From Elusimicrobiota bacterium (lineage in GTDB: Bacteria > Elusimicrobiota > Elusimicrobia > UBA1565), in contig JACRDU010000095.1 of the NCBI GenBank assembly GCA_016218495.1, positions 1 through 50,132 of the forward strand: a stretch of DNA of 50,132 bases. Direction: 5' to 3'. The notes under the pieces were generated by a model. That model was not told the origin of the DNA and made no database searches. It was given only the letters and a program-made list of their open reading frames with translations. This document shows, piece after piece, positions 1 through 50,132 of this stretch. A program made the position numbers and the translations under genes. Numbering within the stretch: the stretch's first letter is position 1; each line of letters begins with the position of its first letter.

Positions 1-597
1 CGCCGACTCGAACGCCGCGCGGCGAGCCGAGGACGCCAAGCGGCCTGACCGCCAGCAGAGCCACAGCGCGGCGGCCGCGGCGAAGGCCACGAGGCTGGCC
101 CCCGCGCTGAGGACCAGGGCCAGCCAGCGGGCGTAGAACTGGAGCTGCACGATGGCGCGCGCGGCGGGCGCGGACTAGGAGATCTCGGAGAGCTCGGGAA
201 CGGCCTCCGCGGCCTTGACCCAGTCCGCGACCTGCGCGACATGCTCGCCCGCCAGCTTCACCTCGAAGAACCCCGGAATCGGGTTCTCGCCCACCACTGC
301 GACCGATTGCGACAGGGACGGGTCCCGCGACGACAACCTCTCGACGGCCTCTTCCGCGGACACGTACGCCGCCGACTCGGTCCCGGCCAGCGCCAACAGG
401 CGCTCCTCGGCGACCCCCCGGCTCTCGGAATCGACGGCGGATTCGAGCGCGGCGACGACCCGAAAATCCTCGCTCAGGGCCGCTTCGAGGCGGCGAGCCT
501 GGGCGAGCATGACCAGGAGGGATTCCGTGAAGAGGCCGCCCAGCAGCCCGGCGGCCGCCAGGCGGAGCACCGTCCGCCGTCCGCTGATTGTGGACAT
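1..597 (-). pseudogene. ftsX: FtsX-like cell-division ABC permease, interrupted by an in-frame amber codon; 3' end beyond the window
   Basis: The first 140 residues match the start of FtsX, the permease partner of FtsE that activates septal peptidoglycan hydrolases. They comprise a short cytoplasmic N-terminus, one membrane segment (about residues 12-31) and the extracellular domain with the YVSAEEAVERL and ENPIPGFFEVKL blocks. The frame is closed by TAG at 175-177, just after SELSEIS. Reading through it, the same frame stays open for 58 codons to the window edge. That stretch encodes what FtsX should have next: a linker (FYARWLALVLSAGASL), a membrane helix and a basic RLASSARRAAFESA segment resembling the family's RLAIYARREEIEIM region. 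FtsX proteins often carry Tyr near the stop position, so a TAC/TAT to TAG change is the simplest reading. It could be a real nonsense mutation, recoding or a sequencing error. The start is ATG at 597; TTG at 600 is an alternative. No ftsE is visible. Confidence 0.72.
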
Positions 598-610
598 CAA
601 GCTAGATTAG

Positions 611-639
611 TATTTATCGGCGAATCCCCGCGCTGTCAA
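611..639 (-). promoter_or_regulatory. Sigma70-type promoter of ftsX
   Basis: On the minus strand TTGACA (634-639) is separated by 17 bp from TAAATA (611-616). The predicted transcription start is near 604, so the leader before the ATG at 597 would be about 7 nt. No Shine-Dalgarno sequence fits in that space. Confidence 0.65.
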
Positions 640-672
640 TGCCGGGGGCGTTGCGGCTTCCTTAATAGGTGT

Positions 673-2004
673 CTATTTCTTGGGACGCGAAGAACGCCGG
701 AAGAACGGCCCCAGGAGCGCGACGCAGAAGAGCACGGCCGCCAGGAGCATGGTCGGCTTCTCCCTCACGGCCGTGCGCACGAAGCTCTTCCAGGCCGGCG
801 CCGGGGCGGATGCGGCGCGCGGCTCTTCCTCTGAAGGAGAAGGAGCCACCTTGACGACGTCGGGGTCGGAGAGGAGCAGGCCCATGGAACGCACCGGCAG
901 GCGTCCAACGGCGACGACCACCATCTGGCTCGTCCCGGGGACCCGCTGGTAGGCGATCGGCCGCTCGAGCCGGAAGGAGGCGCTCCGGGCCAGGCGCGCG
1001 GAGACCGCAAGGAGGGTCTCGGACGGGGAGGCATCCTGCGGGATGCGCAGGCCCACGAGCAGGCGCGTCTCGCCCGGACGGGACGCGGCCGCGCGGATGG
1101 GCCCGGATTCGAGGCGCTTGAGCCTCGTCACGCCCAGCAGGTCCGAGGTCCGGGCCGCGTCGACGGTCCCTTCGATGAGGACGCGGGCCTTCGCTTCTCC
1201 GATGAACCGGGGTTCGCCGCCCGAGACCGGCTCGAATCCGGCTTGCTGCGCCAACTCGGCCGAGGCGTGCCGCCACTCCCCCGGGCGGTCGGACACGTCG
1301 AGCTCCACGAGCACGGGCTGTCGTGCCGCGGCGGCGGCGGTCTTCGGCGCATCAGAGCCGATCGCCGCCGGCGCCTGGACCGCGGCGCTCTGGAGGATAT
1401 GGGAGTCGTAATCCCGCTCCCCCATCTCCCGGGCCTGGGCGGGCGACACGCCGCGGACCTTGCCGGAGGGGAGGAGCAAAGGTTCGCTGAGCCCCTTCCA
1501 GAGCGAGTAGCGCTCGGGCGCGACCGCCGCGGGGGCGTCGCGGAGGCCCTCGTCGTCGGAAGCCTTGAAGTCCGGATGCTCCGCGCGCCGCCTCTCACGG
1601 GCGGCGGGGGACTGGGGGCCGGGCCAGGACCAGCGCACGCCGGCCGGTGCGTCCGCCCGCGCCCTGGCCGTCTCCGCTTCGGCATGGGCCCGCGCGGGGA
1701 CGGAGAGCTGCTGGCCGGCGCCGATGGCCGGGGCGGCTGTAGGAGCGTCGCGGCCGTCGTCGACGGGGGCGGGGCCGGAGGTCTCCGCGGGCGGGACCTC
1801 CCCCGCGTCCCCTTTCGAGGCCGATTCCCGGTAATCCCCGTCTTCGGGGCCGAGCGGGCAGGGCTCTCCGGGGACCTCCCCGAAGGCCTTGGTGGAAAAA
1901 CCCTTCGCCGGTTTGCCCGCCTCCTTCTCGCAGCGGTTCCCGGCCGAAGCAACGGCGGGCACCATCAGGGCGGCCAGGCAGGTCGAAAGGCCCAGTCCTA
2001 ACAT
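673..2004 (-). CDS. Secreted or membrane-tethered Ala/Pro-rich protein of unknown function
   Basis: I do not recognise the family. The 443-residue product starts with a signal peptide (hydrophobic LGLSTCLAALMVPAVASA, residues about 3-21). A long low-complexity Ala/Pro/Glu-rich segment follows (about 25-225). A more ordered region (about 230-390) has alternating hydrophobic strands such as ARVLIEGTVDAA, TRLLVGLRIPQDA and SQMVVVAVGRLPV. The protein ends in one membrane helix (PTMLLAAVLFCVALLGPFF) and a basic tail, so most of it should lie outside the cytoplasmic membrane. The order of export signal, disordered stalk, folded domain and C-terminal anchor suggests an envelope-anchored structural or binding protein; this is inference. 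The gene follows the DUF5693-like gene but has its own promoter, with TATAAT six bases before the ATG. Confidence 0.75.
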   Translation of the reverse strand: MLGLGLSTCLAALMVPAVASAGNRCEKEAGKPAKGFSTKAFGEVPGEPCPLGPEDGDYRESASKGDAGEVPPAETSGPAPVDDGRDAPTAAPAIGAGQQLSVPARAHAEAETARARADAPAGVRWSWPGPQSPAARERRRAEHPDFKASDDEGLRDAPAAVAPERYSLWKGLSEPLLLPSGKVRGVSPAQAREMGERDYDSHILQSAAVQAPAAIGSDAPKTAAAAARQPVLVELDVSDRPGEWRHASAELAQQAGFEPVSGGEPRFIGEAKARVLIEGTVDAARTSDLLGVTRLKRLESGPIRAAASRPGETRLLVGLRIPQDASPSETLLAVSARLARSASFRLERPIAYQRVPGTSQMVVVAVGRLPVRSMGLLLSDPDVVKVAPSPSEEEPRAASAPAPAWKSFVRTAVREKPTMLLAAVLFCVALLGPFFRRSSRPKK

Positions 2005-2010
2005 GGGCCC

Positions 2011-2038
2011 ATTATACTACGACCCGGCCTGATTTCTA
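2011..2038 (-). promoter_or_regulatory. Promoter of the Ala/Pro-rich secreted protein, leaderless type
   Basis: A perfect TATAAT on the minus strand (2011-2016) ends six bases before the ATG at 2004. A weak -35 (TAGAAA, 2033-2038) lies 16 bp upstream, inside the 3' end of the preceding gene. The start site should fall at or within a base or two of the ATG. Confidence 0.55.
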
Positions 2039-3726
2039 CCGCGGATTCCCGCCGCGAGGTAGACCAGGGCCCCGAGCGCGGCGCCTGCGGCCAGGCAATG
2101 GGTGGAATGGACCAGGACGGAGCCCAATGGGATTCGGGCGTTGAGTAGCGCGCCCGAAAGCCCCAGCGGCGCCGCCAGGCCCGCGAACAGCCAGGCCCTG
2201 GGGTCTCGTGCGCCGGTCCGCCGCCCTGAGACGGCGGCCAGCGTCTCCGCGTAGCGGCAGAAGCCGACGAAGAGGGCCGGGTACCCCACCAGCATCTCCG
2301 CCCAGCGGGCCGGCGCCCACCACCAGGCCGGACGGAGCGAGGCCAACGGCCCCAAACCGAACGCCCATGCCCGGACGGCGTCCGGGGGGAAGAGGACGAA
2401 GCCGGACGCCGCCGCGGCAGCGAACAGGCGGAGCAGCAGGGCGCGGTCGCCCCGCCTCAGCCCCCCCCAGGATTCCTCGTCGGGGAGCCACAACGCGATG
2501 AAGCCGGCGCCGGCCAGCGCCGCCGAGGCCGCCGAGAACCACGGAGGAGGGCCGAAGCCGACCCCGATGCCGGAGCACAGGGCCCGGACCACCAGCCCGC
2601 CGGCACAGGCGCAGGCGGCGGCCACGCCCATGCCGAGCGCCGCTTCGCGGATGGGGCTGGCCTCGGGCAGGAAGGAGGCGCGCGACGCCCAGCGGGCCGC
2701 GGCGAGCCCCTGCCTCATGGCCAGGAGCGGGAACAAGACGGCGGCGGCGAAGCCAGCCAGAAGACGCGCCGCGCGCTCCGGCTTCCCGAGCCGCCGGGAT
2801 TCGAAGAGGCCCGAGGGCCAGGCGGGGGACGTCCCCTCCGCGCGCAGGCCGCGGCTGAGGCGCCTGAGCGCCGCCACCGCGGCGTCCGGCCCGGCCTGCG
2901 GGTCGAGCCCGACGACGACCAACGACGGGCCGCGCCCGGCGACGAGGCGCAGGAAGGCGTCGAGGGGCACGTCGGACCGCACCTCGGCCGACGCGAGCAC
3001 ACGGTCGCCCCCGAAGGAAGACTCCCCCCCGGACCGTCCGGCCGCGGCCCACATCCTGCGCCCGCCCATCGCACCCTCCAACCCGGCGCGGGCCTCCGGC
3101 TCCAGGGCGTCCGGCGCCGCGTCCAGCAGGGCCGCCCCCGGGCCGTCCGCTCCCAACGCCAGACGCAGGTCCGGCGAGCCCGAGACGCGGTAGACCGGGA
3201 CCAGGCCGGCCTCGGAGGCGGCCTCGGTCCACCACGGGTCGAATCCGGCCGAGAGCGCAGAGACCTCCACGCCCGCGGGCAGCTCGAGCACCCCCATGCG
3301 CCCGAAGCGGCTCTGCTCCAGACGCACCCCCTGGGCGCCTGCGGCCGCCGCGATGCGTGCGAGGACGGCCTCGTCCTTCACGAAGAGGGCTCCCGGGGTC
3401 AGCGGCGCGCCGGGAGCGGCGACGCCGGTCGACCTGAGGCGGGAGACCTCCTCCTCGCTGAAGCGCACGACCTTGCGGGCCGCCACGAGGCGGGACAGGG
3501 GTTCGGGCCGGACCGCGAGGCCGCAGACGCCCAGCGCCCGGAGCCGGGACAGGAAGGTCTCGGGGCGGCATCCCGCCTTGCGGCAGAGGGCCTCGGCGTC
3601 GCGGGCTTCGACGACGAGGGCGACGGTCCGCTCGCGGGAGCGCTCGTCGCCGCGCAGGGTCGCCGCGGTGAAGACGAGCAGCGCGGCGAGGACGGCCCTC
3701 CCGGCGTTAGCGACGACGAGCGACAC
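2017..3726 (-). CDS. DUF5693-like polytopic membrane protein
   Basis: A 569-residue membrane protein. An N-terminal membrane segment (about 8-25) is followed by a soluble domain (about 30-310) beginning TVALVVEARDAEALCRKAG. The domain continues with a repeated pattern of "rule number, left/right side" type (FLSRLRALGVCGLAVRPEPL) typical of DUF5693 proteins. About eight hydrophobic helices fill residues 320-560. DUF5693 proteins are uncharacterised; in several phyla they sit beside cell-surface polysaccharide genes, and here the upstream neighbour is glycogen/starch synthase glgA. The start codon lies 20 bases inside glgA, so the two are probably translationally coupled as the last genes of the operon starting near 8656. 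The family call rests on the N-terminal pattern and topology; the catalytic role, if any, is unknown. Confidence 0.65.
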   Translation of the reverse strand: MSLVVANAGRAVLAALLVFTAATLRGDERSRERTVALVVEARDAEALCRKAGCRPETFLSRLRALGVCGLAVRPEPLSRLVAARKVVRFSEEEVSRLRSTGVAAPGAPLTPGALFVKDEAVLARIAAAAGAQGVRLEQSRFGRMGVLELPAGVEVSALSAGFDPWWTEAASEAGLVPVYRVSGSPDLRLALGADGPGAALLDAAPDALEPEARAGLEGAMGGRRMWAAAGRSGGESSFGGDRVLASAEVRSDVPLDAFLRLVAGRGPSLVVVGLDPQAGPDAAVAALRRLSRGLRAEGTSPAWPSGLFESRRLGKPERAARLLAGFAAAVLFPLLAMRQGLAAARWASRASFLPEASPIREAALGMGVAAACACAGGLVVRALCSGIGVGFGPPPWFSAASAALAGAGFIALWLPDEESWGGLRRGDRALLLRLFAAAAASGFVLFPPDAVRAWAFGLGPLASLRPAWWWAPARWAEMLVGYPALFVGFCRYAETLAAVSGRRTGARDPRAWLFAGLAAPLGLSGALLNARIPLGSVLVHSTHCLAAGAALGALVYLAAGIRGRNQAGS

Positions 3727-5143
3727 GCGCCCTCGCCGTGGAATAGAGCTCCATGTAGCGGCGCCCGGAGGGGCCCCAGCCCCAGTCCGCGGCCATGCAC
3801 AGGCGCACGCGCTCCGCCCAGCCGGAGCGGTCCGCGTAGGCGGCGCCGGCCTCGGCCAGCGCGGCGCGCACGCCGTCCGCGTCCGGCCGGGCCGCCATGA
3901 ACCCGTGCTTCGTGACAGTGTCGGCGAGCCCGCCGGTCCGCGTGGCGACCGGCACCGAACCGTAGCGCATCGCGATGAGCTGGCCGAGGCCGCAGGGCTC
4001 GAAGCGGGACGGCATCAGGAACACGTCGCTGGCGGCGTATATCCTCCGGGCGAGCCTGTCGTCGAAGGAGCGCGACACGGCGCACCGGCCCGGATGGCGC
4101 CGGGCGAAGTCGGCCGCCGCGCGCTCGAGGGCGGGGTCCCCTGAGCCGTGGAGGACGTACTGCGCTCCGGCCCCGAGGAGCGACCCGGCCGCCGCCAAGG
4201 CGATGTCGAGGCCCTTCTGAGGGTCGAAGCGGGTGACCGAGCCGATGAGCATGGCGTCGGCCCGCGCCTCCAGGCCGAGCTCCTTCTGGACGGCCGCCTT
4301 CGCGGCGGCCTTCCCCGCCGGGGCATCCGCCGCGCCGTATGGGGCCGGCAGGTCCTGGTCGCGCTCCGGGTCCCAGGTCGCGAGGTCGAGCCCGTTGCGC
4401 ACGCCGACGAGGTCGGCCGAACGCGCCCGGAGCAGGCCTTCGAGCCCTCCGCCGAACTCGGGGGTCTGTATCTCCTTGGCATAGGTCTCGCTCACCGTCG
4501 TGATGAGGTCGGCGTGGACGAGGCCCGCCTTCAGATAGGAGACCTTCCCCCAGAATTCCAGCTTCGCCGGGGAGAATTCCGAAGGCGGCAGGCCCGCGGC
4601 GGCCAGCGCCGCGCGCGGGAACACGCCCTGATAGGCCATGTTGTGGATGGTGAACAGGCAGGCCGTCTTCGCGAAGAAGGGCTCGTCTTTGAAGACCGTC
4701 TTGAGGTAGGCGGCCGCCAGCGCCGTCTGCCAGTCGTGCAGGTGCAGGACGTCCGGACGCAGGCGCAGCGCGCGGCAGGCCTCCAGGACGGCGCGCGAGA
4801 AGAAGGCGAACCGCTCGGCGTTGTCGGGATAGTCGGCCCCGCCCGCGCCGTAGAGGCCCGGTCGGTCGAAGAAGGCGGGCGCGTCGATGAACCTGAGCTC
4901 GGACTCTCCCCGCGCGCAGCCCAGCACCGCGCACCGGACCGCCGCCCCTCCCATCGGCACGGAGAGCTCCGCCAGCCGGCGCAGGGCAGGAGCGGCCGCG
5001 CGGGCGGCCGGATAGAGCGGCGTGAAGAGGACGGCCTGCGCCCCGGCGGCGGACAGCACCCCCGGCAGGGCCCCCGCCACGTCGGCCAGCCCGCCCGTCT
5101 TCGAGAACGGGACGGCCTCGGAGGCGGCGAGGACCACCCTCAT
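3707..5143 (-). CDS. glgA: Glycogen (starch) synthase, ADP-glucose type, GT5
   Basis: The enzyme transfers glucose from ADP-glucose to the non-reducing end of an alpha-1,4-glucan in the cytoplasm. At 478 residues it has the usual bacterial GlgA length. The N-terminal KTGGL donor-binding motif (residues 15-19) is intact in the context SEAVPFSKTGGLADVAGALP. The middle carries HLHDWQTALAAAYL and TIHNMAYQGVFP. The C-terminal Rossmann domain has GSVTRFDPQKGLD and the catalytic-loop block PSRFEPCGLGQLIAMRYG followed by TRTGGLADTV, all family hallmarks. The gene overlaps its upstream neighbour, a small membrane protein, by 4 bp, and its downstream neighbour by 20 bp. No other glycogen gene (glgB, glgC, glgP) is in the window, so whether the polymer is storage glycogen or a surface glucan cannot be told here. 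Confidence 0.95.
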   Translation of the reverse strand: MRVVLAASEAVPFSKTGGLADVAGALPGVLSAAGAQAVLFTPLYPAARAAAPALRRLAELSVPMGGAAVRCAVLGCARGESELRFIDAPAFFDRPGLYGAGGADYPDNAERFAFFSRAVLEACRALRLRPDVLHLHDWQTALAAAYLKTVFKDEPFFAKTACLFTIHNMAYQGVFPRAALAAAGLPPSEFSPAKLEFWGKVSYLKAGLVHADLITTVSETYAKEIQTPEFGGGLEGLLRARSADLVGVRNGLDLATWDPERDQDLPAPYGAADAPAGKAAAKAAVQKELGLEARADAMLIGSVTRFDPQKGLDIALAAAGSLLGAGAQYVLHGSGDPALERAAADFARRHPGRCAVSRSFDDRLARRIYAASDVFLMPSRFEPCGLGQLIAMRYGSVPVATRTGGLADTVTKHGFMAARPDADGVRAALAEAGAAYADRSGWAERVRLCMAADWGWGPSGRRYMELYSTARARVARRR

Positions 5144-5376
5144 TCCAGGCTCTGAGGTACGCTGTCCCCGCGCGCGGAATCAGTGGGCAGGTCCGCCGGG
5201 GGCGCATCGACGGGCGGCGGGACGTCGCCCGCGGGCCGCGGCTCCGGGGCCGGGGCCGGGACGGCGCGCGCCGCCTCCTCGCGCCGCCGGGCCTCGTCGC
5301 GGACATGGCGGCCCCAGAAGAAGCCGGCCGCCGCCGCGCCCAGCGCGACGAGGAGTCCCAGCAGGGGTTTGCGCAT
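5140..5376 (-). CDS. Small single-pass membrane protein with Pro-rich tail
   Basis: A 78-residue protein of unknown function. One hydrophobic helix (about residues 4-20, LLGLLVALGAAAAGFFWG) is followed by an Arg/Glu-rich stretch and a Pro/Ala-rich acidic tail. The ATG at 5376 overlaps the last base of the scpB stop codon (TGATG). A GTG one codon upstream (5379) is an alternative. The gene ends by a 4-bp overlap with glgA. The tight placement between scpB and glgA supports real translation, although the sequence has no recognisable family. Confidence 0.6.
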   Translation of the reverse strand: MRKPLLGLLVALGAAAAGFFWGRHVRDEARRREEAARAVPAPAPEPRPAGDVPPPVDAPPADLPTDSARGDSVPQSLE

Positions 5377-6050
5377 CACCCCTCGGCTTCTTCGGGCTCC
5401 GCTCCCGCCTGAGGCTCCGGAGCCGCGTCCTGAGGCTCCGGGGCCGCCGCTTCGTCCTGAGACTCCGGCGCCGGGCCGGGAGCCGAAGCGTCCTCCGCCA
5501 GGGCGGCCTTCTCCGCCTCGGTCGGCTCGGAGGGCGTGAAGGTGTCGATGGGCGGCAGGTCGGCGATCGAGCGCAGGCCGAAGTGGCGCAGGAACTCGGG
5601 CGTGGTCCCATAGAGGAGCGGACGGCCGACGCTCTCCCGGCGGCCGACGACCTTCACCAGGGCTTTCTCCAGGAGGGTCTCCAGCGCGGCGATGACCTCG
5701 ACGCCGCGGATCTCCTCGATCTCGGCGCGGGTCAGCGGCTGCCGGTACCCGATGATGGCCAGGGTCTCCAGCGCCGCCGTCGACAGGCGCATCGTCATGC
5801 GCTCCTTGTAGAGGTTGCGCACGAACGGGGCGAACTCGGGCTTGGTCGCCATCTGGAAGCCTTCGGCGATCTCGAGCAGGCGCACGGCCCCGGCGCGCTC
5901 GTCGTATTCGCGCCGCAGCTCCTCGATGACGGCGCAGACCGCGTCCCGGTCCTTCTCGCCCAGGGCCGTTGCGAGCTTCGCGGCGTCCAGGGGCTGGTCG
6001 GTGATGAAGAGCAGGGTCTCGACGGCCTGTTTCAGCTCAAGCGTTTCCAT
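5376..6050 (-). CDS. scpB: Segregation and condensation protein ScpB
   Basis: ScpB is the winged-helix dimer that binds the kleisin ScpA in the SMC-ScpAB condensin complex. The 224-residue product shows both winged-helix units. The first (about residues 1-85) contains TLLFITDQPLDAAKLA. The second (about 90-165) contains STAALETLAIIGYRQPLTRAEIEEIRG and GRPLLYGTTPEFLRHFGL, the most conserved stretch of the family. The C-terminus (about 180-224) is a low-complexity Ala/Pro/Glu tail. AGGAGA lies about 4 nt before the ATG, one of the few clear Shine-Dalgarno sites in the window, and the start overlaps the end of scpA by 14 bp. No smc gene is in the window. Confidence 0.95.
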   Translation of the reverse strand: METLELKQAVETLLFITDQPLDAAKLATALGEKDRDAVCAVIEELRREYDERAGAVRLLEIAEGFQMATKPEFAPFVRNLYKERMTMRLSTAALETLAIIGYRQPLTRAEIEEIRGVEVIAALETLLEKALVKVVGRRESVGRPLLYGTTPEFLRHFGLRSIADLPPIDTFTPSEPTEAEKAALAEDASAPGPAPESQDEAAAPEPQDAAPEPQAGAEPEEAEG

Positions 6051-6945
6051 CGTTCTCCTCTCTGCGCTCCGGGTCCAGGTCCGGCGCGACGGGACGGCCG
6101 TTCTCCTCGGAGCCCACGACGCCTTCGGCGGCGAGCCAGGACTGCTTGTCGAGCGGCACGCCGGCCGGCCCCGGCTCCGGCTCCGAGGGGGCCGGCGGCT
6201 CCTGGCCGGGCCAGATCGGCGTGACGATCTCCGGCGGGGCCTCTTTCTTGTAGATGAGGATCTCGGCGAAGGGCCCTTCCTGCCGGCCGAACACGCGCTG
6301 GAGCTTTATGAGCTCCAGCAGGGCCAGGAAGCAGGAGATGATGGCGCGGCGGCGGCGCTCCCCGGCGAAGATGTCGCGCAGGGTGACGTAGGGCTTCTCG
6401 GCCAGCATCGCGAGGATCTTCTCCATCTTGTGCTCGATGGGATATTCCTCGCCGGTGACGACGCGACCCTCCGCCTCGGCCCGGTCGAGCACCTCGCGCA
6501 GCGTGGCGAGCAGGTCGAAGATGCGGATATTGAGCGCCTTCTCGCGCTCTTGGAAGGCCGGCGCCCCGCGGAAGAAGACGTCCGACCATTCGTCGGCCCG
6601 CTTCTGCAGGAAGCCCGCGGCCTGCTTGTACTTCTGGTATTCCTGGAGCTTGTTGACGAGCTCCAGGCGCGGGTCCGGGCCGCCCTCCCCGTTCTCCCCC
6701 TGCTCCTGGGAGGGCAGCAGGGCGCGGGCCTTGATCTGCATCAGGGTGGCGGCCATCACGAGGAAGTCCCCGGCCACCTCGAGGTTCAGCTCCTTCATGA
6801 GGTCCAGGTAGGAGAGGTACTCCTTGGTGATCTGGGCCACCGGGACGTTCTGGATGTCGAGGTCGTCCTTGCGGATGAGGTAGAGGAGGAGGTCCAGCGG
6901 GCCCTCGAACATCTCCAGATGGACTTCGTAGGGCTTCGGGCTCAT
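6037..6945 (-). CDS. scpA: Segregation and condensation protein ScpA (kleisin)
   Basis: ScpA bridges the SMC heads in bacterial condensin. The start is set at ATG 6945 (MSPKPYEVHLEMFEGPLDLLL), giving 302 residues. This ATG overlaps the trpS stop codon as ATGA, and the FEGPLDLLLYLI block is the canonical N-terminus. Further hallmarks are VAGDFLVMAATLMQIKARALLP (about 60-80) and a C-terminal winged-helix segment that includes VTLRDIFAG and RAIISCFLALLELIKLQRV. The last 60 residues are a Pro/Glu-rich extension (EPPAPSEPEPGPAG) longer than in most ScpA proteins. The open frame continues 68 codons upstream through trpS, but that part is arginine-rich shadow sequence and was excluded. Confidence 0.95.
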   Translation of the reverse strand: MSPKPYEVHLEMFEGPLDLLLYLIRKDDLDIQNVPVAQITKEYLSYLDLMKELNLEVAGDFLVMAATLMQIKARALLPSQEQGENGEGGPDPRLELVNKLQEYQKYKQAAGFLQKRADEWSDVFFRGAPAFQEREKALNIRIFDLLATLREVLDRAEAEGRVVTGEEYPIEHKMEKILAMLAEKPYVTLRDIFAGERRRRAIISCFLALLELIKLQRVFGRQEGPFAEILIYKKEAPPEIVTPIWPGQEPPAPSEPEPGPAGVPLDKQSWLAAEGVVGSEENGRPVAPDLDPERREENDGNA

Positions 6946-8024
6946 CTCAGGTTCATCGCCTTGCGCACGCGCTCCATCGTCCCTTCCGCCTCGGCCCGCG
7001 CCTTGGCGCTCCCCGCGGCGAGCAGGTCCTCGACCAGGCCCGGCTGGTCGAACTGCGCGCGCCGCGACCGGAACTCGTCGAAGGGCGTCGTCATCGACTG
7101 CAGGAGCTCCTTCTTGCAAGCCACGCAGCCGATGGAGCCGGCCCGGCACTCGTCGCCGCGCCGCGGCGCGAAGTCCGAGTAGAGCTTGTGCATCGCGTAC
7201 ACCACGCAGCCCTCGGGGTGGCCCGGGTCCTTCGCCCGGACCTTGAGGGGGTCGGTGTACATCGACATGACCTTGGGCTGCAGGCTCTGGGCGGTCTCGA
7301 AGAGGTCCACGGTGTTGCCGTAGGACTTCGACATCTTCCTGTTGTCCACGCCCGGCACCTTGGCCTGGGGGGTGACCATCGCCTGGGGCTCGACGAGGAC
7401 GCCGCCGTAGAAGCCGTTGAAGCGCCGCACGATCTCGCGCGAGATCTCGATGTGCGGCAGCTGGTCCTGGCCGACCGGCACGAGGTCGGCGCCGTAGAGC
7501 ACGATGTCCGCGGTCTGAAGCACGGGATAGCCCAGGAAGCCGTGCGTGCGCAGCTCGAGCCGGACGGCCTCGGGCTCGGGCTCGACGGCCTCGAGCTTGA
7601 AGCCCGCGACCGCCTCCCGCCGCTCCTTGGAGAGGACCCCGCCCTCCTCCACCGCCTTGGAGTGCTTGGTCTTGCCGAGCTCCTGGAGCTGCTCCTTGTA
7701 GGTCGGGTTGTTCTCCAGCCAGGAGATGGGCGTCACCATCGACAGGAGCAGGTTGAGCTCGGCATGCTGGGGGACCCGGGACTGCTGGAAGAAGACGCAG
7801 CGCTCGGGGTCGAGCCCCGCGGTCAGCCAGTCGAGGACCATCTCCCGCACGTTGTCCTTGAGCCGGGCGGTCTCCTCATAGCCCGTCGTGAACATGTGGT
7901 AGTCGGCCACGGCGAAGAAGCAGCGGTGGGTCCCCTGCAGCTCGACCCAGCGGCGCAGCGCCCCCCAGTAGTTGCCGATGTGCAGCCGTCCGGTGGGCCG
8001 CATCCCCGACATGACGGTCTTCAT
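6942..8024 (-). CDS. trpS: Tryptophanyl-tRNA synthetase
   Basis: A class I aminoacyl-tRNA synthetase that charges tRNA-Trp. Starting at ATG 8024 (MKTVMSGMRPTGRLHIGNYW) it has 360 residues. The HIGH motif appears as HIGN at 15-18 and KMSKS is exact at 230-234. The GQDQLPHIEISREI block and the C-terminal GCVACKKELL are also typical of TrpS. A segment of about 40 residues (118-158, from KTKHSKAVEEGG to PEAVRLELRTHG) sits between two conserved blocks and is longer than in the short E. coli or Bacillus enzymes. Start and stop overlap the M50 gene and scpA respectively as ATGA, so it is the second gene of the operon. Confidence 0.96.
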   Translation of the reverse strand: MKTVMSGMRPTGRLHIGNYWGALRRWVELQGTHRCFFAVADYHMFTTGYEETARLKDNVREMVLDWLTAGLDPERCVFFQQSRVPQHAELNLLLSMVTPISWLENNPTYKEQLQELGKTKHSKAVEEGGVLSKERREAVAGFKLEAVEPEPEAVRLELRTHGFLGYPVLQTADIVLYGADLVPVGQDQLPHIEISREIVRRFNGFYGGVLVEPQAMVTPQAKVPGVDNRKMSKSYGNTVDLFETAQSLQPKVMSMYTDPLKVRAKDPGHPEGCVVYAMHKLYSDFAPRRGDECRAGSIGCVACKKELLQSMTTPFDEFRSRRAQFDQPGLVEDLLAAGSAKARAEAEGTMERVRKAMNLR

Positions 8025-8656
8025 CCGATGATCCCCAGCTTGACCCATAGGGCCAAGACGAGCTTGAGCGGAAGCACGACGAAGGCGTTGATGCCATGCG
8101 TGAAGAGGAGGACCATCAGGATGATCATCCCGTAAGGCACATGGCGCAGATAGGCCGCCCGCGCCCGCGCCGGGAGCAGGCCGGCCAGCACCTTGCTGCC
8201 GTCGAGGGGATGGATGGGGAGCAGGTTGAAGAAGGCGAGGAAGAGGTTGATGGTGACCCCGAAGAGCAGGAGGTCCAGCGCCGAGCCCCGGACCTCGGGG
8301 GCGAAGAAGGCCGTGCTGTGGACGAGCTTGTACATGACGGCGGAGGCCAGGGCCAGCAGGATGTTCGACAGGGGGCCGACGGCCGCGACCTTGACCGCGT
8401 CGCCCTTGGGGTCCCTCATGCGCGAGGGGTCGACCGGCACGGGCTTGGCCCAGGCGAAGACCGGGACGCTCGAGAAGAGGCACAGGAGCGGCAGGAAGAT
8501 GGTCCCGAAGGCGTCGATGTGGGGCAGGGGGTTGAGGGTCAGCCGTCCGGCGCGCTCGGCGGTGTCGTCGCCCCGTTCATAGGCCGCCACCCCGTGGCAG
8601 AACTCGTGGACCACCACGGAGAAGAACAGGACGGGCAGCTGGAGTACCCATTCCAT
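8021..8656 (-). CDS. M50-family site-2-type membrane metalloprotease
   Basis: An intramembrane zinc protease of the short, single-domain M50 group without a PDZ domain. From ATG 8656 it has 211 residues and four to six membrane segments. The zinc site is visible as HEFCH (HExxH) in the first helix (VVVHEFCHGVAAYERGD). The third ligand lies in FFNLLPIHPLDGSKVLAG, the family's NxxPxxPLDG block. GPLSNILLALASA is the conserved central helix. The open frame extends 24 codons further upstream, but the first hydrophobic helix and the protease domain begin at the chosen ATG, and a TACAAT hexamer lies just before it. The substrate is unknown. It heads the operon that runs through trpS, scpA, scpB and glgA. 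Confidence 0.88.
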   Translation of the reverse strand: MEWVLQLPVLFFSVVVHEFCHGVAAYERGDDTAERAGRLTLNPLPHIDAFGTIFLPLLCLFSSVPVFAWAKPVPVDPSRMRDPKGDAVKVAAVGPLSNILLALASAVMYKLVHSTAFFAPEVRGSALDLLLFGVTINLFLAFFNLLPIHPLDGSKVLAGLLPARARAAYLRHVPYGMIILMVLLFTHGINAFVVLPLKLVLALWVKLGIIG

Positions 8657-8664
8657 GCGCCGGA

Positions 8665-8670
8665 ATTGTA
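8665..8670 (-). promoter_or_regulatory. -10 element of the M50-trpS-scpAB-glgA operon
   Basis: TACAAT on the minus strand lies eight bases before the ATG at 8656, and no Shine-Dalgarno sequence occurs between them. No convincing -35 was found at 16-18 bp, so this rests on the hexamer and its spacing, which recur at other genes in the window. Confidence 0.4.
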
Positions 8671-8697
8671 CTACTTTTACCGTCGGAGGGAGGGGTG

Positions 8698-8817
8698 CTA
8701 GAAGCCGGAGACCACGGGGGCGCAGCAAGCCAGGAAGGCTATGCCCAAAGAGAGCGGAATCCCGATGACCAGGAAGAGCCCCCAGCAGAGGGCGCGTGCG
8801 CAGCCGGGCCTACGCAT
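8698..8817 (-). CDS. Possible 39-residue Cys-containing membrane peptide
   Basis: Between the M50 gene and the tricorn gene the minus strand carries an ATG-started frame of 39 codons ending TAG at 8698. The peptide has a basic N-terminus (MRRPGCARA), a continuous hydrophobic stretch (LCWGLFLVIGIPLSLGIAFL) and a Cys-Cys pair near the end. That topology is that of a small single-pass membrane protein. Random high-GC sequence rarely gives such an uninterrupted Leu/Ile/Phe run, which is the main argument for coding. No ribosome binding site or family match was seen. Confidence 0.35.
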   Translation of the reverse strand: MRRPGCARALCWGLFLVIGIPLSLGIAFLACCAPVVSGF

Positions 8818-9132
8818 ACAGCCCGGCGGAGCCCCGAGGGCGCCCTCAAACGGCGCCCGGCGACCGGAGGCCCGCCCGAAGCGCTCCGCGGCGGCGGGCA
8901 GCCCGCTTCACTTGGATGGGCACGAGCAGGGGGCGTCAAGTGCATAAGCATGCCCCGGCGATTGTGATGCCAAAGCCCTACCGGATTTCACCACTCCGCC
9001 GCTGTTGCCATTCCCCTCGGCGGGCTTGCCCGCCGAGGCTGGGCGGCCCCCAGGGGGCCGCACACGCCGTCGGGGGACCGTGCCGTAGGCGATAACCCCT
9101 GGAGCCGGGAGCGGGAGGCCCGCGTATGCCGC
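8818..9132. other. Gene-poor stretch between the tricorn gene and the small membrane ORF
   Basis: About 315 bases without a supported gene. The reading frames are short and arginine/proline-rich. The only structure seen is a pair of GC-rich perfect hairpins at 9015-9060, about 75 bases after the tricorn stop codon. Local base composition is less skewed than in the flanking genes. Confidence 0.6.
9015..9060. repeat. Tandem GC-rich hairpins downstream of the tricorn gene
   Basis: Hairpin one is a perfect 10-bp stem (CCTCGGCGGG at 9015-9024 with its complement at 9029-9038) and a 4-nt CTTG loop. Hairpin two is a near-continuous palindrome at 9044-9060 (CGGCCCC, CAG, GGGGCCG). They lie downstream of the minus-strand tricorn gene and could end its transcript or protect its 3' end. 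No T-run follows on either strand, so a classical intrinsic terminator is not supported. Confidence 0.5.
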
Positions 9133-12100
9133 CTAGGCGTCGAGCCGCGGCCCGTTGCCGCGCGGCATCTTGAGCTCGGGGCGTTTGGCCTTGAACTTGG
9201 CGACCAACCTGCGGACCTCGACGAGGCCGCGCTCGAGCTGGGGGTCCTTGCCCGCGGCGTGGTCCTGGGGGCGGAAGTCCACCTCGATGTCGGGGTCGGT
9301 GCCGTAGTTCTCCACCCCCCAGCCCACGTCGTCGAACCAGAACGCGTACTCGGGCTGCGTGGTCAGGCCTCCGTCGGCCAGCGGGAAGCGCGGATGGATG
9401 CCGATGACGCCGCCCCAGGTGCGCTTGCCGATGAGGGGCCCCAGGCCCAGGCGCTTAAAGGCGTGCGAGAAGATGTCGCCGTCGGAGCCCGCCCACTCGT
9501 CGGTCAGGGCCACCATCGGCCCGGCCGGCGCGTCCTGGGGGTACGACTCGACCCCGGCCCAGCGGCTGGCGCCGTAGCCGATGCGCCGGCGCGCCAGCTT
9601 CTCGAGGAGCAGCGCGGAGACGTGCCCGCCGCCGTTGTTGCGCACGTCGACGATGAGGCCGTCGCGCTCGACCTCCGCCAGGTAGGCGCGGTGGAACTCG
9701 GCGTAGCCGGCCGGGCCCATGTCGGGGACATGGATGTAGCCGACCCTCCCCCGCGTGGCCGCGTGGACGATGCGGCGGTTGCGCTCCACCCAGGCGCGGT
9801 AGCGCACAGGCTGCTCGTCGAACAAGGTCGTCACCGTCACCGTCCGCGGCTCGCCGCCGTCGCGCGAGACGCGGAGCTGGACCTCGGCCCGGGCCTTGTG
9901 GACCAGGGCCTGCGCCGGGGAGAAGGAGGAGTCCAGGGGCCAGCCGTCGACGGCCAGCAGGAGGTCTCCGGCCGCCACGTTGACGCCCGGCGCGCGCAGG
10001 GCGGAGTCCGCGTCCCGGTCCCAGCAGTCGCCCTCGAGGACCTTGCTCAGGCGCCAGGCCTTCTTCACTGCGTCCCAGTCCCACTCGGCGCCGAGGAAGC
10101 CTTGGGCGTAGCGCGGCGCCGCCCGGTAGTCGCCGCCGATGGCGTAGGCGTGCGAGGTGCCGAGCTCGCCCTGCATCTCCCAGAGGATGTCGGTGAACTC
10201 GGAGCGCGAGGCGACCCGTTCGAGGAGCGGTTCGTAGCGGCGGTAGACCGCCTTCCAATCGAGGGCCTTGAGCCCCGGGTTCCAGAACAGGTCGCGCTGC
10301 AGACGCCAGGCGTCGGCGTACATCTGACGCCACTCGGCCGCCGGGTCGAGGCTGGCCTTGGCCCGGGACAGGTCGACGAGGCCGCTCTTGCGGCCATAGC
10401 CTTCCGCGTCCTTGGCGGCGTCCACCGTCTCGCCCGCGGCGATGACGCGCACGGAGCGCCCGGCCTGGATGCCCAGCGCGGCGTTGTCGCGCGACAGGTC
10501 GAAGTCGCTGACCCGCTCGGCCACGGTCTTGGTCTCCTTGTTCTCGAACTCGTAGGACTTGAGGGTCGCCTTCGCCGTCGGCTCGGAGGAGAAGAAGTCG
10601 CGGTCCAGGCTCCCGCTCACCGGGACGGCCGTGAAGAGCACCTTGCCCGGCAGGCCCATGACGCGCAGATAGCGCCCCTCGGGCAGGGGGAAGGCGACGA
10701 CCCGCTCGGTCAGCCCCCCGAGGTCGATGGCCACATCCTTCTTCTCGTCCTTCTTGTCCTCCTTCTTCCCCTTCGCCGCCTTCGCGTCGTCGGCGCCCTT
10801 CTTGAGCGGCTTGGGGGCCGGGACGAAGGGCGACGCGAGGTCCTTCTGCAGCGTCAGCAGGTGGGGGCGCGAGCCGCGCGGGAAGTTCAGGTCGAACTGG
10901 ATGCCGTCGTAGACCGGGTCGAAGTCGCGGTGGGAGAGGAAGTAGAGGTATTTTCCCCCCGGGTCCCAAGCCGGCATCCCGTCGCGCAGGACCGGCCGCG
11001 TCGCGTCGTAGGTCTTGCCCTCCCGGGAGTCCCAGAGCCGGATGATGGACAGGTTCGCCGACACGTGGAACCCGTAGGCGGCCCAGCGCCCGTCGGGGGA
11101 CCAGGCCGCCCCGCGGATGGAGGCGAAGGCGCTGCGGTCCACCTTGGTCAGGGCCCCCGAGGAGAGGTCGACGCACAGCAGCTCGTTGCGGTGGTTGGTC
11201 AGCAGGACCCGGTCGGCCTTGGGGTCGACCGCCAGCGTGGTCGCCCGCCCGATGTCCAGGCCCGCCAGGCGCCGGGGGGGCGTCTGCCCCGCGGGCGAGA
11301 CGGTGACGACCTCCAGGGCCTCTTCGCCCCCGGCGTCCGAGACGACGACGGCCCGCTTGCCGTCGCCCAGCCAGCGCGGCAGGCGATAGCGCGCGGCGTC
11401 GCGCTCGCCGTGCTGGAGGGCCGGCCCCTCCCAGTTCCCCATCGTCGAGAGCTTGCCGCGGAAGACCAGGGCCAGGGAGTGGCCCTGGGGGTGCAGCTCC
11501 CAGTCCTCGACATAGCGCGCCGCCGAGACGAAACGCCGCGCGCGCTGCGGCCGCGGCGAGGCGGTTTCGACGGGCAGCTCGGCGTCGGTCCCCCGCCCGG
11601 GGTCGTAGACCCGCAGCGACGCGCCGTGCTGGTAGGCGATGCGCTTGCCGTCGCTCGACGGGTTGCGCACATAGAAGTCCTTGTGGGCGGTGTGCCGCTT
11701 GAGCCCGCGGCCGGACGGCAGGACGGAGTAGAGGTTGCCCACGCCCTCGTGGTCCGAGACGAAGAAGACGCGCTCCCCCACCCACAGGGGCCAGGCCATG
11801 TTCCCGCCCGTGCGCACCAGGCGCCTGAACTCGCCCTTCCCCTTGAGGTCGGCCCACAGCTCGCCGGCCGTCCCGCCGCGGTAGCGCTTCCAGAAGGCCG
11901 GGTCGCGCCGGTTGCGCCCCAGCACCCGCTCGCCCCCGGGCCCGAAGCAGAGGTCGTCGGCCGGCCCCAGGCCGAGGCGCCGCACGGCCCCGTCCTTGGT
12001 CCGCACCGCGAAGAGCTCGCCGGGCTGCACGAACGGGCTGCGCGCCTCGGAGGAGAAGAGCACCTCGGAACCGTCCGGGGTCCAGCCGCGCACCATCGAG

Positions 12101-12357
12101 CGCGCGCCCAGGAAGGTCAGACGGCGGGGCTCCCCGCCGGAGGCCGGCATCAAAGTCACCTCGGCCTCGCCCTCCTCGCGCCCGGTGAAGGCCAGCCACG
12201 CGCCGTCCGGGGAAAGGGCCGCATGGGTGGATTCCCCGCTGCCCGAGGTCAGACGGCGGGCCACGCCGCCCGAGGCGGGCACGGTCCACAGGTCGTCCTC
12301 GCAGGTGAAGACGACGGTCTCGCCGTTGAGGGCGGGGAAGCGGTAATAGCCGGGCAT
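9133..12357 (-). CDS. Tricorn-type protease (S41 family), cytoplasmic form
   Basis: A 1074-residue homologue of tricorn protease, which degrades oligopeptides released by larger proteases. Beta-propeller repeats fill residues 1-510 (LSPDGAWLAFTGR, WSPDGRWAAYGF, WDPGGKYLYFLS). After a Lys/Asp-rich linker (518-541) come the C1 helical domain, a PDZ-like domain (about 760-850) and the S41 catalytic core. Catalytic residues match tricorn: Ser735-His736 (GTSHAYAI), nucleophile Ser958 (AGSDGD) and Glu1016 (GVENYG). VDVRNNGGGHVS (903-914) is the S41 signature. No signal peptide is present, whereas many bacterial homologues are exported. Start ATG 12357 is preceded by AAGGAGA at 5 nt and by TATAAT, so this gene does have a leader. 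The open frame continues upstream through the divergent fic gene; that part is antisense shadow. Confidence 0.93.
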   Translation of the reverse strand: MPGYYRFPALNGETVVFTCEDDLWTVPASGGVARRLTSGSGESTHAALSPDGAWLAFTGREEGEAEVTLMPASGGEPRRLTFLGARSMVRGWTPDGSEVLFSSEARSPFVQPGELFAVRTKDGAVRRLGLGPADDLCFGPGGERVLGRNRRDPAFWKRYRGGTAGELWADLKGKGEFRRLVRTGGNMAWPLWVGERVFFVSDHEGVGNLYSVLPSGRGLKRHTAHKDFYVRNPSSDGKRIAYQHGASLRVYDPGRGTDAELPVETASPRPQRARRFVSAARYVEDWELHPQGHSLALVFRGKLSTMGNWEGPALQHGERDAARYRLPRWLGDGKRAVVVSDAGGEEALEVVTVSPAGQTPPRRLAGLDIGRATTLAVDPKADRVLLTNHRNELLCVDLSSGALTKVDRSAFASIRGAAWSPDGRWAAYGFHVSANLSIIRLWDSREGKTYDATRPVLRDGMPAWDPGGKYLYFLSHRDFDPVYDGIQFDLNFPRGSRPHLLTLQKDLASPFVPAPKPLKKGADDAKAAKGKKEDKKDEKKDVAIDLGGLTERVVAFPLPEGRYLRVMGLPGKVLFTAVPVSGSLDRDFFSSEPTAKATLKSYEFENKETKTVAERVSDFDLSRDNAALGIQAGRSVRVIAAGETVDAAKDAEGYGRKSGLVDLSRAKASLDPAAEWRQMYADAWRLQRDLFWNPGLKALDWKAVYRRYEPLLERVASRSEFTDILWEMQGELGTSHAYAIGGDYRAAPRYAQGFLGAEWDWDAVKKAWRLSKVLEGDCWDRDADSALRAPGVNVAAGDLLLAVDGWPLDSSFSPAQALVHKARAEVQLRVSRDGGEPRTVTVTTLFDEQPVRYRAWVERNRRIVHAATRGRVGYIHVPDMGPAGYAEFHRAYLAEVERDGLIVDVRNNGGGHVSALLLEKLARRRIGYGASRWAGVESYPQDAPAGPMVALTDEWAGSDGDIFSHAFKRLGLGPLIGKRTWGGVIGIHPRFPLADGGLTTQPEYAFWFDDVGWGVENYGTDPDIEVDFRPQDHAAGKDPQLERGLVEVRRLVAKFKAKRPELKMPRGNGPRLDA

Positions 12358-12362
12358 GGGGT

Positions 12363-12388
12363 CTCCTTGGAGACGGCCAGGGATTATA
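12363..12388 (-). promoter_or_regulatory. Tricorn gene -10 hexamer and Shine-Dalgarno site
   Basis: TATAAT on the minus strand at 12383-12388 predicts a start near 12376, with AAGGAGA at 12363-12369 ending 5 nt before the ATG. No good -35 sits at 16-18 bp. The promoter is back-to-back with that of fic, so the 102-bp gap serves both genes. Confidence 0.55.
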
Positions 12389-12411
12389 CCCGTGTTGGGA
12401 GGCCGGCGGCG

Positions 12412-12453
12412 CTTGACGCAACACTTGACGAAAACTTGACGAAACGTTATACT
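12412..12453 (+). promoter_or_regulatory. fic promoter with three phased CTTGACG repeats
   Basis: CTTGACG occurs at 12412, 12424 and 12435, spaced 12 and 11 bp, about one helical turn. The middle copy supplies a -35 (TTGACG, 12425-12430) exactly 17 bp before TATACT (12448-12453), which ends six bases before the ATG at 12460. The outer copies are not needed for the promoter, so they look like operator repeats. The C-terminal winged helix of the Fic protein is a candidate binder (inference). Confidence 0.65.
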
Positions 12454-12459
12454 GTTAGC

Positions 12460-13479
12460 ATGTACCGCCCGCGGTTCCACATCTCGGCGGAACTGCTCAG
12501 CCTCCTCACCCAGGCGACCGAGCTGAAGGCGTGGATAGAGCGGGCCGTGGTCGACGTCTCCTGGCTGCCGGCCTTGCAGAGGGACACCGCGGCCCGGCTG
12601 GCCCACTCTTCGACGGCGATCGAGGGCAACCCGTTGGGCTTGCCCGAGGCCCAGGCTTTGGCCCGGGGAGAACCCACCGGAGCCGCCGGCACCGCCGCCC
12701 AGGAAATCCGGAACTATCTGAGCGCGATGCGCTGGATTTGGAGCCGGAAGACGGGGGCGGCCCTCACGGAGAAGAACCTCCTGCGCCTGCATGCGCTCCT
12801 GACGGTGAAGACCCTGCCGCCCGAGCAGGTCGGGCGATACAAGACCAAGCCCAACAGGGTCGTCGGTCCGGACGGCAGGACGGCATATTCCCCTCCCGGC
12901 CCGGACCAGGCCGGCCCGATGACCCGCGAGCTGGTCGACTGGGTCAACGGCCCGGAGGCGGCCAGGCTCCACCCCGTCATCGTCAGCGCGGCGGCGCACC
13001 ACCGCCTCGTCTCCATCCATCCGTTCGCCGATGGAAACGGCCGCGCCGCCCGCGCCCTGGGGGTCTGGCTCCTATGCTCCCGGGGCTTCGACACCGAGCA
13101 CCTGTTCGCGCTGGACGAGTTCTATGAGGCCGACCGAGGGCGCTATTACGGGAAAATCCAGCAAGCGCGCGAACTGGACGGGGACCTGACCTTCTGGCTG
13201 GACTATGCGGCCGAAGCGGTGCTGGAGACCCTCGAGGGGACGCGCCGGCGCATCGAGTCGCTCAAGGTCTCAGCCGCCGCGCCTCGTATGCGCCTGACCA
13301 AGCGCCAGGAGGACGTCCTCCGTCTCCTGCGGGACCGCGGCCGGGCCAAAGCCCCCGACCTCGAGGCCGCCTTCGGCCTCACCCGCGCACGCATCGCCCA
13401 GGTCATGAAGCCCCTCGTCGACGCCGGCCTGGTCGTGCGCGAAGGCCTCTCCCGCGCCACGACCTACCGGCTGGCTTAG
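12460..13479 (+). CDS. Fic-domain protein with C-terminal winged helix
   Basis: Fic proteins transfer AMP or another nucleotide-derived group onto hydroxyl side chains of target proteins. In 339 residues the order is as follows: N-terminal Fic_N helices; an autoinhibitory motif STAIEGN (51-57, matching the S/T-x-x-x-E-G/N class II pattern); the catalytic loop HPFADGNGRA (187-196, an exact HPFx[D/E]GNGR); and a C-terminal winged helix-turn-helix (about 276-339, KRQEDVLRLLRDRG and LTRARIAQVMKPLVDAGLV). All residues needed for AMP transfer and for autoinhibition are present. Proteins of this architecture are usually solitary housekeeping-like Fic proteins, not toxin partners. The gene stands alone, with its own promoter directly at the start codon. 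Its TAG stop shares three bases with the TAA of the convergent tRNA nucleotidyltransferase gene. Confidence 0.93.
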   Translation: MYRPRFHISAELLSLLTQATELKAWIERAVVDVSWLPALQRDTAARLAHSSTAIEGNPLGLPEAQALARGEPTGAAGTAAQEIRNYLSAMRWIWSRKTGAALTEKNLLRLHALLTVKTLPPEQVGRYKTKPNRVVGPDGRTAYSPPGPDQAGPMTRELVDWVNGPEAARLHPVIVSAAAHHRLVSIHPFADGNGRAARALGVWLLCSRGFDTEHLFALDEFYEADRGRYYGKIQQARELDGDLTFWLDYAAEAVLETLEGTRRRIESLKVSAAAPRMRLTKRQEDVLRLLRDRGRAKAPDLEAAFGLTRARIAQVMKPLVDAGLVVREGLSRATTYRLA

Positions 13480-14594
13480 ACGGCCAGGGCGCGGGTCAGC
13501 CAGGCGCGCGCCTGGAGCTGGGTCCGGAACCCGCCCTTCCACTGCTCCGCCGCGGCTTCGTTCAGGATCTTGGCGAAGGCCGGCCCCGGCGTGAGCCCGG
13601 CGGCCAACAGCTCCGTGCCGGTCACCAGGCGCGGCCCGAGAGCCGCCTTCGGCAGGCGCGGCAGGGCCAGACGCAGGATTTTCACCGCGCCCTCGGGCAG
13701 GGCCTGCGCCGGCGTCGCCGCCGACTGCGCCGTCTTGAGCGCGGCCAGCAGCGCCGCCGAGTCGACATGGGCCAACGGCAGCGAGGCGACGAGGCCGGCC
13801 CCGTCCTTGCCCATGGCGAAAGCGATGAGGCCCAGCCTGGTCAGGGCATCGGGCGCCTTCACGAGCCCGGCGGGCGCCTTGAAGCGGGGATGCAGGAAGC
13901 GCGTCAGGCCCCACTTGGCGCAGAGCTTCAGCGCCGGCCCCGGGTCATCCTCCTCGAGGATGCGCCAGAGCTCCTGGCGGAGGCGCTCGCGCGACAGGAG
14001 GGCCGGGTCCTTGCGCCCCACGCTCTCGCGCAGCCGCCGCGCCGTCGCCCATTCGAGCCGCAGCCCCATGCGGCCCGCGTAGCGGGCGGCGCGGAACAGG
14101 CGCGTCGGGTCGTCGCGGAAGCTCTGCGGGTGGAGCACCCGGAGCCGGCGGGCCCTGAGGTCGTCCCGGCCGCCGAGCGGGTCGAACAGCCCGCCGAGCC
14201 CGTCCGCGCCCAGCGGGCGGGCCATGGCGTTGACCGAGAAGTCCCGGCGCTTGAGGTCGCCTTCGATGCTGGCGGGCCGCACGACGGGCAAAGCGGCCGG
14301 CGCGGGATAGTCCTCGGCCCGGGCGGTGGCCAGGTCCAGGCGCTCGCCGGTGGGCAAGGTAAGCCGGGCCGTGCCGAAGCGGCCGAAGGATTCCAGGCGC
14401 GCGCCCCAGGCCAGCGCGCACTCGTCGGCCAGGCCGGCGGCGTCGCCCTCGGCCATCACGTCGATGTCGCGCACGGCCCGGCCGAGCAGGGCGTCGCGCA
14501 CGCAGCCGCCCACTGCGGCGGCCCGGGTCCCGCGCGCGGCGGCCCGGCGGCCCAGGTCGGCCAGGGCCCGGCCCAGGGCGGGCGCGACCTTCAT
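13476..14594 (-). CDS. CCA-adding enzyme / poly(A) polymerase family tRNA nucleotidyltransferase
   Basis: A class II nucleotidyltransferase that adds or repairs the CCA end of tRNA, or polyadenylates RNA; sequence alone does not separate the two. Starting at ATG 14594 it has 372 residues. The head domain carries GGCVRDALLGR (29-39) and the metal-binding DID (43-45). Next come the RRDFSVNAMA block (near residue 115) and DDPTRLFRAARYAGRMGL. The C-terminal half is helical and less conserved. The start overlaps the CpXC gene's stop codon as ATGA, so the two are co-transcribed. The open frame continues upstream in shadow sequence. The 3' end overlaps that of fic tail-to-tail. Confidence 0.9.
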   Translation of the reverse strand: MKVAPALGRALADLGRRAAARGTRAAAVGGCVRDALLGRAVRDIDVMAEGDAAGLADECALAWGARLESFGRFGTARLTLPTGERLDLATARAEDYPAPAALPVVRPASIEGDLKRRDFSVNAMARPLGADGLGGLFDPLGGRDDLRARRLRVLHPQSFRDDPTRLFRAARYAGRMGLRLEWATARRLRESVGRKDPALLSRERLRQELWRILEEDDPGPALKLCAKWGLTRFLHPRFKAPAGLVKAPDALTRLGLIAFAMGKDGAGLVASLPLAHVDSAALLAALKTAQSAATPAQALPEGAVKILRLALPRLPKAALGPRLVTGTELLAAGLTPGPAFAKILNEAAAEQWKGGFRTQLQARAWLTRALAV

Positions 14595-15235
14595 GGGGCT
14601 CGGCGGACGGCGGGCGGCTTCTCGCCGGCGTCGATGACGGGCCGCCAGAGCGCGAAGGAGGCCAGCCTGTCGTTGGCCTTGAGGAGCTTGTCCACCCCGG
14701 CCCGCGCCGCCTCGGTCGTCCACTTGGGGCCGGCCAGCGGCACGAAGCGCGGCAAGCTCCGTTTGCGGGCGTAGGACGGGTCGACTCGGTAGTGCTGCAG
14801 GCCCAAGTCCTTCAGCAGCCATTCCGCCACGCGCTCCTCGTCCTCGCGGTCGTCGTCGGCCTGCAGCGCGGCCGCGATGGCGCCGTAGCCGAAGAAGAGT
14901 TCCGGCTCCGCGACCAGCGGCATGTCGGGGCCCAGCGCGCCGCGCATCGCGGCGAAGTCGTCGGCCATCTTCTTGCGCCACTTCGGGGCTTCGGCCTCGT
15001 AGGACTCGGGGAAGACGAAGGCGACCAGCCCGGCCGTCGGGTCCGCATAGACCAGGGGAGCCTCCGGGAAGAAAGGCTTCCGGCAGCCGTCGCAGACCAC
15101 GAGGTTGAGCTCCCCGCCGAGCAGCCTGAGCCTCAGGTTCTCGTCCCGGTCGCCCCGCACGAAGCTCCACACCTCGACCTCGGAGGCTTCGCAGCCGTTG
15201 GGGCACTTCCCTTCGACCCGACCCAAGAAGGACAT
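14591..15235 (-). CDS. CpXC-domain protein
   Basis: A 214-residue protein with an N-terminal CpXC domain. A first Cys pair lies at CPNGC (11-15) and a second at CDGC (48-51), about 33 residues apart. They are followed by the FF-P-x-x-PLVYADPTAGLVAFVFPE strand region. The two CxxC-type pairs suggest zinc binding; the biochemical role of CpXC proteins is unknown. The C-terminal half (about 85-214) is helical and charged. The gene heads a two-gene operon with the tRNA nucleotidyltransferase. TATAAT ends five bases before its ATG, with no ribosome binding site between. Confidence 0.82.
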   Translation of the reverse strand: MSFLGRVEGKCPNGCEASEVEVWSFVRGDRDENLRLRLLGGELNLVVCDGCRKPFFPEAPLVYADPTAGLVAFVFPESYEAEAPKWRKKMADDFAAMRGALGPDMPLVAEPELFFGYGAIAAALQADDDREDEERVAEWLLKDLGLQHYRVDPSYARKRSLPRFVPLAGPKWTTEAARAGVDKLLKANDRLASFALWRPVIDAGEKPPAVRRAP

Positions 15236-15240
15236 CGCTG

Positions 15241-15246
15241 ATTATA
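15241..15246 (-). promoter_or_regulatory. -10 element of the CpXC/tRNA-nucleotidyltransferase operon, leaderless type
   Basis: A perfect TATAAT on the minus strand lies five bases from the ATG at 15235, inside the 17-bp gap after the DUF4175-like gene. No good -35 was found. Confidence 0.5.
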
Positions 15247-15252
15247 CCCCTC

Positions 15253-18200
15253 TCACTGCGACAGCCGCCTCAGGTATTCGTCCACGGCCTTGTCGAAGGC
15301 CGGCGGCCGCTTCTCGTGCAGGGACTTCTCCACCTCGCCGCGGATGACGCGCGGCGGCTGGTACTCCTCCACTCCCGGCAGCGGGACGAAGCTCTTGTCG
15401 GCGCCGGTCTCGCCCCCGCGCCCCATCGGCCGCGCCGTGCCGCGGGGCCGGCCGAAGGGGCGGCCCGCCCCGCTCTGCGCGGATTGCGCGCGCTCCCGGC
15501 TCTTCTGGGCCGACTCGGCGCCGCGGCGCAGGTGCTCGAGCGCCCGCTCCTGGGCCGCGCGCGCCGCGCCGGTGGCCCGCTTCGAGAGGGATTCCTCGGC
15601 CCCGGCCTGCTCGGAGCGGGCCGAACGCAGGGACTGCTCGGCCTCGCCCAGGTCGAGGCCGTAGTCGCGCGAAAGGCCGTCCACCATCGGCGAGAGCTCG
15701 GCGGCCTTGCGCGAGGCCTGGCGCTGCACCGCGCCCGCCGCCATGGCCTGGGAGAGCTGCTCCTCCGTCATCGCAGCCTCGGCGTCCGCCTCTTTGAGGC
15801 GCCTGAGGACGTCTCGCTCCTTGGCGGCCAGGGCGGACAGGCCCCGCGCGGCCTCGGTCGGCTCGGTCCCTTCGGGCGTCAGGGCCTTCGCCTGCGCCTC
15901 CAGGCGCGAGGCCGCCCGCTCCAGCCGCTCAGGAGCCTCGCGGATGCGCCGGCCTTCCAGCTCGGCGAGCACGACCCTCATGTCGGGCATCGGCCCCGGC
16001 GGCAGCCAGCGCCCCAGGCGCTCGCCTTCCTTCACCGCCTCGCGCTGTTCGGCGATGAGCTGCTCGCGCAGGCGTTCCTGCGCCTGCGTGCGGGCCGCCA
16101 GGCGGGACTCCTCGACGGCGGCCACGCTCTCGAGCGCGCGCTCCTGCGCCGCGGCGGCCTCCTTCCAGGCGGATTCCAGCTCCGAGAGGCGCTTGGCCGG
16201 GGACTGGTCCTCCGATTCGGCGAAGTCCCGGGCGGCCTTCGACACCGCGCGGCTGACCTCGCCGAGCCGGCGGGAGAGCTCCTGGGCGAGGCGGGCGGCC
16301 TCGGCATAGTCCCCCCGCGCCATCGCGGCGGAGAGGGCGTCCATGGTCTCCTGGGCGGCGCCCAATGGGACGGTGTAGACCTTCCGCCGGCGCTCGGCGG
16401 GCGAGTCGGCCGCGGCCTTGGGCAGGCCCTCGACCACCTTGGCCAGCTCGTCCATGCGCTTCTGGAGCTCGGCCAGCGCCGCGTCGAGCTTCTTGACCTC
16501 CTCGGCGCTGGGACGCGCTCCCTTCGCGAGCTGTTCGAGGGCGCCGGCCAGGTCCTGGCCCGAGCGCTCCATGCGTTCGGCCTCGCCCCAGAGGTCCTGC
16601 ATGGCCTGGACCTCGCGGCCGCCGGACAGCAGCTCGCCGGCCCGGCGCACCTTCTTCTCCAGCGCCTCATGGCCGCGCTCGGACGCGGCCAGGTCGCCCG
16701 CCTTCTGCGCCTTCCGGGCTTCGGCCAGCTCCCCCCGGCGCATGCCCTCGAGGGCCTGGGCCAGCGCCGCGGCGCTCTCGGCCGCGCCGGGGTTGGCGTA
16801 GGGGTCCTGCTCCATCGCCTTCGAGAACTGCTCCACGCCCCTGACGGCCTGCGCCCAGTCGCGCGAGAGGGCGCTCTCCCGCCGCGCCAGGTCCTCGGCG
16901 CGTGCCGCGCGTTCGGCGTCGGGCAGGGCGGCCGCCGCGGAGAGCGCCTCGCGCATCGCGCGCTCCTCTTCCGCCAGCACCCCCAGCGCCGCCTCGGCGG
17001 CCAGGCCGCGGCGCTCGACGGAGGCGTGCAGCGCCTCGAAGTCGGCCAGGACGATCAGCCCGGCTTGGGACACGGCGGTCTGCGGTTCCGGCCGGGCGTT
17101 GTCCACCGCGCGCAGGCGGAACTCGATGCGGGCCCCGTCAGGGAGCGCCGACAGGTCCCACTCGTGCTCGCCCAGGTGCGACGCGGCGCCGGGCTTGAGC
17201 CCGGAGAGCGGCTGGACCCTCTCGGGCCCGGCGTCGACGCTGTAGACCAAAGAGACGGCCGCCAGGCCGAAGTCGTCGCGCGCCTCGTAGGCGACCGGGA
17301 CGCGCTCGCGCCGGCTCGTCTCCACCGGGAAGGCCGGGGAGAGCAAGACGACCTCGGGAGGCCGGTCTTCCAGGGCTCTGAGCTGGAACGCCGGGGGCTC
17401 CGGCTCGCCGACCCCTTCGGCCGACGCGCGCACCCGCAGGGTGCCGTCCTGGCGCAGCGGAAAGCCCGCGCTCCAGACGCCGTCTTGCCCCCGCTTCATC
17501 GGCACGGGGCCGCCCAGGCCCGAGACCTCCAGCGCCGCCTCGTCGAGCGGCCGGTCCGGCACGCCCCGCACCTCGACCCAGCTGCCCCGCAGCGCGGCCA
17601 GCACGGACGCCCCCTCGAGGGAGACCTCCTCCTCGGCGCCCCCCGGCCGCCGGACCCTGGCCGAGAGCCTCTCGAAGCGCGGATACGGGATGGGGTCGAG
17701 CCGGAACGCCCGCGTGCTCCTGTCCCGGGAGACGAAGCGGTATTGCAGCGGCGCGTTCAGGCTCTCGGCCCTCCACGACCATTGTCCCGCGGCTTCTTTG
17801 TCCCAGACCGCCCTGGCCCAGGCGCCGGCTTCAGGCCTGAGCTCCAGCGCCAGCGGCGCGGCCGGGAACCCCGCGCGCCAGCCGACGCGCAGCTCGGGAG
17901 AGGACCCCCAGGCCACCCGCGCATCTCCGGGGACGACCTCCAGCTCGAGCTCGAGCGGGTTCTCCAGCCACGGGGCGACGACCCGGGCCAGCGGGGCGGT
18001 CCCGCCGATGAGGGGCACGCCGACCGCCCAGCAGCACGCCACCGCGCCGAGGCGGCGCCGCAGCGGCGCGGGCACCAGGGCCGGGAACAGCACATCGTCG
18101 GGGAGGCCCCCGGCCGCGGCTTCGGCGTCGGCCATGTGCCTGCGGGCCAAGGCCGCGGACGTGTTCTCAGGCAGCGGGGAGCGGCCCAGCTCCCAGGCCG

Positions 18201-18501
18201 AGCGAAGCAGCCCCCGTCCCTGCGGCCAGCGCGCCGCGGCCGCGTCGAGGATGCGCCCCGCGTCCCAGGCGCCCAGCGGCTTGAGCAGCCAGGCCGCGCA
18301 GGCCGCGGCGAAGGCCGCGAGGCCGGCGGCGAAGAGCGCCAGGCGCAGGCCGTGCGGGAGGCCGAAGGCGCGGTCGGCGGCGGCGGCAGCCATGACCAGC
18401 CCGCCGCTCCACACGCTCAGGCGGGAGCCGCCTTCCAGCCAGAGCGCGGCGAAGCGCTGGCGCCTCCAGACCTTGAGCCTCTCGTCTATGCGCGGGGTCA
18501 C
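15253..18501 (-). CDS. DUF4175-like membrane protein with long coiled coil
   Basis: A 1082-residue protein. Two membrane helices near the N-terminus (about 32-50 and 54-73) and a third near 150-168 are followed by Ig-like beta-rich segments (about 190-480, including RVPVAYEARDDFGLAAVSLVYSVD). The rest is a very long Ala/Glu/Arg-rich helical region (about 490-1010). The C-terminus is Gly/Arg-rich, then contains RGEVEKSLHEKRPPAFDKAVDEYLRRL. This order matches DUF4175 proteins, which in many bacteria accompany MoxR/BatA aerotolerance genes. No such partners are in this window; the neighbours are a GT-C enzyme and the CpXC gene. The start is GTG at 18501, with TACAAT eight bases upstream. Function is unknown; a scaffold between envelope and cytoplasm is one inference from topology. 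Confidence 0.72.
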   Translation of the reverse strand: MTPRIDERLKVWRRQRFAALWLEGGSRLSVWSGGLVMAAAAADRAFGLPHGLRLALFAAGLAAFAAACAAWLLKPLGAWDAGRILDAAAARWPQGRGLLRSAWELGRSPLPENTSAALARRHMADAEAAAGGLPDDVLFPALVPAPLRRRLGAVACCWAVGVPLIGGTAPLARVVAPWLENPLELELEVVPGDARVAWGSSPELRVGWRAGFPAAPLALELRPEAGAWARAVWDKEAAGQWSWRAESLNAPLQYRFVSRDRSTRAFRLDPIPYPRFERLSARVRRPGGAEEEVSLEGASVLAALRGSWVEVRGVPDRPLDEAALEVSGLGGPVPMKRGQDGVWSAGFPLRQDGTLRVRASAEGVGEPEPPAFQLRALEDRPPEVVLLSPAFPVETSRRERVPVAYEARDDFGLAAVSLVYSVDAGPERVQPLSGLKPGAASHLGEHEWDLSALPDGARIEFRLRAVDNARPEPQTAVSQAGLIVLADFEALHASVERRGLAAEAALGVLAEEERAMREALSAAAALPDAERAARAEDLARRESALSRDWAQAVRGVEQFSKAMEQDPYANPGAAESAAALAQALEGMRRGELAEARKAQKAGDLAASERGHEALEKKVRRAGELLSGGREVQAMQDLWGEAERMERSGQDLAGALEQLAKGARPSAEEVKKLDAALAELQKRMDELAKVVEGLPKAAADSPAERRRKVYTVPLGAAQETMDALSAAMARGDYAEAARLAQELSRRLGEVSRAVSKAARDFAESEDQSPAKRLSELESAWKEAAAAQERALESVAAVEESRLAARTQAQERLREQLIAEQREAVKEGERLGRWLPPGPMPDMRVVLAELEGRRIREAPERLERAASRLEAQAKALTPEGTEPTEAARGLSALAAKERDVLRRLKEADAEAAMTEEQLSQAMAAGAVQRQASRKAAELSPMVDGLSRDYGLDLGEAEQSLRSARSEQAGAEESLSKRATGAARAAQERALEHLRRGAESAQKSRERAQSAQSGAGRPFGRPRGTARPMGRGGETGADKSFVPLPGVEEYQPPRVIRGEVEKSLHEKRPPAFDKAVDEYLRRLSQ

Positions 18502-18507
18502 AGGAGG

Positions 18508-20217
18508 CTATTGTAGCCGCAAGGTCTTTCCCAGGCCAGCGGCCTGAGGGTGCCCGGCCCGGACCAAGGTCTCGGCCAGGCGGGCCCGCCCTTGAGGGTC
18601 CGCGGTAAGGTCATAGAGGAAGATGGAATGCCCCGGGGTCGCCGCCGGGACCCTGCTCTCGAGCCAAGAGAAGAAGCCGTGCTCGGCGAGGTAGACCCCG
18701 ACCCGGTTCGTGACGGAGACGGCGAACAGGACGCGGCCCGATTCGGCGGCGGGGTCGACGGCGTCCCCGGCCCGGGGGACGTTCCAGTTCGCCAGGACCT
18801 GCGCATAGCGGATGCCGTAGGCGCCGGGGTCGCCCACCCCGAAGTAGGCCAGGTAAACGGGAGGATTCCCCCGCGCCTCGAGCTCGCGCGCCAGGGCGGG
18901 GAGGTCCTGTCCCCAGTCGAGGTTGGAGTCGGCCAGCCAGCGCCAGCCGCCCGCGGGGCCGCCGGCGGCCTCGTTGAAGTACGCCAGCTGGTAGGGCTGG
19001 ACGCGCAGGACGGAGACGGCGGTCCAGAGCGCGAGGACGGCCAGCAAGCCGCGCGCGGCGCGGCCCCGCCGCCAGAGGTCGGCGGCCCCGAGGCCCGCCC
19101 ACAGCGCCAGGAACGGCAGGACCGAGAGGAGGTGGCGCACGCCGATCTGGACCTTGGCGGTCACGGACGCGGCGAAGTAGGCCGCCGCGGGAGCCAGCGC
19201 CCACAGGCGCGCCGTGCCCGGCCGGCGCGCCAGGACGGCCGCGCCCCAGGCCGAGAGGACGAGCAGCCCCAGCGGGGTCTTGGCGAAGAGCGCGGCGGGG
19301 AAGTAGAGCAGGCTGCCCTCGATGCTGTGCCGGCCGAGCAGATAGGACGCCCGGCCCTGGTCCAGCCTGGACAGCGTGGCGCGCAGGCCGTCCCACCACA
19401 GGCCCGCCTGGCCGAAGCGGTAGCAGGCCGCCAGGGCGAACAGCCCTACCAGGACGAAGACGATGCCCCCGCGCCGGCGGGACAGTCCCGGAGGCCCGGC
19501 ACGGTCCAGACCGGTCTCGACCAGCAGCAGGCCGGGCACCAGGCCGGCCAGCAGCACCATGTTGAACTTGGAGGCCAGCGCCAGCCCGGCGCAGGCCCCC
19601 GCCGCCGCCCAGACCGCCGCGGACCGGCGGGGCGCGGCGAGCAGGCAGAACACCGCGAAGAAGAGGACGGCGCTCAGGCCGTCGGTGGTGACCAGCGCAA
19701 CGTTCGACACCAGGACGGGGGAGAACGCCGCCGCCCAGGCCGCGGCGCCGGCGCCTGGGAGCCCCCCGAGCAGCCCCCCCCAGGCGGCCAGGGCCAAGAC
19801 CAGGACGGCCGACAACGTGGCCAGGTTGAAGGCGCGCGCCGAATCGAGCAGGCGGCGCGCGCCCACCCGGTTCTCATAGAGGAAGCGGTCGGCGAACGGA
19901 TAGCGCCGCAGGTCCCGGAAGTCCGGATGCCCCGTCATCAAGGTGGGCCTCAAGGCGATGAGCGGGACCGCCGCCCACATCTCCGCCAACGGAGGATGGT
20001 CGGTGATGTTGAGGCGGTAGCGGCCGGTGGCCAGGTAGGACCAGCCGCTGGCCAGATGGAGCGGCTCGTCATAGGTCGGGGAGGCGCTGCGGATGAAGCC
20101 CCAGCCCAGGAGGACCATGGCCGCCGCGGCCGCGCCGGCCGGAGCCCAGGCCAAGCGGGGCGTCGCGGCGGGCGCGGGGGCGGCCTCGGCGGGGCGCGCC
20201 GGGCGGTTCTTCTTCAC
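18508..20217 (-). CDS. GT-C fold glycosyltransferase of the PMT/ArnT (GT39-like) superfamily
   Basis: A 569-residue polytopic membrane enzyme that would use a polyprenyl-phosphate sugar donor. After one N-terminal helix comes the catalytic Asp-Glu pair in the first periplasmic loop (PTYDEPLHLASGWSYLATG, D50-E51), then the conserved DHPPLAEMW block. About ten more membrane helices follow. The C-terminal soluble part contains WLADSNLDWGQDLPALAREL, common in this family. The sugar and acceptor (lipid A, protein or polysaccharide) cannot be read from the sequence. The start is a GTG at 20217, 12 bases after the metalloprotease stop. TATAAT sits six bases before it, and the preceding TGA stop provides the TG of an extended -10. 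Confidence 0.83.
   Translation of the reverse strand: MKKNRPARPAEAAPAPAATPRLAWAPAGAAAAAMVLLGWGFIRSASPTYDEPLHLASGWSYLATGRYRLNITDHPPLAEMWAAVPLIALRPTLMTGHPDFRDLRRYPFADRFLYENRVGARRLLDSARAFNLATLSAVLVLALAAWGGLLGGLPGAGAAAWAAAFSPVLVSNVALVTTDGLSAVLFFAVFCLLAAPRRSAAVWAAAGACAGLALASKFNMVLLAGLVPGLLLVETGLDRAGPPGLSRRRGGIVFVLVGLFALAACYRFGQAGLWWDGLRATLSRLDQGRASYLLGRHSIEGSLLYFPAALFAKTPLGLLVLSAWGAAVLARRPGTARLWALAPAAAYFAASVTAKVQIGVRHLLSVLPFLALWAGLGAADLWRRGRAARGLLAVLALWTAVSVLRVQPYQLAYFNEAAGGPAGGWRWLADSNLDWGQDLPALARELEARGNPPVYLAYFGVGDPGAYGIRYAQVLANWNVPRAGDAVDPAAESGRVLFAVSVTNRVGVYLAEHGFFSWLESRVPAATPGHSIFLYDLTADPQGRARLAETLVRAGHPQAAGLGKTLRLQ
18510..18515 (-). promoter_or_regulatory. -10 element of the DUF4175-like gene, leaderless type
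   Basis: TACAAT on the minus strand overlaps the last codons and stop of the GT-C gene and lies eight bases before the GTG at 18501. The -35 is weak. Confidence 0.4.
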
Positions 20218-20223
20218 GGCCGG

Positions 20224-20232
20224 ATTATATCA
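20224..20232 (-). promoter_or_regulatory. Extended -10 of the GT-C gene overlapping the upstream stop codon
   Basis: On the minus strand TGATATAAT (20224-20232) is an extended -10 whose TGA is also the stop codon of the metalloprotease gene. The GTG start follows after six bases. Confidence 0.5.
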
Positions 20233-22851
20233 ACGCGAGAAGCGCGCGGAGAGGACGGCCGCGGGATGGAAGGCCGCCCAGAGGCGTTCCTGGCGCGCCT
20301 CGGCGCGGTAGAGGTCCCAGACGGCGTCGAGCGAAGCCGAGACGGATTCCGCCGTGTTCGTCCCTCCCAGCTCCGCGGCCAGGGCCGCCGAATCCATGGC
20401 CGTGAGGGAGGCCAGGCTCTTGAAGGAGGAATAGCCGTGCGCCTTGAGGAGCTCGACCTCGCTCTCGTGCTCGGAGCGGGCCCAGCGCTTGAAGCCCGAC
20501 CCGTACACCCCCTTGCCGTCGGCGCCGTTGACATCGTCCACCGCCGTGCCGCCCAGTTCGCGGAAGACCCGGACGCCGACGCCCTGGGCCAGGCGCTCGA
20601 ACTCCAGGCCCCCCAGGTTCAGCCAGCCGATGCCCAGGGCGCGCAGGCGGCGCAGGACCTTATAGTGGAAGAGCTCGTGGGCGAGCGCGGCCGCCACGGC
20701 CTTCGGGGAAGCCTTCCAGAACACGGCCGCGTTGAGGACGACCTCGGCCCCCTCGCCGGTCACGTTGAGGGCGGCGCGCGGTCCGTCGGCGGGCCAAGAG
20801 GCCTCCCAGCGCACGGAGACGGGAGCCTCCGCCAGCTCGGCCAGCAGTTCCCGGCCCAGGGCGCTGCCGCGCAGGGTCTCGAAGGCGGGATGCACGAAGG
20901 CGCGCGCCGACTCGACGCGCGCCGCCGGATAGTGCTCGGCCAGGACCGACGCGAGCAGGGACTCGAAGGCCGGCCCGGGCGCGGCGGCGAGCATGGGGCC
21001 CCGCGCCGGATGGGCCCTGACGACCAGCGCCCCGTCCATCCCCTGATAGAGCCTGAAGTCGAAGGCCCCGGCGGCGCGCTGCGCCATCAGGACGGTGAGG
21101 TTCTCGTCGGCTCCGCGCACCACGGCCTGGATGTCGCCGGAGAGCCCCCAGGCCGAATCCGAGACGGGCAGGACGGCCTCGCGGATGGCCTGGGACTTGG
21201 GCGAGTAGGACCCCAGCTTCTCCACGCGCGTCTCCCAGGCCGGATGGGTGGAGAGGAGGTGGCTGGTCAGGCGCTCGGACATCGGCCGCGGGGCCCGGCC
21301 GCCGCCGGCCTCGTCTCTGAGATAGGCCGCCAGCCAGGAGGGGTCGGAGAGCCAGGCGGAGAACCAATCGGCGCGCAGCTCCTCCTGCCGGGTGGCGGCC
21401 AGGCCGGCGAGCAAGGCGGCGGCGGCGCTCAAGACGGCGCCGGCCGCCCAGGCCAGCCCGGTCAAAAGCAGGGTCGGGTCGGCGGCGAAGAGGGCCGCGT
21501 GCAGGACGGCGTAGGCGAGGACGGAGCCGGCGGCGGCGGTGCCGGCGTCCTGCAGGCCGGTCCGGAAGCCCCCGTCCCAGCCGCCGCGCATGCGCAGGCG
21601 CTCGCGCAGCCAGCCCGCGTCGCCGAAGAAGAGGTGTCCCATCTCGTGGGCGAGCACGCCCACCGCCCGCTCCAGGGGGCGCAGGACGAACCCCACGCCC
21701 AGGTAGATGGCGCCGGACTTGTCGAGGCGGCCCCCCACGCTGGCGGCCCAATGCAGGTCCCGGCTGGACTCGTCGAGCCAGACCCGCGGCGCGCGCTGGG
21801 GATCGAGCCCGGCGCGCCCGGTCAAGTACTCCACCGTCGCCTCGCCCCAGGACAGCAGCTGCTCGAAGGGGGCCGCGCGCTCGTCGAGGTCGGCGCGCTC
21901 GGCCGCGCTGAGGGGCTCGCCCCGGCGCATGCGCAGCAATTGCTCGCGCGTCTCGCGCAGGCCGGCCTCGCTCAGGGAGACAGACCCGTTCGCCGGAGCC
22001 CTGGCCTTCTGCACCGCGATGCGCACCATGGTCGCCGCGGCGCCCAGCGCCGCCGGGACCAGGCCGAAGCCCACGGCCAGCAGCACGGGGACGGCGGCCA
22101 GGAGCGCGTAATGCGCCGTCAGAGCCGCCGCGCGCGTAAGCTTGAGCGCCGTCGGCAGCTTGAAGGAGCCGGGGTCGAGGCGGCCTTCGAGGAGCGGGGC
22201 GGGGGCGGCGGGGGCGCCCTCGGCCTGGACCTGGGCGTCCTCCTCGGACACGGCGTTGAGGCCGGAGCGGCGCGGGCCGCGCAAGGCCGCGGAGACGGGC
22301 GCGGCCGAGCCCTCGGGGCGCATGGCGGAGCCGTCGAAGAGCTTCCGGGAGCCGGCGGCCTGGGACTCGAGGGACGCGGGCGGCGCTCGGGTCGGCGCGC
22401 CGGGGCGCCGGTCCGTGGAGGCCTTGCCCGGGAAGGCCTCCCGGAGGCGCTCGAAGCCGGCCGGAGCTCGCGCGGCGGGGGCCGGGGCGGCGTGAGCGAC
22501 AGGTGCTTTAGCGGCGGCTTGGGCCCGGGTGGGCAAGGCGGCGGCGGAAGCCGAAGCGGGAGAGGGAGCCGCGGGGAGCGCGGCGGCGGAGGCTGCGGCA
22601 GGGCGAACCGGGACGGCGCCGGGGACCGGAGAAAGGGGCAAAGAAGCGCTCAAGGAGACCGGAGCCACGACGGCCCCCGACAGGGACCGCGGTCCCTGGA
22701 CGGCCACCCCGGCCGCGGCGGTCCCCCCCGGCATGCCCGGGCGCGCCGAGACGGCCTCGACGCGGAACTGGGCCCACGCCTGCGTGGGCGCCGTCCCGGC
22801 CGAAAGGCCGACGAGGGCGAGGCTCAGGATGATGGAGAGGGCTCGGCGCAC
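20230..22851 (-). CDS. Secreted M48-like metalloprotease with two HExxH motifs
   Basis: An 873-residue protein with a signal peptide (residues 1-27, cleavage probably after AWA) and an Ala/Pro-rich linker to about 225. Hydrophobic helices (about 240-280) precede an M48-type zinc protease domain. The metal site is HEMGH (402-406) with a downstream Glu ligand in RQEELRADW (488-496). STHPAWETRV (534-543) is the usual M48 substrate-domain signature. A second region ends in another HExxH, AHELFH (724-729), followed by a Cys-free helical tail. Two such motifs in one chain suggest either a duplicated, diverged domain or a second zinc enzyme. The start is GTG 22851 with AGAGGT six bases upstream. A 48-codon gene ends 10 bases before it, and the GT-C gene follows after 12. 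Confidence 0.8.
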   Translation of the reverse strand: MRRALSIILSLALVGLSAGTAPTQAWAQFRVEAVSARPGMPGGTAAAGVAVQGPRSLSGAVVAPVSLSASLPLSPVPGAVPVRPAAASAAALPAAPSPASASAAALPTRAQAAAKAPVAHAAPAPAARAPAGFERLREAFPGKASTDRRPGAPTRAPPASLESQAAGSRKLFDGSAMRPEGSAAPVSAALRGPRRSGLNAVSEEDAQVQAEGAPAAPAPLLEGRLDPGSFKLPTALKLTRAAALTAHYALLAAVPVLLAVGFGLVPAALGAAATMVRIAVQKARAPANGSVSLSEAGLRETREQLLRMRRGEPLSAAERADLDERAAPFEQLLSWGEATVEYLTGRAGLDPQRAPRVWLDESSRDLHWAASVGGRLDKSGAIYLGVGFVLRPLERAVGVLAHEMGHLFFGDAGWLRERLRMRGGWDGGFRTGLQDAGTAAAGSVLAYAVLHAALFAADPTLLLTGLAWAAGAVLSAAAALLAGLAATRQEELRADWFSAWLSDPSWLAAYLRDEAGGGRAPRPMSERLTSHLLSTHPAWETRVEKLGSYSPKSQAIREAVLPVSDSAWGLSGDIQAVVRGADENLTVLMAQRAAGAFDFRLYQGMDGALVVRAHPARGPMLAAAPGPAFESLLASVLAEHYPAARVESARAFVHPAFETLRGSALGRELLAELAEAPVSVRWEASWPADGPRAALNVTGEGAEVVLNAAVFWKASPKAVAAALAHELFHYKVLRRLRALGIGWLNLGGLEFERLAQGVGVRVFRELGGTAVDDVNGADGKGVYGSGFKRWARSEHESEVELLKAHGYSSFKSLASLTAMDSAALAAELGGTNTAESVSASLDAVWDLYRAEARQERLWAAFHPAAVLSARFSR

Positions 22852-22861
22852 GGAAGGACCT

Positions 22862-23008
22862 CTAGCGAGCGGCGACGGGGGTCAAGGTCCAGACCGGGCG
22901 CTCGGACTTCTGCAGCCAGGCGCCCCGGCCGTGCTTGCGCCGCCAGACCAGGCGGGTAGCGGTGCGGGCCGTCGGGAAGGCGTTCCGGATTTCCTTAATG
23001 ATGTTCAT
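22862..23008 (-). CDS. Small basic protein, 48 residues, unknown
   Basis: A short frame that starts MNIIKEIRNAFPTARTATRL and ends WTLTPVAAR, rich in Arg, Lys and Trp and without a hydrophobic segment. AGAGGTGG (23014-23021) lies five bases before the ATG, which is a good ribosome binding site. The stop codon is 10 bases upstream of the metalloprotease start, so the two are probably one operon. No family was recognised; it could be a small regulator or a leader peptide for the protease. Confidence 0.55.
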   Translation of the reverse strand: MNIIKEIRNAFPTARTATRLVWRRKHGRGAWLQKSERPVWTLTPVAAR

Positions 23009-23086
23009 GGCAACCACCTCTATCCAAAGGGTAGCCGGCAGGCGCCGCGGGGGTCAGGGCCGACGGGGTCAAGGAAGACGACTCGT

Positions 23087-23122
23087 GGGCCTACGGGAAT
23101 ATGGGCCCTAGGGCCTATAGGC
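23087..23122. repeat. Cluster of GGGCCTA / TAGGCCC motifs and palindromes
   Basis: GGGCCTA occurs at 23087 and 23111. A 12-bp perfect palindrome GGCCCTAGGGCC lies at 23104-23115, overlapped by CCTATAGG (23114-23121). The same core returns as an inverted repeat at 23516-23541, so the motif brackets the small membrane-protein gene. Confidence 0.5.
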
Positions 23123-23128
23123 GGGACT

Positions 23129-23440
23129 TCAGACGGAGGCGAGGTCGCGCTCGGGGAGCGGGGGCAGCCGGACTTCCGGCGCGGTGGCGGTGTGGGGAGA
23201 CGGCAAGGAGATGGTGGTCCGGTCGGGCTGGCCCACGCGGGTGGAAAGCCGCGCGGCGGCCATCCTGTCATCGTTCATGAGGACGTAGCGGGTGCGGTGC
23301 TTGCGGGCCCAATGCTGGGCCCAGCGCCGGATGTCGGTGACCACATCCCAATCCTGCAGGAGCGCGTCGTAGATGGTCATCATCGCCAGGCTCAGTCCGA
23401 AGAGCCCGACGGTGAGGCAGGTCACGAATCTTAAGTACAT
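23129..23440 (-). CDS. Small single-pass membrane protein, 103 residues
   Basis: An N-terminal membrane segment (about residues 4-22, FVTCLTVGLFGLSLAMMTI) precedes a charged, Trp/Arg-rich cytoplasmic or periplasmic part and a Pro-rich C-terminus. The second of two adjacent ATGs (23440) is chosen because GAGGA lies at a suitable six bases. The ATG at 23443 would leave only three. No family was recognised. It is flanked on both sides by GGGCCTA-type palindromes and lies divergent from uvrB. Confidence 0.6.
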   Translation of the reverse strand: MYLRFVTCLTVGLFGLSLAMMTIYDALLQDWDVVTDIRRWAQHWARKHRTRYVLMNDDRMAAARLSTRVGQPDRTTISLPSPHTATAPEVRLPPLPERDLASV

Positions 23441-23515
23441 CATATGTCCTCATCCCCAGTGTAGTCCGGCCGCCCCCGCAAAGACAGGGCCGGGGGACCC
23501 TTTTTGGAATGCCGT

Positions 23516-23541
23516 AAGGGCCTAGGACGAAATAGGCCCTT
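23516..23541. repeat. 9-bp inverted repeat upstream of uvrB and the small membrane protein
   Basis: AAGGGCCTA (23516-23524) and its exact complement (23533-23541) are separated by 8 bases. The site is in the divergent intergenic region, about 40 bases before the uvrB -10, so it could be an operator or a structural repeat. It does not resemble a LexA box. Confidence 0.5.
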
Positions 23542-23580
23542 GGACCTATCCCCGCCCTGCCCGCCGCCTCCCGGGATTTA

Positions 23581-23586
23581 TACAAT
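23581..23586 (+). promoter_or_regulatory. -10 element of the uvrB-nadC-birA operon, leaderless type
   Basis: TACAAT ends five bases before the GTG start of uvrB at 23592. There is no Shine-Dalgarno sequence between them and no clear -35. Confidence 0.45.
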
Positions 23587-23591
23587 ACCGC

Positions 23592-25677
<2,086 letters not shown>

Positions 25678-25688
<11 letters not shown>

Positions 25689-26529
25689 GCGAGGGTTGCG
25701 CCGGCGCGTGCGCGAAGCCCTGGCCGAGGACCTCGGCCGGGCCGGGGACCTGTCGACCACCCGCTTCCTGTCCCCCTCCCGGGAATTCCGCGCCTACATC
25801 AAGGTGAAGGCCCCCGGCGTCCTCTGCGGCGTCGCCGCGGCACGCGAGGTCCTGCGTCAGGCCTGCCCTAGAGCGAAGGCGCGCTGGCTGGCCGAAGACG
25901 GAGCGCGCGTGAAGCCCGGCCAGATCATCGCCCGGCTCCGCGGCCCCCGCGAGCTCTTGAGCGCCGAGAGGACGCTCCTCAACTTCCTCCAGCACCTCTC
26001 CGGCGTGGCCACCCTGGCGGCGCGCTACGTCGACGCGGTGAAGGGGACGAAGGCGCGCATCTACGACACGCGAAAGACCCTCCCCGGCTGGCGCGCCCTG
26101 GAGAAGTACGCCGTGCGCTGCGGCGGCGCCCAGAACCACCGCATGGGCCTCTACGACATGGTCATGCTCAAGGACAACCACTGGGCCGGCAGCTCGCCCG
26201 ACGAGCTGGCGCGCAAGGTCGCGGCCTTCCGGCGCAGCCATCCCCGCATCCCCATCCAGGTCGAGGCCGACAGCCTCGGGCGCCTCGAGGCCGCCCTCGC
26301 GCTCAACCCAGACCTGCTCCTCCTCGACAACATGGGAACGCCCCTCCTGCGCCGGGCCATCGCCCTCTGCCGCAGGCGGGCGCCCCGGGTGAAGCTCGAG
26401 GTGTCGGGGGGCGTCGACCTCAAGACGGTGCGCGCCCTTGCCGCCCTGGGCCCCGACCGCATCTCCGTCGGCAAGCTCACGCACTCCGCCCCCGCTCTGG
26501 ACATTTCGATGAAATTCGAGGCCCCATGA
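25678..26529 (+). CDS. nadC: Nicotinate-nucleotide pyrophosphorylase (carboxylating)
   Basis: Also called quinolinate phosphoribosyltransferase; it makes nicotinate mononucleotide from quinolinate in de novo NAD synthesis. The 283-residue product carries the strongly conserved TRKTLPGWRALEKYAVRCGG and HRMGLYDMVMLKDNH blocks. IQVEADSL follows, and the phosphate-binding end is EVSGGVDLKTVRALAALGPDRISVGKLTHS. The GTG start at 25678 lies inside the end of uvrB. The stop overlaps the birA start as ATGA. Confidence 0.95.
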
Positions 26530-27119
26530 CCAAGAAGACCCCCGCCAGGATGGCCCCCGCCAAGACGCCCTTGCCCCCCGGCATCGCGCGCCTGGTGCGC
26601 AAGAAGGTCGTCGGCTCGACCCAGACCCTGGCCCGCGAGCTGGCGGACAAGGACGCCCCGGCCTGGACTTTGGTCTGGGCCGACAAGCAGAGCCACGGGC
26701 GGGGACGCATGGACAGGCGCTGGGCCTCCGGGCCGGGCGGGCTGTATGTCTCCCTGGTCCTGCGCCCTCGCATCCGCCCGACCCACCTGGCCCGCTTCAG
26801 CCTGCAGGCCGGCCAGGCCGCCGCCGAGACCGTGGCCGAGGCCACGGGGCTGGCCACGCGCATCGAGATGCCCAACGACGTGCTGGCCCGGGCCAAGGAC
26901 GGCACCCACAAGAAGGTCTGCGGCATCCTCATCGAGGCGGCGGGCGATTCGCGGCACATCGACTGGGTCGTCGTCGGCGTCGGCATAAACGTCAACAACA
27001 AGGTCCCCAAGTCCCTGCCCAACGCCGCTTCGGTCAAGGAGCTCTCGGGCAAGGAATTCCCCCTCGAGGCCGTGCTCGCGGCCCTCCTCGGGCGCTTCCA
27101 GGCGGTCTGGGGGAAGTGA
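26526..27119 (+). CDS. birA: Biotin-protein ligase, short (non-regulatory) form
   Basis: It activates biotin to biotinyl-AMP and attaches it to carboxylase carrier domains. At 197 residues it lacks the N-terminal helix-turn-helix of E. coli BirA and has almost no C-terminal SH3-like domain. The biotin-binding loop is GRGRMDRRW (58-66), and the catalytic region MPNDVLARAKDGTHKKVCGILIE is recognisable. GVGINVNN is also present. In the usual KWPND motif the KW is EM here, but the lysine before the GILIE strand is kept. The ATG overlaps the nadC stop. Confidence 0.9.
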   Translation: MTKKTPARMAPAKTPLPPGIARLVRKKVVGSTQTLARELADKDAPAWTLVWADKQSHGRGRMDRRWASGPGGLYVSLVLRPRIRPTHLARFSLQAGQAAAETVAEATGLATRIEMPNDVLARAKDGTHKKVCGILIEAAGDSRHIDWVVVGVGINVNNKVPKSLPNAASVKELSGKEFPLEAVLAALLGRFQAVWGK

Positions 27120-27185
27120 ACTCCGCCGTCAAGGCCTAGAAACATACGCCGCCCCGGCTGGTGACGAAGGTCGCCCAATTAGGTC

Positions 27186-27213
27186 TTGACGCTCCGGGAA
27201 GTCGTGTTATAAT
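27186..27213 (+). promoter_or_regulatory. greA promoter with extended -10
   Basis: TTGACG (27186-27191), 16 bp, TATAAT (27208-27213) preceded by TGT, giving TGTTATAAT. The start site is predicted near 27220, leaving a leader of about 70 nt. The upstream birA gene ends at 27119. Confidence 0.75.
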
Positions 27214-27219
27214 AGCCGC

Positions 27220-27267
27220 GACCCCCTAAAGGGGTCTCTTTATTTGCCGCGTTTCTCGACGAGAAAC
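27220..27267 (+). promoter_or_regulatory. Two hairpins in the greA leader, the first terminator-like
   Basis: GACCCC (27220-27225) pairs with GGGGTC (27231-27236) around a CTAAA loop and is followed by TCTTTATTT. This is the shape of a small intrinsic terminator, but it begins at the predicted transcription start. A second perfect 7-bp hairpin, GTTTCTC with GAGAAAC, lies at 27251-27267. Possible roles are attenuation of greA, stabilisation of the 5' end, or termination of birA read-through. Confidence 0.5.
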
Positions 27268-27290
27268 TGCGTCGGCGCCGAGGGGGCCGC

Positions 27291-27764
27291 ATGGGCGAGA
27301 CCTACATCACCCGCAACGGATACCACAAGCTCCAAAAGGACCTGGAAGACCTCAAGAAGCAGAAGAAGGTCCTTTCCGGAGAGATCGACGAGGCGCGCCA
27401 GAAGGGCGACCTCAAGGAAAACGCCGAGTACCATTCCGCCAAGGAACGCCTCGGCGAGGTGATGGGACGCATCGGCAAGATCGAGGAGCAGCTGACCACC
27501 GCCCGCATGATCGACGACATAGCGGTCAAGAAGGACGAGGTCCAGATCGGGGTCAAGGTCACCCTCGAGGAGAAGGACTCCCGCGAGGAATACGAGTGGA
27601 CCCTGGTCGGCCCGGCCGAATCGGACCCGTCGACCGGACGCATCTCGGTCCATGCGCCGCTGGCCCAGGGCCTGCTCGGGCACAAGGTGGGAGAAGAGGT
27701 CAGGGTCGACCTGCCCGCCGGAATGAAGACCTTCAAGATCCTGCGCACGGTGCCCGCCCTCTGA
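27291..27764 (+). CDS. greA: Transcription elongation factor GreA
   Basis: GreA inserts its coiled coil into the RNA polymerase secondary channel and stimulates cleavage of backtracked RNA. The 157-residue product has the usual length. The N-terminal coiled coil carries the acidic tip GDLKENAEY (about 45-53) that coordinates the catalytic magnesium. The C-terminal FKBP-like domain ends ISVHAPLAQGLLGHKVGEEV and DLPAGMKTFKILRT. GAGG at 27280 is the likely ribosome binding site for the ATG at 27291. Unlike many genes here it has a long leader with two hairpins. Confidence 0.96.
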   Translation: MGETYITRNGYHKLQKDLEDLKKQKKVLSGEIDEARQKGDLKENAEYHSAKERLGEVMGRIGKIEEQLTTARMIDDIAVKKDEVQIGVKVTLEEKDSREEYEWTLVGPAESDPSTGRISVHAPLAQGLLGHKVGEEVRVDLPAGMKTFKILRTVPAL

Positions 27765-28807
27765 GCCCCGAGCGTTCCGCGCTGACGAAGGGCCTCCGCC
27801 AGGAGGCCCTTCGGCTTGGGGCCGACGCCGTAGGCTTCGCCCCTGCCGTCCTCCCGGGGCCGGACCCCGGCCCCGCCGCCTATAAGACCTGGGTGGAGAA
27901 GGGGATGCATGGGGAGATGGGCTACATGGCGCGCGCCCCGGAGGACCGGCCCTTCATCTCGCGCTGGTTCCCCGCGGCGCGCTCCGTCGTGGTCTGCGCC
28001 TTCAGCTACCACGACGGCACGCCTCCCCCGCCCCCCGACCCGTCCCGGGGCCGCCTGGCCCGCTACGCCCTCCCCCCCGACTATCACGACGAGCTAAAAA
28101 AGCGCCTCAAGGCCCTGCTGGCCTTTTATAAGGAAGCGGTCCCCGGCGCGAAGGGGAAGGTCTTCGTGGACACCAGCCCGGTGCTGGAAAGGCGCTACGC
28201 CCGCTATGCGGGGGTGGGCTGGGTGGGGAAGAACGCCATGCTCCTCTCCCGGGACATCGGCTCGTTCTTCCTCATCGCCGGGATGGCCGTGGACGCCGAG
28301 CTGGCCTTCGATGAACCCGTCCCGGAGCACTGCGGGACCTGCCGGCGCTGCCTCGACGCCTGTCCCACCGACGCCTTCCCGGCGCCCCGGGTCCTCGACG
28401 CCTCGCGCTGCGTGGCCTACTTCACGGTCGAGCTGCGCGGGGCGCCCGTCCCGGAGCCCTTCCGGAGAGGCCACGGCGACTGGCTCTTCGGCTGCGACGC
28501 CTGCCAGGACGTCTGCCCCTGGAACAAATTCTCGGTCCGAAGCCGGGTCTTCGAGCCGGACCTGCCCCCCTCCCTGGACCTGGGCGAGCTGGCGGCCCTG
28601 ACGCCCGAGCGGTTCGCCGAGCGCTTCAAGGGGACCCCGCTCCAGCGCACCGGCTGGCAGGCCGTGACGCGCAACGCCCTCCTGGCCATGGGCAACTCCC
28701 GGGACCCGCGCCACCGCGCGGCGCTGGAACGCTTCGCCGCCCACCCCGACCCGGTCCTCTCCGAGCAGGCCCGCTGGAGCCTCGGTTTGATAGACTCTCG
28801 CCAATGA
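27761..28807 (+). CDS. queG: Epoxyqueuosine reductase QueG
   Basis: The last step of queuosine synthesis: a cobalamin-dependent, iron-sulfur enzyme that reduces epoxyqueuosine in tRNA. Conserved features are GADAVGFAPA near the N-terminus and the block VFVDTSPVLERRYARYAGVG with GWVGKNAMLLS. Two ferredoxin-type cluster motifs follow, CGTCRRCLDACP and GCDACQDVCPWN, then a C-terminal HEAT-like repeat (RNALLAMGNSRDPRH). No ATG, GTG or TTG lies in frame near the expected N-terminus. The best candidates are CTG at 27761, overlapping the greA stop as CTGA, and CTG at 27782. The first is used here, giving 348 residues. A strong hairpin lies inside the first codons. The stop overlaps the next gene as ATGA. 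Confidence 0.9.
   Translation: MSPERSALTKGLRQEALRLGADAVGFAPAVLPGPDPGPAAYKTWVEKGMHGEMGYMARAPEDRPFISRWFPAARSVVVCAFSYHDGTPPPPPDPSRGRLARYALPPDYHDELKKRLKALLAFYKEAVPGAKGKVFVDTSPVLERRYARYAGVGWVGKNAMLLSRDIGSFFLIAGMAVDAELAFDEPVPEHCGTCRRCLDACPTDAFPAPRVLDASRCVAYFTVELRGAPVPEPFRRGHGDWLFGCDACQDVCPWNKFSVRSRVFEPDLPPSLDLGELAALTPERFAERFKGTPLQRTGWQAVTRNALLAMGNSRDPRHRAALERFAAHPDPVLSEQARWSLGLIDSRQ
27788..27811 (+). terminator. Hairpin after greA, inside the start of queG
   Basis: A perfect 10-bp stem (AAGGGCCTCC at 27788-27797, complement at 27802-27811) with a GCCA loop begins 24 bases after the greA stop. It has the stem of an intrinsic terminator but no T-run, and it is also queG coding sequence. It may cause partial termination or control queG translation. 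Confidence 0.4.
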
Positions 28808-30096
28808 GAGACTCTGTCGTGCTGGCGCTCCTCCTGCTGGCCGTGCCCGCACGCAGCCAGATCATCCAGTCGGACACCGACGTCAGCACGCCCAAGACGA
28901 TGCCGGCGGAGCTGGAGCGGCCTTCGGAGTCCCAGCCCTGGCCCATCCGCCTGATGATGGCCGAATTCAAGCATGGTATGTTCGTGCGCCTGCCGGTCGT
29001 CGACACGGACCCCAACCGCGGCGTCACCTACGGCGTCATGCCCATCTGGGTGATGAACGAGGCCGGCAGCGACCGCATCAGCGCCATCCACGCCCCCTCC
29101 CTGACCTACAACAACATCTTCAAGGTCACGCCGACCTACCGCTATTACCGCTATCCGTCCGATAAAGCCGCCTATGAGTTCCGGGCGTCCTATTCGATGG
29201 TCGAGGACAGGGAAATCCTCGGCGAGATGGAGGACCTGGACTTCCTCGGCAAGGGCGCGGCCGTCCACGGCGAGGTCCACTACAACGTGGACGGATCGGG
29301 CCGCTTCTTCGGCCTGGGGCCGGACTCTGCGCGGACGGCGGAGTCCAACTTCTCGCGCAAGACCATGAACTACAGCTGGCGCGTGGGCCTGCCCATCTTC
29401 AAGGACTCGGGCTTCAAGTTCAACTTCGGCCACCGCCTGGCGGGCGAACGCATCGCCCCGGGCCCGGTGGACTCCCTCCCCGACCTCCGGCAGAGCTTCC
29501 CCGCGGCGGCGGGCTCGCACTGGCATCAGGACGGGGAGTTCCAGCTCTTCGTCGACTACGACACGCGCGACAGCGTGGTGACGACGACCCAGGGCTCCTA
29601 TGGCAAGATCCTGGTCGAGAACTCGCAGCAGGCCTGGGGCTCGGAATTCGCCTTCCAGCGCTACGAGCTGGACCTGCGCAAGTTCTACAAGCGCGACCCC
29701 GCCGACCGCTTCGTCACGGCGGGGCACTTCCTCTTCCAGCACATGGTCGGCGACGTGCCGTTCTACCTGAAGCCGTCGATGGGCGGCAAGTACACCCACC
29801 GCGCCTACGGCGACGGGCGCTACATCGACCATGCCCTCATGACCGCTACCGTGGAGGAACGCATCACCCTCTACAAGATCCCCCTGGCCGGAGTGACGAC
29901 CGAGTTCGAGCTGGCCCCCTTCATGGGCGTGGGCGCCGTGGCCAACTCGCCGCACCACGTCACCGCGCGCTACGCGCGCCCGGTGGTCGGGGCCGCCGTG
30001 CGCGCCATCGCGCGGCCGCAGGTGGTGGGGTCCATCGACGTGGGGGTGGGGCGCGAGGGGCCGAACGTGTTCATGGACATCAACTACTCGTTCTGA
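28804..30096 (+). CDS. Outer-membrane beta-barrel protein, BamA/surface-antigen (D15) type
   Basis: A 430-residue protein with a signal peptide (residues 1-18, LALLLLAVPARS) and a long series of alternating strands such as LTYNNIFKVTPTYRYYRYP and AAYEFRASYSMV. The C-terminal residue is Phe in FMDINYSF, the recognition signal for outer-membrane insertion. The barrel pattern and the strand FQRYELDLRKFYK fit the Omp85 barrel superfamily, but POTRA repeats are absent. It is therefore not the assembly factor BamA itself and more likely a stand-alone surface antigen. The ATG overlaps the queG stop, and its own stop overlaps the next ATG as TGATG. Confidence 0.78.
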   Translation: MRDSVVLALLLLAVPARSQIIQSDTDVSTPKTMPAELERPSESQPWPIRLMMAEFKHGMFVRLPVVDTDPNRGVTYGVMPIWVMNEAGSDRISAIHAPSLTYNNIFKVTPTYRYYRYPSDKAAYEFRASYSMVEDREILGEMEDLDFLGKGAAVHGEVHYNVDGSGRFFGLGPDSARTAESNFSRKTMNYSWRVGLPIFKDSGFKFNFGHRLAGERIAPGPVDSLPDLRQSFPAAAGSHWHQDGEFQLFVDYDTRDSVVTTTQGSYGKILVENSQQAWGSEFAFQRYELDLRKFYKRDPADRFVTAGHFLFQHMVGDVPFYLKPSMGGKYTHRAYGDGRYIDHALMTATVEERITLYKIPLAGVTTEFELAPFMGVGAVANSPHHVTARYARPVVGAAVRAIARPQVVGSIDVGVGREGPNVFMDINYSF

Positions 30097-31199
30097 TGGA
30101 ATCCGTCGACGGCGTCATCGTCGGCGCCGGCGTGGTGGGGCTGGCAACCGCGGCACGACTGGCCTCCCCCGAGCGCTCCGTCGTCGTCCTCGAACGCCAC
30201 CCGCGCCACGGCGTCGAGACCTCGAGCCGCAACTCCGAGGTCGTGCACGCCGGGCTCTATTACCCCAAGGGCTCGCTCAAGAGCCGGCTCTGCCACGAGG
30301 GCCGCCGCGCCCTCTACCGCATGGGCGAGGGCGGCGCCTTCTTCATCAAGAAGACCGGCAAGCTCGTCGTCGCCGTCGACGCCGCCGAGGCCGCCGGGCT
30401 GTCGGCCATGGCGGCCAAAGCGACCGACGCCGGGGCCGAGGGCCTGACCCTCCTTGATGGCGCCGAGGCCATGCGGCGCGCGCCCGGCTTGAAAGCCGAG
30501 GCCGCCCTCTGGAGCCCCGAGACGGGCATCATCGATTCCGAAGAGCTCATGCTCCACTTCAAACTGAAGGCCGAAGACGCCGGGGCGCTCTTTCTCTTCG
30601 GGACGGACCTTAAGGCGGCCGAACGGGCGAACGGCACCTGGCTGCTGACCTTATCCACCGGGGAGAAGGTGGCCGCGCGCTGGGTGGTCAATTCGGCGGG
30701 GCTCCACGCCGACAAGGTGGCGGCCCTGCCGGGTTTGGACATCGACGCCGCCGGCTATCGCCTGCACTGGTGCAAAGGGGACTATTTCCGGATGAAGCGC
30801 AGCCCAGCCCTGCCCCATCTGGTCTACCCGATGCCGGTCAAGCACGGCCTGGGGACCCACATGACCCTGGACCGGGAAGGCGGCGTGCGCCTGGGCCCTG
30901 ACACCGCCTTCATGGACTCCCTCGACTACGCCGTAGACCCCGGCAAGGCCGCCGCCTTCGCCCAGTCCGTGTCGCGCTATTGGCCGGGCCTCACGGCCGA
31001 CGACCTCCTCCCCGACCAGAGCGGCATCCGCCCCAAGCTCTCCGGCCCTCAGGACCCCTGGCGCGACTTCGTCGTCGCCGAGGAGTCGCCCCGGGGCCTG
31101 CCCGGCTGGGTCAACCTCGTCGGCATCGAGTCCCCCGGCCTCACCGCCTCCCCCGCCATCGCCGACCTGGTCGCAAGCCTGCTCAAGCCCGCCCTCTGA
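30096..31199 (+). CDS. FAD-dependent oxidoreductase of the L-2-hydroxyglutarate dehydrogenase (DAO) family
   Basis: A 367-residue flavoprotein with the dinucleotide-binding motif VGAGVVGLATAARLA (about 9-23). The family signature SSRNSEVVHAGLYYPKGSLK follows; in L2HGDH-like enzymes it contains the covalent or active-site flavin contact. The C-terminal GIRPKL and VNLVGIESPGLTASPAIA are also typical. Oxidation of L-2-hydroxyglutarate or a related 2-hydroxyacid, passing electrons to quinone or another acceptor, is the likely reaction; the substrate is not proved by sequence. It is the last gene of the greA-queG-barrel run. Confidence 0.85.
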   Translation: MESVDGVIVGAGVVGLATAARLASPERSVVVLERHPRHGVETSSRNSEVVHAGLYYPKGSLKSRLCHEGRRALYRMGEGGAFFIKKTGKLVVAVDAAEAAGLSAMAAKATDAGAEGLTLLDGAEAMRRAPGLKAEAALWSPETGIIDSEELMLHFKLKAEDAGALFLFGTDLKAAERANGTWLLTLSTGEKVAARWVVNSAGLHADKVAALPGLDIDAAGYRLHWCKGDYFRMKRSPALPHLVYPMPVKHGLGTHMTLDREGGVRLGPDTAFMDSLDYAVDPGKAAAFAQSVSRYWPGLTADDLLPDQSGIRPKLSGPQDPWRDFVVAEESPRGLPGWVNLVGIESPGLTASPAIADLVASLLKPAL

Positions 31200-31219
31200 C
31201 GAAACGGCGGAACTTTTTT
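31189..31219 (+). terminator. Possible weak intrinsic terminator after the FAD oxidoreductase gene
   Basis: CCGCC (31189-31193) can pair with GGCGG (31206-31210) around a 12-nt loop, followed by AAC and six T residues. The stem is only five base pairs. Confidence 0.35.
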
Positions 31220-31270
31220 ACCGCCTGCGCGTACTTGCATGTATGGGGAGGCTGCGGCGCTCCGGGGCCC

Positions 31271-31299
31271 TTGACGACATATCATATGTGATATATACT
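31271..31299 (+). promoter_or_regulatory. Promoter of the HTH regulator with operator-like inverted repeats
   Basis: TTGACG (31271-31276) and TATACT (31294-31299) are spaced 17 bp. The spacer holds two overlapping inverted repeats: ACATAT/ATATGT around one base, and ATATCA (31279-31284) with TGATAT (31289-31294). GGAGGT at 31302-31307 precedes the ATG by four bases. Repeats between -35 and -10 are the usual place for autorepression. Confidence 0.68.
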
Positions 31300-31311
31300 G
31301 CGGAGGTCCTA

Positions 31312-31626
31312 ATGAGCACACTCCCGAACAAACATAGGGGCTCGCGCGTACGCGCCTGGCTGGCAGGCGAGCTCAAGACGCCGGGATTCCGGGAAGGCCT
31401 CAAGGAGGCCGGCGCGCGGCGCCGCGTCGCCCGCCAGATCCACGACGCCCGCAAGAAGGCCGGGGTCTCCCAACCCGAACTAGCGCGACGGCTCGGCACC
31501 AGCCAGGCCGCCGTTTCGCGGATGGAGGCCGGCGCCCAGAACATGACCATCGACATCATCGAGAGCATCGCGCGGGCGCTCGGCGGGCGCTTCGAAGGTC
31601 AGATCATCCTCGACCGCAGGGCCTGA
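31312..31626 (+). CDS. XRE-family helix-turn-helix regulator, antitoxin-like
   Basis: A 104-residue DNA-binding protein. The helix-turn-helix is ARQIHDARKKAGVSQPELARRLGTSQAAVSRMEAGAQ (about residues 42-78), followed by ITIDIIES-type helices typical of HigA/MqsA-class single-domain regulators. The ATG at 31312 is chosen over a longer frame because GGAGGT precedes it and the promoter lies within the longer frame. No toxin gene is adjacent on the upstream side; downstream a ROK kinase starts by TGATG overlap. It may repress its own promoter and the kinase. Confidence 0.85.
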   Translation: MSTLPNKHRGSRVRAWLAGELKTPGFREGLKEAGARRRVARQIHDARKKAGVSQPELARRLGTSQAAVSRMEAGAQNMTIDIIESIARALGGRFEGQIILDRRA

Positions 31627-32519
31627 TGCGCCTCGGGATCGACCTGGGCGGGACCAAGATCGAAGGGCTGGCCATGGGCGATGCCGGCCAGGAATTGGCG
31701 CGACGCCGGGTGGCGACCCCGGCCGGCGACTATCGGGCGACGCTCTCTGCCGTCCAGTCCCTGGTCTCGGCTCTAGAGCAGGAGGCCGGCGCCCGCGCCC
31801 CGGCCGTCGGGGTGGGCACCCCGGGCGGCATAGACCCGCGAACCGGCCTCATCCATAACGCCAACTCCACCTGCCTCATCGGGCATCCCTTGGACAAGGA
31901 CCTGGAAGCCCTGCTCGCACGCCCGGTGCGGCTGGCCAACGACGCGGACTGTTTCGCCCTCTCCGAGGCGGCCGACGGGGCGGCGGCCGGCCGGCAGGTG
32001 GTGTTCGGCGTCATCCTGGGCACCGGGGTGGGCGGCGGCCTCGTCGTCGACGGGAAGCTCGTCTCGGGGCCGAACAACATCCAGGGCGAGTGGGGCCACA
32101 ACCCCCTGCCCTGGCCCGAGGACTCCGAGCGGCCCGGGCCTAACTGCTACTGCGGCCGCTCAGGGTGCATCGAGACCTTCTTGTCGGGCCCTGGGCTGAC
32201 GCGGGACCACGAGGCCTCCTCGGGAGAGCGCCTGTCCCCGCCGGACATCGTCCGCCGGGCCGAGGCGGGCGAGGCGGCCTGCGCGGCGTCCCTGGTCCGC
32301 TACGAGGACAGGCTGGCCCGGGGGCTGGCCGCCGTCGTAAACATCCTCGACCCCCACGCCGTCGTGCTGGGCGGAGGGATGTCGAACATAGGCCGGCTCT
32401 ACAAGAACATCCCTCGGCTCTGGAAGGGGCGGGTGTTCTGCGCTCAGCCGTCCACCGAACTGCTGGAAGCCCGCCACGGAGACTCCAGCGGGGTGCGCGG
32501 GGCCTGCCGGCTGGTCTGA
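31626..32519 (+). CDS. ROK-family sugar kinase (fructokinase / N-acetylglucosamine kinase type)
   Basis: A 297-residue cytoplasmic kinase. The ATP phosphate-binding DLGGTKIEG is at the N-terminus (6-14). NDADCFALSEA contains the catalytic Asp, and GTGVGGGLVVDGKL follows. The zinc motif GEWGHNPLPW and CYCGRSGCIETFLSGPGL matches the Mak/NagK branch of the family, as does the adenosine site VVLGGGMSNIG. The exact sugar is not decided by sequence. The start overlaps the regulator's stop codon, so they are co-expressed. It is convergent with the cupin gene, leaving one base between the stop codons. Confidence 0.9.
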   Translation: MRLGIDLGGTKIEGLAMGDAGQELARRRVATPAGDYRATLSAVQSLVSALEQEAGARAPAVGVGTPGGIDPRTGLIHNANSTCLIGHPLDKDLEALLARPVRLANDADCFALSEAADGAAAGRQVVFGVILGTGVGGGLVVDGKLVSGPNNIQGEWGHNPLPWPEDSERPGPNCYCGRSGCIETFLSGPGLTRDHEASSGERLSPPDIVRRAEAGEAACAASLVRYEDRLARGLAAVVNILDPHAVVLGGGMSNIGRLYKNIPRLWKGRVFCAQPSTELLEARHGDSSGVRGACRLV

Positions 32520-32520
32520 G

Positions 32521-33000
32521 CTATTCGCAGATGTGGCAGACGCCCAGACCGTCGGCGGCCACGGGGCGGTCGCGCTCGGAGTTGACGATGCAGAGGAAGC
32601 CGAAGGGCTCCTTGGCGCCTTCCGGGCAGCGGAACTGGTGCGGGTCGGACGGCGACACATAGACCACGTCGCCGAAGCCCACCTTCCAGATGTAGCAGCC
32701 CGCCTGGGCCTCGCCGACGCCGCGCAGCGCGACGACCACATGCTCGTGCTGATGCTTCTCCAGCGTGCTGTGCCCGCCGGGCTGGATTTCGAAATAGCGC
32801 ACATGGAACTTCGTCGATTCGCCGCGCTTGCCGGCCAGTTCGCGGCGCTCGATGCCCTTGTAGCCCTCGGAATCCTGCTTATAGGGCTCGATGGGCACGT
32901 CCTTCCATGAGAAGCCCTCCAGGAAGCGGATGACCTTGCTGTGGTTCCCTTCGATGGGCGGCGGAGGCGGGGCCTTGCTCGAACGGATGGTACGGTCCAT
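32521..33000 (-). CDS. Single-domain cupin, metal-binding, unknown reaction
   Basis: A 159-residue cupin. Motif 1 is GGHSTLEKHQHEHVV, with candidate metal ligands His77, His83, His85 and His87. Motif 2 holds SPSDPHQF (His121). The C-terminus has an unusual pair of cysteines (GVCHIC, residues 155 and 158). It is the third gene of a minus-strand operon: the RuBisCO-like gene ends three bases upstream of its ATG. In Rhodospirillum rubrum a cupin acts after a RuBisCO-like isomerase in a methylthioadenosine-to-isoprenoid pathway, so a linked role is possible, but this cupin's substrate cannot be read from sequence. Confidence 0.82.
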   Translation of the reverse strand: MDRTIRSSKAPPPPPIEGNHSKVIRFLEGFSWKDVPIEPYKQDSEGYKGIERRELAGKRGESTKFHVRYFEIQPGGHSTLEKHQHEHVVVALRGVGEAQAGCYIWKVGFGDVVYVSPSDPHQFRCPEGAKEPFGFLCIVNSERDRPVAADGLGVCHICE

Positions 33001-33003
33001 GCC

Positions 33004-34119
33004 TCAGGATACCAATTCGTCTATCGCATCCAGGAAGGCCCGGGTGCCGTCATAGACGCTCTTCGAGTGCTCGAGCAGGCCTCCGCCCACCAGGAAGACC
33101 GAGTCCGCGCCGTAGTCCCGCGCCATATCCGGCAGGCGGGCGAAGGTCATGCCGCCGGCGGGCGCCGGGAAGGCCGGGGCCAGGGACCCCAAGGGGCCGC
33201 GCAGGCGCGCCGAGAGCTCGGCGCACTCGGCCCCGCTGAAGCCGAAGCGGCCCCCCGGGTTAGGGAAGATGGAAACGTCGCAGCCGGCCAGGCGGAACAA
33301 AGTCCCCAGGAGCAGGCCCGGCGTCATGCCGTGGGTGCGGTCGGAGAAGAAGGTCCCCGTGAAGGACGGGTGGGCCATGAGGACGATGCGGTGCTTCTTG
33401 GCCAGCAGGCGCACCGAGTCGAGCCCCAGCAGGAAAGGCGGGACGAGGATGCCCTCCGCCCCGGCGCCCAGCGCCGCCTCCACCCGGCCCTCGAGCTCGT
33501 CGGCCGGGCCGCAGAGGATGGGGCAATACAGGGTATGCCCGCCGGTCCTGGCGTTGGCCTCGGTGACGGCCGCCTGCACGCGGCGCACCCGCTCGGCGAA
33601 GCCGGCGAGGCCCTGGTCGCAGAGGTTCTGGTCGTCTTTGAGGAGGTCGCCGCCCGCCCGGGCGAAGTCCGAAGCCAGCCTCTCGAACTCCTCGGTGGAA
33701 GCCCCGTTGGGCTTGAGCGCCGTGGCCAGGAGCGGCCGGCGCGGCACCCGTAGCCTCCGGCGCAGGCCCGCTACGCCGAAGTTGGGTCCCTTGAAGCGGG
33801 AGAGGAAGGAGGCGGGCAGCTCCAGGCCCACGAGACGGATGCCGGTCTGGATGGAGACGTTCCCATAGACGAGGTTGAGCAGGCGCGGCAGCTCCCAGCC
33901 CGACAGGGCGGCGTCATAGGAGATGGCCACCTGATGGGGGCCGCCGTCCTTGGCCGGCACGGCATCGAGCACCTTGGCGACCACGCGAGCCTCGATGTCG
34001 GGGGTGATCAGGGACTCCGGGACCTCCACCGTCTGTTCGACGGCGACGGCCCGCGCCGCCTTGGCCAGTTCGGCGGCCGGGCAGGACAGGGCGTAGCGCG
34101 CGACGATTGAATCAGGCAT
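33004..34119 (-). CDS. RuBisCO-like protein (form IV)
   Basis: A 371-residue relative of the RuBisCO large subunit, about 100 residues shorter than true RuBisCO. Landmarks are ALKPNGAS (Lys136, equivalent to catalytic K175) and GGDLLKDDQN. In the latter Lys161-Asp162-Asp163 match the carbamylated K201 and D203, but the third ligand E204 is Gln164. MAHPSFTG has His250 but Pro in place of R295. The loop-6 lysine needed for carboxylation is not found. PAGGMTF and VGGGLLEHSK keep the phosphate-binding glycines. These changes rule out carboxylase activity by family rules and fit an enolase- or isomerase-type reaction on a sugar phosphate or related acid. The gene overlaps the symporter gene by 8 bp and precedes the cupin by 3 bp. 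Confidence 0.92.
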   Translation of the reverse strand: MPDSIVARYALSCPAAELAKAARAVAVEQTVEVPESLITPDIEARVVAKVLDAVPAKDGGPHQVAISYDAALSGWELPRLLNLVYGNVSIQTGIRLVGLELPASFLSRFKGPNFGVAGLRRRLRVPRRPLLATALKPNGASTEEFERLASDFARAGGDLLKDDQNLCDQGLAGFAERVRRVQAAVTEANARTGGHTLYCPILCGPADELEGRVEAALGAGAEGILVPPFLLGLDSVRLLAKKHRIVLMAHPSFTGTFFSDRTHGMTPGLLLGTLFRLAGCDVSIFPNPGGRFGFSGAECAELSARLRGPLGSLAPAFPAPAGGMTFARLPDMARDYGADSVFLVGGGLLEHSKSVYDGTRAFLDAIDELVS

Positions 34120-35329
34120 CCGCGCCCCCCTTGTCGGCGCGGTCGATGATGATGGACACCACCATGTCGCTGAGCACGTTCATCACCGAACGGCCCCGGG
34201 CGACCAGCCAGTCCACCGTCAGCAGCAGCGGCAGCAGCTCCACCGGCAGCCCGACGGTGGCCAGCACGATGGAAAGCGAGACGAAGCCAGCCTCCGGGAT
34301 GCCGGCGATGCCCATGGCGGCCACCATGCATGAGGCCGCCGCCATCAGCTGCTGGCCGAGGTCGAGGTGGATGCCGTGGGCCTGCGCCACGAAGAGCAGG
34401 GCCATCCCCTCGTAGAGGATGATGCCGTCGTTGTTGAGGTTCGTCCCGACGCAGGCCCCCAGGGCGGAGGCCTTGCGCGAGACGCCGAGGCGGTCCAGCG
34501 TCCGCAGCGTCAGCGGCAGCGTGGCCAGGCTGGAGTTCGTCCCGAACGCGTAGGCCAGGGTCTCGCGGGCCTCGCTCCAGAAGCGCCGCAGGGGGATGCG
34601 CGCGAAGAGGCCGACCCAGAGCTGGTAGGTGACGCAGGTGTGGATGGCGAAGCCGAGCAGGGCGACGCCGACGTAGGCCGCCAGGCCCTTGAGCGGGGAG
34701 AAGCCGTATTCGCCCACGGCCTTAGCCACTACGCCGAAGACCGCCAGCGGGACGAGCGCGACGATCCAGCCCAAGACGAACTCCAGGGCCGTGAGGAAGC
34801 CCGCCAGCATCTCGTTGAAGACGGCCAATCCCCGGGCCGCCTCGCCTTGCGCGGTGGCGTTCGCCGCGCGGAGCCCCGCTCCCAGGAACAGCGCCAGGAT
34901 GACGACGCCCAGGATGTTTTGGCTCAAGAAGGGCTCGACGATGCTGGTGGGGATCAGGTTCGCGCTCATGCGCGCGAAGCTCAGGGGCTCCTGGCGGGCC
35001 AGGGTGCCGGGCGCGGTCAGCCCCGCCATCTCGAGATGGGTCCCGGGGTGCAGGAGGTTGGAGAGGGCCAGGCCGATGGCCAGAGCCACGGAGGCGTTGA
35101 AGGCCGCCGCGGCCATCATGCGCGCGCCGTCCTTGCCCGACACCTCGGTCTTGACGATGGCCTGCACGATGGCCAGGAAAAGCAGCGGGGCCGCCGCCGT
35201 CTTGATGAGCTGGATGACCAGGGTGCCGAGGATGCCGAGCGGGGCGGCCCCGGGTCCCACGGCCGCGCCGACGGCCGCGCCGACGAGCATCGCCGCGGCG
35301 ATGGTCCAGGTCAGCGATAGCCGCTTCAC
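34112..35329 (-). CDS. Dicarboxylate/amino acid:cation symporter (DAACS, GltP-like)
   Basis: A 405-residue transporter of the glutamate/aspartate/C4-dicarboxylate:Na+ or H+ symporter family. Signatures are the serine-rich re-entrant loop TNSSLATLPL (264-273), the NMDG-like GTNLNNDG (295-302) and GIAGIPEAGFV in the last hairpin. About eight membrane helices are visible. It starts at GTG 35329, with TATAAT six bases upstream and no ribosome binding site. As the first gene of the operon with the RuBisCO-like protein and cupin, it may import the substrate that those enzymes use or a co-substrate. Confidence 0.93.
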   Translation of the reverse strand: MKRLSLTWTIAAAMLVGAAVGAAVGPGAAPLGILGTLVIQLIKTAAAPLLFLAIVQAIVKTEVSGKDGARMMAAAAFNASVALAIGLALSNLLHPGTHLEMAGLTAPGTLARQEPLSFARMSANLIPTSIVEPFLSQNILGVVILALFLGAGLRAANATAQGEAARGLAVFNEMLAGFLTALEFVLGWIVALVPLAVFGVVAKAVGEYGFSPLKGLAAYVGVALLGFAIHTCVTYQLWVGLFARIPLRRFWSEARETLAYAFGTNSSLATLPLTLRTLDRLGVSRKASALGACVGTNLNNDGIILYEGMALLFVAQAHGIHLDLGQQLMAAASCMVAAMGIAGIPEAGFVSLSIVLATVGLPVELLPLLLTVDWLVARGRSVMNVLSDMVVSIIIDRADKGGADA

Positions 35330-35335
35330 TCGTGG

Positions 35336-35364
35336 ATTATAGTGAAACGGCTTGACATTGTAAC
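35336..35364 (-). promoter_or_regulatory. Promoter of the symporter/RuBisCO-like/cupin operon, leaderless type
   Basis: TATAAT on the minus strand (35336-35341) ends six bases before the GTG. A 4/6 -35 (GTTACA, 35359-35364) is 17 bp upstream. It overlaps the divergent lipoprotein promoter. Confidence 0.6.
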
Positions 35365-35380
35365 GCCAGGACGCTATCTA
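35352..35380 (+). promoter_or_regulatory. Promoter of the lipoprotein gene, leaderless type
   Basis: A perfect TTGACA (35352-35357), 17 bp, TATCTA (35375-35380), then six bases to the ATG at 35387. Its -35 lies in the spacer of the opposing promoter, so the two probably compete for polymerase. Confidence 0.6.
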
Positions 35381-35386
35381 CGGGGG

Positions 35387-36166
35387 ATGCCCCGGCGCAC
35401 CTCCCTCTTCTGGGCGGCCCTGGTCTTCACGGGCTGCGCTCCGAAGCAGCCTCCGCTGCCCAGCGTCATCCTCCCGGGCCTGGATAGGCGCGTGGAGGCC
35501 GTGCAGAACTCTACGGCGACCGCCTCCGCGCCGCCGACGCCGGCCTTGAGCCCGGTCCCGCTCTCCACGACCCAGCCGCGGCCGGACTGGGTGGACCTCC
35601 CGCCCCCTCAAGGCCCCCCCGCCCCGATCCCCGTGACCCTCGTCCCTACGCCCGAAGGGCGCTTTGCCGTGCTCTCGGAGCGCTTCTACTTCGAGCTCCC
35701 CAGGGGCTGGAAGCCGCCGGTCACAGCTCCCGGAGGGGCGACTCTCATCGACGGGGAGGGGCGGGCCGGGGCCACGGTCGCCTTCCATCAGGAGGGGAGC
35801 GCGGACTGGAGCCCGGCCGACGAGGTCCGGCGCCGGCTCAGGTCGCAGGGCTCGGTGGAGGACCCGCCGGACCTCGAGACCGTCACGCTCTCAGGACGCT
35901 TCGCCATCCGACGGCGCTGGACCACGCACCGATACAAGGGGAAGCTGCTCGGCACGAAGGAGGAGGTGCTCTACAGCGAGACCTTGCTGGTGCCCGACCC
36001 CGAAGGCATCTACCTGATCTCCTTTCGCGCGGCGAAGGCCGAGTTCAAGGCCAGGCGCGCCGGGTTCTCCGAACTGCTCAAGAGCCTGCGCTTCCCCGCG
36101 GCCCACGGCGCCCTCTGGCAGCCCGACGTCAAGAGCCGGCGCCTGGCGCTGCCCGCCGCGGACTAG
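35387..36166 (+). CDS. Lipoprotein of unknown function
   Basis: From ATG 35387 the 259-residue protein has a basic N-terminus, a hydrophobic stretch and a lipobox (SLFWAALVFTGC), so it should be lipidated at the Cys near residue 16. A Pro-rich linker (about 35-85) leads to a folded domain beginning about residue 95 (FAVLSERFYFELPRGWKPPV) with regular beta strands (GATVAFHQEG, RFAIRRRWTTHRYKGK, EGIYLISFRAAKAEFK). The domain resembles stress-response PsbP/DUF1795-like folds in strand order, but I cannot name a family. Its TAG stop is shared with the convergent potD stop (CTAG). Confidence 0.72.
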   Translation: MPRRTSLFWAALVFTGCAPKQPPLPSVILPGLDRRVEAVQNSTATASAPPTPALSPVPLSTTQPRPDWVDLPPPQGPPAPIPVTLVPTPEGRFAVLSERFYFELPRGWKPPVTAPGGATLIDGEGRAGATVAFHQEGSADWSPADEVRRRLRSQGSVEDPPDLETVTLSGRFAIRRRWTTHRYKGKLLGTKEEVLYSETLLVPDPEGIYLISFRAAKAEFKARRAGFSELLKSLRFPAAHGALWQPDVKSRRLALPAAD

Positions 36167-37194
36167 CCCGCCTTGAGCTCGGTCCAGAGCCGGTCGTAGA
36201 GCGCGGCGGCCTCGCCGAGGTCCTCGAGCCAGACGGCGCGCTTCATCATCGCCGCGTCCGGGACGATGGTCGGGTTCCCGCGCAGCTCCTCGGGCAGGCG
36301 CTTGGCGGCGTCCTTGATAGGGCTGCCGCCGCGGAGCTTGGCATGCAGCTTGGTGGCCACCTCGGGGGAGAGCAGGAAGTCGATCAGCGCCTTCGCCGCC
36401 TCGGGGTCGGCCGCTTTCTTTGGGACGCACAGGTTGTCCATCCAGATAAAGCCCCCCTCCTTGGGCAGGACGAAGCGCAGAGAGGGCTTTTCCGCCGCGG
36501 CCAGGTTGAGGTCGCTCGACCAGGCCTGCGCCACGACGACTTCTCCGGCGATGAGCAGCCCTTTCTGGTTCTCGCTCTGGTAGGCCTTCACCAGCGGCCT
36601 CTGCTCGGACAGGCGCTTCTGGGCGGCGGCCAAGTGCTTGGGGTCCTTGGAGTTCGCCGGAAGGCCCAGGGACTGCAGGGCCATGGCGAAGACCTCGCGC
36701 TGGTCGTTGAGCATGGCGATGCGGCCCTTCCAGCGCGGGTCCCAGAGGGCGGCCCAGGAATCCGGGGCGGGCTTCACGACATCGGAGTCGTAGGCGATGC
36801 CGGTCATCCCCCACATGTACGGCATGCTGAAGCGGTTGCCCTTGTCGAAGGGGAGGTCGAGGAAGCGCGGGTCGATCTGCCCGGCGTTGGGCACGGCGGA
36901 CTTCGGGATCTCGGCGAGCAGCCCCTGGCGGGCCATGATCTCGACCATGTAGTCGGAGGGGACGATGACGTCGTAGCCCCCCTGCCCGGCCATCAGCTTG
37001 GCCAGCAGTTCCTCGTTGGAGGCGAAGAAGTCCGTCACCACCTTGATGCCGGTGAGCTTCTCGAACTCCGCGAAGACGGCCGGGTCGTCGTAGGAGTCCC
37101 AGGAGTAGAAGTGGACCGTCCGGCCGGCCGGCTTCCCGCAGCCGCCCAAGAGCGCCAACGCCAGCACGGCGGCCCGCCTAATGGATCGCAGCAT
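36163..37194 (-). CDS. potD: Spermidine/putrescine ABC transporter, substrate-binding lipoprotein
   Basis: A 343-residue periplasmic binding protein (type II fold). The signal ends in the lipobox LALLGGC (Cys near 19), and the mature part starts TVHFYSWDSYDDPAVFAEFEK, the polyamine-binding family's typical beginning. NEELLAKLMAGQGGYDVIVPSDYMV and PYMWGMTGIAYDS carry substrate-site residues. It is the last gene of the fixCX-pot operon and overlaps potC by 17 bp. Polyamine is the expected ligand, though related proteins bind other amines. Confidence 0.92.
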   Translation of the reverse strand: MLRSIRRAAVLALALLGGCGKPAGRTVHFYSWDSYDDPAVFAEFEKLTGIKVVTDFFASNEELLAKLMAGQGGYDVIVPSDYMVEIMARQGLLAEIPKSAVPNAGQIDPRFLDLPFDKGNRFSMPYMWGMTGIAYDSDVVKPAPDSWAALWDPRWKGRIAMLNDQREVFAMALQSLGLPANSKDPKHLAAAQKRLSEQRPLVKAYQSENQKGLLIAGEVVVAQAWSSDLNLAAAEKPSLRFVLPKEGGFIWMDNLCVPKKAADPEAAKALIDFLLSPEVATKLHAKLRGGSPIKDAAKRLPEELRGNPTIVPDAAMMKRAVWLEDLGEAAALYDRLWTELKAG

Positions 37195-37960
37195 CCTCTC
37201 CTCCCTGCAGCAGCCAGGCCGCCACGACCGCCGCCAGCGACGCCAGGAACAGCAGCGTCGAGAGCGCGTTGACCTCCGGGCTTATGGCGTACTTGAGCAT
37301 CGAATAGATCTGGATGGGCAGGGTGGTCGTGCTCGGCCCGGCCACGAAGAAGCTTATCAGGAAGCAGTCGACGGAGATGATGAACGCCATCAGGCCCCCG
37401 GCGGCGACGGCCGGCGCGAGCAGCGGCAGGGTTATCCTGAGCAGCGCCTGCCAGCGCGTCGCCCCCAGGTCCACCGCCGCGTCCTCGAGCCTGGGGTCGA
37501 GCTTCTCCAGGCGCGCCTTGACGATGAGCCAGACGATGGGCAGGTTGAGCGTCGTATGGGCTATGACCAACGCCCACAGCCCCAAGTCGACCTTGAGCGT
37601 CCCGAAGAAGAGCAGGAAGCCTACGGCGAGCATGAGCTCGGGGATGATGAGCGGGATGTAGAAGAACGCTTCCTTCGCGCGCTCCGCCGCCGTCGGCTGC
37701 CGTCCGCGCGCCACGGCGGCGAAGGTCCCCATCGCCGTGGAGAGCGCCGCCGAGAGCGCGGCGACGACCAGCGAGTTCCAGGTCGAGGACAGGATCTTGT
37801 GGTCGGAGAAGAGCTTCGCGTACCAGTCCCAGGTGAAGCCCCCCCAACTCGCCCCGTACTTCGAGGAATTGAACGAGAAGACGACCAGGACCAGGATGGG
37901 GAGATAGAGGAAGGCCAGCGTCGTCCAGCCCGCCGCCGCCAGGAGCGAAATCCGCCTCAC
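37178..37960 (-). CDS. potC: Polyamine ABC transporter permease PotC
   Basis: A 260-residue inner-membrane permease with six helices and the EAA motif AAVDLGATRWQALLRITLPLLAP (near 165-187) that contacts the ATPase. The GTG start at 37960 (VRRISLLAAAGWTTLAFLYLP) overlaps the potB stop as GTGA, the same junction type as in the rest of the operon. The longer upstream frame is shadow. Confidence 0.92.
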   Translation of the reverse strand: MRRISLLAAAGWTTLAFLYLPILVLVVFSFNSSKYGASWGGFTWDWYAKLFSDHKILSSTWNSLVVAALSAALSTAMGTFAAVARGRQPTAAERAKEAFFYIPLIIPELMLAVGFLLFFGTLKVDLGLWALVIAHTTLNLPIVWLIVKARLEKLDPRLEDAAVDLGATRWQALLRITLPLLAPAVAAGGLMAFIISVDCFLISFFVAGPSTTTLPIQIYSMLKYAISPEVNALSTLLFLASLAAVVAAWLLQGGEDAAIH

Positions 37961-38781
37961 CGGACCGCCTCGGCACGCCGTGCCAGCGCCAGCCCGGCCC
38001 CCACGACGGCCATCAGGCCGAAGGAGAGGGCGGAGCCGAAGGGCCAGTCCCGCAGCACGAGGTATTGCTGGTGGATGAGGTTCCCGGCCATGACGATCTT
38101 CGACCCGCCCAGGATGTCCGGGGTGACGAAGTCCCCCAATGTCCAGACGAAGACCAAGATGGAGCCGGCCGCCAGCCCGGGGCGGGAGAGCGGCAGGGTG
38201 ACGCGCCAGAAGGCCTGGGCCGGGGTGGCGTAGAGGTCGCGCGCCGCATCGACCAAGGCCCAGTCGATCTTCTCGAGGGTGGCGTAGAGCGGCAGGATCA
38301 TGAACGGGAGGTGCTCGTAGACGAGGCCCAGGACCACGGCCCCCGGGGTGAAGAGGACTTCGACGGGCTCCTGCGCGAGCCCGGCGGCCTGCAGCATGGC
38401 GTTCAGAGGACCCGCGCGGCCGAGGATGAACATCCACGCGTAGAGGCGGACCAGGACGTTGGTCCAGAACGGGATGAGAACGAGCAGGACGAGCAGGCCC
38501 TGCTTCTTGCGCGGCGCCCGCGCGATCCAATAGGCGATCGGATAGGCGAGCACGGCGCACAGGATGGTATTGAGGCCGGCGAGGGCCAGGGAGCGCGCGA
38601 AGACGGAGCAGTAGAGCGGATCTAAGAGGCGCCGATAGGCATCCAGGCCCAGCCCCCACTCCAGGGTCCCGTAGGGCCCGCGCGAGGCCACGCTCACCGC
38701 GGCGATGAGGGCGAGCGGGACCCCCAGGAAGACGGCCTGCCAGCCCAGCGCCGGCCAATCGAGGCGCGCGGGGCGGCTCAC
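37957..38781 (-). CDS. potB: Polyamine ABC transporter permease PotB
   Basis: A 274-residue permease with six helices. The conserved block IPFWTNVLVRLYAWMFILG is typical of PotB, and the EAA motif is AARDLYATPAQAFWRVTLPLSRPG. GDFVTPDILGG and GNLIHQQYL are also PotB hallmarks. GTG at 38781 is chosen because it overlaps the potA stop as GTGA; an ATG at 38814 would extend the protein by 11 residues into potA. Confidence 0.92.
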   Translation of the reverse strand: MSRPARLDWPALGWQAVFLGVPLALIAAVSVASRGPYGTLEWGLGLDAYRRLLDPLYCSVFARSLALAGLNTILCAVLAYPIAYWIARAPRKKQGLLVLLVLIPFWTNVLVRLYAWMFILGRAGPLNAMLQAAGLAQEPVEVLFTPGAVVLGLVYEHLPFMILPLYATLEKIDWALVDAARDLYATPAQAFWRVTLPLSRPGLAAGSILVFVWTLGDFVTPDILGGSKIVMAGNLIHQQYLVLRDWPFGSALSFGLMAVVGAGLALARRAEAVR

Positions 38782-39896
38782 TCCCGGACCGGCCTGGCGT
38801 CTTCGGCGCGCCATTGGACGAGGACCCGCTCGCCCGGCCTGCGCACCGGCCTGAGCGGGGAGCTGATCTCATGGGCGTCCAGCTCCCTCCCGGAGGCCGT
38901 CATGACCCGGTAGCGCACCTCGCCGCCCAGGAAGACCGTGCTCTGGACTATCCCGGGGACCCGGTTCTCCAGCTCCGCCTCGGACCCGTCGGAGGCGAGG
39001 TGGATGCGCTCGGGCCGCAGGCACAGCGTGACGGAATCCCCGGCCCTGGCCCCGTTCATTAGGAACGCCGACACGCGGCCCAGGCCGCCGACCTCGAGCA
39101 GCGCCCGCCGGGTGCCTCCCTCCGCCTCCATCAAGAGGGGTTCCACCTCGACGACCGCCCCCGGCAGGAGGTTCGACACGCCGACGAAATCAGCGACGAA
39201 GCGCGTGGCCGGGGCCTCATAGACCTCTTGGGGCGTGCCGACCTGCTCGATGCGGCCGGCGCGCATCACCGCGATGCGGTCGGCCAGGGCGAGGGCCTCC
39301 TCCTGGTCGTGGGTGACGAAGACGAAGCTGATGCCGACCTTGGCCTGCAGGGCCTTGAGCTCGACGCGCATGTCCTGGCGCAGCCTCTCGTCGAGGGCCG
39401 CCAGAGGCTCGTCGAGGAGGAGGACCTCGGGACGGTTGACCAGCGCGCGCGCCAGGGCGACGCGCTGCTGCTGGCCGCCCGAGAGCTGGTGGGGATAGCG
39501 TCCCCCGAGGGATTCGAGCCGCACGGTCCTGAGGCCCTCGGCCGCCCGGTCCACGACCTCGTCTTGAGGAAGGCGCTTCATGCGCAGGCCGAAGGCCACG
39601 TTGTCGGCCACCGTCATGTGCGGGAACAGCGCGTAATGCTGGAAGACCATGTTGACGGGGCGTTCGTTGGGCGGCACGCGGGCCACGTCCTTGCCCTCGA
39701 CCAGGACCCGGCCGGAATCCGGGAACTCGAAGCCGGCGATCATGCGCAGCAGGGTGGTCTTGCCGCAGCCCGAGGGGCCCAGCAGGGCGAAGAACTCGCC
39801 GTCGCCGATGGTCAGGTCGACGCCGTCGACGGCGACGGCCGACCCGAAGCGCTTGCGCACTCCCTTGAGCTCTATCGAGGGGACGGCGGCGGACAC
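38778..39896 (-). CDS. potA: Polyamine ABC transporter ATPase PotA
   Basis: A 372-residue ATPase with Walker A GPSGCGKTT (near 39-47), Q-loop, signature LSGGQQQRVALARAL, Walker B VLLLDEPLAALD and the switch His in VTHDQEEAL. The C-terminal TOBE regulatory domain (about 285-370) contains GIVQSTVFLGGEVRYRV. The GTG start follows the fixX stop by one base. This makes the uptake system part of the same transcript as fixC/fixX. Confidence 0.95.
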   Translation of the reverse strand: MSAAVPSIELKGVRKRFGSAVAVDGVDLTIGDGEFFALLGPSGCGKTTLLRMIAGFEFPDSGRVLVEGKDVARVPPNERPVNMVFQHYALFPHMTVADNVAFGLRMKRLPQDEVVDRAAEGLRTVRLESLGGRYPHQLSGGQQQRVALARALVNRPEVLLLDEPLAALDERLRQDMRVELKALQAKVGISFVFVTHDQEEALALADRIAVMRAGRIEQVGTPQEVYEAPATRFVADFVGVSNLLPGAVVEVEPLLMEAEGGTRRALLEVGGLGRVSAFLMNGARAGDSVTLCLRPERIHLASDGSEAELENRVPGIVQSTVFLGGEVRYRVMTASGRELDAHEISSPLRPVRRPGERVLVQWRAEDARPVRE

Positions 39897-39897
39897 C

Positions 39898-40209
39898 TCA
39901 GCCGTACTTGTACTTTACGCCGTGGCCGCCGATCGGCCAGTCGCAGATGATGTTGTCGAACGGGCAGAGCATCCGGCAGGCGCCGCATTCGATGCAGTTC
40001 TCGTAAGCGACGAGGACCTTCTTGTGCGCCTCTTCCCACTCGTAGACCTTGGCGGGGCAGACGGTGACGCAGGGCTTGTCGGGGCAGGTCGTCGCGCACG
40101 GAGCGGAGGCCGACGAGTCCTTGAGCGAGATGTGCGTCTCGCCGTGCTTCTTCCAATCGAGCAGGCCCAGCTTGGCCTCGACGGTCTCCTTCACCGGTCC
40201 CGTGCTCAT
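39898..40209 (-). CDS. fixX: Ferredoxin-like protein FixX
   Basis: A 103-residue iron-sulfur protein. Cysteines cluster in CATTCPDKPCVTVCP (near 38-52) and CIECGACRMLCP (near 72-83), with VYEWEEAHKK between, the FixX pattern. In FixABCX and in electron-transfer-flavoprotein:quinone oxidoreductases the FixX-type cluster passes electrons between the flavoprotein and quinone. The ATG overlaps the fixC stop as ATGA. Confidence 0.92.
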   Translation of the reverse strand: MSTGPVKETVEAKLGLLDWKKHGETHISLKDSSASAPCATTCPDKPCVTVCPAKVYEWEEAHKKVLVAYENCIECGACRMLCPFDNIICDWPIGGHGVKYKYG

Positions 40210-41504
40210 ACCGCCACCTTCCTGAGCGGGAAGAGCTCCCGGGCCATGCGGAAGAGGCCGCGCTCGCGGACCAGACCCAGGGCCTTGGAGTAGTGCTCCT
40301 TCTTCGGACGCCCGTCGGCGCTGAAGCGCAGGTGGGCGAGCTCGCAGGCCAGCTTCGGATAGAAGTCGAGGAACCCCTCGCAGGACTCGATGTGCGTCTC
40401 GATGTCGGCGGTCTCCTCGAGGTCCGGCCAGATGTAGGAGGCCTTGAGCTTGTCGACATAGACGGACAAGGACGCCTCGGAGAAGTCGCCCTTCTGCTTG
40501 GCCTCGGCCACGGCCTGCCCGGCCAGCATGCCCGAGGTCATGGCGAGGTTGGAGCCCTCGCGGAAGGCGGGGTTGATCATCTGCGCGGCGTCGCCGCAGA
40601 CCAGGAAGCCGTCCCGCGCCAGGGGCGGCATCGAGTGGAAGCCCCCCTCCGGGATGAGGTGGGCCGAATACTCGAGGGTCGTCGATCCCTCGATGAGCTT
40701 CGCGATGACGGGATGCTTCTTGACGATCTCGAGGTGCTCGGAGGGGCGTATGCCCTTCTTCATGTAGTGGCCGAGCTTGGCCCCCACGCCCAGCGCCAGG
40801 GAGTCCTTGTTGGTGTAGAGGAAGGCGTAGCCCAGCATCCCTAAAGACAGCGACCCGAAGAACTCGATGGTGGCGCCTTCGCCCTTGCCCAGCGCGAAGC
40901 GGTCCTCGATCTTCTCGGAGGGGAGGGCGAGGACCTCCTTGGCCCCCAGCGCGACCTCGGAGGGCTTCAGCTCGGCGCGCAGGCCCGCCTTCTGGGCGAG
41001 GATGGAATTGACCCCGTCGGCGGCGATGACGACGTCGGCGAGCAGCTCGTCGCCGTCGGAGGTCTTCACGCCGCAGACCTTCCCGTCCTTGCGCACGACG
41101 TCGTCCACCTTGACGCCGCACAGGACGTTGACGCCCGCCTCCTCGGCCTTCTTGGCGTACCACTGGTCGAAACGCACGCGGATGATGGTGTAGCAGTTGG
41201 GGACGCCCTCGAGGAACTTCTGGGACCGGTAGGCCACGCTGACCGAGGAGTCTCCGGTGGTGATGCAGGTGCGCTGCTCGACGATGGGGCGCTCGACGGG
41301 GGAGTCGGCGTCCTTCCAGAACTCCGGGACGACGTCGTGGAGCATCTTCGAATACAGCACGGCGCCCTGGACGTTCTTGGCTCCGGCGTATTCCCCGCGC
41401 TCGAGCAAGACCACGCTGAGCCCCGCCCGCGCCATCGTCAGGGCCGCCGTGGTGCCGGCCGGTCCGGCCCCGACGACGATAGCGTCGAACTTGTCGTCCG
41501 ACAT
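40206..41504 (-). CDS. fixC: FAD-dependent oxidoreductase FixC (ETF:quinone oxidoreductase type)
   Basis: A 432-residue flavoprotein with FAD-binding IVVGAGPAGTTAALTMARAG at the N-terminus, GAKNVQGAVLYSKML (a FixC hallmark), VVIAADGVNS and VCGDAAQMINPAFREGSNLAM. It is adjacent to fixX, which supports FixC over the related geranylgeranyl reductases. It should transfer electrons from an electron-transfer flavoprotein to the membrane quinone pool. The fixA/fixB (etfBA) genes are not next to it. The gene begins three bases after the receiver gene's stop. Confidence 0.92.
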   Translation of the reverse strand: MSDDKFDAIVVGAGPAGTTAALTMARAGLSVVLLERGEYAGAKNVQGAVLYSKMLHDVVPEFWKDADSPVERPIVEQRTCITTGDSSVSVAYRSQKFLEGVPNCYTIIRVRFDQWYAKKAEEAGVNVLCGVKVDDVVRKDGKVCGVKTSDGDELLADVVIAADGVNSILAQKAGLRAELKPSEVALGAKEVLALPSEKIEDRFALGKGEGATIEFFGSLSLGMLGYAFLYTNKDSLALGVGAKLGHYMKKGIRPSEHLEIVKKHPVIAKLIEGSTTLEYSAHLIPEGGFHSMPPLARDGFLVCGDAAQMINPAFREGSNLAMTSGMLAGQAVAEAKQKGDFSEASLSVYVDKLKASYIWPDLEETADIETHIESCEGFLDFYPKLACELAHLRFSADGRPKKEHYSKALGLVRERGLFRMARELFPLRKVAV

Positions 41505-41507
41505 CGC

Positions 41508-41879
41508 CTAGCCGGCCTTGCCGATGATCTCCTCGACCTTGTTCAGGAGATCGTCCGTCTTGAAGGGCTTGGTCATGAAGCCCTTCACCTGCTCGAACTT
41601 CTTGAAGAGGGTCCGCGAGGGCTCGAGCGCCGTCATGATGATGATCGGGATGGACTTGGTCGCCTCGTCCTGCGATATCTTGATCTGGAGCGAATAGCCG
41701 TCGATGCCGGGGAGCATGACGTCGAGCAGGATGAGGTCCGGCTTGTTGTCGATGATGGCGTTCCAGGCATGCCTGCCGGAATCGCAGGTGACCACCTCGA
41801 ACCTGCCCTGTTCGAGCGTGAACCTCATCAGGTTCAGCATCTCGGGTTCGTCGTCTACGACCAGAACCTTTTTGGCCAT
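41508..41879 (-). CDS. Single-domain response regulator (receiver only)
   Basis: A 123-residue CheY-like receiver. The acidic pair is VVDDEPE, the phosphorylated Asp lies in LILLDVMLPG, the switch Thr in IIMTALEPS and the conserved Lys in MTKPFKTDDLL. No output domain follows. The ATG at 41879 is used rather than the upstream in-frame ATG because the family starts MAKKVLVVDDE. No histidine kinase is nearby. It is the first gene of the transcript that continues into fixC, fixX and potABCD. Confidence 0.93.
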   Translation of the reverse strand: MAKKVLVVDDEPEMLNLMRFTLEQGRFEVVTCDSGRHAWNAIIDNKPDLILLDVMLPGIDGYSLQIKISQDEATKSIPIIIMTALEPSRTLFKKFEQVKGFMTKPFKTDDLLNKVEEIIGKAG

Positions 41880-41921
41880 TGGCGCTCTCTCTTCCGACAA
41901 CGGTTCCGTCTAAGCCCGGCC

Positions 41922-41948
41922 ATTATAATACATTTCCTTTTGAGTCAA
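41922..41948 (-). promoter_or_regulatory. Promoter of the receiver-fixCX-pot operon
   Basis: TATAAT (41922-41927) on the minus strand with TTGACT (41943-41948) at a short 15-bp spacing. The leader would be about 36 nt, with a GA-rich stretch before the ATG, so this gene is not leaderless. The region is shared with the divergent tilS. Confidence 0.5.
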
Positions 41949-41977
41949 TGGGGCCCGGAATTCGTAGGATTACATCG

Positions 41978-42772
41978 ATGCCCACGGCAAAATCCGCGAT
42001 GTCGCGCCTGGCGTCGTTCTGCCGGAACGAGGCCCTGCTGTCTCCAGGGGACAGGGTGCTGGCCGCCGTCTCCGGCGGGGCCGATTCGGTCTGCCTGGCA
42101 CACTGGTTGGCCGCGCAGAAGTCGAAGGGGCGCATCCGGGGCCTGACGCTGGTCCATTTCCACCACGGGCTGCGCGAAGCGGCGGACGGGGACGCGGAGT
42201 CGGTTCGGCGCCTCGCCCGCTCCCTGTCGCTGGAGTGCCTGGTCGAACGGCTCGACGTCCGGGCCCGGGCCAGCAAGGAGAGGCGGAGCCTCGAGGACGC
42301 CGGCCGCGCCCTGCGCTACCGGGCCCTGTCCCGGCTATGCCGGCGCGCCGGCTTCACAAAGGCCGCGCTGGGGCACCATCTCGACGACCAGTGCGAGACC
42401 TTCCTGCTGCACCTGCTGCGCGGGACCAGCGCCGACGGCCTGCTCGGCATCCCTTCCAGACGCCCCCTCGAGGGCTGCCGGGCCCTGGTCGTCCGCCCGC
42501 TCCTGGGAATCACGCGTGCCGAAGCGCTCGCCTACTGCCGCGGCTTCGGCCTGCGCTGGCGGGAGGACGAGAGCAACCGCGACACGGCCTTCACCCGCAA
42601 CTGGGTCCGGAGGAAGGTGCTGCCCCTGCTCGAGACGCGCAGCCCGCGCATCCGCGAGCATCTGGCCGCCATCTCCGCCGACCTGCGCGGACGAATCGGT
42701 GAATCGGTGTCAGACATTCGGAACTTTCGGAAGTTCCAGGCTATCGAACTTCCGAAAGTTCCGAATGTCTGA
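41978..42772 (+). CDS. tilS: tRNA(Ile)-lysidine synthase, short form ending in a palindrome
   Basis: TilS converts C34 of the tRNA-Ile CAU anticodon to lysidine, an essential step for AUA reading. From ATG 41978 the product has 264 residues. The PP-loop SGGADS (32-37), HHGLREAADGDAE, GHHLDDQCETFLLHLLRG and REDESNRDTAFTRNWVRRKVLPLLE are all conserved. The protein stops soon after the catalytic domain: the usual C-terminal tRNA-binding domains are missing. Its last 22 codons and the stop lie inside a 73-nt perfect palindrome. TAGGAT seven bases before the ATG is a weak -10. The MPTAKS start is chosen over an ATG 30 bases upstream. Confidence 0.88.
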   Translation: MPTAKSAMSRLASFCRNEALLSPGDRVLAAVSGGADSVCLAHWLAAQKSKGRIRGLTLVHFHHGLREAADGDAESVRRLARSLSLECLVERLDVRARASKERRSLEDAGRALRYRALSRLCRRAGFTKAALGHHLDDQCETFLLHLLRGTSADGLLGIPSRRPLEGCRALVVRPLLGITRAEALAYCRGFGLRWREDESNRDTAFTRNWVRRKVLPLLETRSPRIREHLAAISADLRGRIGESVSDIRNFRKFQAIELPKVPNV

Positions 42773-42777
42773 CACCG
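42705..42777. repeat. 73-nt perfect palindrome (32-bp arms, 9-nt loop)
   Basis: The left arm is 42705-42736 and its exact reverse complement is 42746-42777, with a 9-nt loop. Each arm also folds on itself (GGAACTT, TCGG, AAGTTCC on the left; GAACTT, CCGA, AAGTTC on the right), so the element can form a cruciform with nested hairpins. It contains the tilS stop codon, and its right edge touches the TAA stop of the convergent hydrolase gene. The outer GTGTCAGAC sequence resembles palindromes I associate with REP-like dispersed repeats; this is from memory and unchecked. No T-run follows. Confidence 0.95.
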
Positions 42778-43458
42778 TTACAGCAGCGCCTCGATGTGGC
42801 GGAAGGCCCCGCCCCTGAGCTCGGGGCCGTGCCCGCAGCCCAGGATGTCGACGTCCAGCTTCGCGGCCTTCGCCAGCGACGCCGACAGCGCCCCGCCGTC
42901 CTGGTTCAGCGCGTCGTGCACGCGGTGCAGGGTCCCGCCCCGGTTCGACATCAGGTCCCCGCAGAGCAGTATCTGGCGCACCGGCTCGTAGAGGCTGAGC
43001 GAGCCCGCCGAGTGCCCGGGCGTGTGCAGGACCTGCCACTGGGGCAGCCCGCGCATCGGAGAGCCCGGCTCGGTGGGCAGGACCGAATCGACGGGCCGCC
43101 AAGGGAGCGCCTGCCCGGCCACCGTCTCGGCCAGGAAGCCGTAGAGCCCCCTGAACGACGGCACGGGGACCCGTCCGACGAGGATCGGGATCTCGGCGGG
43201 ATGGGCGAAGACCTTGAGGGGCCTCAGGTCCAGCAGGCCCGAGAGGCCCCCGGCATGGTCGGCGTGGGCATGGGTCACGACGACCCGCCCCACGTTGTTG
43301 AGCGAGAACCCGTTGTCTTGGAGCTCTTCGAGCAGCGCCCCCACCGAACGCGAAGGGCCCGCGTCGACCAAGGTCAGGTCGCGGTCCCCTACGATGAGGT
43401 AGCTGTTCACGAAGCCGCCCGACTCCAGCCGGTAGACGCCTTCCGCGAGGCGGATCAC
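42778..43458 (-). CDS. Metallo-beta-lactamase-fold hydrolase
   Basis: A 226-residue dinuclear metal hydrolase. The HxHxDH site is THAHADHAGG (His63, His65, Asp67, His68), with further ligands in TPGHSAGSL and LCGDLM and a last His in GCGHGPEL. The length and the LHTPGHSAGSLSLYEP pattern fit the glyoxalase II-like/small hydrolase group, but the substrate is unknown. The GTG start at 43458 overlaps the cyclophilin stop as GTGA. It is the last gene of the operon from 48969, and its stop abuts the palindrome. Confidence 0.88.
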   Translation of the reverse strand: MIRLAEGVYRLESGGFVNSYLIVGDRDLTLVDAGPSRSVGALLEELQDNGFSLNNVGRVVVTHAHADHAGGLSGLLDLRPLKVFAHPAEIPILVGRVPVPSFRGLYGFLAETVAGQALPWRPVDSVLPTEPGSPMRGLPQWQVLHTPGHSAGSLSLYEPVRQILLCGDLMSNRGGTLHRVHDALNQDGGALSASLAKAAKLDVDILGCGHGPELRGGAFRHIEALL

Positions 43459-44024
43459 CGCCGCTCCTCGATGCGGACGGCGTCGAGCATCAGCGGGGCC
43501 TGGGGGCGGTCGAGGAACCCGCCGGAGGCGTCGAGCTCCGCGCGCGGCCCGGCCGCGGCGGCGGCCAGGACCTCGAAGCCGGAGGTCACCTCCCCGAAGA
43601 CGGCGTTGCGGCCATCGAGCCAGGGGAGCGGGGCGAGCGTGAAGAAGAACTGCCCCGGGACCGAACCGCCCGGCTGGGACGGGGCCGCCAGCCGGCCTTC
43701 CTTCCGGAACCCCCGCCCGGCGGACGCCTCGAGCTCCAACGCGGCATCGGCCGAACGGACCCCGCCCTGGACGATGAAGCCCGGAACGGCCCGCGCCAGG
43801 GGCGTCCCGTCGAAATCCCCCCGCCGCGCCCGGGCGGCGAAGTCCGCCACCGTCTTCGGGGCGTCGTCCTCGAAGAGCCGGGCCTCCACGCTCCCGCGGG
43901 GGGTGACGAGGACGGCATAGAGGCCGCGGTGCGCGGCGGGTGCGTCCGCCGCCGCGTCCGTCTTGGGCCGCGCCGAGGAGCAGGCGCAGAGCAGGCCGAG
44001 AACGGGGACGGTCAAGCGCCTCAC
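43455..44024 (-). CDS. Cyclophilin-type peptidyl-prolyl isomerase lipoprotein
   Basis: From GTG 44024 the 189-residue protein begins VRRLTVPVLGLLCACSS, a lipoprotein signal with Cys near residue 15. The cyclophilin domain shows TPRGSVEARLFEDDAPKTVADF, FDGTPLARAVPGFIVQGG (the usual F-x-R-x-x-x-x-F-x-x-Q-GGD-like segment) and GQFFFTLAPLPWLDGRNAVFGEV. It should assist folding in the periplasm. The active-site Arg is in LARAVPG. The start overlaps the nnrE stop as GTGA. Confidence 0.85.
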   Translation of the reverse strand: MRRLTVPVLGLLCACSSARPKTDAAADAPAAHRGLYAVLVTPRGSVEARLFEDDAPKTVADFAARARRGDFDGTPLARAVPGFIVQGGVRSADAALELEASAGRGFRKEGRLAAPSQPGGSVPGQFFFTLAPLPWLDGRNAVFGEVTSGFEVLAAAAAGPRAELDASGGFLDRPQAPLMLDAVRIEERR

Positions 44025-44734
44025 GCGCGCAGGACTTCCTTGGGGAACCCGATGTCGACGACCTTCAGCCGGCCGACGTAGCGGCGCGCCGCTGCGGCGA
44101 GGAGCCCCCTCTTGGGAAGGCCCAGGGCCAAGGTCAGCGCGGCTTCCACGACGACGCCGGAATGATGGCCGGTGTCGGGGTGGAGCCCCGAGGGGATGTC
44201 GACCGCCACGACGGGCTTCTTCGAACGGACCATGCACTGGATCATCCTGTGGACCGGCCCGGCAGGCTTGCCCGTGGCCCCCGTGCCGAGCAGGGCGTCG
44301 ACCAGGAGGGCGGAGGAGAGCGTGCGGACCTCGAGCTCGATCAATTCCTCGGAGACCTGGTGGATGGACACCCCCGCGGCCACGGCCCGGCTCAGGTTCT
44401 GCTGGACCTCGGGGGAGTAGCGTCCGTCGCGCTTGGGCGGAGCCAGGAAGACCATGACCTCGGCCCCCATCTCCTTGAGGTAGCGGGCCGCCACCAGGCC
44501 GTCGCCGCCGTTGTTCCCCCGCCCGCAGCAGACCGTGATGAGCGAGTCCGCGAGCACGCCGCCCGACGAGGCGAGCAGCGCGGCGCTCTCAACGGCCACG
44601 ACGCGTCCCGCGTTCTCCATCAGGACGGCCGCCGGGATGCCGAAGCTCGTGATGGCCTCCCGGTCGATGGCGGCCATGCGTTCGGCGGTCACGACCGGCA
44701 GGCCCTCGTAGATGTCGGGGACGAGGGACTTCAT
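44021..44734 (-). CDS. nnrE: NAD(P)H-hydrate epimerase, N-terminal domain only
   Basis: It interconverts R- and S-forms of hydrated NAD(P)H so that a dehydratase can repair them. The 237-residue product has the YjeF-N core: GIPAAVLMENAGRVVA and CCGRGNNGGDGLVAARYL, then VDALLGTGATGKP and VVAVDIPSGLHPDTG. The NnrD dehydratase domain that is fused in many bacteria is absent here, so the partner must be elsewhere. The ATG at 44734 overlaps the Yip1-like stop as ATGA. Confidence 0.92.
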   Translation of the reverse strand: MKSLVPDIYEGLPVVTAERMAAIDREAITSFGIPAAVLMENAGRVVAVESAALLASSGGVLADSLITVCCGRGNNGGDGLVAARYLKEMGAEVMVFLAPPKRDGRYSPEVQQNLSRAVAAGVSIHQVSEELIELEVRTLSSALLVDALLGTGATGKPAGPVHRMIQCMVRSKKPVVAVDIPSGLHPDTGHHSGVVVEAALTLALGLPKRGLLAAAARRYVGRLKVVDIGFPKEVLRA

Positions 44735-45318
44735 CCGTTGGCGAAGCGCATCAGGTTGTAGACGGCGCCCCAGACCGCGGCGGCGAAGAGCACCAGCGCC
44801 GTGGCTGCGGCCGCCGCGTAGGGGGCCAGCACGACGGCGAACGAGCGCGCCCGTCCGAAACCGTAGAGCAGGCGCACCGAGCGCGCCTCCAGCACGAAGA
44901 CCCAGAAGCCGGCCGCGGCGAAGACGAGGCTGGAGGCCCAGGAGGCCTCGGGCCTCACGGCCTTGAGCATGAGCATCGCCGGCAAGGCCAGCCCCCAGGC
45001 CAGGCGGGAGAAGCCGAACAGCGAGAACGTGGCGAGGGCCGGGGCCCGGCCGCCCGCGGCTTCGGCCGCCAGGTGCACCGCGGCCGAGAACAGCGCGCCG
45101 ACGCCCAGGCTCCATGCCGTCGCGAACGCCAGCGCGGGCCAGGAGACGCCGAGCAGGGCCCCGCGTCCCGCCAGCCCTTGGGCCGCGAACAGCCCGGCGG
45201 CGCCGGCCGCGTAGGCGACGACGGCCAAGGCGACGGGGGGACGGCGGCGCGCCGCCTCCGCCGAACGGGCGGGGTCCTCCACGAAATCGTAGAAGGAATC
45301 GAGCCCTACGGACGCCAT
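44731..45318 (-). CDS. Yip1-family-like membrane protein
   Basis: A 195-residue protein with a short cytoplasmic N-terminus (FYDFVEDPARSAEAARRRPP) and about five hydrophobic helices spread over residues 28-190. The N-terminal FxxxxxxPxxxxxxxxRRPP and the spacing of helices resemble YIP1-type domains of bacteria, of unknown function. It overlaps sppA by 13 bp and nnrE by 4 bp. Confidence 0.6.
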   Translation of the reverse strand: MASVGLDSFYDFVEDPARSAEAARRRPPVALAVVAYAAGAAGLFAAQGLAGRGALLGVSWPALAFATAWSLGVGALFSAAVHLAAEAAGGRAPALATFSLFGFSRLAWGLALPAMLMLKAVRPEASWASSLVFAAAGFWVFVLEARSVRLLYGFGRARSFAVVLAPYAAAAATALVLFAAAVWGAVYNLMRFANG

Positions 45319-46352
45319 CGGTACTCCAGCCCCGTCGAGAACGTCCCCATCTCGCGCAGGAAGCCTAGGTCCGGCCCCCCCATGAAGGCCAGCTTCGAAT
45401 CCAGGAGGTCCATGATGCCGGAGAGGGTCTCGGACTCCCGCAGTATCTCAGGCTTCCCCGTGATGCCTCCGAGCTCGCCGGCCAGCTTGACCGCCGCCCA
45501 AGAATCGCCGAGCTGGTCCACCAGGCCCGCCTTGAGGGCCTGCCCTCCCGTGAAGATGCGCCCGTCGGCCAGGGGCCGGACCGTCTCCGCCGGGAGATGA
45601 CGCCCCTCGGCGACCGCGCCCAGGAACTGCCCGTAGGCGTCGTCGATGAGGCCCTGCAGCAGCGCCCGCTCCTCTTCCGTCATCGGGCGCGACATGGAGC
45701 CGATGTCCTTCATCTTGCCCGACTTTATGGGCTGGGAGCGCACGCCCAGCTTGGCCATCAGCCCTTCGACGTTCATCGTGTTGAAGATGACCCCGATGGA
45801 CCCCACCAGCGTGCCCGGATGCGCCACCACCTTGTCGCAGGCCGCCGCGAGGTAATAGCCCCCGGAGGCCGCCACGTCGCCGAGCTGGGCGACGACGGGC
45901 TTCTTCTGCTCCTGGCGCACCCGCATCAGGAGGGCGTGGAGCTCCTGGACGGAACCCACGGACCCCCCGGGGGAGTTGATGGAGAGGACGATGGCCTTGA
46001 CCTCGCTCTTCTTGGCGAGCTTCTCGATGCGCCGGCCCCATGAAGAGGCGCCCTTGGCCCAAACGCCGCCTCCGTCCTGGTCGTAGATCGCCCCGTTGAT
46101 CTCGACGACCGCCACATACTCCTTCTTCTCGGAGGAGAGGAGCCCGGACGGGAGCTTCATGATGGACGTGGGCTTGGGGGCTTCCTTCGTCGCCGGCCGC
46201 AGGAGCAGCACGCCTGCCGCGAGCAGGGAGAGGGCGTAGAGCCCGATGAGGGACTTGACCGCCAGGCGCCGAGGCCTGCGCGGCTCGGGGGAAGGGGACG
46301 ACGGCGGCGGGACGGCGTCCTCGGGCGGCATATCCTGCGGCTGTTCAGTCAT
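45306..46352 (-). CDS. sppA: Signal peptide peptidase SppA (S49 family)
   Basis: A 348-residue membrane-anchored serine protease that degrades cleaved signal peptides. A Pro-rich N-terminus and one membrane helix (about 34-52) precede the S49 core. The nucleophile Ser163 lies in AASGGYYLA. The general base Lys215 lies in SGKMKDIG, matching the Ser-Lys dyad of Bacillus SppA. SINSPGGSVGSVQEL is the oxyanion-hole region. The single-domain length is the Bacillus-type short form. The start overlaps the diguanylate cyclase stop as ATGA. Confidence 0.94.
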   Translation of the reverse strand: MTEQPQDMPPEDAVPPPSSPSPEPRRPRRLAVKSLIGLYALSLLAAGVLLLRPATKEAPKPTSIMKLPSGLLSSEKKEYVAVVEINGAIYDQDGGGVWAKGASSWGRRIEKLAKKSEVKAIVLSINSPGGSVGSVQELHALLMRVRQEQKKPVVAQLGDVAASGGYYLAAACDKVVAHPGTLVGSIGVIFNTMNVEGLMAKLGVRSQPIKSGKMKDIGSMSRPMTEEERALLQGLIDDAYGQFLGAVAEGRHLPAETVRPLADGRIFTGGQALKAGLVDQLGDSWAAVKLAGELGGITGKPEILRESETLSGIMDLLDSKLAFMGGPDLGFLREMGTFSTGLEYRWRP

Positions 46353-47650
46353 TGGGTTTTCCTGATCTCGGCCACATCGACGACGACGTTGCGGCCCGAG
46401 TCTTTTGCGTGGTAGAGCGCGCGGTCGGCCTGGCGGACGATGGCGTCGGCCGTCTGCCCGTCGCGCGGGAAATGGGCGATTCCGAGGGAAACCGTCACTT
46501 TGACGCGCTGCATGGCCAGTTCGAACACGGCCGACTCGATCGTCTTGCGCACGGCCTCGGCCTTGCGCAGGACGCCCGCCGGCTCGGCTCGGGGGAGCAG
46601 GATAGCGAACTCCTCCCCCCCGTAGCGAGCCACGAAGTCCGTCTCATAGACGCTGCCCCTCAGGAGCTCGCCGACGCGCCGCAGGACCTCATCGCCGAAC
46701 TGGTGGCCGTAGGTGTCATTCAAAGACTTGAACTTGTCTATGTCAAGGAGCATCAGGCAGAAGGTGGTCTTGAAGGTCTGGGCGCGCAGGACCTCTTCGT
46801 TCAGCCGTTCGTCGAGCACCCCGCGGCGGAAGGTGCCCGTCAGCCCGTCGGTTTGCGAGAACTTCTCGACTTCCTGGAAGAGCTTGATGCGGCGGAACGC
46901 GAACGATATCTCGTCGACGAAGCCCTGGGTCTTGGCGAGCAGGACCTCGGCCTCCATCCCCGGAGGGATCCGGGCGTAGAAATAGCCCATCAGCTTGTCC
47001 CCGTCGAAAATGGGCATCGCCACCGCCCTCTCGGGCTTCTCGATGACCCGGGGGACGGACAGGGCCACCCCGTTCTCCTGCAGCCAGCGCGACAAGGTCT
47101 CCCAGGACCCGCCCAGCGAGGCCTGCAGCCGCCGCTTGGCCAGGAGCTTCAGGGAATCCTGGGCCCTCTGCTCGACGACGAAGACCGAGAATTCCTCCAC
47201 GCGCAGGTATTGCTCGACGGCGACCTCGAGCTTCGGGCGGATGTCGTTCCAGCTCATCGCCTCAGCCATGGCCTTCACCATCCCGTAGAGGGCGAGGACC
47301 TCCCGCTGCTCGGTCTCCACGTCCTTGGCGCGCACCTTGGCCGCGGCCAGGTTCGCCGTGGTCTCGTCGCGCTTCTTGCGCCTGGCGGCGACGCCGCCCT
47401 CCCAGCCGGCGTAGTCGACCGCGTTGCGCGAGACCAAGCGTCCCGCGTAGAAGCAGGCCGCCAGGGAGGCCGCTCCCGCGACGAACATTGGGGCGCGGAG
47501 CTCGGCGGCGACGACAGGCAGCCCGCCCAGCCACAGGAGCGCGGCCCCCCCGCCGCACGCCCAGGGGGCCCAGGTCCGGCGCGGCCAGGAGAGCCACAGC
47601 GCGGCGGCGGGGAAAAGCGAGAGCAGGCTGATGAGGAGCTCTCCGCTCAT
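46349..47650 (-). CDS. GGDEF diguanylate cyclase with GAF-like domain, no I-site
   Basis: A 433-residue protein with two or three N-terminal membrane helices (about 5-70), a coiled coil, a GAF-like domain (about 120-255) and a GGDEF domain (about 265-425). The active-site motif is GGEEF (344-348), compatible with cyclic-di-GMP synthesis. The residues at the inhibitory-site position are YETD (335-338), not RxxD, so product inhibition at that site is not expected. It is the second gene of the operon from 48969. The membrane anchor suggests sensing at the envelope. Confidence 0.9.
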   Translation of the reverse strand: MSGELLISLLSLFPAAALWLSWPRRTWAPWACGGGAALLWLGGLPVVAAELRAPMFVAGAASLAACFYAGRLVSRNAVDYAGWEGGVAARRKKRDETTANLAAAKVRAKDVETEQREVLALYGMVKAMAEAMSWNDIRPKLEVAVEQYLRVEEFSVFVVEQRAQDSLKLLAKRRLQASLGGSWETLSRWLQENGVALSVPRVIEKPERAVAMPIFDGDKLMGYFYARIPPGMEAEVLLAKTQGFVDEISFAFRRIKLFQEVEKFSQTDGLTGTFRRGVLDERLNEEVLRAQTFKTTFCLMLLDIDKFKSLNDTYGHQFGDEVLRRVGELLRGSVYETDFVARYGGEEFAILLPRAEPAGVLRKAEAVRKTIESAVFELAMQRVKVTVSLGIAHFPRDGQTADAIVRQADRALYHAKDSGRNVVVDVAEIRKTQ

Positions 47651-48969
47651 CCCGTCACCTGGTTGCGCCCGACCTCTTTCGAGCGGTACAGCCGCTCGTC
47701 GGCCACCCGCACCAGCTGGTTCTGCGTGGCGGCGTCCTGCGGGAAGACGGCCACTCCGAAGCTCATCGTCACGCGGGTGCGCTTGCCCTGGAACACGAAG
47801 GGCTCGGAGGCCACAGCCTGGCGTATGCGTTCCGCCGCCGCCACCGCCTGGTCCCTCACGGTGTTGGGCAGGATGACGGCGAACTCCTCTCCCCCATAGC
47901 GGGCGACCACGTCGACCGGGCGGGTATGGGCCGAGAGCAGCCGCGAGACGGTCCGGAGCAGCTCGTCTCCCGCCTGGTGCCCGTAGGTGTCGTTGTAGAC
48001 CTTGAAATGGTCGATGTCCCCCATGATGAGGCCCGTCGGCATCTGGCTGCGCCCCGCCCGCAGGAGCTCGTCTTTGAGCTTCCCGACGAAGGTGCGCTGG
48101 GTGACGAGCTGGGTCAGGCTGTCGTGGGTCGCGAGCTGGTGGGCCTCGTCATAGAGCCGGATGTTCTCCAGGGTCATCGAGGCCAGGGTGGCGAAGAGGT
48201 CGACGGTCCTCAGGTCGTCGTTGCTGAACGCCTCGGGCCGCGCCGCTTCGAGGCGCAGAAATCCGTAGGGCTTCTGCGCCACCGACAGGGGCACGACCAG
48301 GGCGGAACGGAACTCCAGGGTCTGCGGCCGGGCGCCGAAGCGGTCCTCCTGCTTCATGTCCCGCACGAGGACGGGGGTCCGGGTCTTGACCGCCCAGTCC
48401 ACCATGGGGTCCTTAGGCTGACCGGGGAGCACCTGCACCTTGGCCCCTTGATAGCGCGTTTCGACGATGCGCAACAACCGCCTCTGAACCTCTTCGGCGT
48501 CGAGCGTGGTGCCGAGGCTCTTGGCCGCCTGGGTGAGGTCGCGCCGGAGGCGGATCTGGGTCACCGCCGAAGACTCATAGGTGTTGTAGAACTTGAGCTC
48601 CCGCTCCGCGTCCCGCAGCTGGGAGTCCAGCTTGTCCGTCTCGGACAAAGCGGCCGCGCGCCCCTCGTTGAGCTTGTTGCGATGGAACCCGATGCCGAAG
48701 GAGAGAATCCAGATGCCGAACGCCTCGATGGCCAGCGCGGCCCTGGCCGCCGAAACCGAGTCCCGCGTCATGAGCAGGAACGCCGCGGCGGTGGCGAGGA
48801 AGACGAAGATGATGTGCATCTCCTCGTCCTTGCGCAGGTCCGCCCACAGGAAGACCGCGGCGTAGGCGGGGTAAAGGACGGTCTCCCAGCCGGGGGCGAA
48901 GAACAGGGCCGCGGACACGGCCGCGAACAGGGCATTGGCCCCTAGGAGGGTGAGGGTGCGGGGGGACAT
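47647..48969 (-). CDS. GGDEF diguanylate cyclase with GAF domain and I-site
   Basis: A 440-residue protein. About four N-terminal membrane helices (6-96) lead to a coiled coil (105-130), a GAF domain (about 140-275) and a GGDEF domain (about 280-437). The catalytic motif is GGEEF (359-363), and RPVD (350-353) is a complete RxxD inhibitory site five residues upstream. It is similar in order to the next gene and probably its paralogue, but the two differ in this site. It heads the seven-gene operon ending in the metallo-hydrolase, with a promoter 11 bases from the ATG. Confidence 0.92.
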   Translation of the reverse strand: MSPRTLTLLGANALFAAVSAALFFAPGWETVLYPAYAAVFLWADLRKDEEMHIIFVFLATAAAFLLMTRDSVSAARAALAIEAFGIWILSFGIGFHRNKLNEGRAAALSETDKLDSQLRDAERELKFYNTYESSAVTQIRLRRDLTQAAKSLGTTLDAEEVQRRLLRIVETRYQGAKVQVLPGQPKDPMVDWAVKTRTPVLVRDMKQEDRFGARPQTLEFRSALVVPLSVAQKPYGFLRLEAARPEAFSNDDLRTVDLFATLASMTLENIRLYDEAHQLATHDSLTQLVTQRTFVGKLKDELLRAGRSQMPTGLIMGDIDHFKVYNDTYGHQAGDELLRTVSRLLSAHTRPVDVVARYGGEEFAVILPNTVRDQAVAAAERIRQAVASEPFVFQGKRTRVTMSFGVAVFPQDAATQNQLVRVADERLYRSKEVGRNQVTG

Positions 48970-48980
48970 GAGGCCCCATG

Positions 48981-49009
48981 AGGATAGACCGGAAACCTCT
49001 GTTTTTCAA
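48981..49009 (-). promoter_or_regulatory. Promoter of the diguanylate cyclase-sppA operon
   Basis: On the minus strand TTGAAA (49004-49009), 17 bp, TATCCT (48981-48986), then 11 bases to the ATG at 48969. No Shine-Dalgarno sequence is obvious. The region is AT-rich compared with its surroundings. Confidence 0.6.
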
Positions 49010-49032
49010 TGGAAATCCTGTAAAAAATCCAT

Positions 49033-49431
49033 TCAAAAAGGCACATCCCCCGGCCCTGCGGACGCCGCGGTTCCCGCTGGGCGGCGTTCGAGGAACTGCA
49101 GTTCGTCGACGACGACGACCAGCTTGGAGCGCTTCCGCCCGTCCTCCTTCCCCTTCCATTCCTCATAGACCAGATGCCCCTCGACATAGACCTGGTGGCC
49201 TTTGCGCAGACGCTGCTCGGCCATGTCGGCGAGCTTGCGCCCGCGCTCGTGGTTGAACGCCTTCATATCCAGCCAGACCGGGGCGTCCTCCCAAGCCCCG
49301 CTCTCCGGGTTCTTGCGCCGGTTGTTGACGGCGAAGCCCAGCTGGGCGACCTTCCCGCCGTCTCCGAACGCCTTGACCTCCGGATCCCGGGTCAGGCGCC
49401 CGATCAGCGAGACCTTGTTCAAGTTGGCCAT
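49033..49431 (-). CDS. ssb: Single-stranded DNA-binding protein
   Basis: A 132-residue OB-fold protein: NLNKVSLIGRLTRDPEVK at the start, then FAVNNRRKN, WLDMKAFNHERGRKLADMAEQRLRKG, VYVEGHLVYEEW. The C-terminal tail is short and ends GDVPF. It keeps the Pro-Phe tip that recruits partner proteins but has only one acidic residue near it, fewer than the usual DDDIPF. The ATG at 49431 is preferred over 49437 because AAGGGAGGG ends six bases before it. Confidence 0.94.
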   Translation of the reverse strand: MANLNKVSLIGRLTRDPEVKAFGDGGKVAQLGFAVNNRRKNPESGAWEDAPVWLDMKAFNHERGRKLADMAEQRLRKGHQVYVEGHLVYEEWKGKEDGRKRSKLVVVVDELQFLERRPAGTAASAGPGDVPF

Positions 49432-49437
49432 GTCCAT

Positions 49438-49762
49438 CCCTCCCTTACGGCATGCCCGCAGAAGCTAGTACGCGCGAGGCCCCGAAATGGTTCCATCGGA
49501 TCCTCCTCCCTCGCTGTCGGGACGAGCCTCTCACCTACACTTAGGGAACGCCCAGGTGACCTCAGGTTGTCATTGCCCGACATCGACGCAGCAATCGGCG
49601 CGGTCGCCGCAAACGCGCGGCGCGAAGGCCGCCCTCGATGCCAAAGTCCTCGTTTCGGGATTGCTCAACCCCAGCGCCGCCGAGCTCCCTGGCAGGCCTC
49701 GCGGCGTCGGGCGACCCAAGCCTCTGCTGCGACACACGGATTCTAGTCGCAGCCGAGGCCGC
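49438..49762. other. Gene-poor stretch with a possible PIN-domain remnant
   Basis: About 325 bases without a supported gene. On the plus strand, 49631-49678 reads ALDAKVLVSGLLNPSA, which resembles the first strand of PIN-domain toxins (usually LDTNVLVSALLNP). No start codon, downstream PIN core or antitoxin follows, so at most it is a decayed fragment. Nothing else was seen. Confidence 0.4.
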
Positions 49763-50132
49763 TCACCACGATATTTTTACCATCCCGGCCCCGCCGGCGG
49801 TCGCGATGGCGGCCCCGAAGTTGTTCGTCGCGCCGTTGCCCCCATTGGCGCAGTTCGCGCAGAGGGCGGCATCCGCCGAGTTGCCGGGCGTGCGGCCGTT
49901 GCCGTTGGTGACGGTGCCGGTGCTGTTGCCGCCCGCACCGCCGCCGCCGCCCGTATCGCCCGCGGCCTGGGCGCCGCCGGTGCCGCCGGCCGTGTTCCCA
50001 CCGCCGCCGCCGCCCCCGCCGCCGCCGTCGTTGGCCGCGCCCATGTCGCCGCCCTGGGTCCCGTCCTTCGTCCCCGCCGCGCCGGTCGCTCCTGCGGCGC
50101 CGCTCGCCGCGGTCCCGTTCACCCCACCCGCG
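49763..50132 (-). CDS. Glycine-rich protein, partial (C-terminal end)
   Basis: Only the last part is in the window; the frame is open to the edge. The sequence is almost entirely Gly, Ala, Thr and Asn with a run of ten Gly, a Cys-containing segment (CANCANGG) and the end GGAGMVKISW. A Gly-rich body ending in a strand like GMVKISW is common in glycine-rich, ALK-type domains of secreted proteins. Surface exposure is likely but no signal peptide is visible here. The codon bias toward GGC/GGG makes the antisense strand open as well. Confidence 0.7.
   Translation of the reverse strand, partial: AGGVNGTAASGAAGATGAAGTKDGTQGGDMGAANDGGGGGGGGGGNTAGGTGGAQAAGDTGGGGGAGGNSTGTVTNGNGRTPGNSADAALCANCANGGNGATNNFGAAIATAGGAGMVKISW

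Follow-up and report, generated by a model that had tools for sequence, protein, structure and literature searches.

The window analysed here, 50,132 nt in length, is contig C57 of a 4.15-Mb, 95% complete Elusimicrobiota metagenome-assembled genome (G000). End to end on its minus strand lie genes for an SDF/DAACS-family symporter, a RuBisCO-like protein (RLP), and a cupin. The original prediction was a module for the uptake and conversion of some acid. We consider it very probable that the cluster is an Elusimicrobiota version of the known oxygen-independent 5'-methylthioadenosine (MTA)-isoprenoid shunt, a reading based on gene identities, conserved catalytic residues, fold matches, phyletic linkage, fusions in relatives, and the presence of mtnP, mtnA, and dxs. 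What is new here is the variant of this known pathway, with a symporter gene in front and a two-cysteine tail on the cupin. With this assignment, an oxygen-independent methionine-salvage/isoprenoid shunt that has been verified in two purple bacteria would also be represented in an uncultured phylum.

Arrangement and junctions of the three genes

Based on the ORF list and profile searches, the symporter gene (34112..35329, minus strand; GTG start, 405 aa; PF00375, 282 bits) is followed by the RLP gene (33004..34119, minus strand; ATG start, 371 aa; RuBisCO_large PF00016, 81 bits) and then by the cupin gene (32521..33000, minus strand; 159 aa; Cupin_2 PF07883, 35 bits). Their third-codon-position GC contents of 0.96, 0.92, and 0.89, respectively, are typical of real genes here. 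The symporter stop and the RLP start overlap by 8 nt, which suggests translational coupling, and a single codon separates the RLP stop from the cupin, the junction (33001..33006, minus strand) reading TGA and GGC before an in-frame cupin ATG. A promoter-like site, GTTACA-17-TATAAT (35336..35364, minus strand), precedes the symporter; it is a consensus match only, the one sigma70-like site found in the region against 0.1 expected by chance, and the scan of the region found none between the three genes. Because its -10 box ends 6 nt upstream of the symporter GTG, the predicted transcript is almost leaderless. The symporter is probably cotranscribed with the RLP and cupin genes in this genome. 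The anatomy originally described, with three crowded genes of these families, one promoter, and a C-terminal cysteine pair on the cupin, holds in every part; only the minus-strand orientation of all three genes had gone unmentioned.

The order symporter-RLP-cupin is found in G000 and G001, and in G002 an opposite-strand Omp85 gene splits off the symporter. Homologues elsewhere have RLP and cupin joined through a linker at the junction position, and programmed stop-codon readthrough from the RLP into the cupin was considered, given the shared frame and the single intervening codon. We set this possibility aside: the junction has TGA in G000 and TAA in G002 (TAA CCT ATG), and the gap in G001 is longer and out of frame. 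With stop codons and gaps differing among the three genomes, translational coupling or past fission is the simpler explanation. A potABCD-like polyamine ABC transporter operon (window positions 36163-39896) adjoins the unit and is also present in G001; MTA is one of the products of polyamine synthesis.

The RuBisCO-like protein and cupin as a shunt pair

The RLP has as its nearest PDB entry by sequence 3QFW, an RLP of Rhodopseudomonas palustris (E 1.7e-67), which is also the top fold match (TM 0.90 and 0.95) of its AlphaFold model (pLDDT 93.6). By elimination, 3QFW should be R. palustris RLP1, since 2QYG is rlp2. Work with the purified enzyme and with mutants identified RLP1 as the isomerase that converts 5-methylthioribulose-1-phosphate to 1-methylthioxylulose-5-phosphate (PMC5893883). 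A tree built from 89 RLPs places the window protein in a 47-member clade (SH-aLRT 99) that includes every RLP-cupin fusion found and that stands apart from the 3QFW subclade, within the same larger group. Among characterised proteins, the nearest relative of the window RLP is a DeepYkr RLP, neither MtnW nor a Photo RLP. Residues K136, K161, D162, D163, H250, and R291, which correspond to catalytic residues of RuBisCO and include the catalytic Lys and the Lys-Asp-Asp motif with the carbamylated Lys, are invariant in 36/36 sequences and common to 3QFW, and the third metal-ligand position, after KDD, is Gln in the window RLP, His in 3QFW, Glu in RuBisCO, and His or Gln in cupin-linked relatives. 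The protein is a probable 5-methylthioribulose-1-phosphate 1,3-isomerase. RLPs of 28% identity in G004 and G056 are of a different kind and are left out of all counts.

A role in classical methionine salvage, as the 2,3-diketo-5-methylthiopentyl-1-phosphate (DK-MTP-1P) enolase MtnW, is brought to mind by the best NCBIfam matches, NF007095 (PRK09549.1) and TIGR03332, and by the presence of mtnA and mtnP in the genome. However, the scores of 220 and 169 bits are far under the cut-offs of 409 and 513.6, the MtnW structures lie outside the RLP clade, and no MtnD/ARD was found in the eight genomes searched, so that the classical oxygen-dependent pathway seems incomplete. Scores, tree, and missing MtnD together lead us to reject the MtnW role as extremely improbable.

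Fold searches with the cupin rank 3JZV (Rru_A2000, E 6e-13) first, followed by 3KGZ (R. palustris) and 3IBM (Halorhodospira halophila), and the sequence ranking of PDB entries places 3IBM first. Over 47 sequences, 20 cupin residues are invariant, among them the three histidines and the glutamate of the metal motif, the histidine of the second motif, and a cysteine (His83, His85, His87, His121, Glu81, and Cys137). All of these family-invariant residues are present in Rru_A2000, to which the window protein is 41% identical; it is thus a member of the Rru_A2000 family with metal-binding histidines and a conserved cysteine. Rru_A2000 is the methylsulfurylase of the MTA-isoprenoid shunt, and H. halophila is listed among the organisms with this gene pair (PMC4958253). 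Metabolite analysis of mutants showed that the R. palustris cupin adjoining RLP1 acts as a methylsulfurylase as well (PMC5893883). The window cupin is accordingly placed as a probable 1-methylthioxylulose-5-phosphate methylsulfurylase. The likeness to the Rhodospirillum rubrum pair of a form IV RLP and a cupin, first proposed from the window alone, is now more strongly supported, by both sequence and fold matches.

The linkage between RLP and cupin is also seen across genomes. Of the 57 related genomes compared, both genes are present in 16 and absent from 33, with five containing only the RLP and three only the cupin (Fisher p 2e-7, kinship ignored); several of these eight mismatches are incomplete genomes. 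The two genes are not adjacent in genus g10, where a TauE/SafE gene and infC-rplT-pheST are in the vicinity of the RLP and the cupin, where examined, comes directly after atpC, so co-occurrence in this genus is not a by-product of adjacency. The TauE/SafE-family gene either immediately precedes the g10 RLP gene or is not far from it, mostly within the conserved infC-rplT-pheST context (L031, L035, L036, L039, L040, L044). Beyond these genomes, 32 of 80 RLP loci from many phyla have a cupin fused (21 loci) or adjacent (11 loci). The fusions (L090, L091, L093-L097, L099, L101, L104, L105, L108, L110, L112-L114, L116, L121, L146, L147, L152) comprise 21 ORFs, 19 of them complete (515-573 aa) and two cut at a contig start (L114, L121); they span about ten phyla, and one belongs to another Elusimicrobiota bacterium (L112:2690-4270, 526 aa). 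Such a wide spread of fusions is evidence that the two proteins work together. We found no description of the fusion in the titles and abstract beginnings of our literature search results, and as far as that material goes it looks new. Parsimony gives fused as the ancestral state at the base of the window RLP clade, on a quick tree with several weak nodes, and the separate genes of the window may therefore descend from a fusion that later split.

A related clade, in which the cupin is missing, combines the RLP with mtnA (L111, L117, L120, L136, L149, L158, L159, L161-L163). In two of these loci (L120, L136), the cluster extends to mtnK (TIGR01767, 492-499 bits) and to two genes resembling a split transketolase, and genes for a sugar-type ABC transporter are close by. 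These mtnK-mtnA-RLP clusters are a better candidate for uptake plus conversion, perhaps of methylthioribose or deoxyribose.

The other genes needed for the shunt are found elsewhere in the window genome: mtnA on C69 (412 bits) and mtnP on C93 (319 bits), both above their equivalog cut-offs, and dxs on C87. It had been observed that neither mtnA nor mtnP is in the window, which is correct for this stretch but misleading for the genome, and the proposal of an acid module had rested on that absence. Almost every genome of the order carries both genes, which shows that the shunt substrate can be made but, by the same token, does not discriminate between readings. MetY-type O-acetylhomoserine sulfhydrylase family members are present, none of them over the equivalog cut-off, which leaves the reuse of methanethiol uncertain.

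We infer the following reactions and their direction. MtnP would convert 5'-methylthioadenosine to 5-methylthioribose-1-phosphate, which MtnA would isomerize to 5-methylthioribulose-1-phosphate and the RLP in turn to 1-methylthioxylulose-5-phosphate. The metal-dependent cupin would then remove the methylthio group reductively, giving 1-deoxyxylulose-5-phosphate (DXP) and methanethiol or its thiol adduct, and DXP would enter the MEP pathway beside DXS. The contribution of the symporter is uncertain, and it may be a mere passenger. We counted against this scheme that the RLP falls in a different subclade from the verified R. palustris enzyme and has Gln after KDD, that the RLP and cupin of g10 are not adjacent, and that the symporter is foreign to the known pathway, as the original prediction had also held.

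The cysteine tail of the cupin

The cupin ends in the tail DGLGVCHICE (32524..32553, minus strand), whose CxxC motif is formed by Cys155 and Cys158. All g1 and g10 Elusimicrobiota cupins examined have this tail in the form DGLG[VA]C[HR]IC[EG], none of the other cupin relatives examined has it, and the feature looks new. The AlphaFold model places it with low confidence (pLDDT about 61). For the characterised methylsulfurylase, the reductant is glutathione (PMC5893883), and a built-in dithiol serving as the reductant in these cupins is therefore a plausible idea. A bolder version, in which the CxxC reduces 1-methylthioxylulose-5-phosphate without glutathione and the symporter moves a pathway-linked sulfur-containing or organic acid, so that the shunt is self-contained and glutathione independent, appears rather unlikely to us as a whole. 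The tail makes it possible to test what reduces the substrate where the thiol is not glutathione.

Between g1 and g10, the cupins are 75-82% identical, whereas identity is 49-59% for the RLP, symporter, mtnA, and mtnP. We considered whether the cupin had recently been transferred horizontally between the two genera; this was not supported, as divergence at its fourfold-degenerate sites is similar to that in the other genes. The conservation reflects strong constraint. The unusually conserved g10 gene with the CxxC tail lies directly behind atpC, where the ATP synthase operon ends (L232, L235, L236).

The symporter and its place in the cluster

The symporter is a full-length SDF protein that scores below every NCBIfam cut-off, reaching 166 of 513 bits for DctA and 120 of 638 bits for GltP. 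All 11 aligned members of its subfamily, from g1, g8, and g10, share the motifs NSSLATLP in HP1, GTNLNNDGIILYE in TM7, PEAG in HP2, and TVDW..AR.RS in TM8. Three changes are absent from the other SDF proteins examined, namely, NNDGI in place of NMDGT or its equivalents in TM7, P-E in place of P-G in HP2, and Ala in place of Asp in TM8; the TM8 Arg is retained. In GltPh, the TM8 Asp binds the amino group and the TM8 Arg binds the side-chain carboxylate. Loss of the former suggests a substrate without an amino group, probably a small anion lacking an alpha-amino group, and retention of the latter means that a carboxylate is possible. The low scores and the altered TM7, HP2, and TM8 motifs speak against the DctA C4-dicarboxylate and GltP glutamate/aspartate roles, and the subfamily is a substrate orphan within a well-characterised family of transporters. 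A second SDF gene in the genome (G000:C97:10163-11396) was matched as two adjoining pieces, possibly reflecting a frameshift.

Orthologues of the symporter (56-74% identical) occur in 13 genomes of g1, g8, and g10, including the window genome, and the gene is a lineage-specific extra. It lies upstream of the RLP and cupin genes in genus g1 only and is unlinked in g8 and g10, and none of the 80 RLP loci of other genomes has it. Conservation of all three genes across genomes had been put forward as a sign of a functional unit; as a linked set, they are confined to g1, with an interruption in G002. In g10, the unlinked gene is located a few genes from ispG (L228, L229, L230; the identity of ispG is confirmed in L229), which belongs to the isoprenoid pathway supplied by the shunt.

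These distributions bear on whether the symporter imports a carboxylic or sugar acid for conversion by the RLP and cupin, with no involvement of MTA. The tight arrangement in G000 and G001 fits such a module, and transporters do stand beside related RLPs, with TauE/SafE in g10 and the sugar ABC transporter in the mtnK-mtnA-RLP clusters. At the genus level, RLP, cupin, and the symporter subfamily are found in the same three of 20 genera (g1, g8, and g10), counting a divergent, 49%-identical g8 cupin; a random three-genus match has a chance of 1 in 1140, a figure that rests on three genera only, and we regard the agreement as suggestive. However, the genome does carry mtnA and mtnP, the cupin is a member of the methylsulfurylase family, the fused or adjacent loci connect RLP with cupin and never with the symporter, and an imported carboxylate is not the phosphorylated substrate that an RLP would need, the unit containing no kinase. 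We consider the acid module improbable.

Given a shunt role for the RLP and cupin, the symporter itself could be an unrelated passenger that merely shares a promoter in g1. The intervening Omp85 gene of G002, the solitary symporter genes of g8 and g10, and the absence of the symporter from 11 of 21 RLP-bearing genomes all point this way. Against this stand the 8-nt overlap, the order kept in G001, the co-occurrence by genus, and the situation in sister genus g2, which is without the RLP and cupin and in which mtnA shares 4 nt at its 3' end with the gene of another SDF symporter, about 29% identical (L221:4008-6391, L222:3249-5605). On balance, we see a passenger as about as likely as a real contribution to the pathway.

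The closest known system is the shunt of R. rubrum (Rru_A1998, Rru_A2000) and R. palustris (RPA2169, RPA2170), which has the same families of DeepYkr-related RLP and cupin, with mtnP and mtnA likewise elsewhere in the genome and the MEP entry enzyme present. The window RLP differs in belonging to another subclade, with GDxxKDD[QH]N rather than VDxIKDDHG, and the locus differs in the C-terminal CxxC tail of the cupin and in the symporter gene upstream of the pair. MtnW has the RuBisCO fold and a methionine-salvage context in common with the window RLP; it nevertheless lies outside the clade of the window protein, which scores below the MtnW cut-off in a genome without a detected MtnD. Compared with the DAACS/SDF transporters GltTk, GltPh, and DctA, the window symporter is of the same fold family over its full length and keeps the Na-site Asp residues of TM7/TM8 and the carboxylate-binding Arg of TM8, but it has NNDGI for NMDGT, PEAG for PGAG, and Ala for the amino-binding Asp of TM8.

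Follow-up and report, generated by a model that had tools for sequence, protein, structure and literature searches.

We analysed a 50,132-nt stretch of Elusimicrobiota DNA (the window), which constitutes contig C57 of a 4.15-Mb genome assembled in 165 contigs (G000). Within it, a tilS gene on the plus strand (41978..42772, 264 aa) faces a gene for an MBL-fold hydrolase on the minus strand (42778..43458), and at their junction lies a hairpin element (42705..42777) composed of a 32-nt left arm (42705..42736, plus strand), a 9-nt loop (42737..42745) whose sequence and length vary among other copies, and a right arm (42746..42777, minus strand), the whole reading CGGTGTCAGACATTCGGAACTTTCGGAAGTTC, then CAGGCTATC, then a sequence exactly reverse-complementary to the opening 32 nt. 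An earlier note on this DNA had described precisely such a 73-nt palindrome with perfect 32-bp arms and a nested self-complementary tract within the arm, and both features are present. The outer octamer GGTGTCAG (42706..42713, plus strand), repeated on the other arm (42769..42776, minus strand), is the defining pattern of our order-wide hairpin search; inside it follow two direct 9-nt units, ATTCGGAAC and TTTCGGAAG (42716..42733, plus strand), matching a period of 9 in the representative arm of this subfamily. We set the boundaries of the core, GGTGTCAG...CTGACACC, at 42706-42776 because a comparison of 97 copies (see below) shows base pairing dropping to 0.54 at the first position outside and to 0.27-0.35 at the next five. 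Among the 50 inverted repeats of the window (arms up to 300 nt apart), this hairpin ranks as the longest and most complementary, and its predicted RNA fold reaches -58.7 kcal/mol; no intrinsic terminator was detected at the site, and the hairpin matched no Rfam family.

The tilS frame runs into the element and closes at a TGA at 42770-42772, the last 22 codons and the stop lying in or straddling the hairpin, and the opposite edge of the element meets exactly the TAA of the MBL-fold gene (42778-42780, minus strand), as the earlier note had read both ends. That note had further proposed that insertion may have shortened tilS, which lacks its usual C-terminal domains. Only the PP-loop domain was indeed found, but this state is normal for relatives: TilS measures 238-267 aa in 28 of the 29 relatives whose gene ends were examined, an equally short length that owes nothing to this element. 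Moreover, tilS faces the same MBL gene in G002, G003 and G004 (in the latter two, MBL identity was judged by similar bases beyond the tilS stop), and in all three the junction is free of any element. Truncation by insertion is thus ruled out. The element-free junctions also imply that the element reached the tilS/MBL junction after the split from these three relatives; it swapped the last few tilS residues for a 22-codon tail, an effect other than truncation, and annotated tails such as VSDIRNFRKF should accordingly be read as element and not as protein evolution. Since the genus relatives are too distant (TilS 68-69% identical), the window copy offers no empty site for comparison at the nucleotide level, and a G025 copy served in its place (see below). 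The single exception among the 29 relatives, L063 of G001, has a tilS frame of 481 aa, which extends for ~240 codons through unrelated sequence, and L075 carries an in-frame TGA within its tilS match.

A genome-wide search with the arm bore out the suggestion that the palindrome is a repeat mobilised by a RAYT-like or Y1 transposase. Rather than a single copy, the sequence GGTGTCAGACNTTC has 30 exact copies in G000, all of them paired, which resolve into 15 facing pairs: 14 solo hairpins (core ~54-75 nt) and one pair 978 nt apart. Both ends of this 978-bp element are the same arms as those of the hairpins (they differ from each other at 2 of 27 positions), and they enclose an intact Y1 (HUH) gene at C38:6001-6816; of the possible readings, mobilisation by a RAYT-like enzyme fits this arrangement best by a wide margin. 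The encoded protein scores above the Pfam Y1_Tnp cut-off (36.3 bits vs 23), finds its best NCBIfam match in REP_Tyr_transpos (65.8 bits, under the cut-off of 80), and weakly matches 4er8 TnpArep in the PDB (E 0.11) and, at its C-terminus, HTH_29 (E 8e-4, under its cut-off). An alignment of 14 rows, representing 13 distinct loci (L232 and L335 being the same gene), has invariant NHxH and Y...Y...NPV regions along with other residues. The arm matching, the Pfam score and the weak NCBIfam and PDB scores mark the protein as a putative RAYT, by means of which the hairpins very probably move.

Three further Y1 loci of G000 have ends without GGTGTCAG. Two other Y1 genes of G000 (C65, C97) are flanked by long inverted repeats of different types, at 6443-6482 and 7489-7528 in one locus (L187; 40 nt at 90%) and at 6453-6520 and 7400-7467 in the second (L188; 68 nt at 78%). 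The genome also holds a second hairpin subfamily, of TCTTTTAGACGTTAGAC type, in 3 copies (L297, L298 and L299, on C33, C134 and C165), and none of the four Y1 loci examined in G000 matches it.

Across the order, the pattern GGTGTCAG N36-66 CTGACACC is present in 25 of 57 genomes, compared with none for a reversed control pattern; the window element itself, as DNA, is confined to the genus (3 of 57). These counts bear on whether the palindrome is an assembly chimera or the product of chance. Inverted-repeat assembly chimeras exist, and the assembly is divided into many contigs, but 32 perfect pairs, 15 sites with different flanks and the order-wide distribution refute this reading, whose probability is negligible. 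Inside the octamer, sequence differs wholly among subfamilies, and most subfamilies bear direct repeats of period 7-9 nt, each with other sequences; this signal is significant when summed over arms (lags 7-9: z 3.0, 6.2 and 2.0), with 6 of 14 representative arms individually not below 0.05. Genes for related Y1 proteins are carried by 46 of the 57 genomes, so the presence of such a gene alone would prove little, and one genome (G048, 72% complete) contains 21 hairpins while yielding no Y1 hit at E 1e-10.

More informative is the correspondence between particular transposase genes and particular arms. In G000 the ends of the C38 element lie 0-2 differences (of 27) from 14 of 17 hairpins, the other 3 standing at 8-12. 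G035 has three transposase elements, matching 12, 3 and 1 of the 16 hairpins examined at 0-1 differences per 27, with the rest at 7 or more; the element of G002 is at 0 differences from 8 of 10 hairpins; and two elements of G001 match 2 and 3 of 12 hairpins at 0, the other 7 being 4-5 differences from the second element. Pairing is loose in G044, where the single element examined is 2-5 differences from 9 of 27 hairpins. This matching of arm subfamilies to particular transposase genes is the strongest evidence that enzyme and hairpins belong together. The order thus offers many matched pairs, including a genome with three non-overlapping ones, and makes repeat recognition by these enzymes directly testable by swapping.

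Beyond this set, a scan of 79 distant RAYT loci for GTGTC[AT]G[AGT]C found a flanking arm in L092 only, an Elusimicrobia MAG contig to which a transposase locus of the relative G009 is identical over 400 nt, an identity that assigns the order to Elusimicrobiota. An unbiased inverted-repeat scan of related loci (74 scored, after 5 of the 79 were dropped as too short) recovered flanking repeats scoring 14 or more in 47, with controls at most 13, and these were mostly GGGGTCAG-type ends. We therefore rejected GGTGTCAG as the end of distant RAYT loci.

The character of the arms also bears on whether these are true GTAG-class REPs or REPINs, moved by a RAYT of group 2 or 3. The plan is the same in those parts of the literature on which we drew: inverted conserved ends, a diverse spacer, an extragenic 3' site, a cognate Y1 enzyme and compensatory changes (PMC3116915, PMC8049555, PMC3733652). 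Every arm, however, lacks the GTAG tag and has the octamer GGTGTCAG instead, which refutes strict membership; in several subfamilies the arm lacks a nested palindrome, and the C-terminus of the transposase may be HTH-like (the weak HTH_29 match), as described for the TIR-flanked subclass 2.1. We regard this reading as very unlikely. The earlier label of REP-type is apt only in part: neither a GTAG nor a CGTC tag is present, and the nested sub-palindrome characterises the subfamily of the window, not the wider family.

To describe how the two arms of a copy relate, we compared left and right arms within copies against arms re-paired among copies, and in most subfamilies tested the arms agreed better within the copy. 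Differences numbered 29 within copies vs 60.7 re-paired in G000 (0/5000), 2 vs 18.6 in G035 (5/5000), 1 vs 10.6 in one G025 subfamily (0/5000) and 0 vs 17.7 in G001 (22/5000); in G044 they numbered 11 vs 193, the latter inflated by clustering that lumps several subfamilies. Agreement was weak in G002 (16 vs 21.4; 284/5000), and the other G025 subfamily (n=6) showed no within-copy agreement (9 differences vs a permuted mean of 7.0). The centres were compared in stricter subfamily groups than those of the re-pairing test. Conservation is far lower in the centres than in the arms: 7 copies of G001 have arms identical across the 24 nt compared on each side, yet their centre similarity of -0.11 is no better than that of shuffles (-0.17); in other subfamilies the centres are somewhat above shuffles, partly because they continue the stem. 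Perfect arms had been taken by the earlier note to imply a recent insertion or active maintenance; recent insertion need not be assumed, since the two arms of a copy tend to change in step. REPINs, too, have diverse spacers and undergo compensatory changes, as described in the portions of PMC3116915 and PMC8049555 used here.

Placement was assessed in the 97 copies with both octamers exact, from six genomes: 17 from G000, 12 from G001, 10 from G002, 27 of 35 from G044, 16 of 37 from G035 and 15 of 16 from G025, G002 and the other genomes of the set having been chosen non-randomly and the arms of the RAYT element treated apart. Genes were called with a home-made codon model in place of a standard gene finder, and null positions were drawn from the same loci, which had been fetched because they hold the element. 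In 46 of the 97 copies the distance from the core to a stop codon was 0-6 nt, vs 4-10% of non-coding positions within those loci, and 71 copies lay downstream of a stop codon 0-20 nt away, vs 10-26% of such positions. By the gene caller, 20 of the 97 copies were entered by a gene; a nearby stop or an entering gene accompanied 80, and only 4 copies were inside a called gene. The flanking gene pairs were convergent at 31 copies, in one direction at 53 and divergent at 10, with 3 copies at contig ends. At one G025 copy the stop codon of the gene is kept in G024 without the element, so the stop preceded that insertion. According to the parts of PMC3733652 consulted, a comparable preference for 3' ends is seen with REPs elsewhere in bacteria. 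Placement just after stops amounts to low-harm spread of a repeat in a gene-dense genome. Separately, the genes flanking one G025 hairpin (L330) recur in G044 (L276), where the hairpin close to them belongs to another subfamily, as though one gene end had been hit on two occasions.

This placement could be made by target choice or by selection, which are inseparable here, and it is an argument for regarding the element as a host-useful RNA hairpin kept between convergent genes, where it would decouple them, stabilise 3' ends or terminate transcription in both directions, its mobility being incidental. The strong 3'-end placement, the 31 of 97 copies between convergent genes, with 10 in divergent gaps, and the high stability of the hairpin agree with such a function. 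The site, however, has neither an intrinsic terminator nor an Rfam family, and the orthologous junction in G002, G003 and G004 does without any element, which is therefore not required; on balance we consider an RNA function as the primary explanation unlikely, though less so than the other alternatives weighed here. A second possibility is a coding insert in the manner of the Rickettsia palindromic elements, whose role would be to add peptide to proteins. Like those elements, the palindrome can add codons to a gene, as the 22 codons of tilS and the other genes running into copies attest; unlike them, it is found mostly downstream of stops and with a matched transposase. With so few copies inside called genes and all three frames closed in 28.9% of cases, vs 29.0% for shuffled arms, this role is highly improbable, and the same control led us to reject a three-frame translation stop.

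No excess of 2-8 nt target-site duplications over re-paired flanks was detected in the 97 copies, and none was convincing. This result, along with the Y1 identity of the gene between matched arms, makes an ordinary DDE-transposase MITE extremely unlikely, for all that short length, inverted repeats and a low copy number would suit one. Concerning the target, 12 of 17 G000 copies have AAC directly next to the core on one or both sides, and flanks in other genomes differ from it. Many G001 hairpins (L288, L290, L293, L294, L295, L203 and L204) have an extra GGTGTC at 10-20 nt from the core, in some cases to the left and to the right, which gives the impression of nested elements or of outer repeats. 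At several G044 loci (L261, L264, L267, L281, L283 and L285), the flank CGTTAGAG, which lies beyond the core, shows complementarity to CTAACG within the same arm; by analogy, a guide-and-target pairing of the IS200/IS605 kind is possible.

Taken together, these results make it probable (roughly 0.86) that tilS ends in a hairpin transposon of REPIN-like form that is non-autonomous. The element would consist of two facing terminal inverted repeats of a Y1 (HUH) transposase element with few bases between them. IS200/IS605 enzymes cut single strands and paste 3' of a short target; by this analogy, the transposase of G000:C38:6001-6816 would recognise the arms in folded single-stranded DNA, cut at the octamer and insert the hairpin on the 3' side of such a target, mostly AAC in this genome. 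The window hairpin would have inserted 1 nt beyond the MBL stop codon, and because tilS converges on that stop, tilS reads into the element and gains its 22-codon tail and stop. A folded or template-switching intermediate that copies one arm from the other may keep the arms matched, leaving the centre free to change. More tentatively, and with a greater chance of being wrong than right, each transposase lineage might have its own address, with hairpins rebuilt by fold-back and targeted past stops. The shared octamer would then serve for cutting, and the C-terminal domain would read a pair of 7-9-nt direct repeats peculiar to the lineage. Hairpins would not be simply copied; fold-back would allow one arm to template the synthesis of the other, and this would account for the identical arms with unrelated centres in G001. 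If true, this would describe a self-limiting, gene-sparing hairpin transposon.

Among known systems, the best analogue in form is the REPIN (Bertels and Rainey 2011, PMC3116915; PMC8049555). As far as the consulted portions of these sources describe them, REPINs likewise have two inverted conserved ends around a short, highly diverse spacer, a single-strand hairpin, compensatory changes, a cognate transposase and an extragenic location, and in G000 the inverted units are all paired around centres that differ. Unlike REPINs as portrayed there, the ends of the present elements are not GTAG-tagged REPs, and genomes hold ~15 to 40 copies in place of hundreds. The closest known system that fits is the TIRtron with its TIRYT transposase, a TIR-flanked branch of RAYTs. 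TIRtrons, TIR repeats and TIRYT transposases are described by Di Nocera et al. 2013 (PMC3733652), and the TIR-flanked RAYT subclass 2.1, with an HTH-type C-terminus, by Quentin et al. 2018 (PMC6006769). In the parts of these papers covered, a Y1 enzyme is similarly enclosed by terminal inverted repeats, its HTH-type C-terminus having a candidate counterpart here in the HTH_29 match under its cut-off, TIRs recur in the genome as solo or paired repeats, some TIRs are self-complementary, and the TIR motif GGGGWSAS resembles GGGGTCAG, frequent at the ends of related loci, the octamer here being GGTGTCAG. Unlike TIRtrons as described there, the hairpins are uniform (53-82 nt), always paired in their own genome, equipped with subfamily-specific direct repeats and spread over a whole Elusimicrobiota order. 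The string 'Elusimicrob' is absent from the main text of PMC3733652, and we found no account of these hairpins in literature searches on RAYT/REP, REPIN, TIRYT and Elusimicrobia palindromes, of which the TIRtron papers were covered in part. TIR-flanked Y1 elements, named in 2013, have been little followed up in the literature we found; the kind of element is already known, and what appears to be new is this variant, together with the matched pairs across the order.
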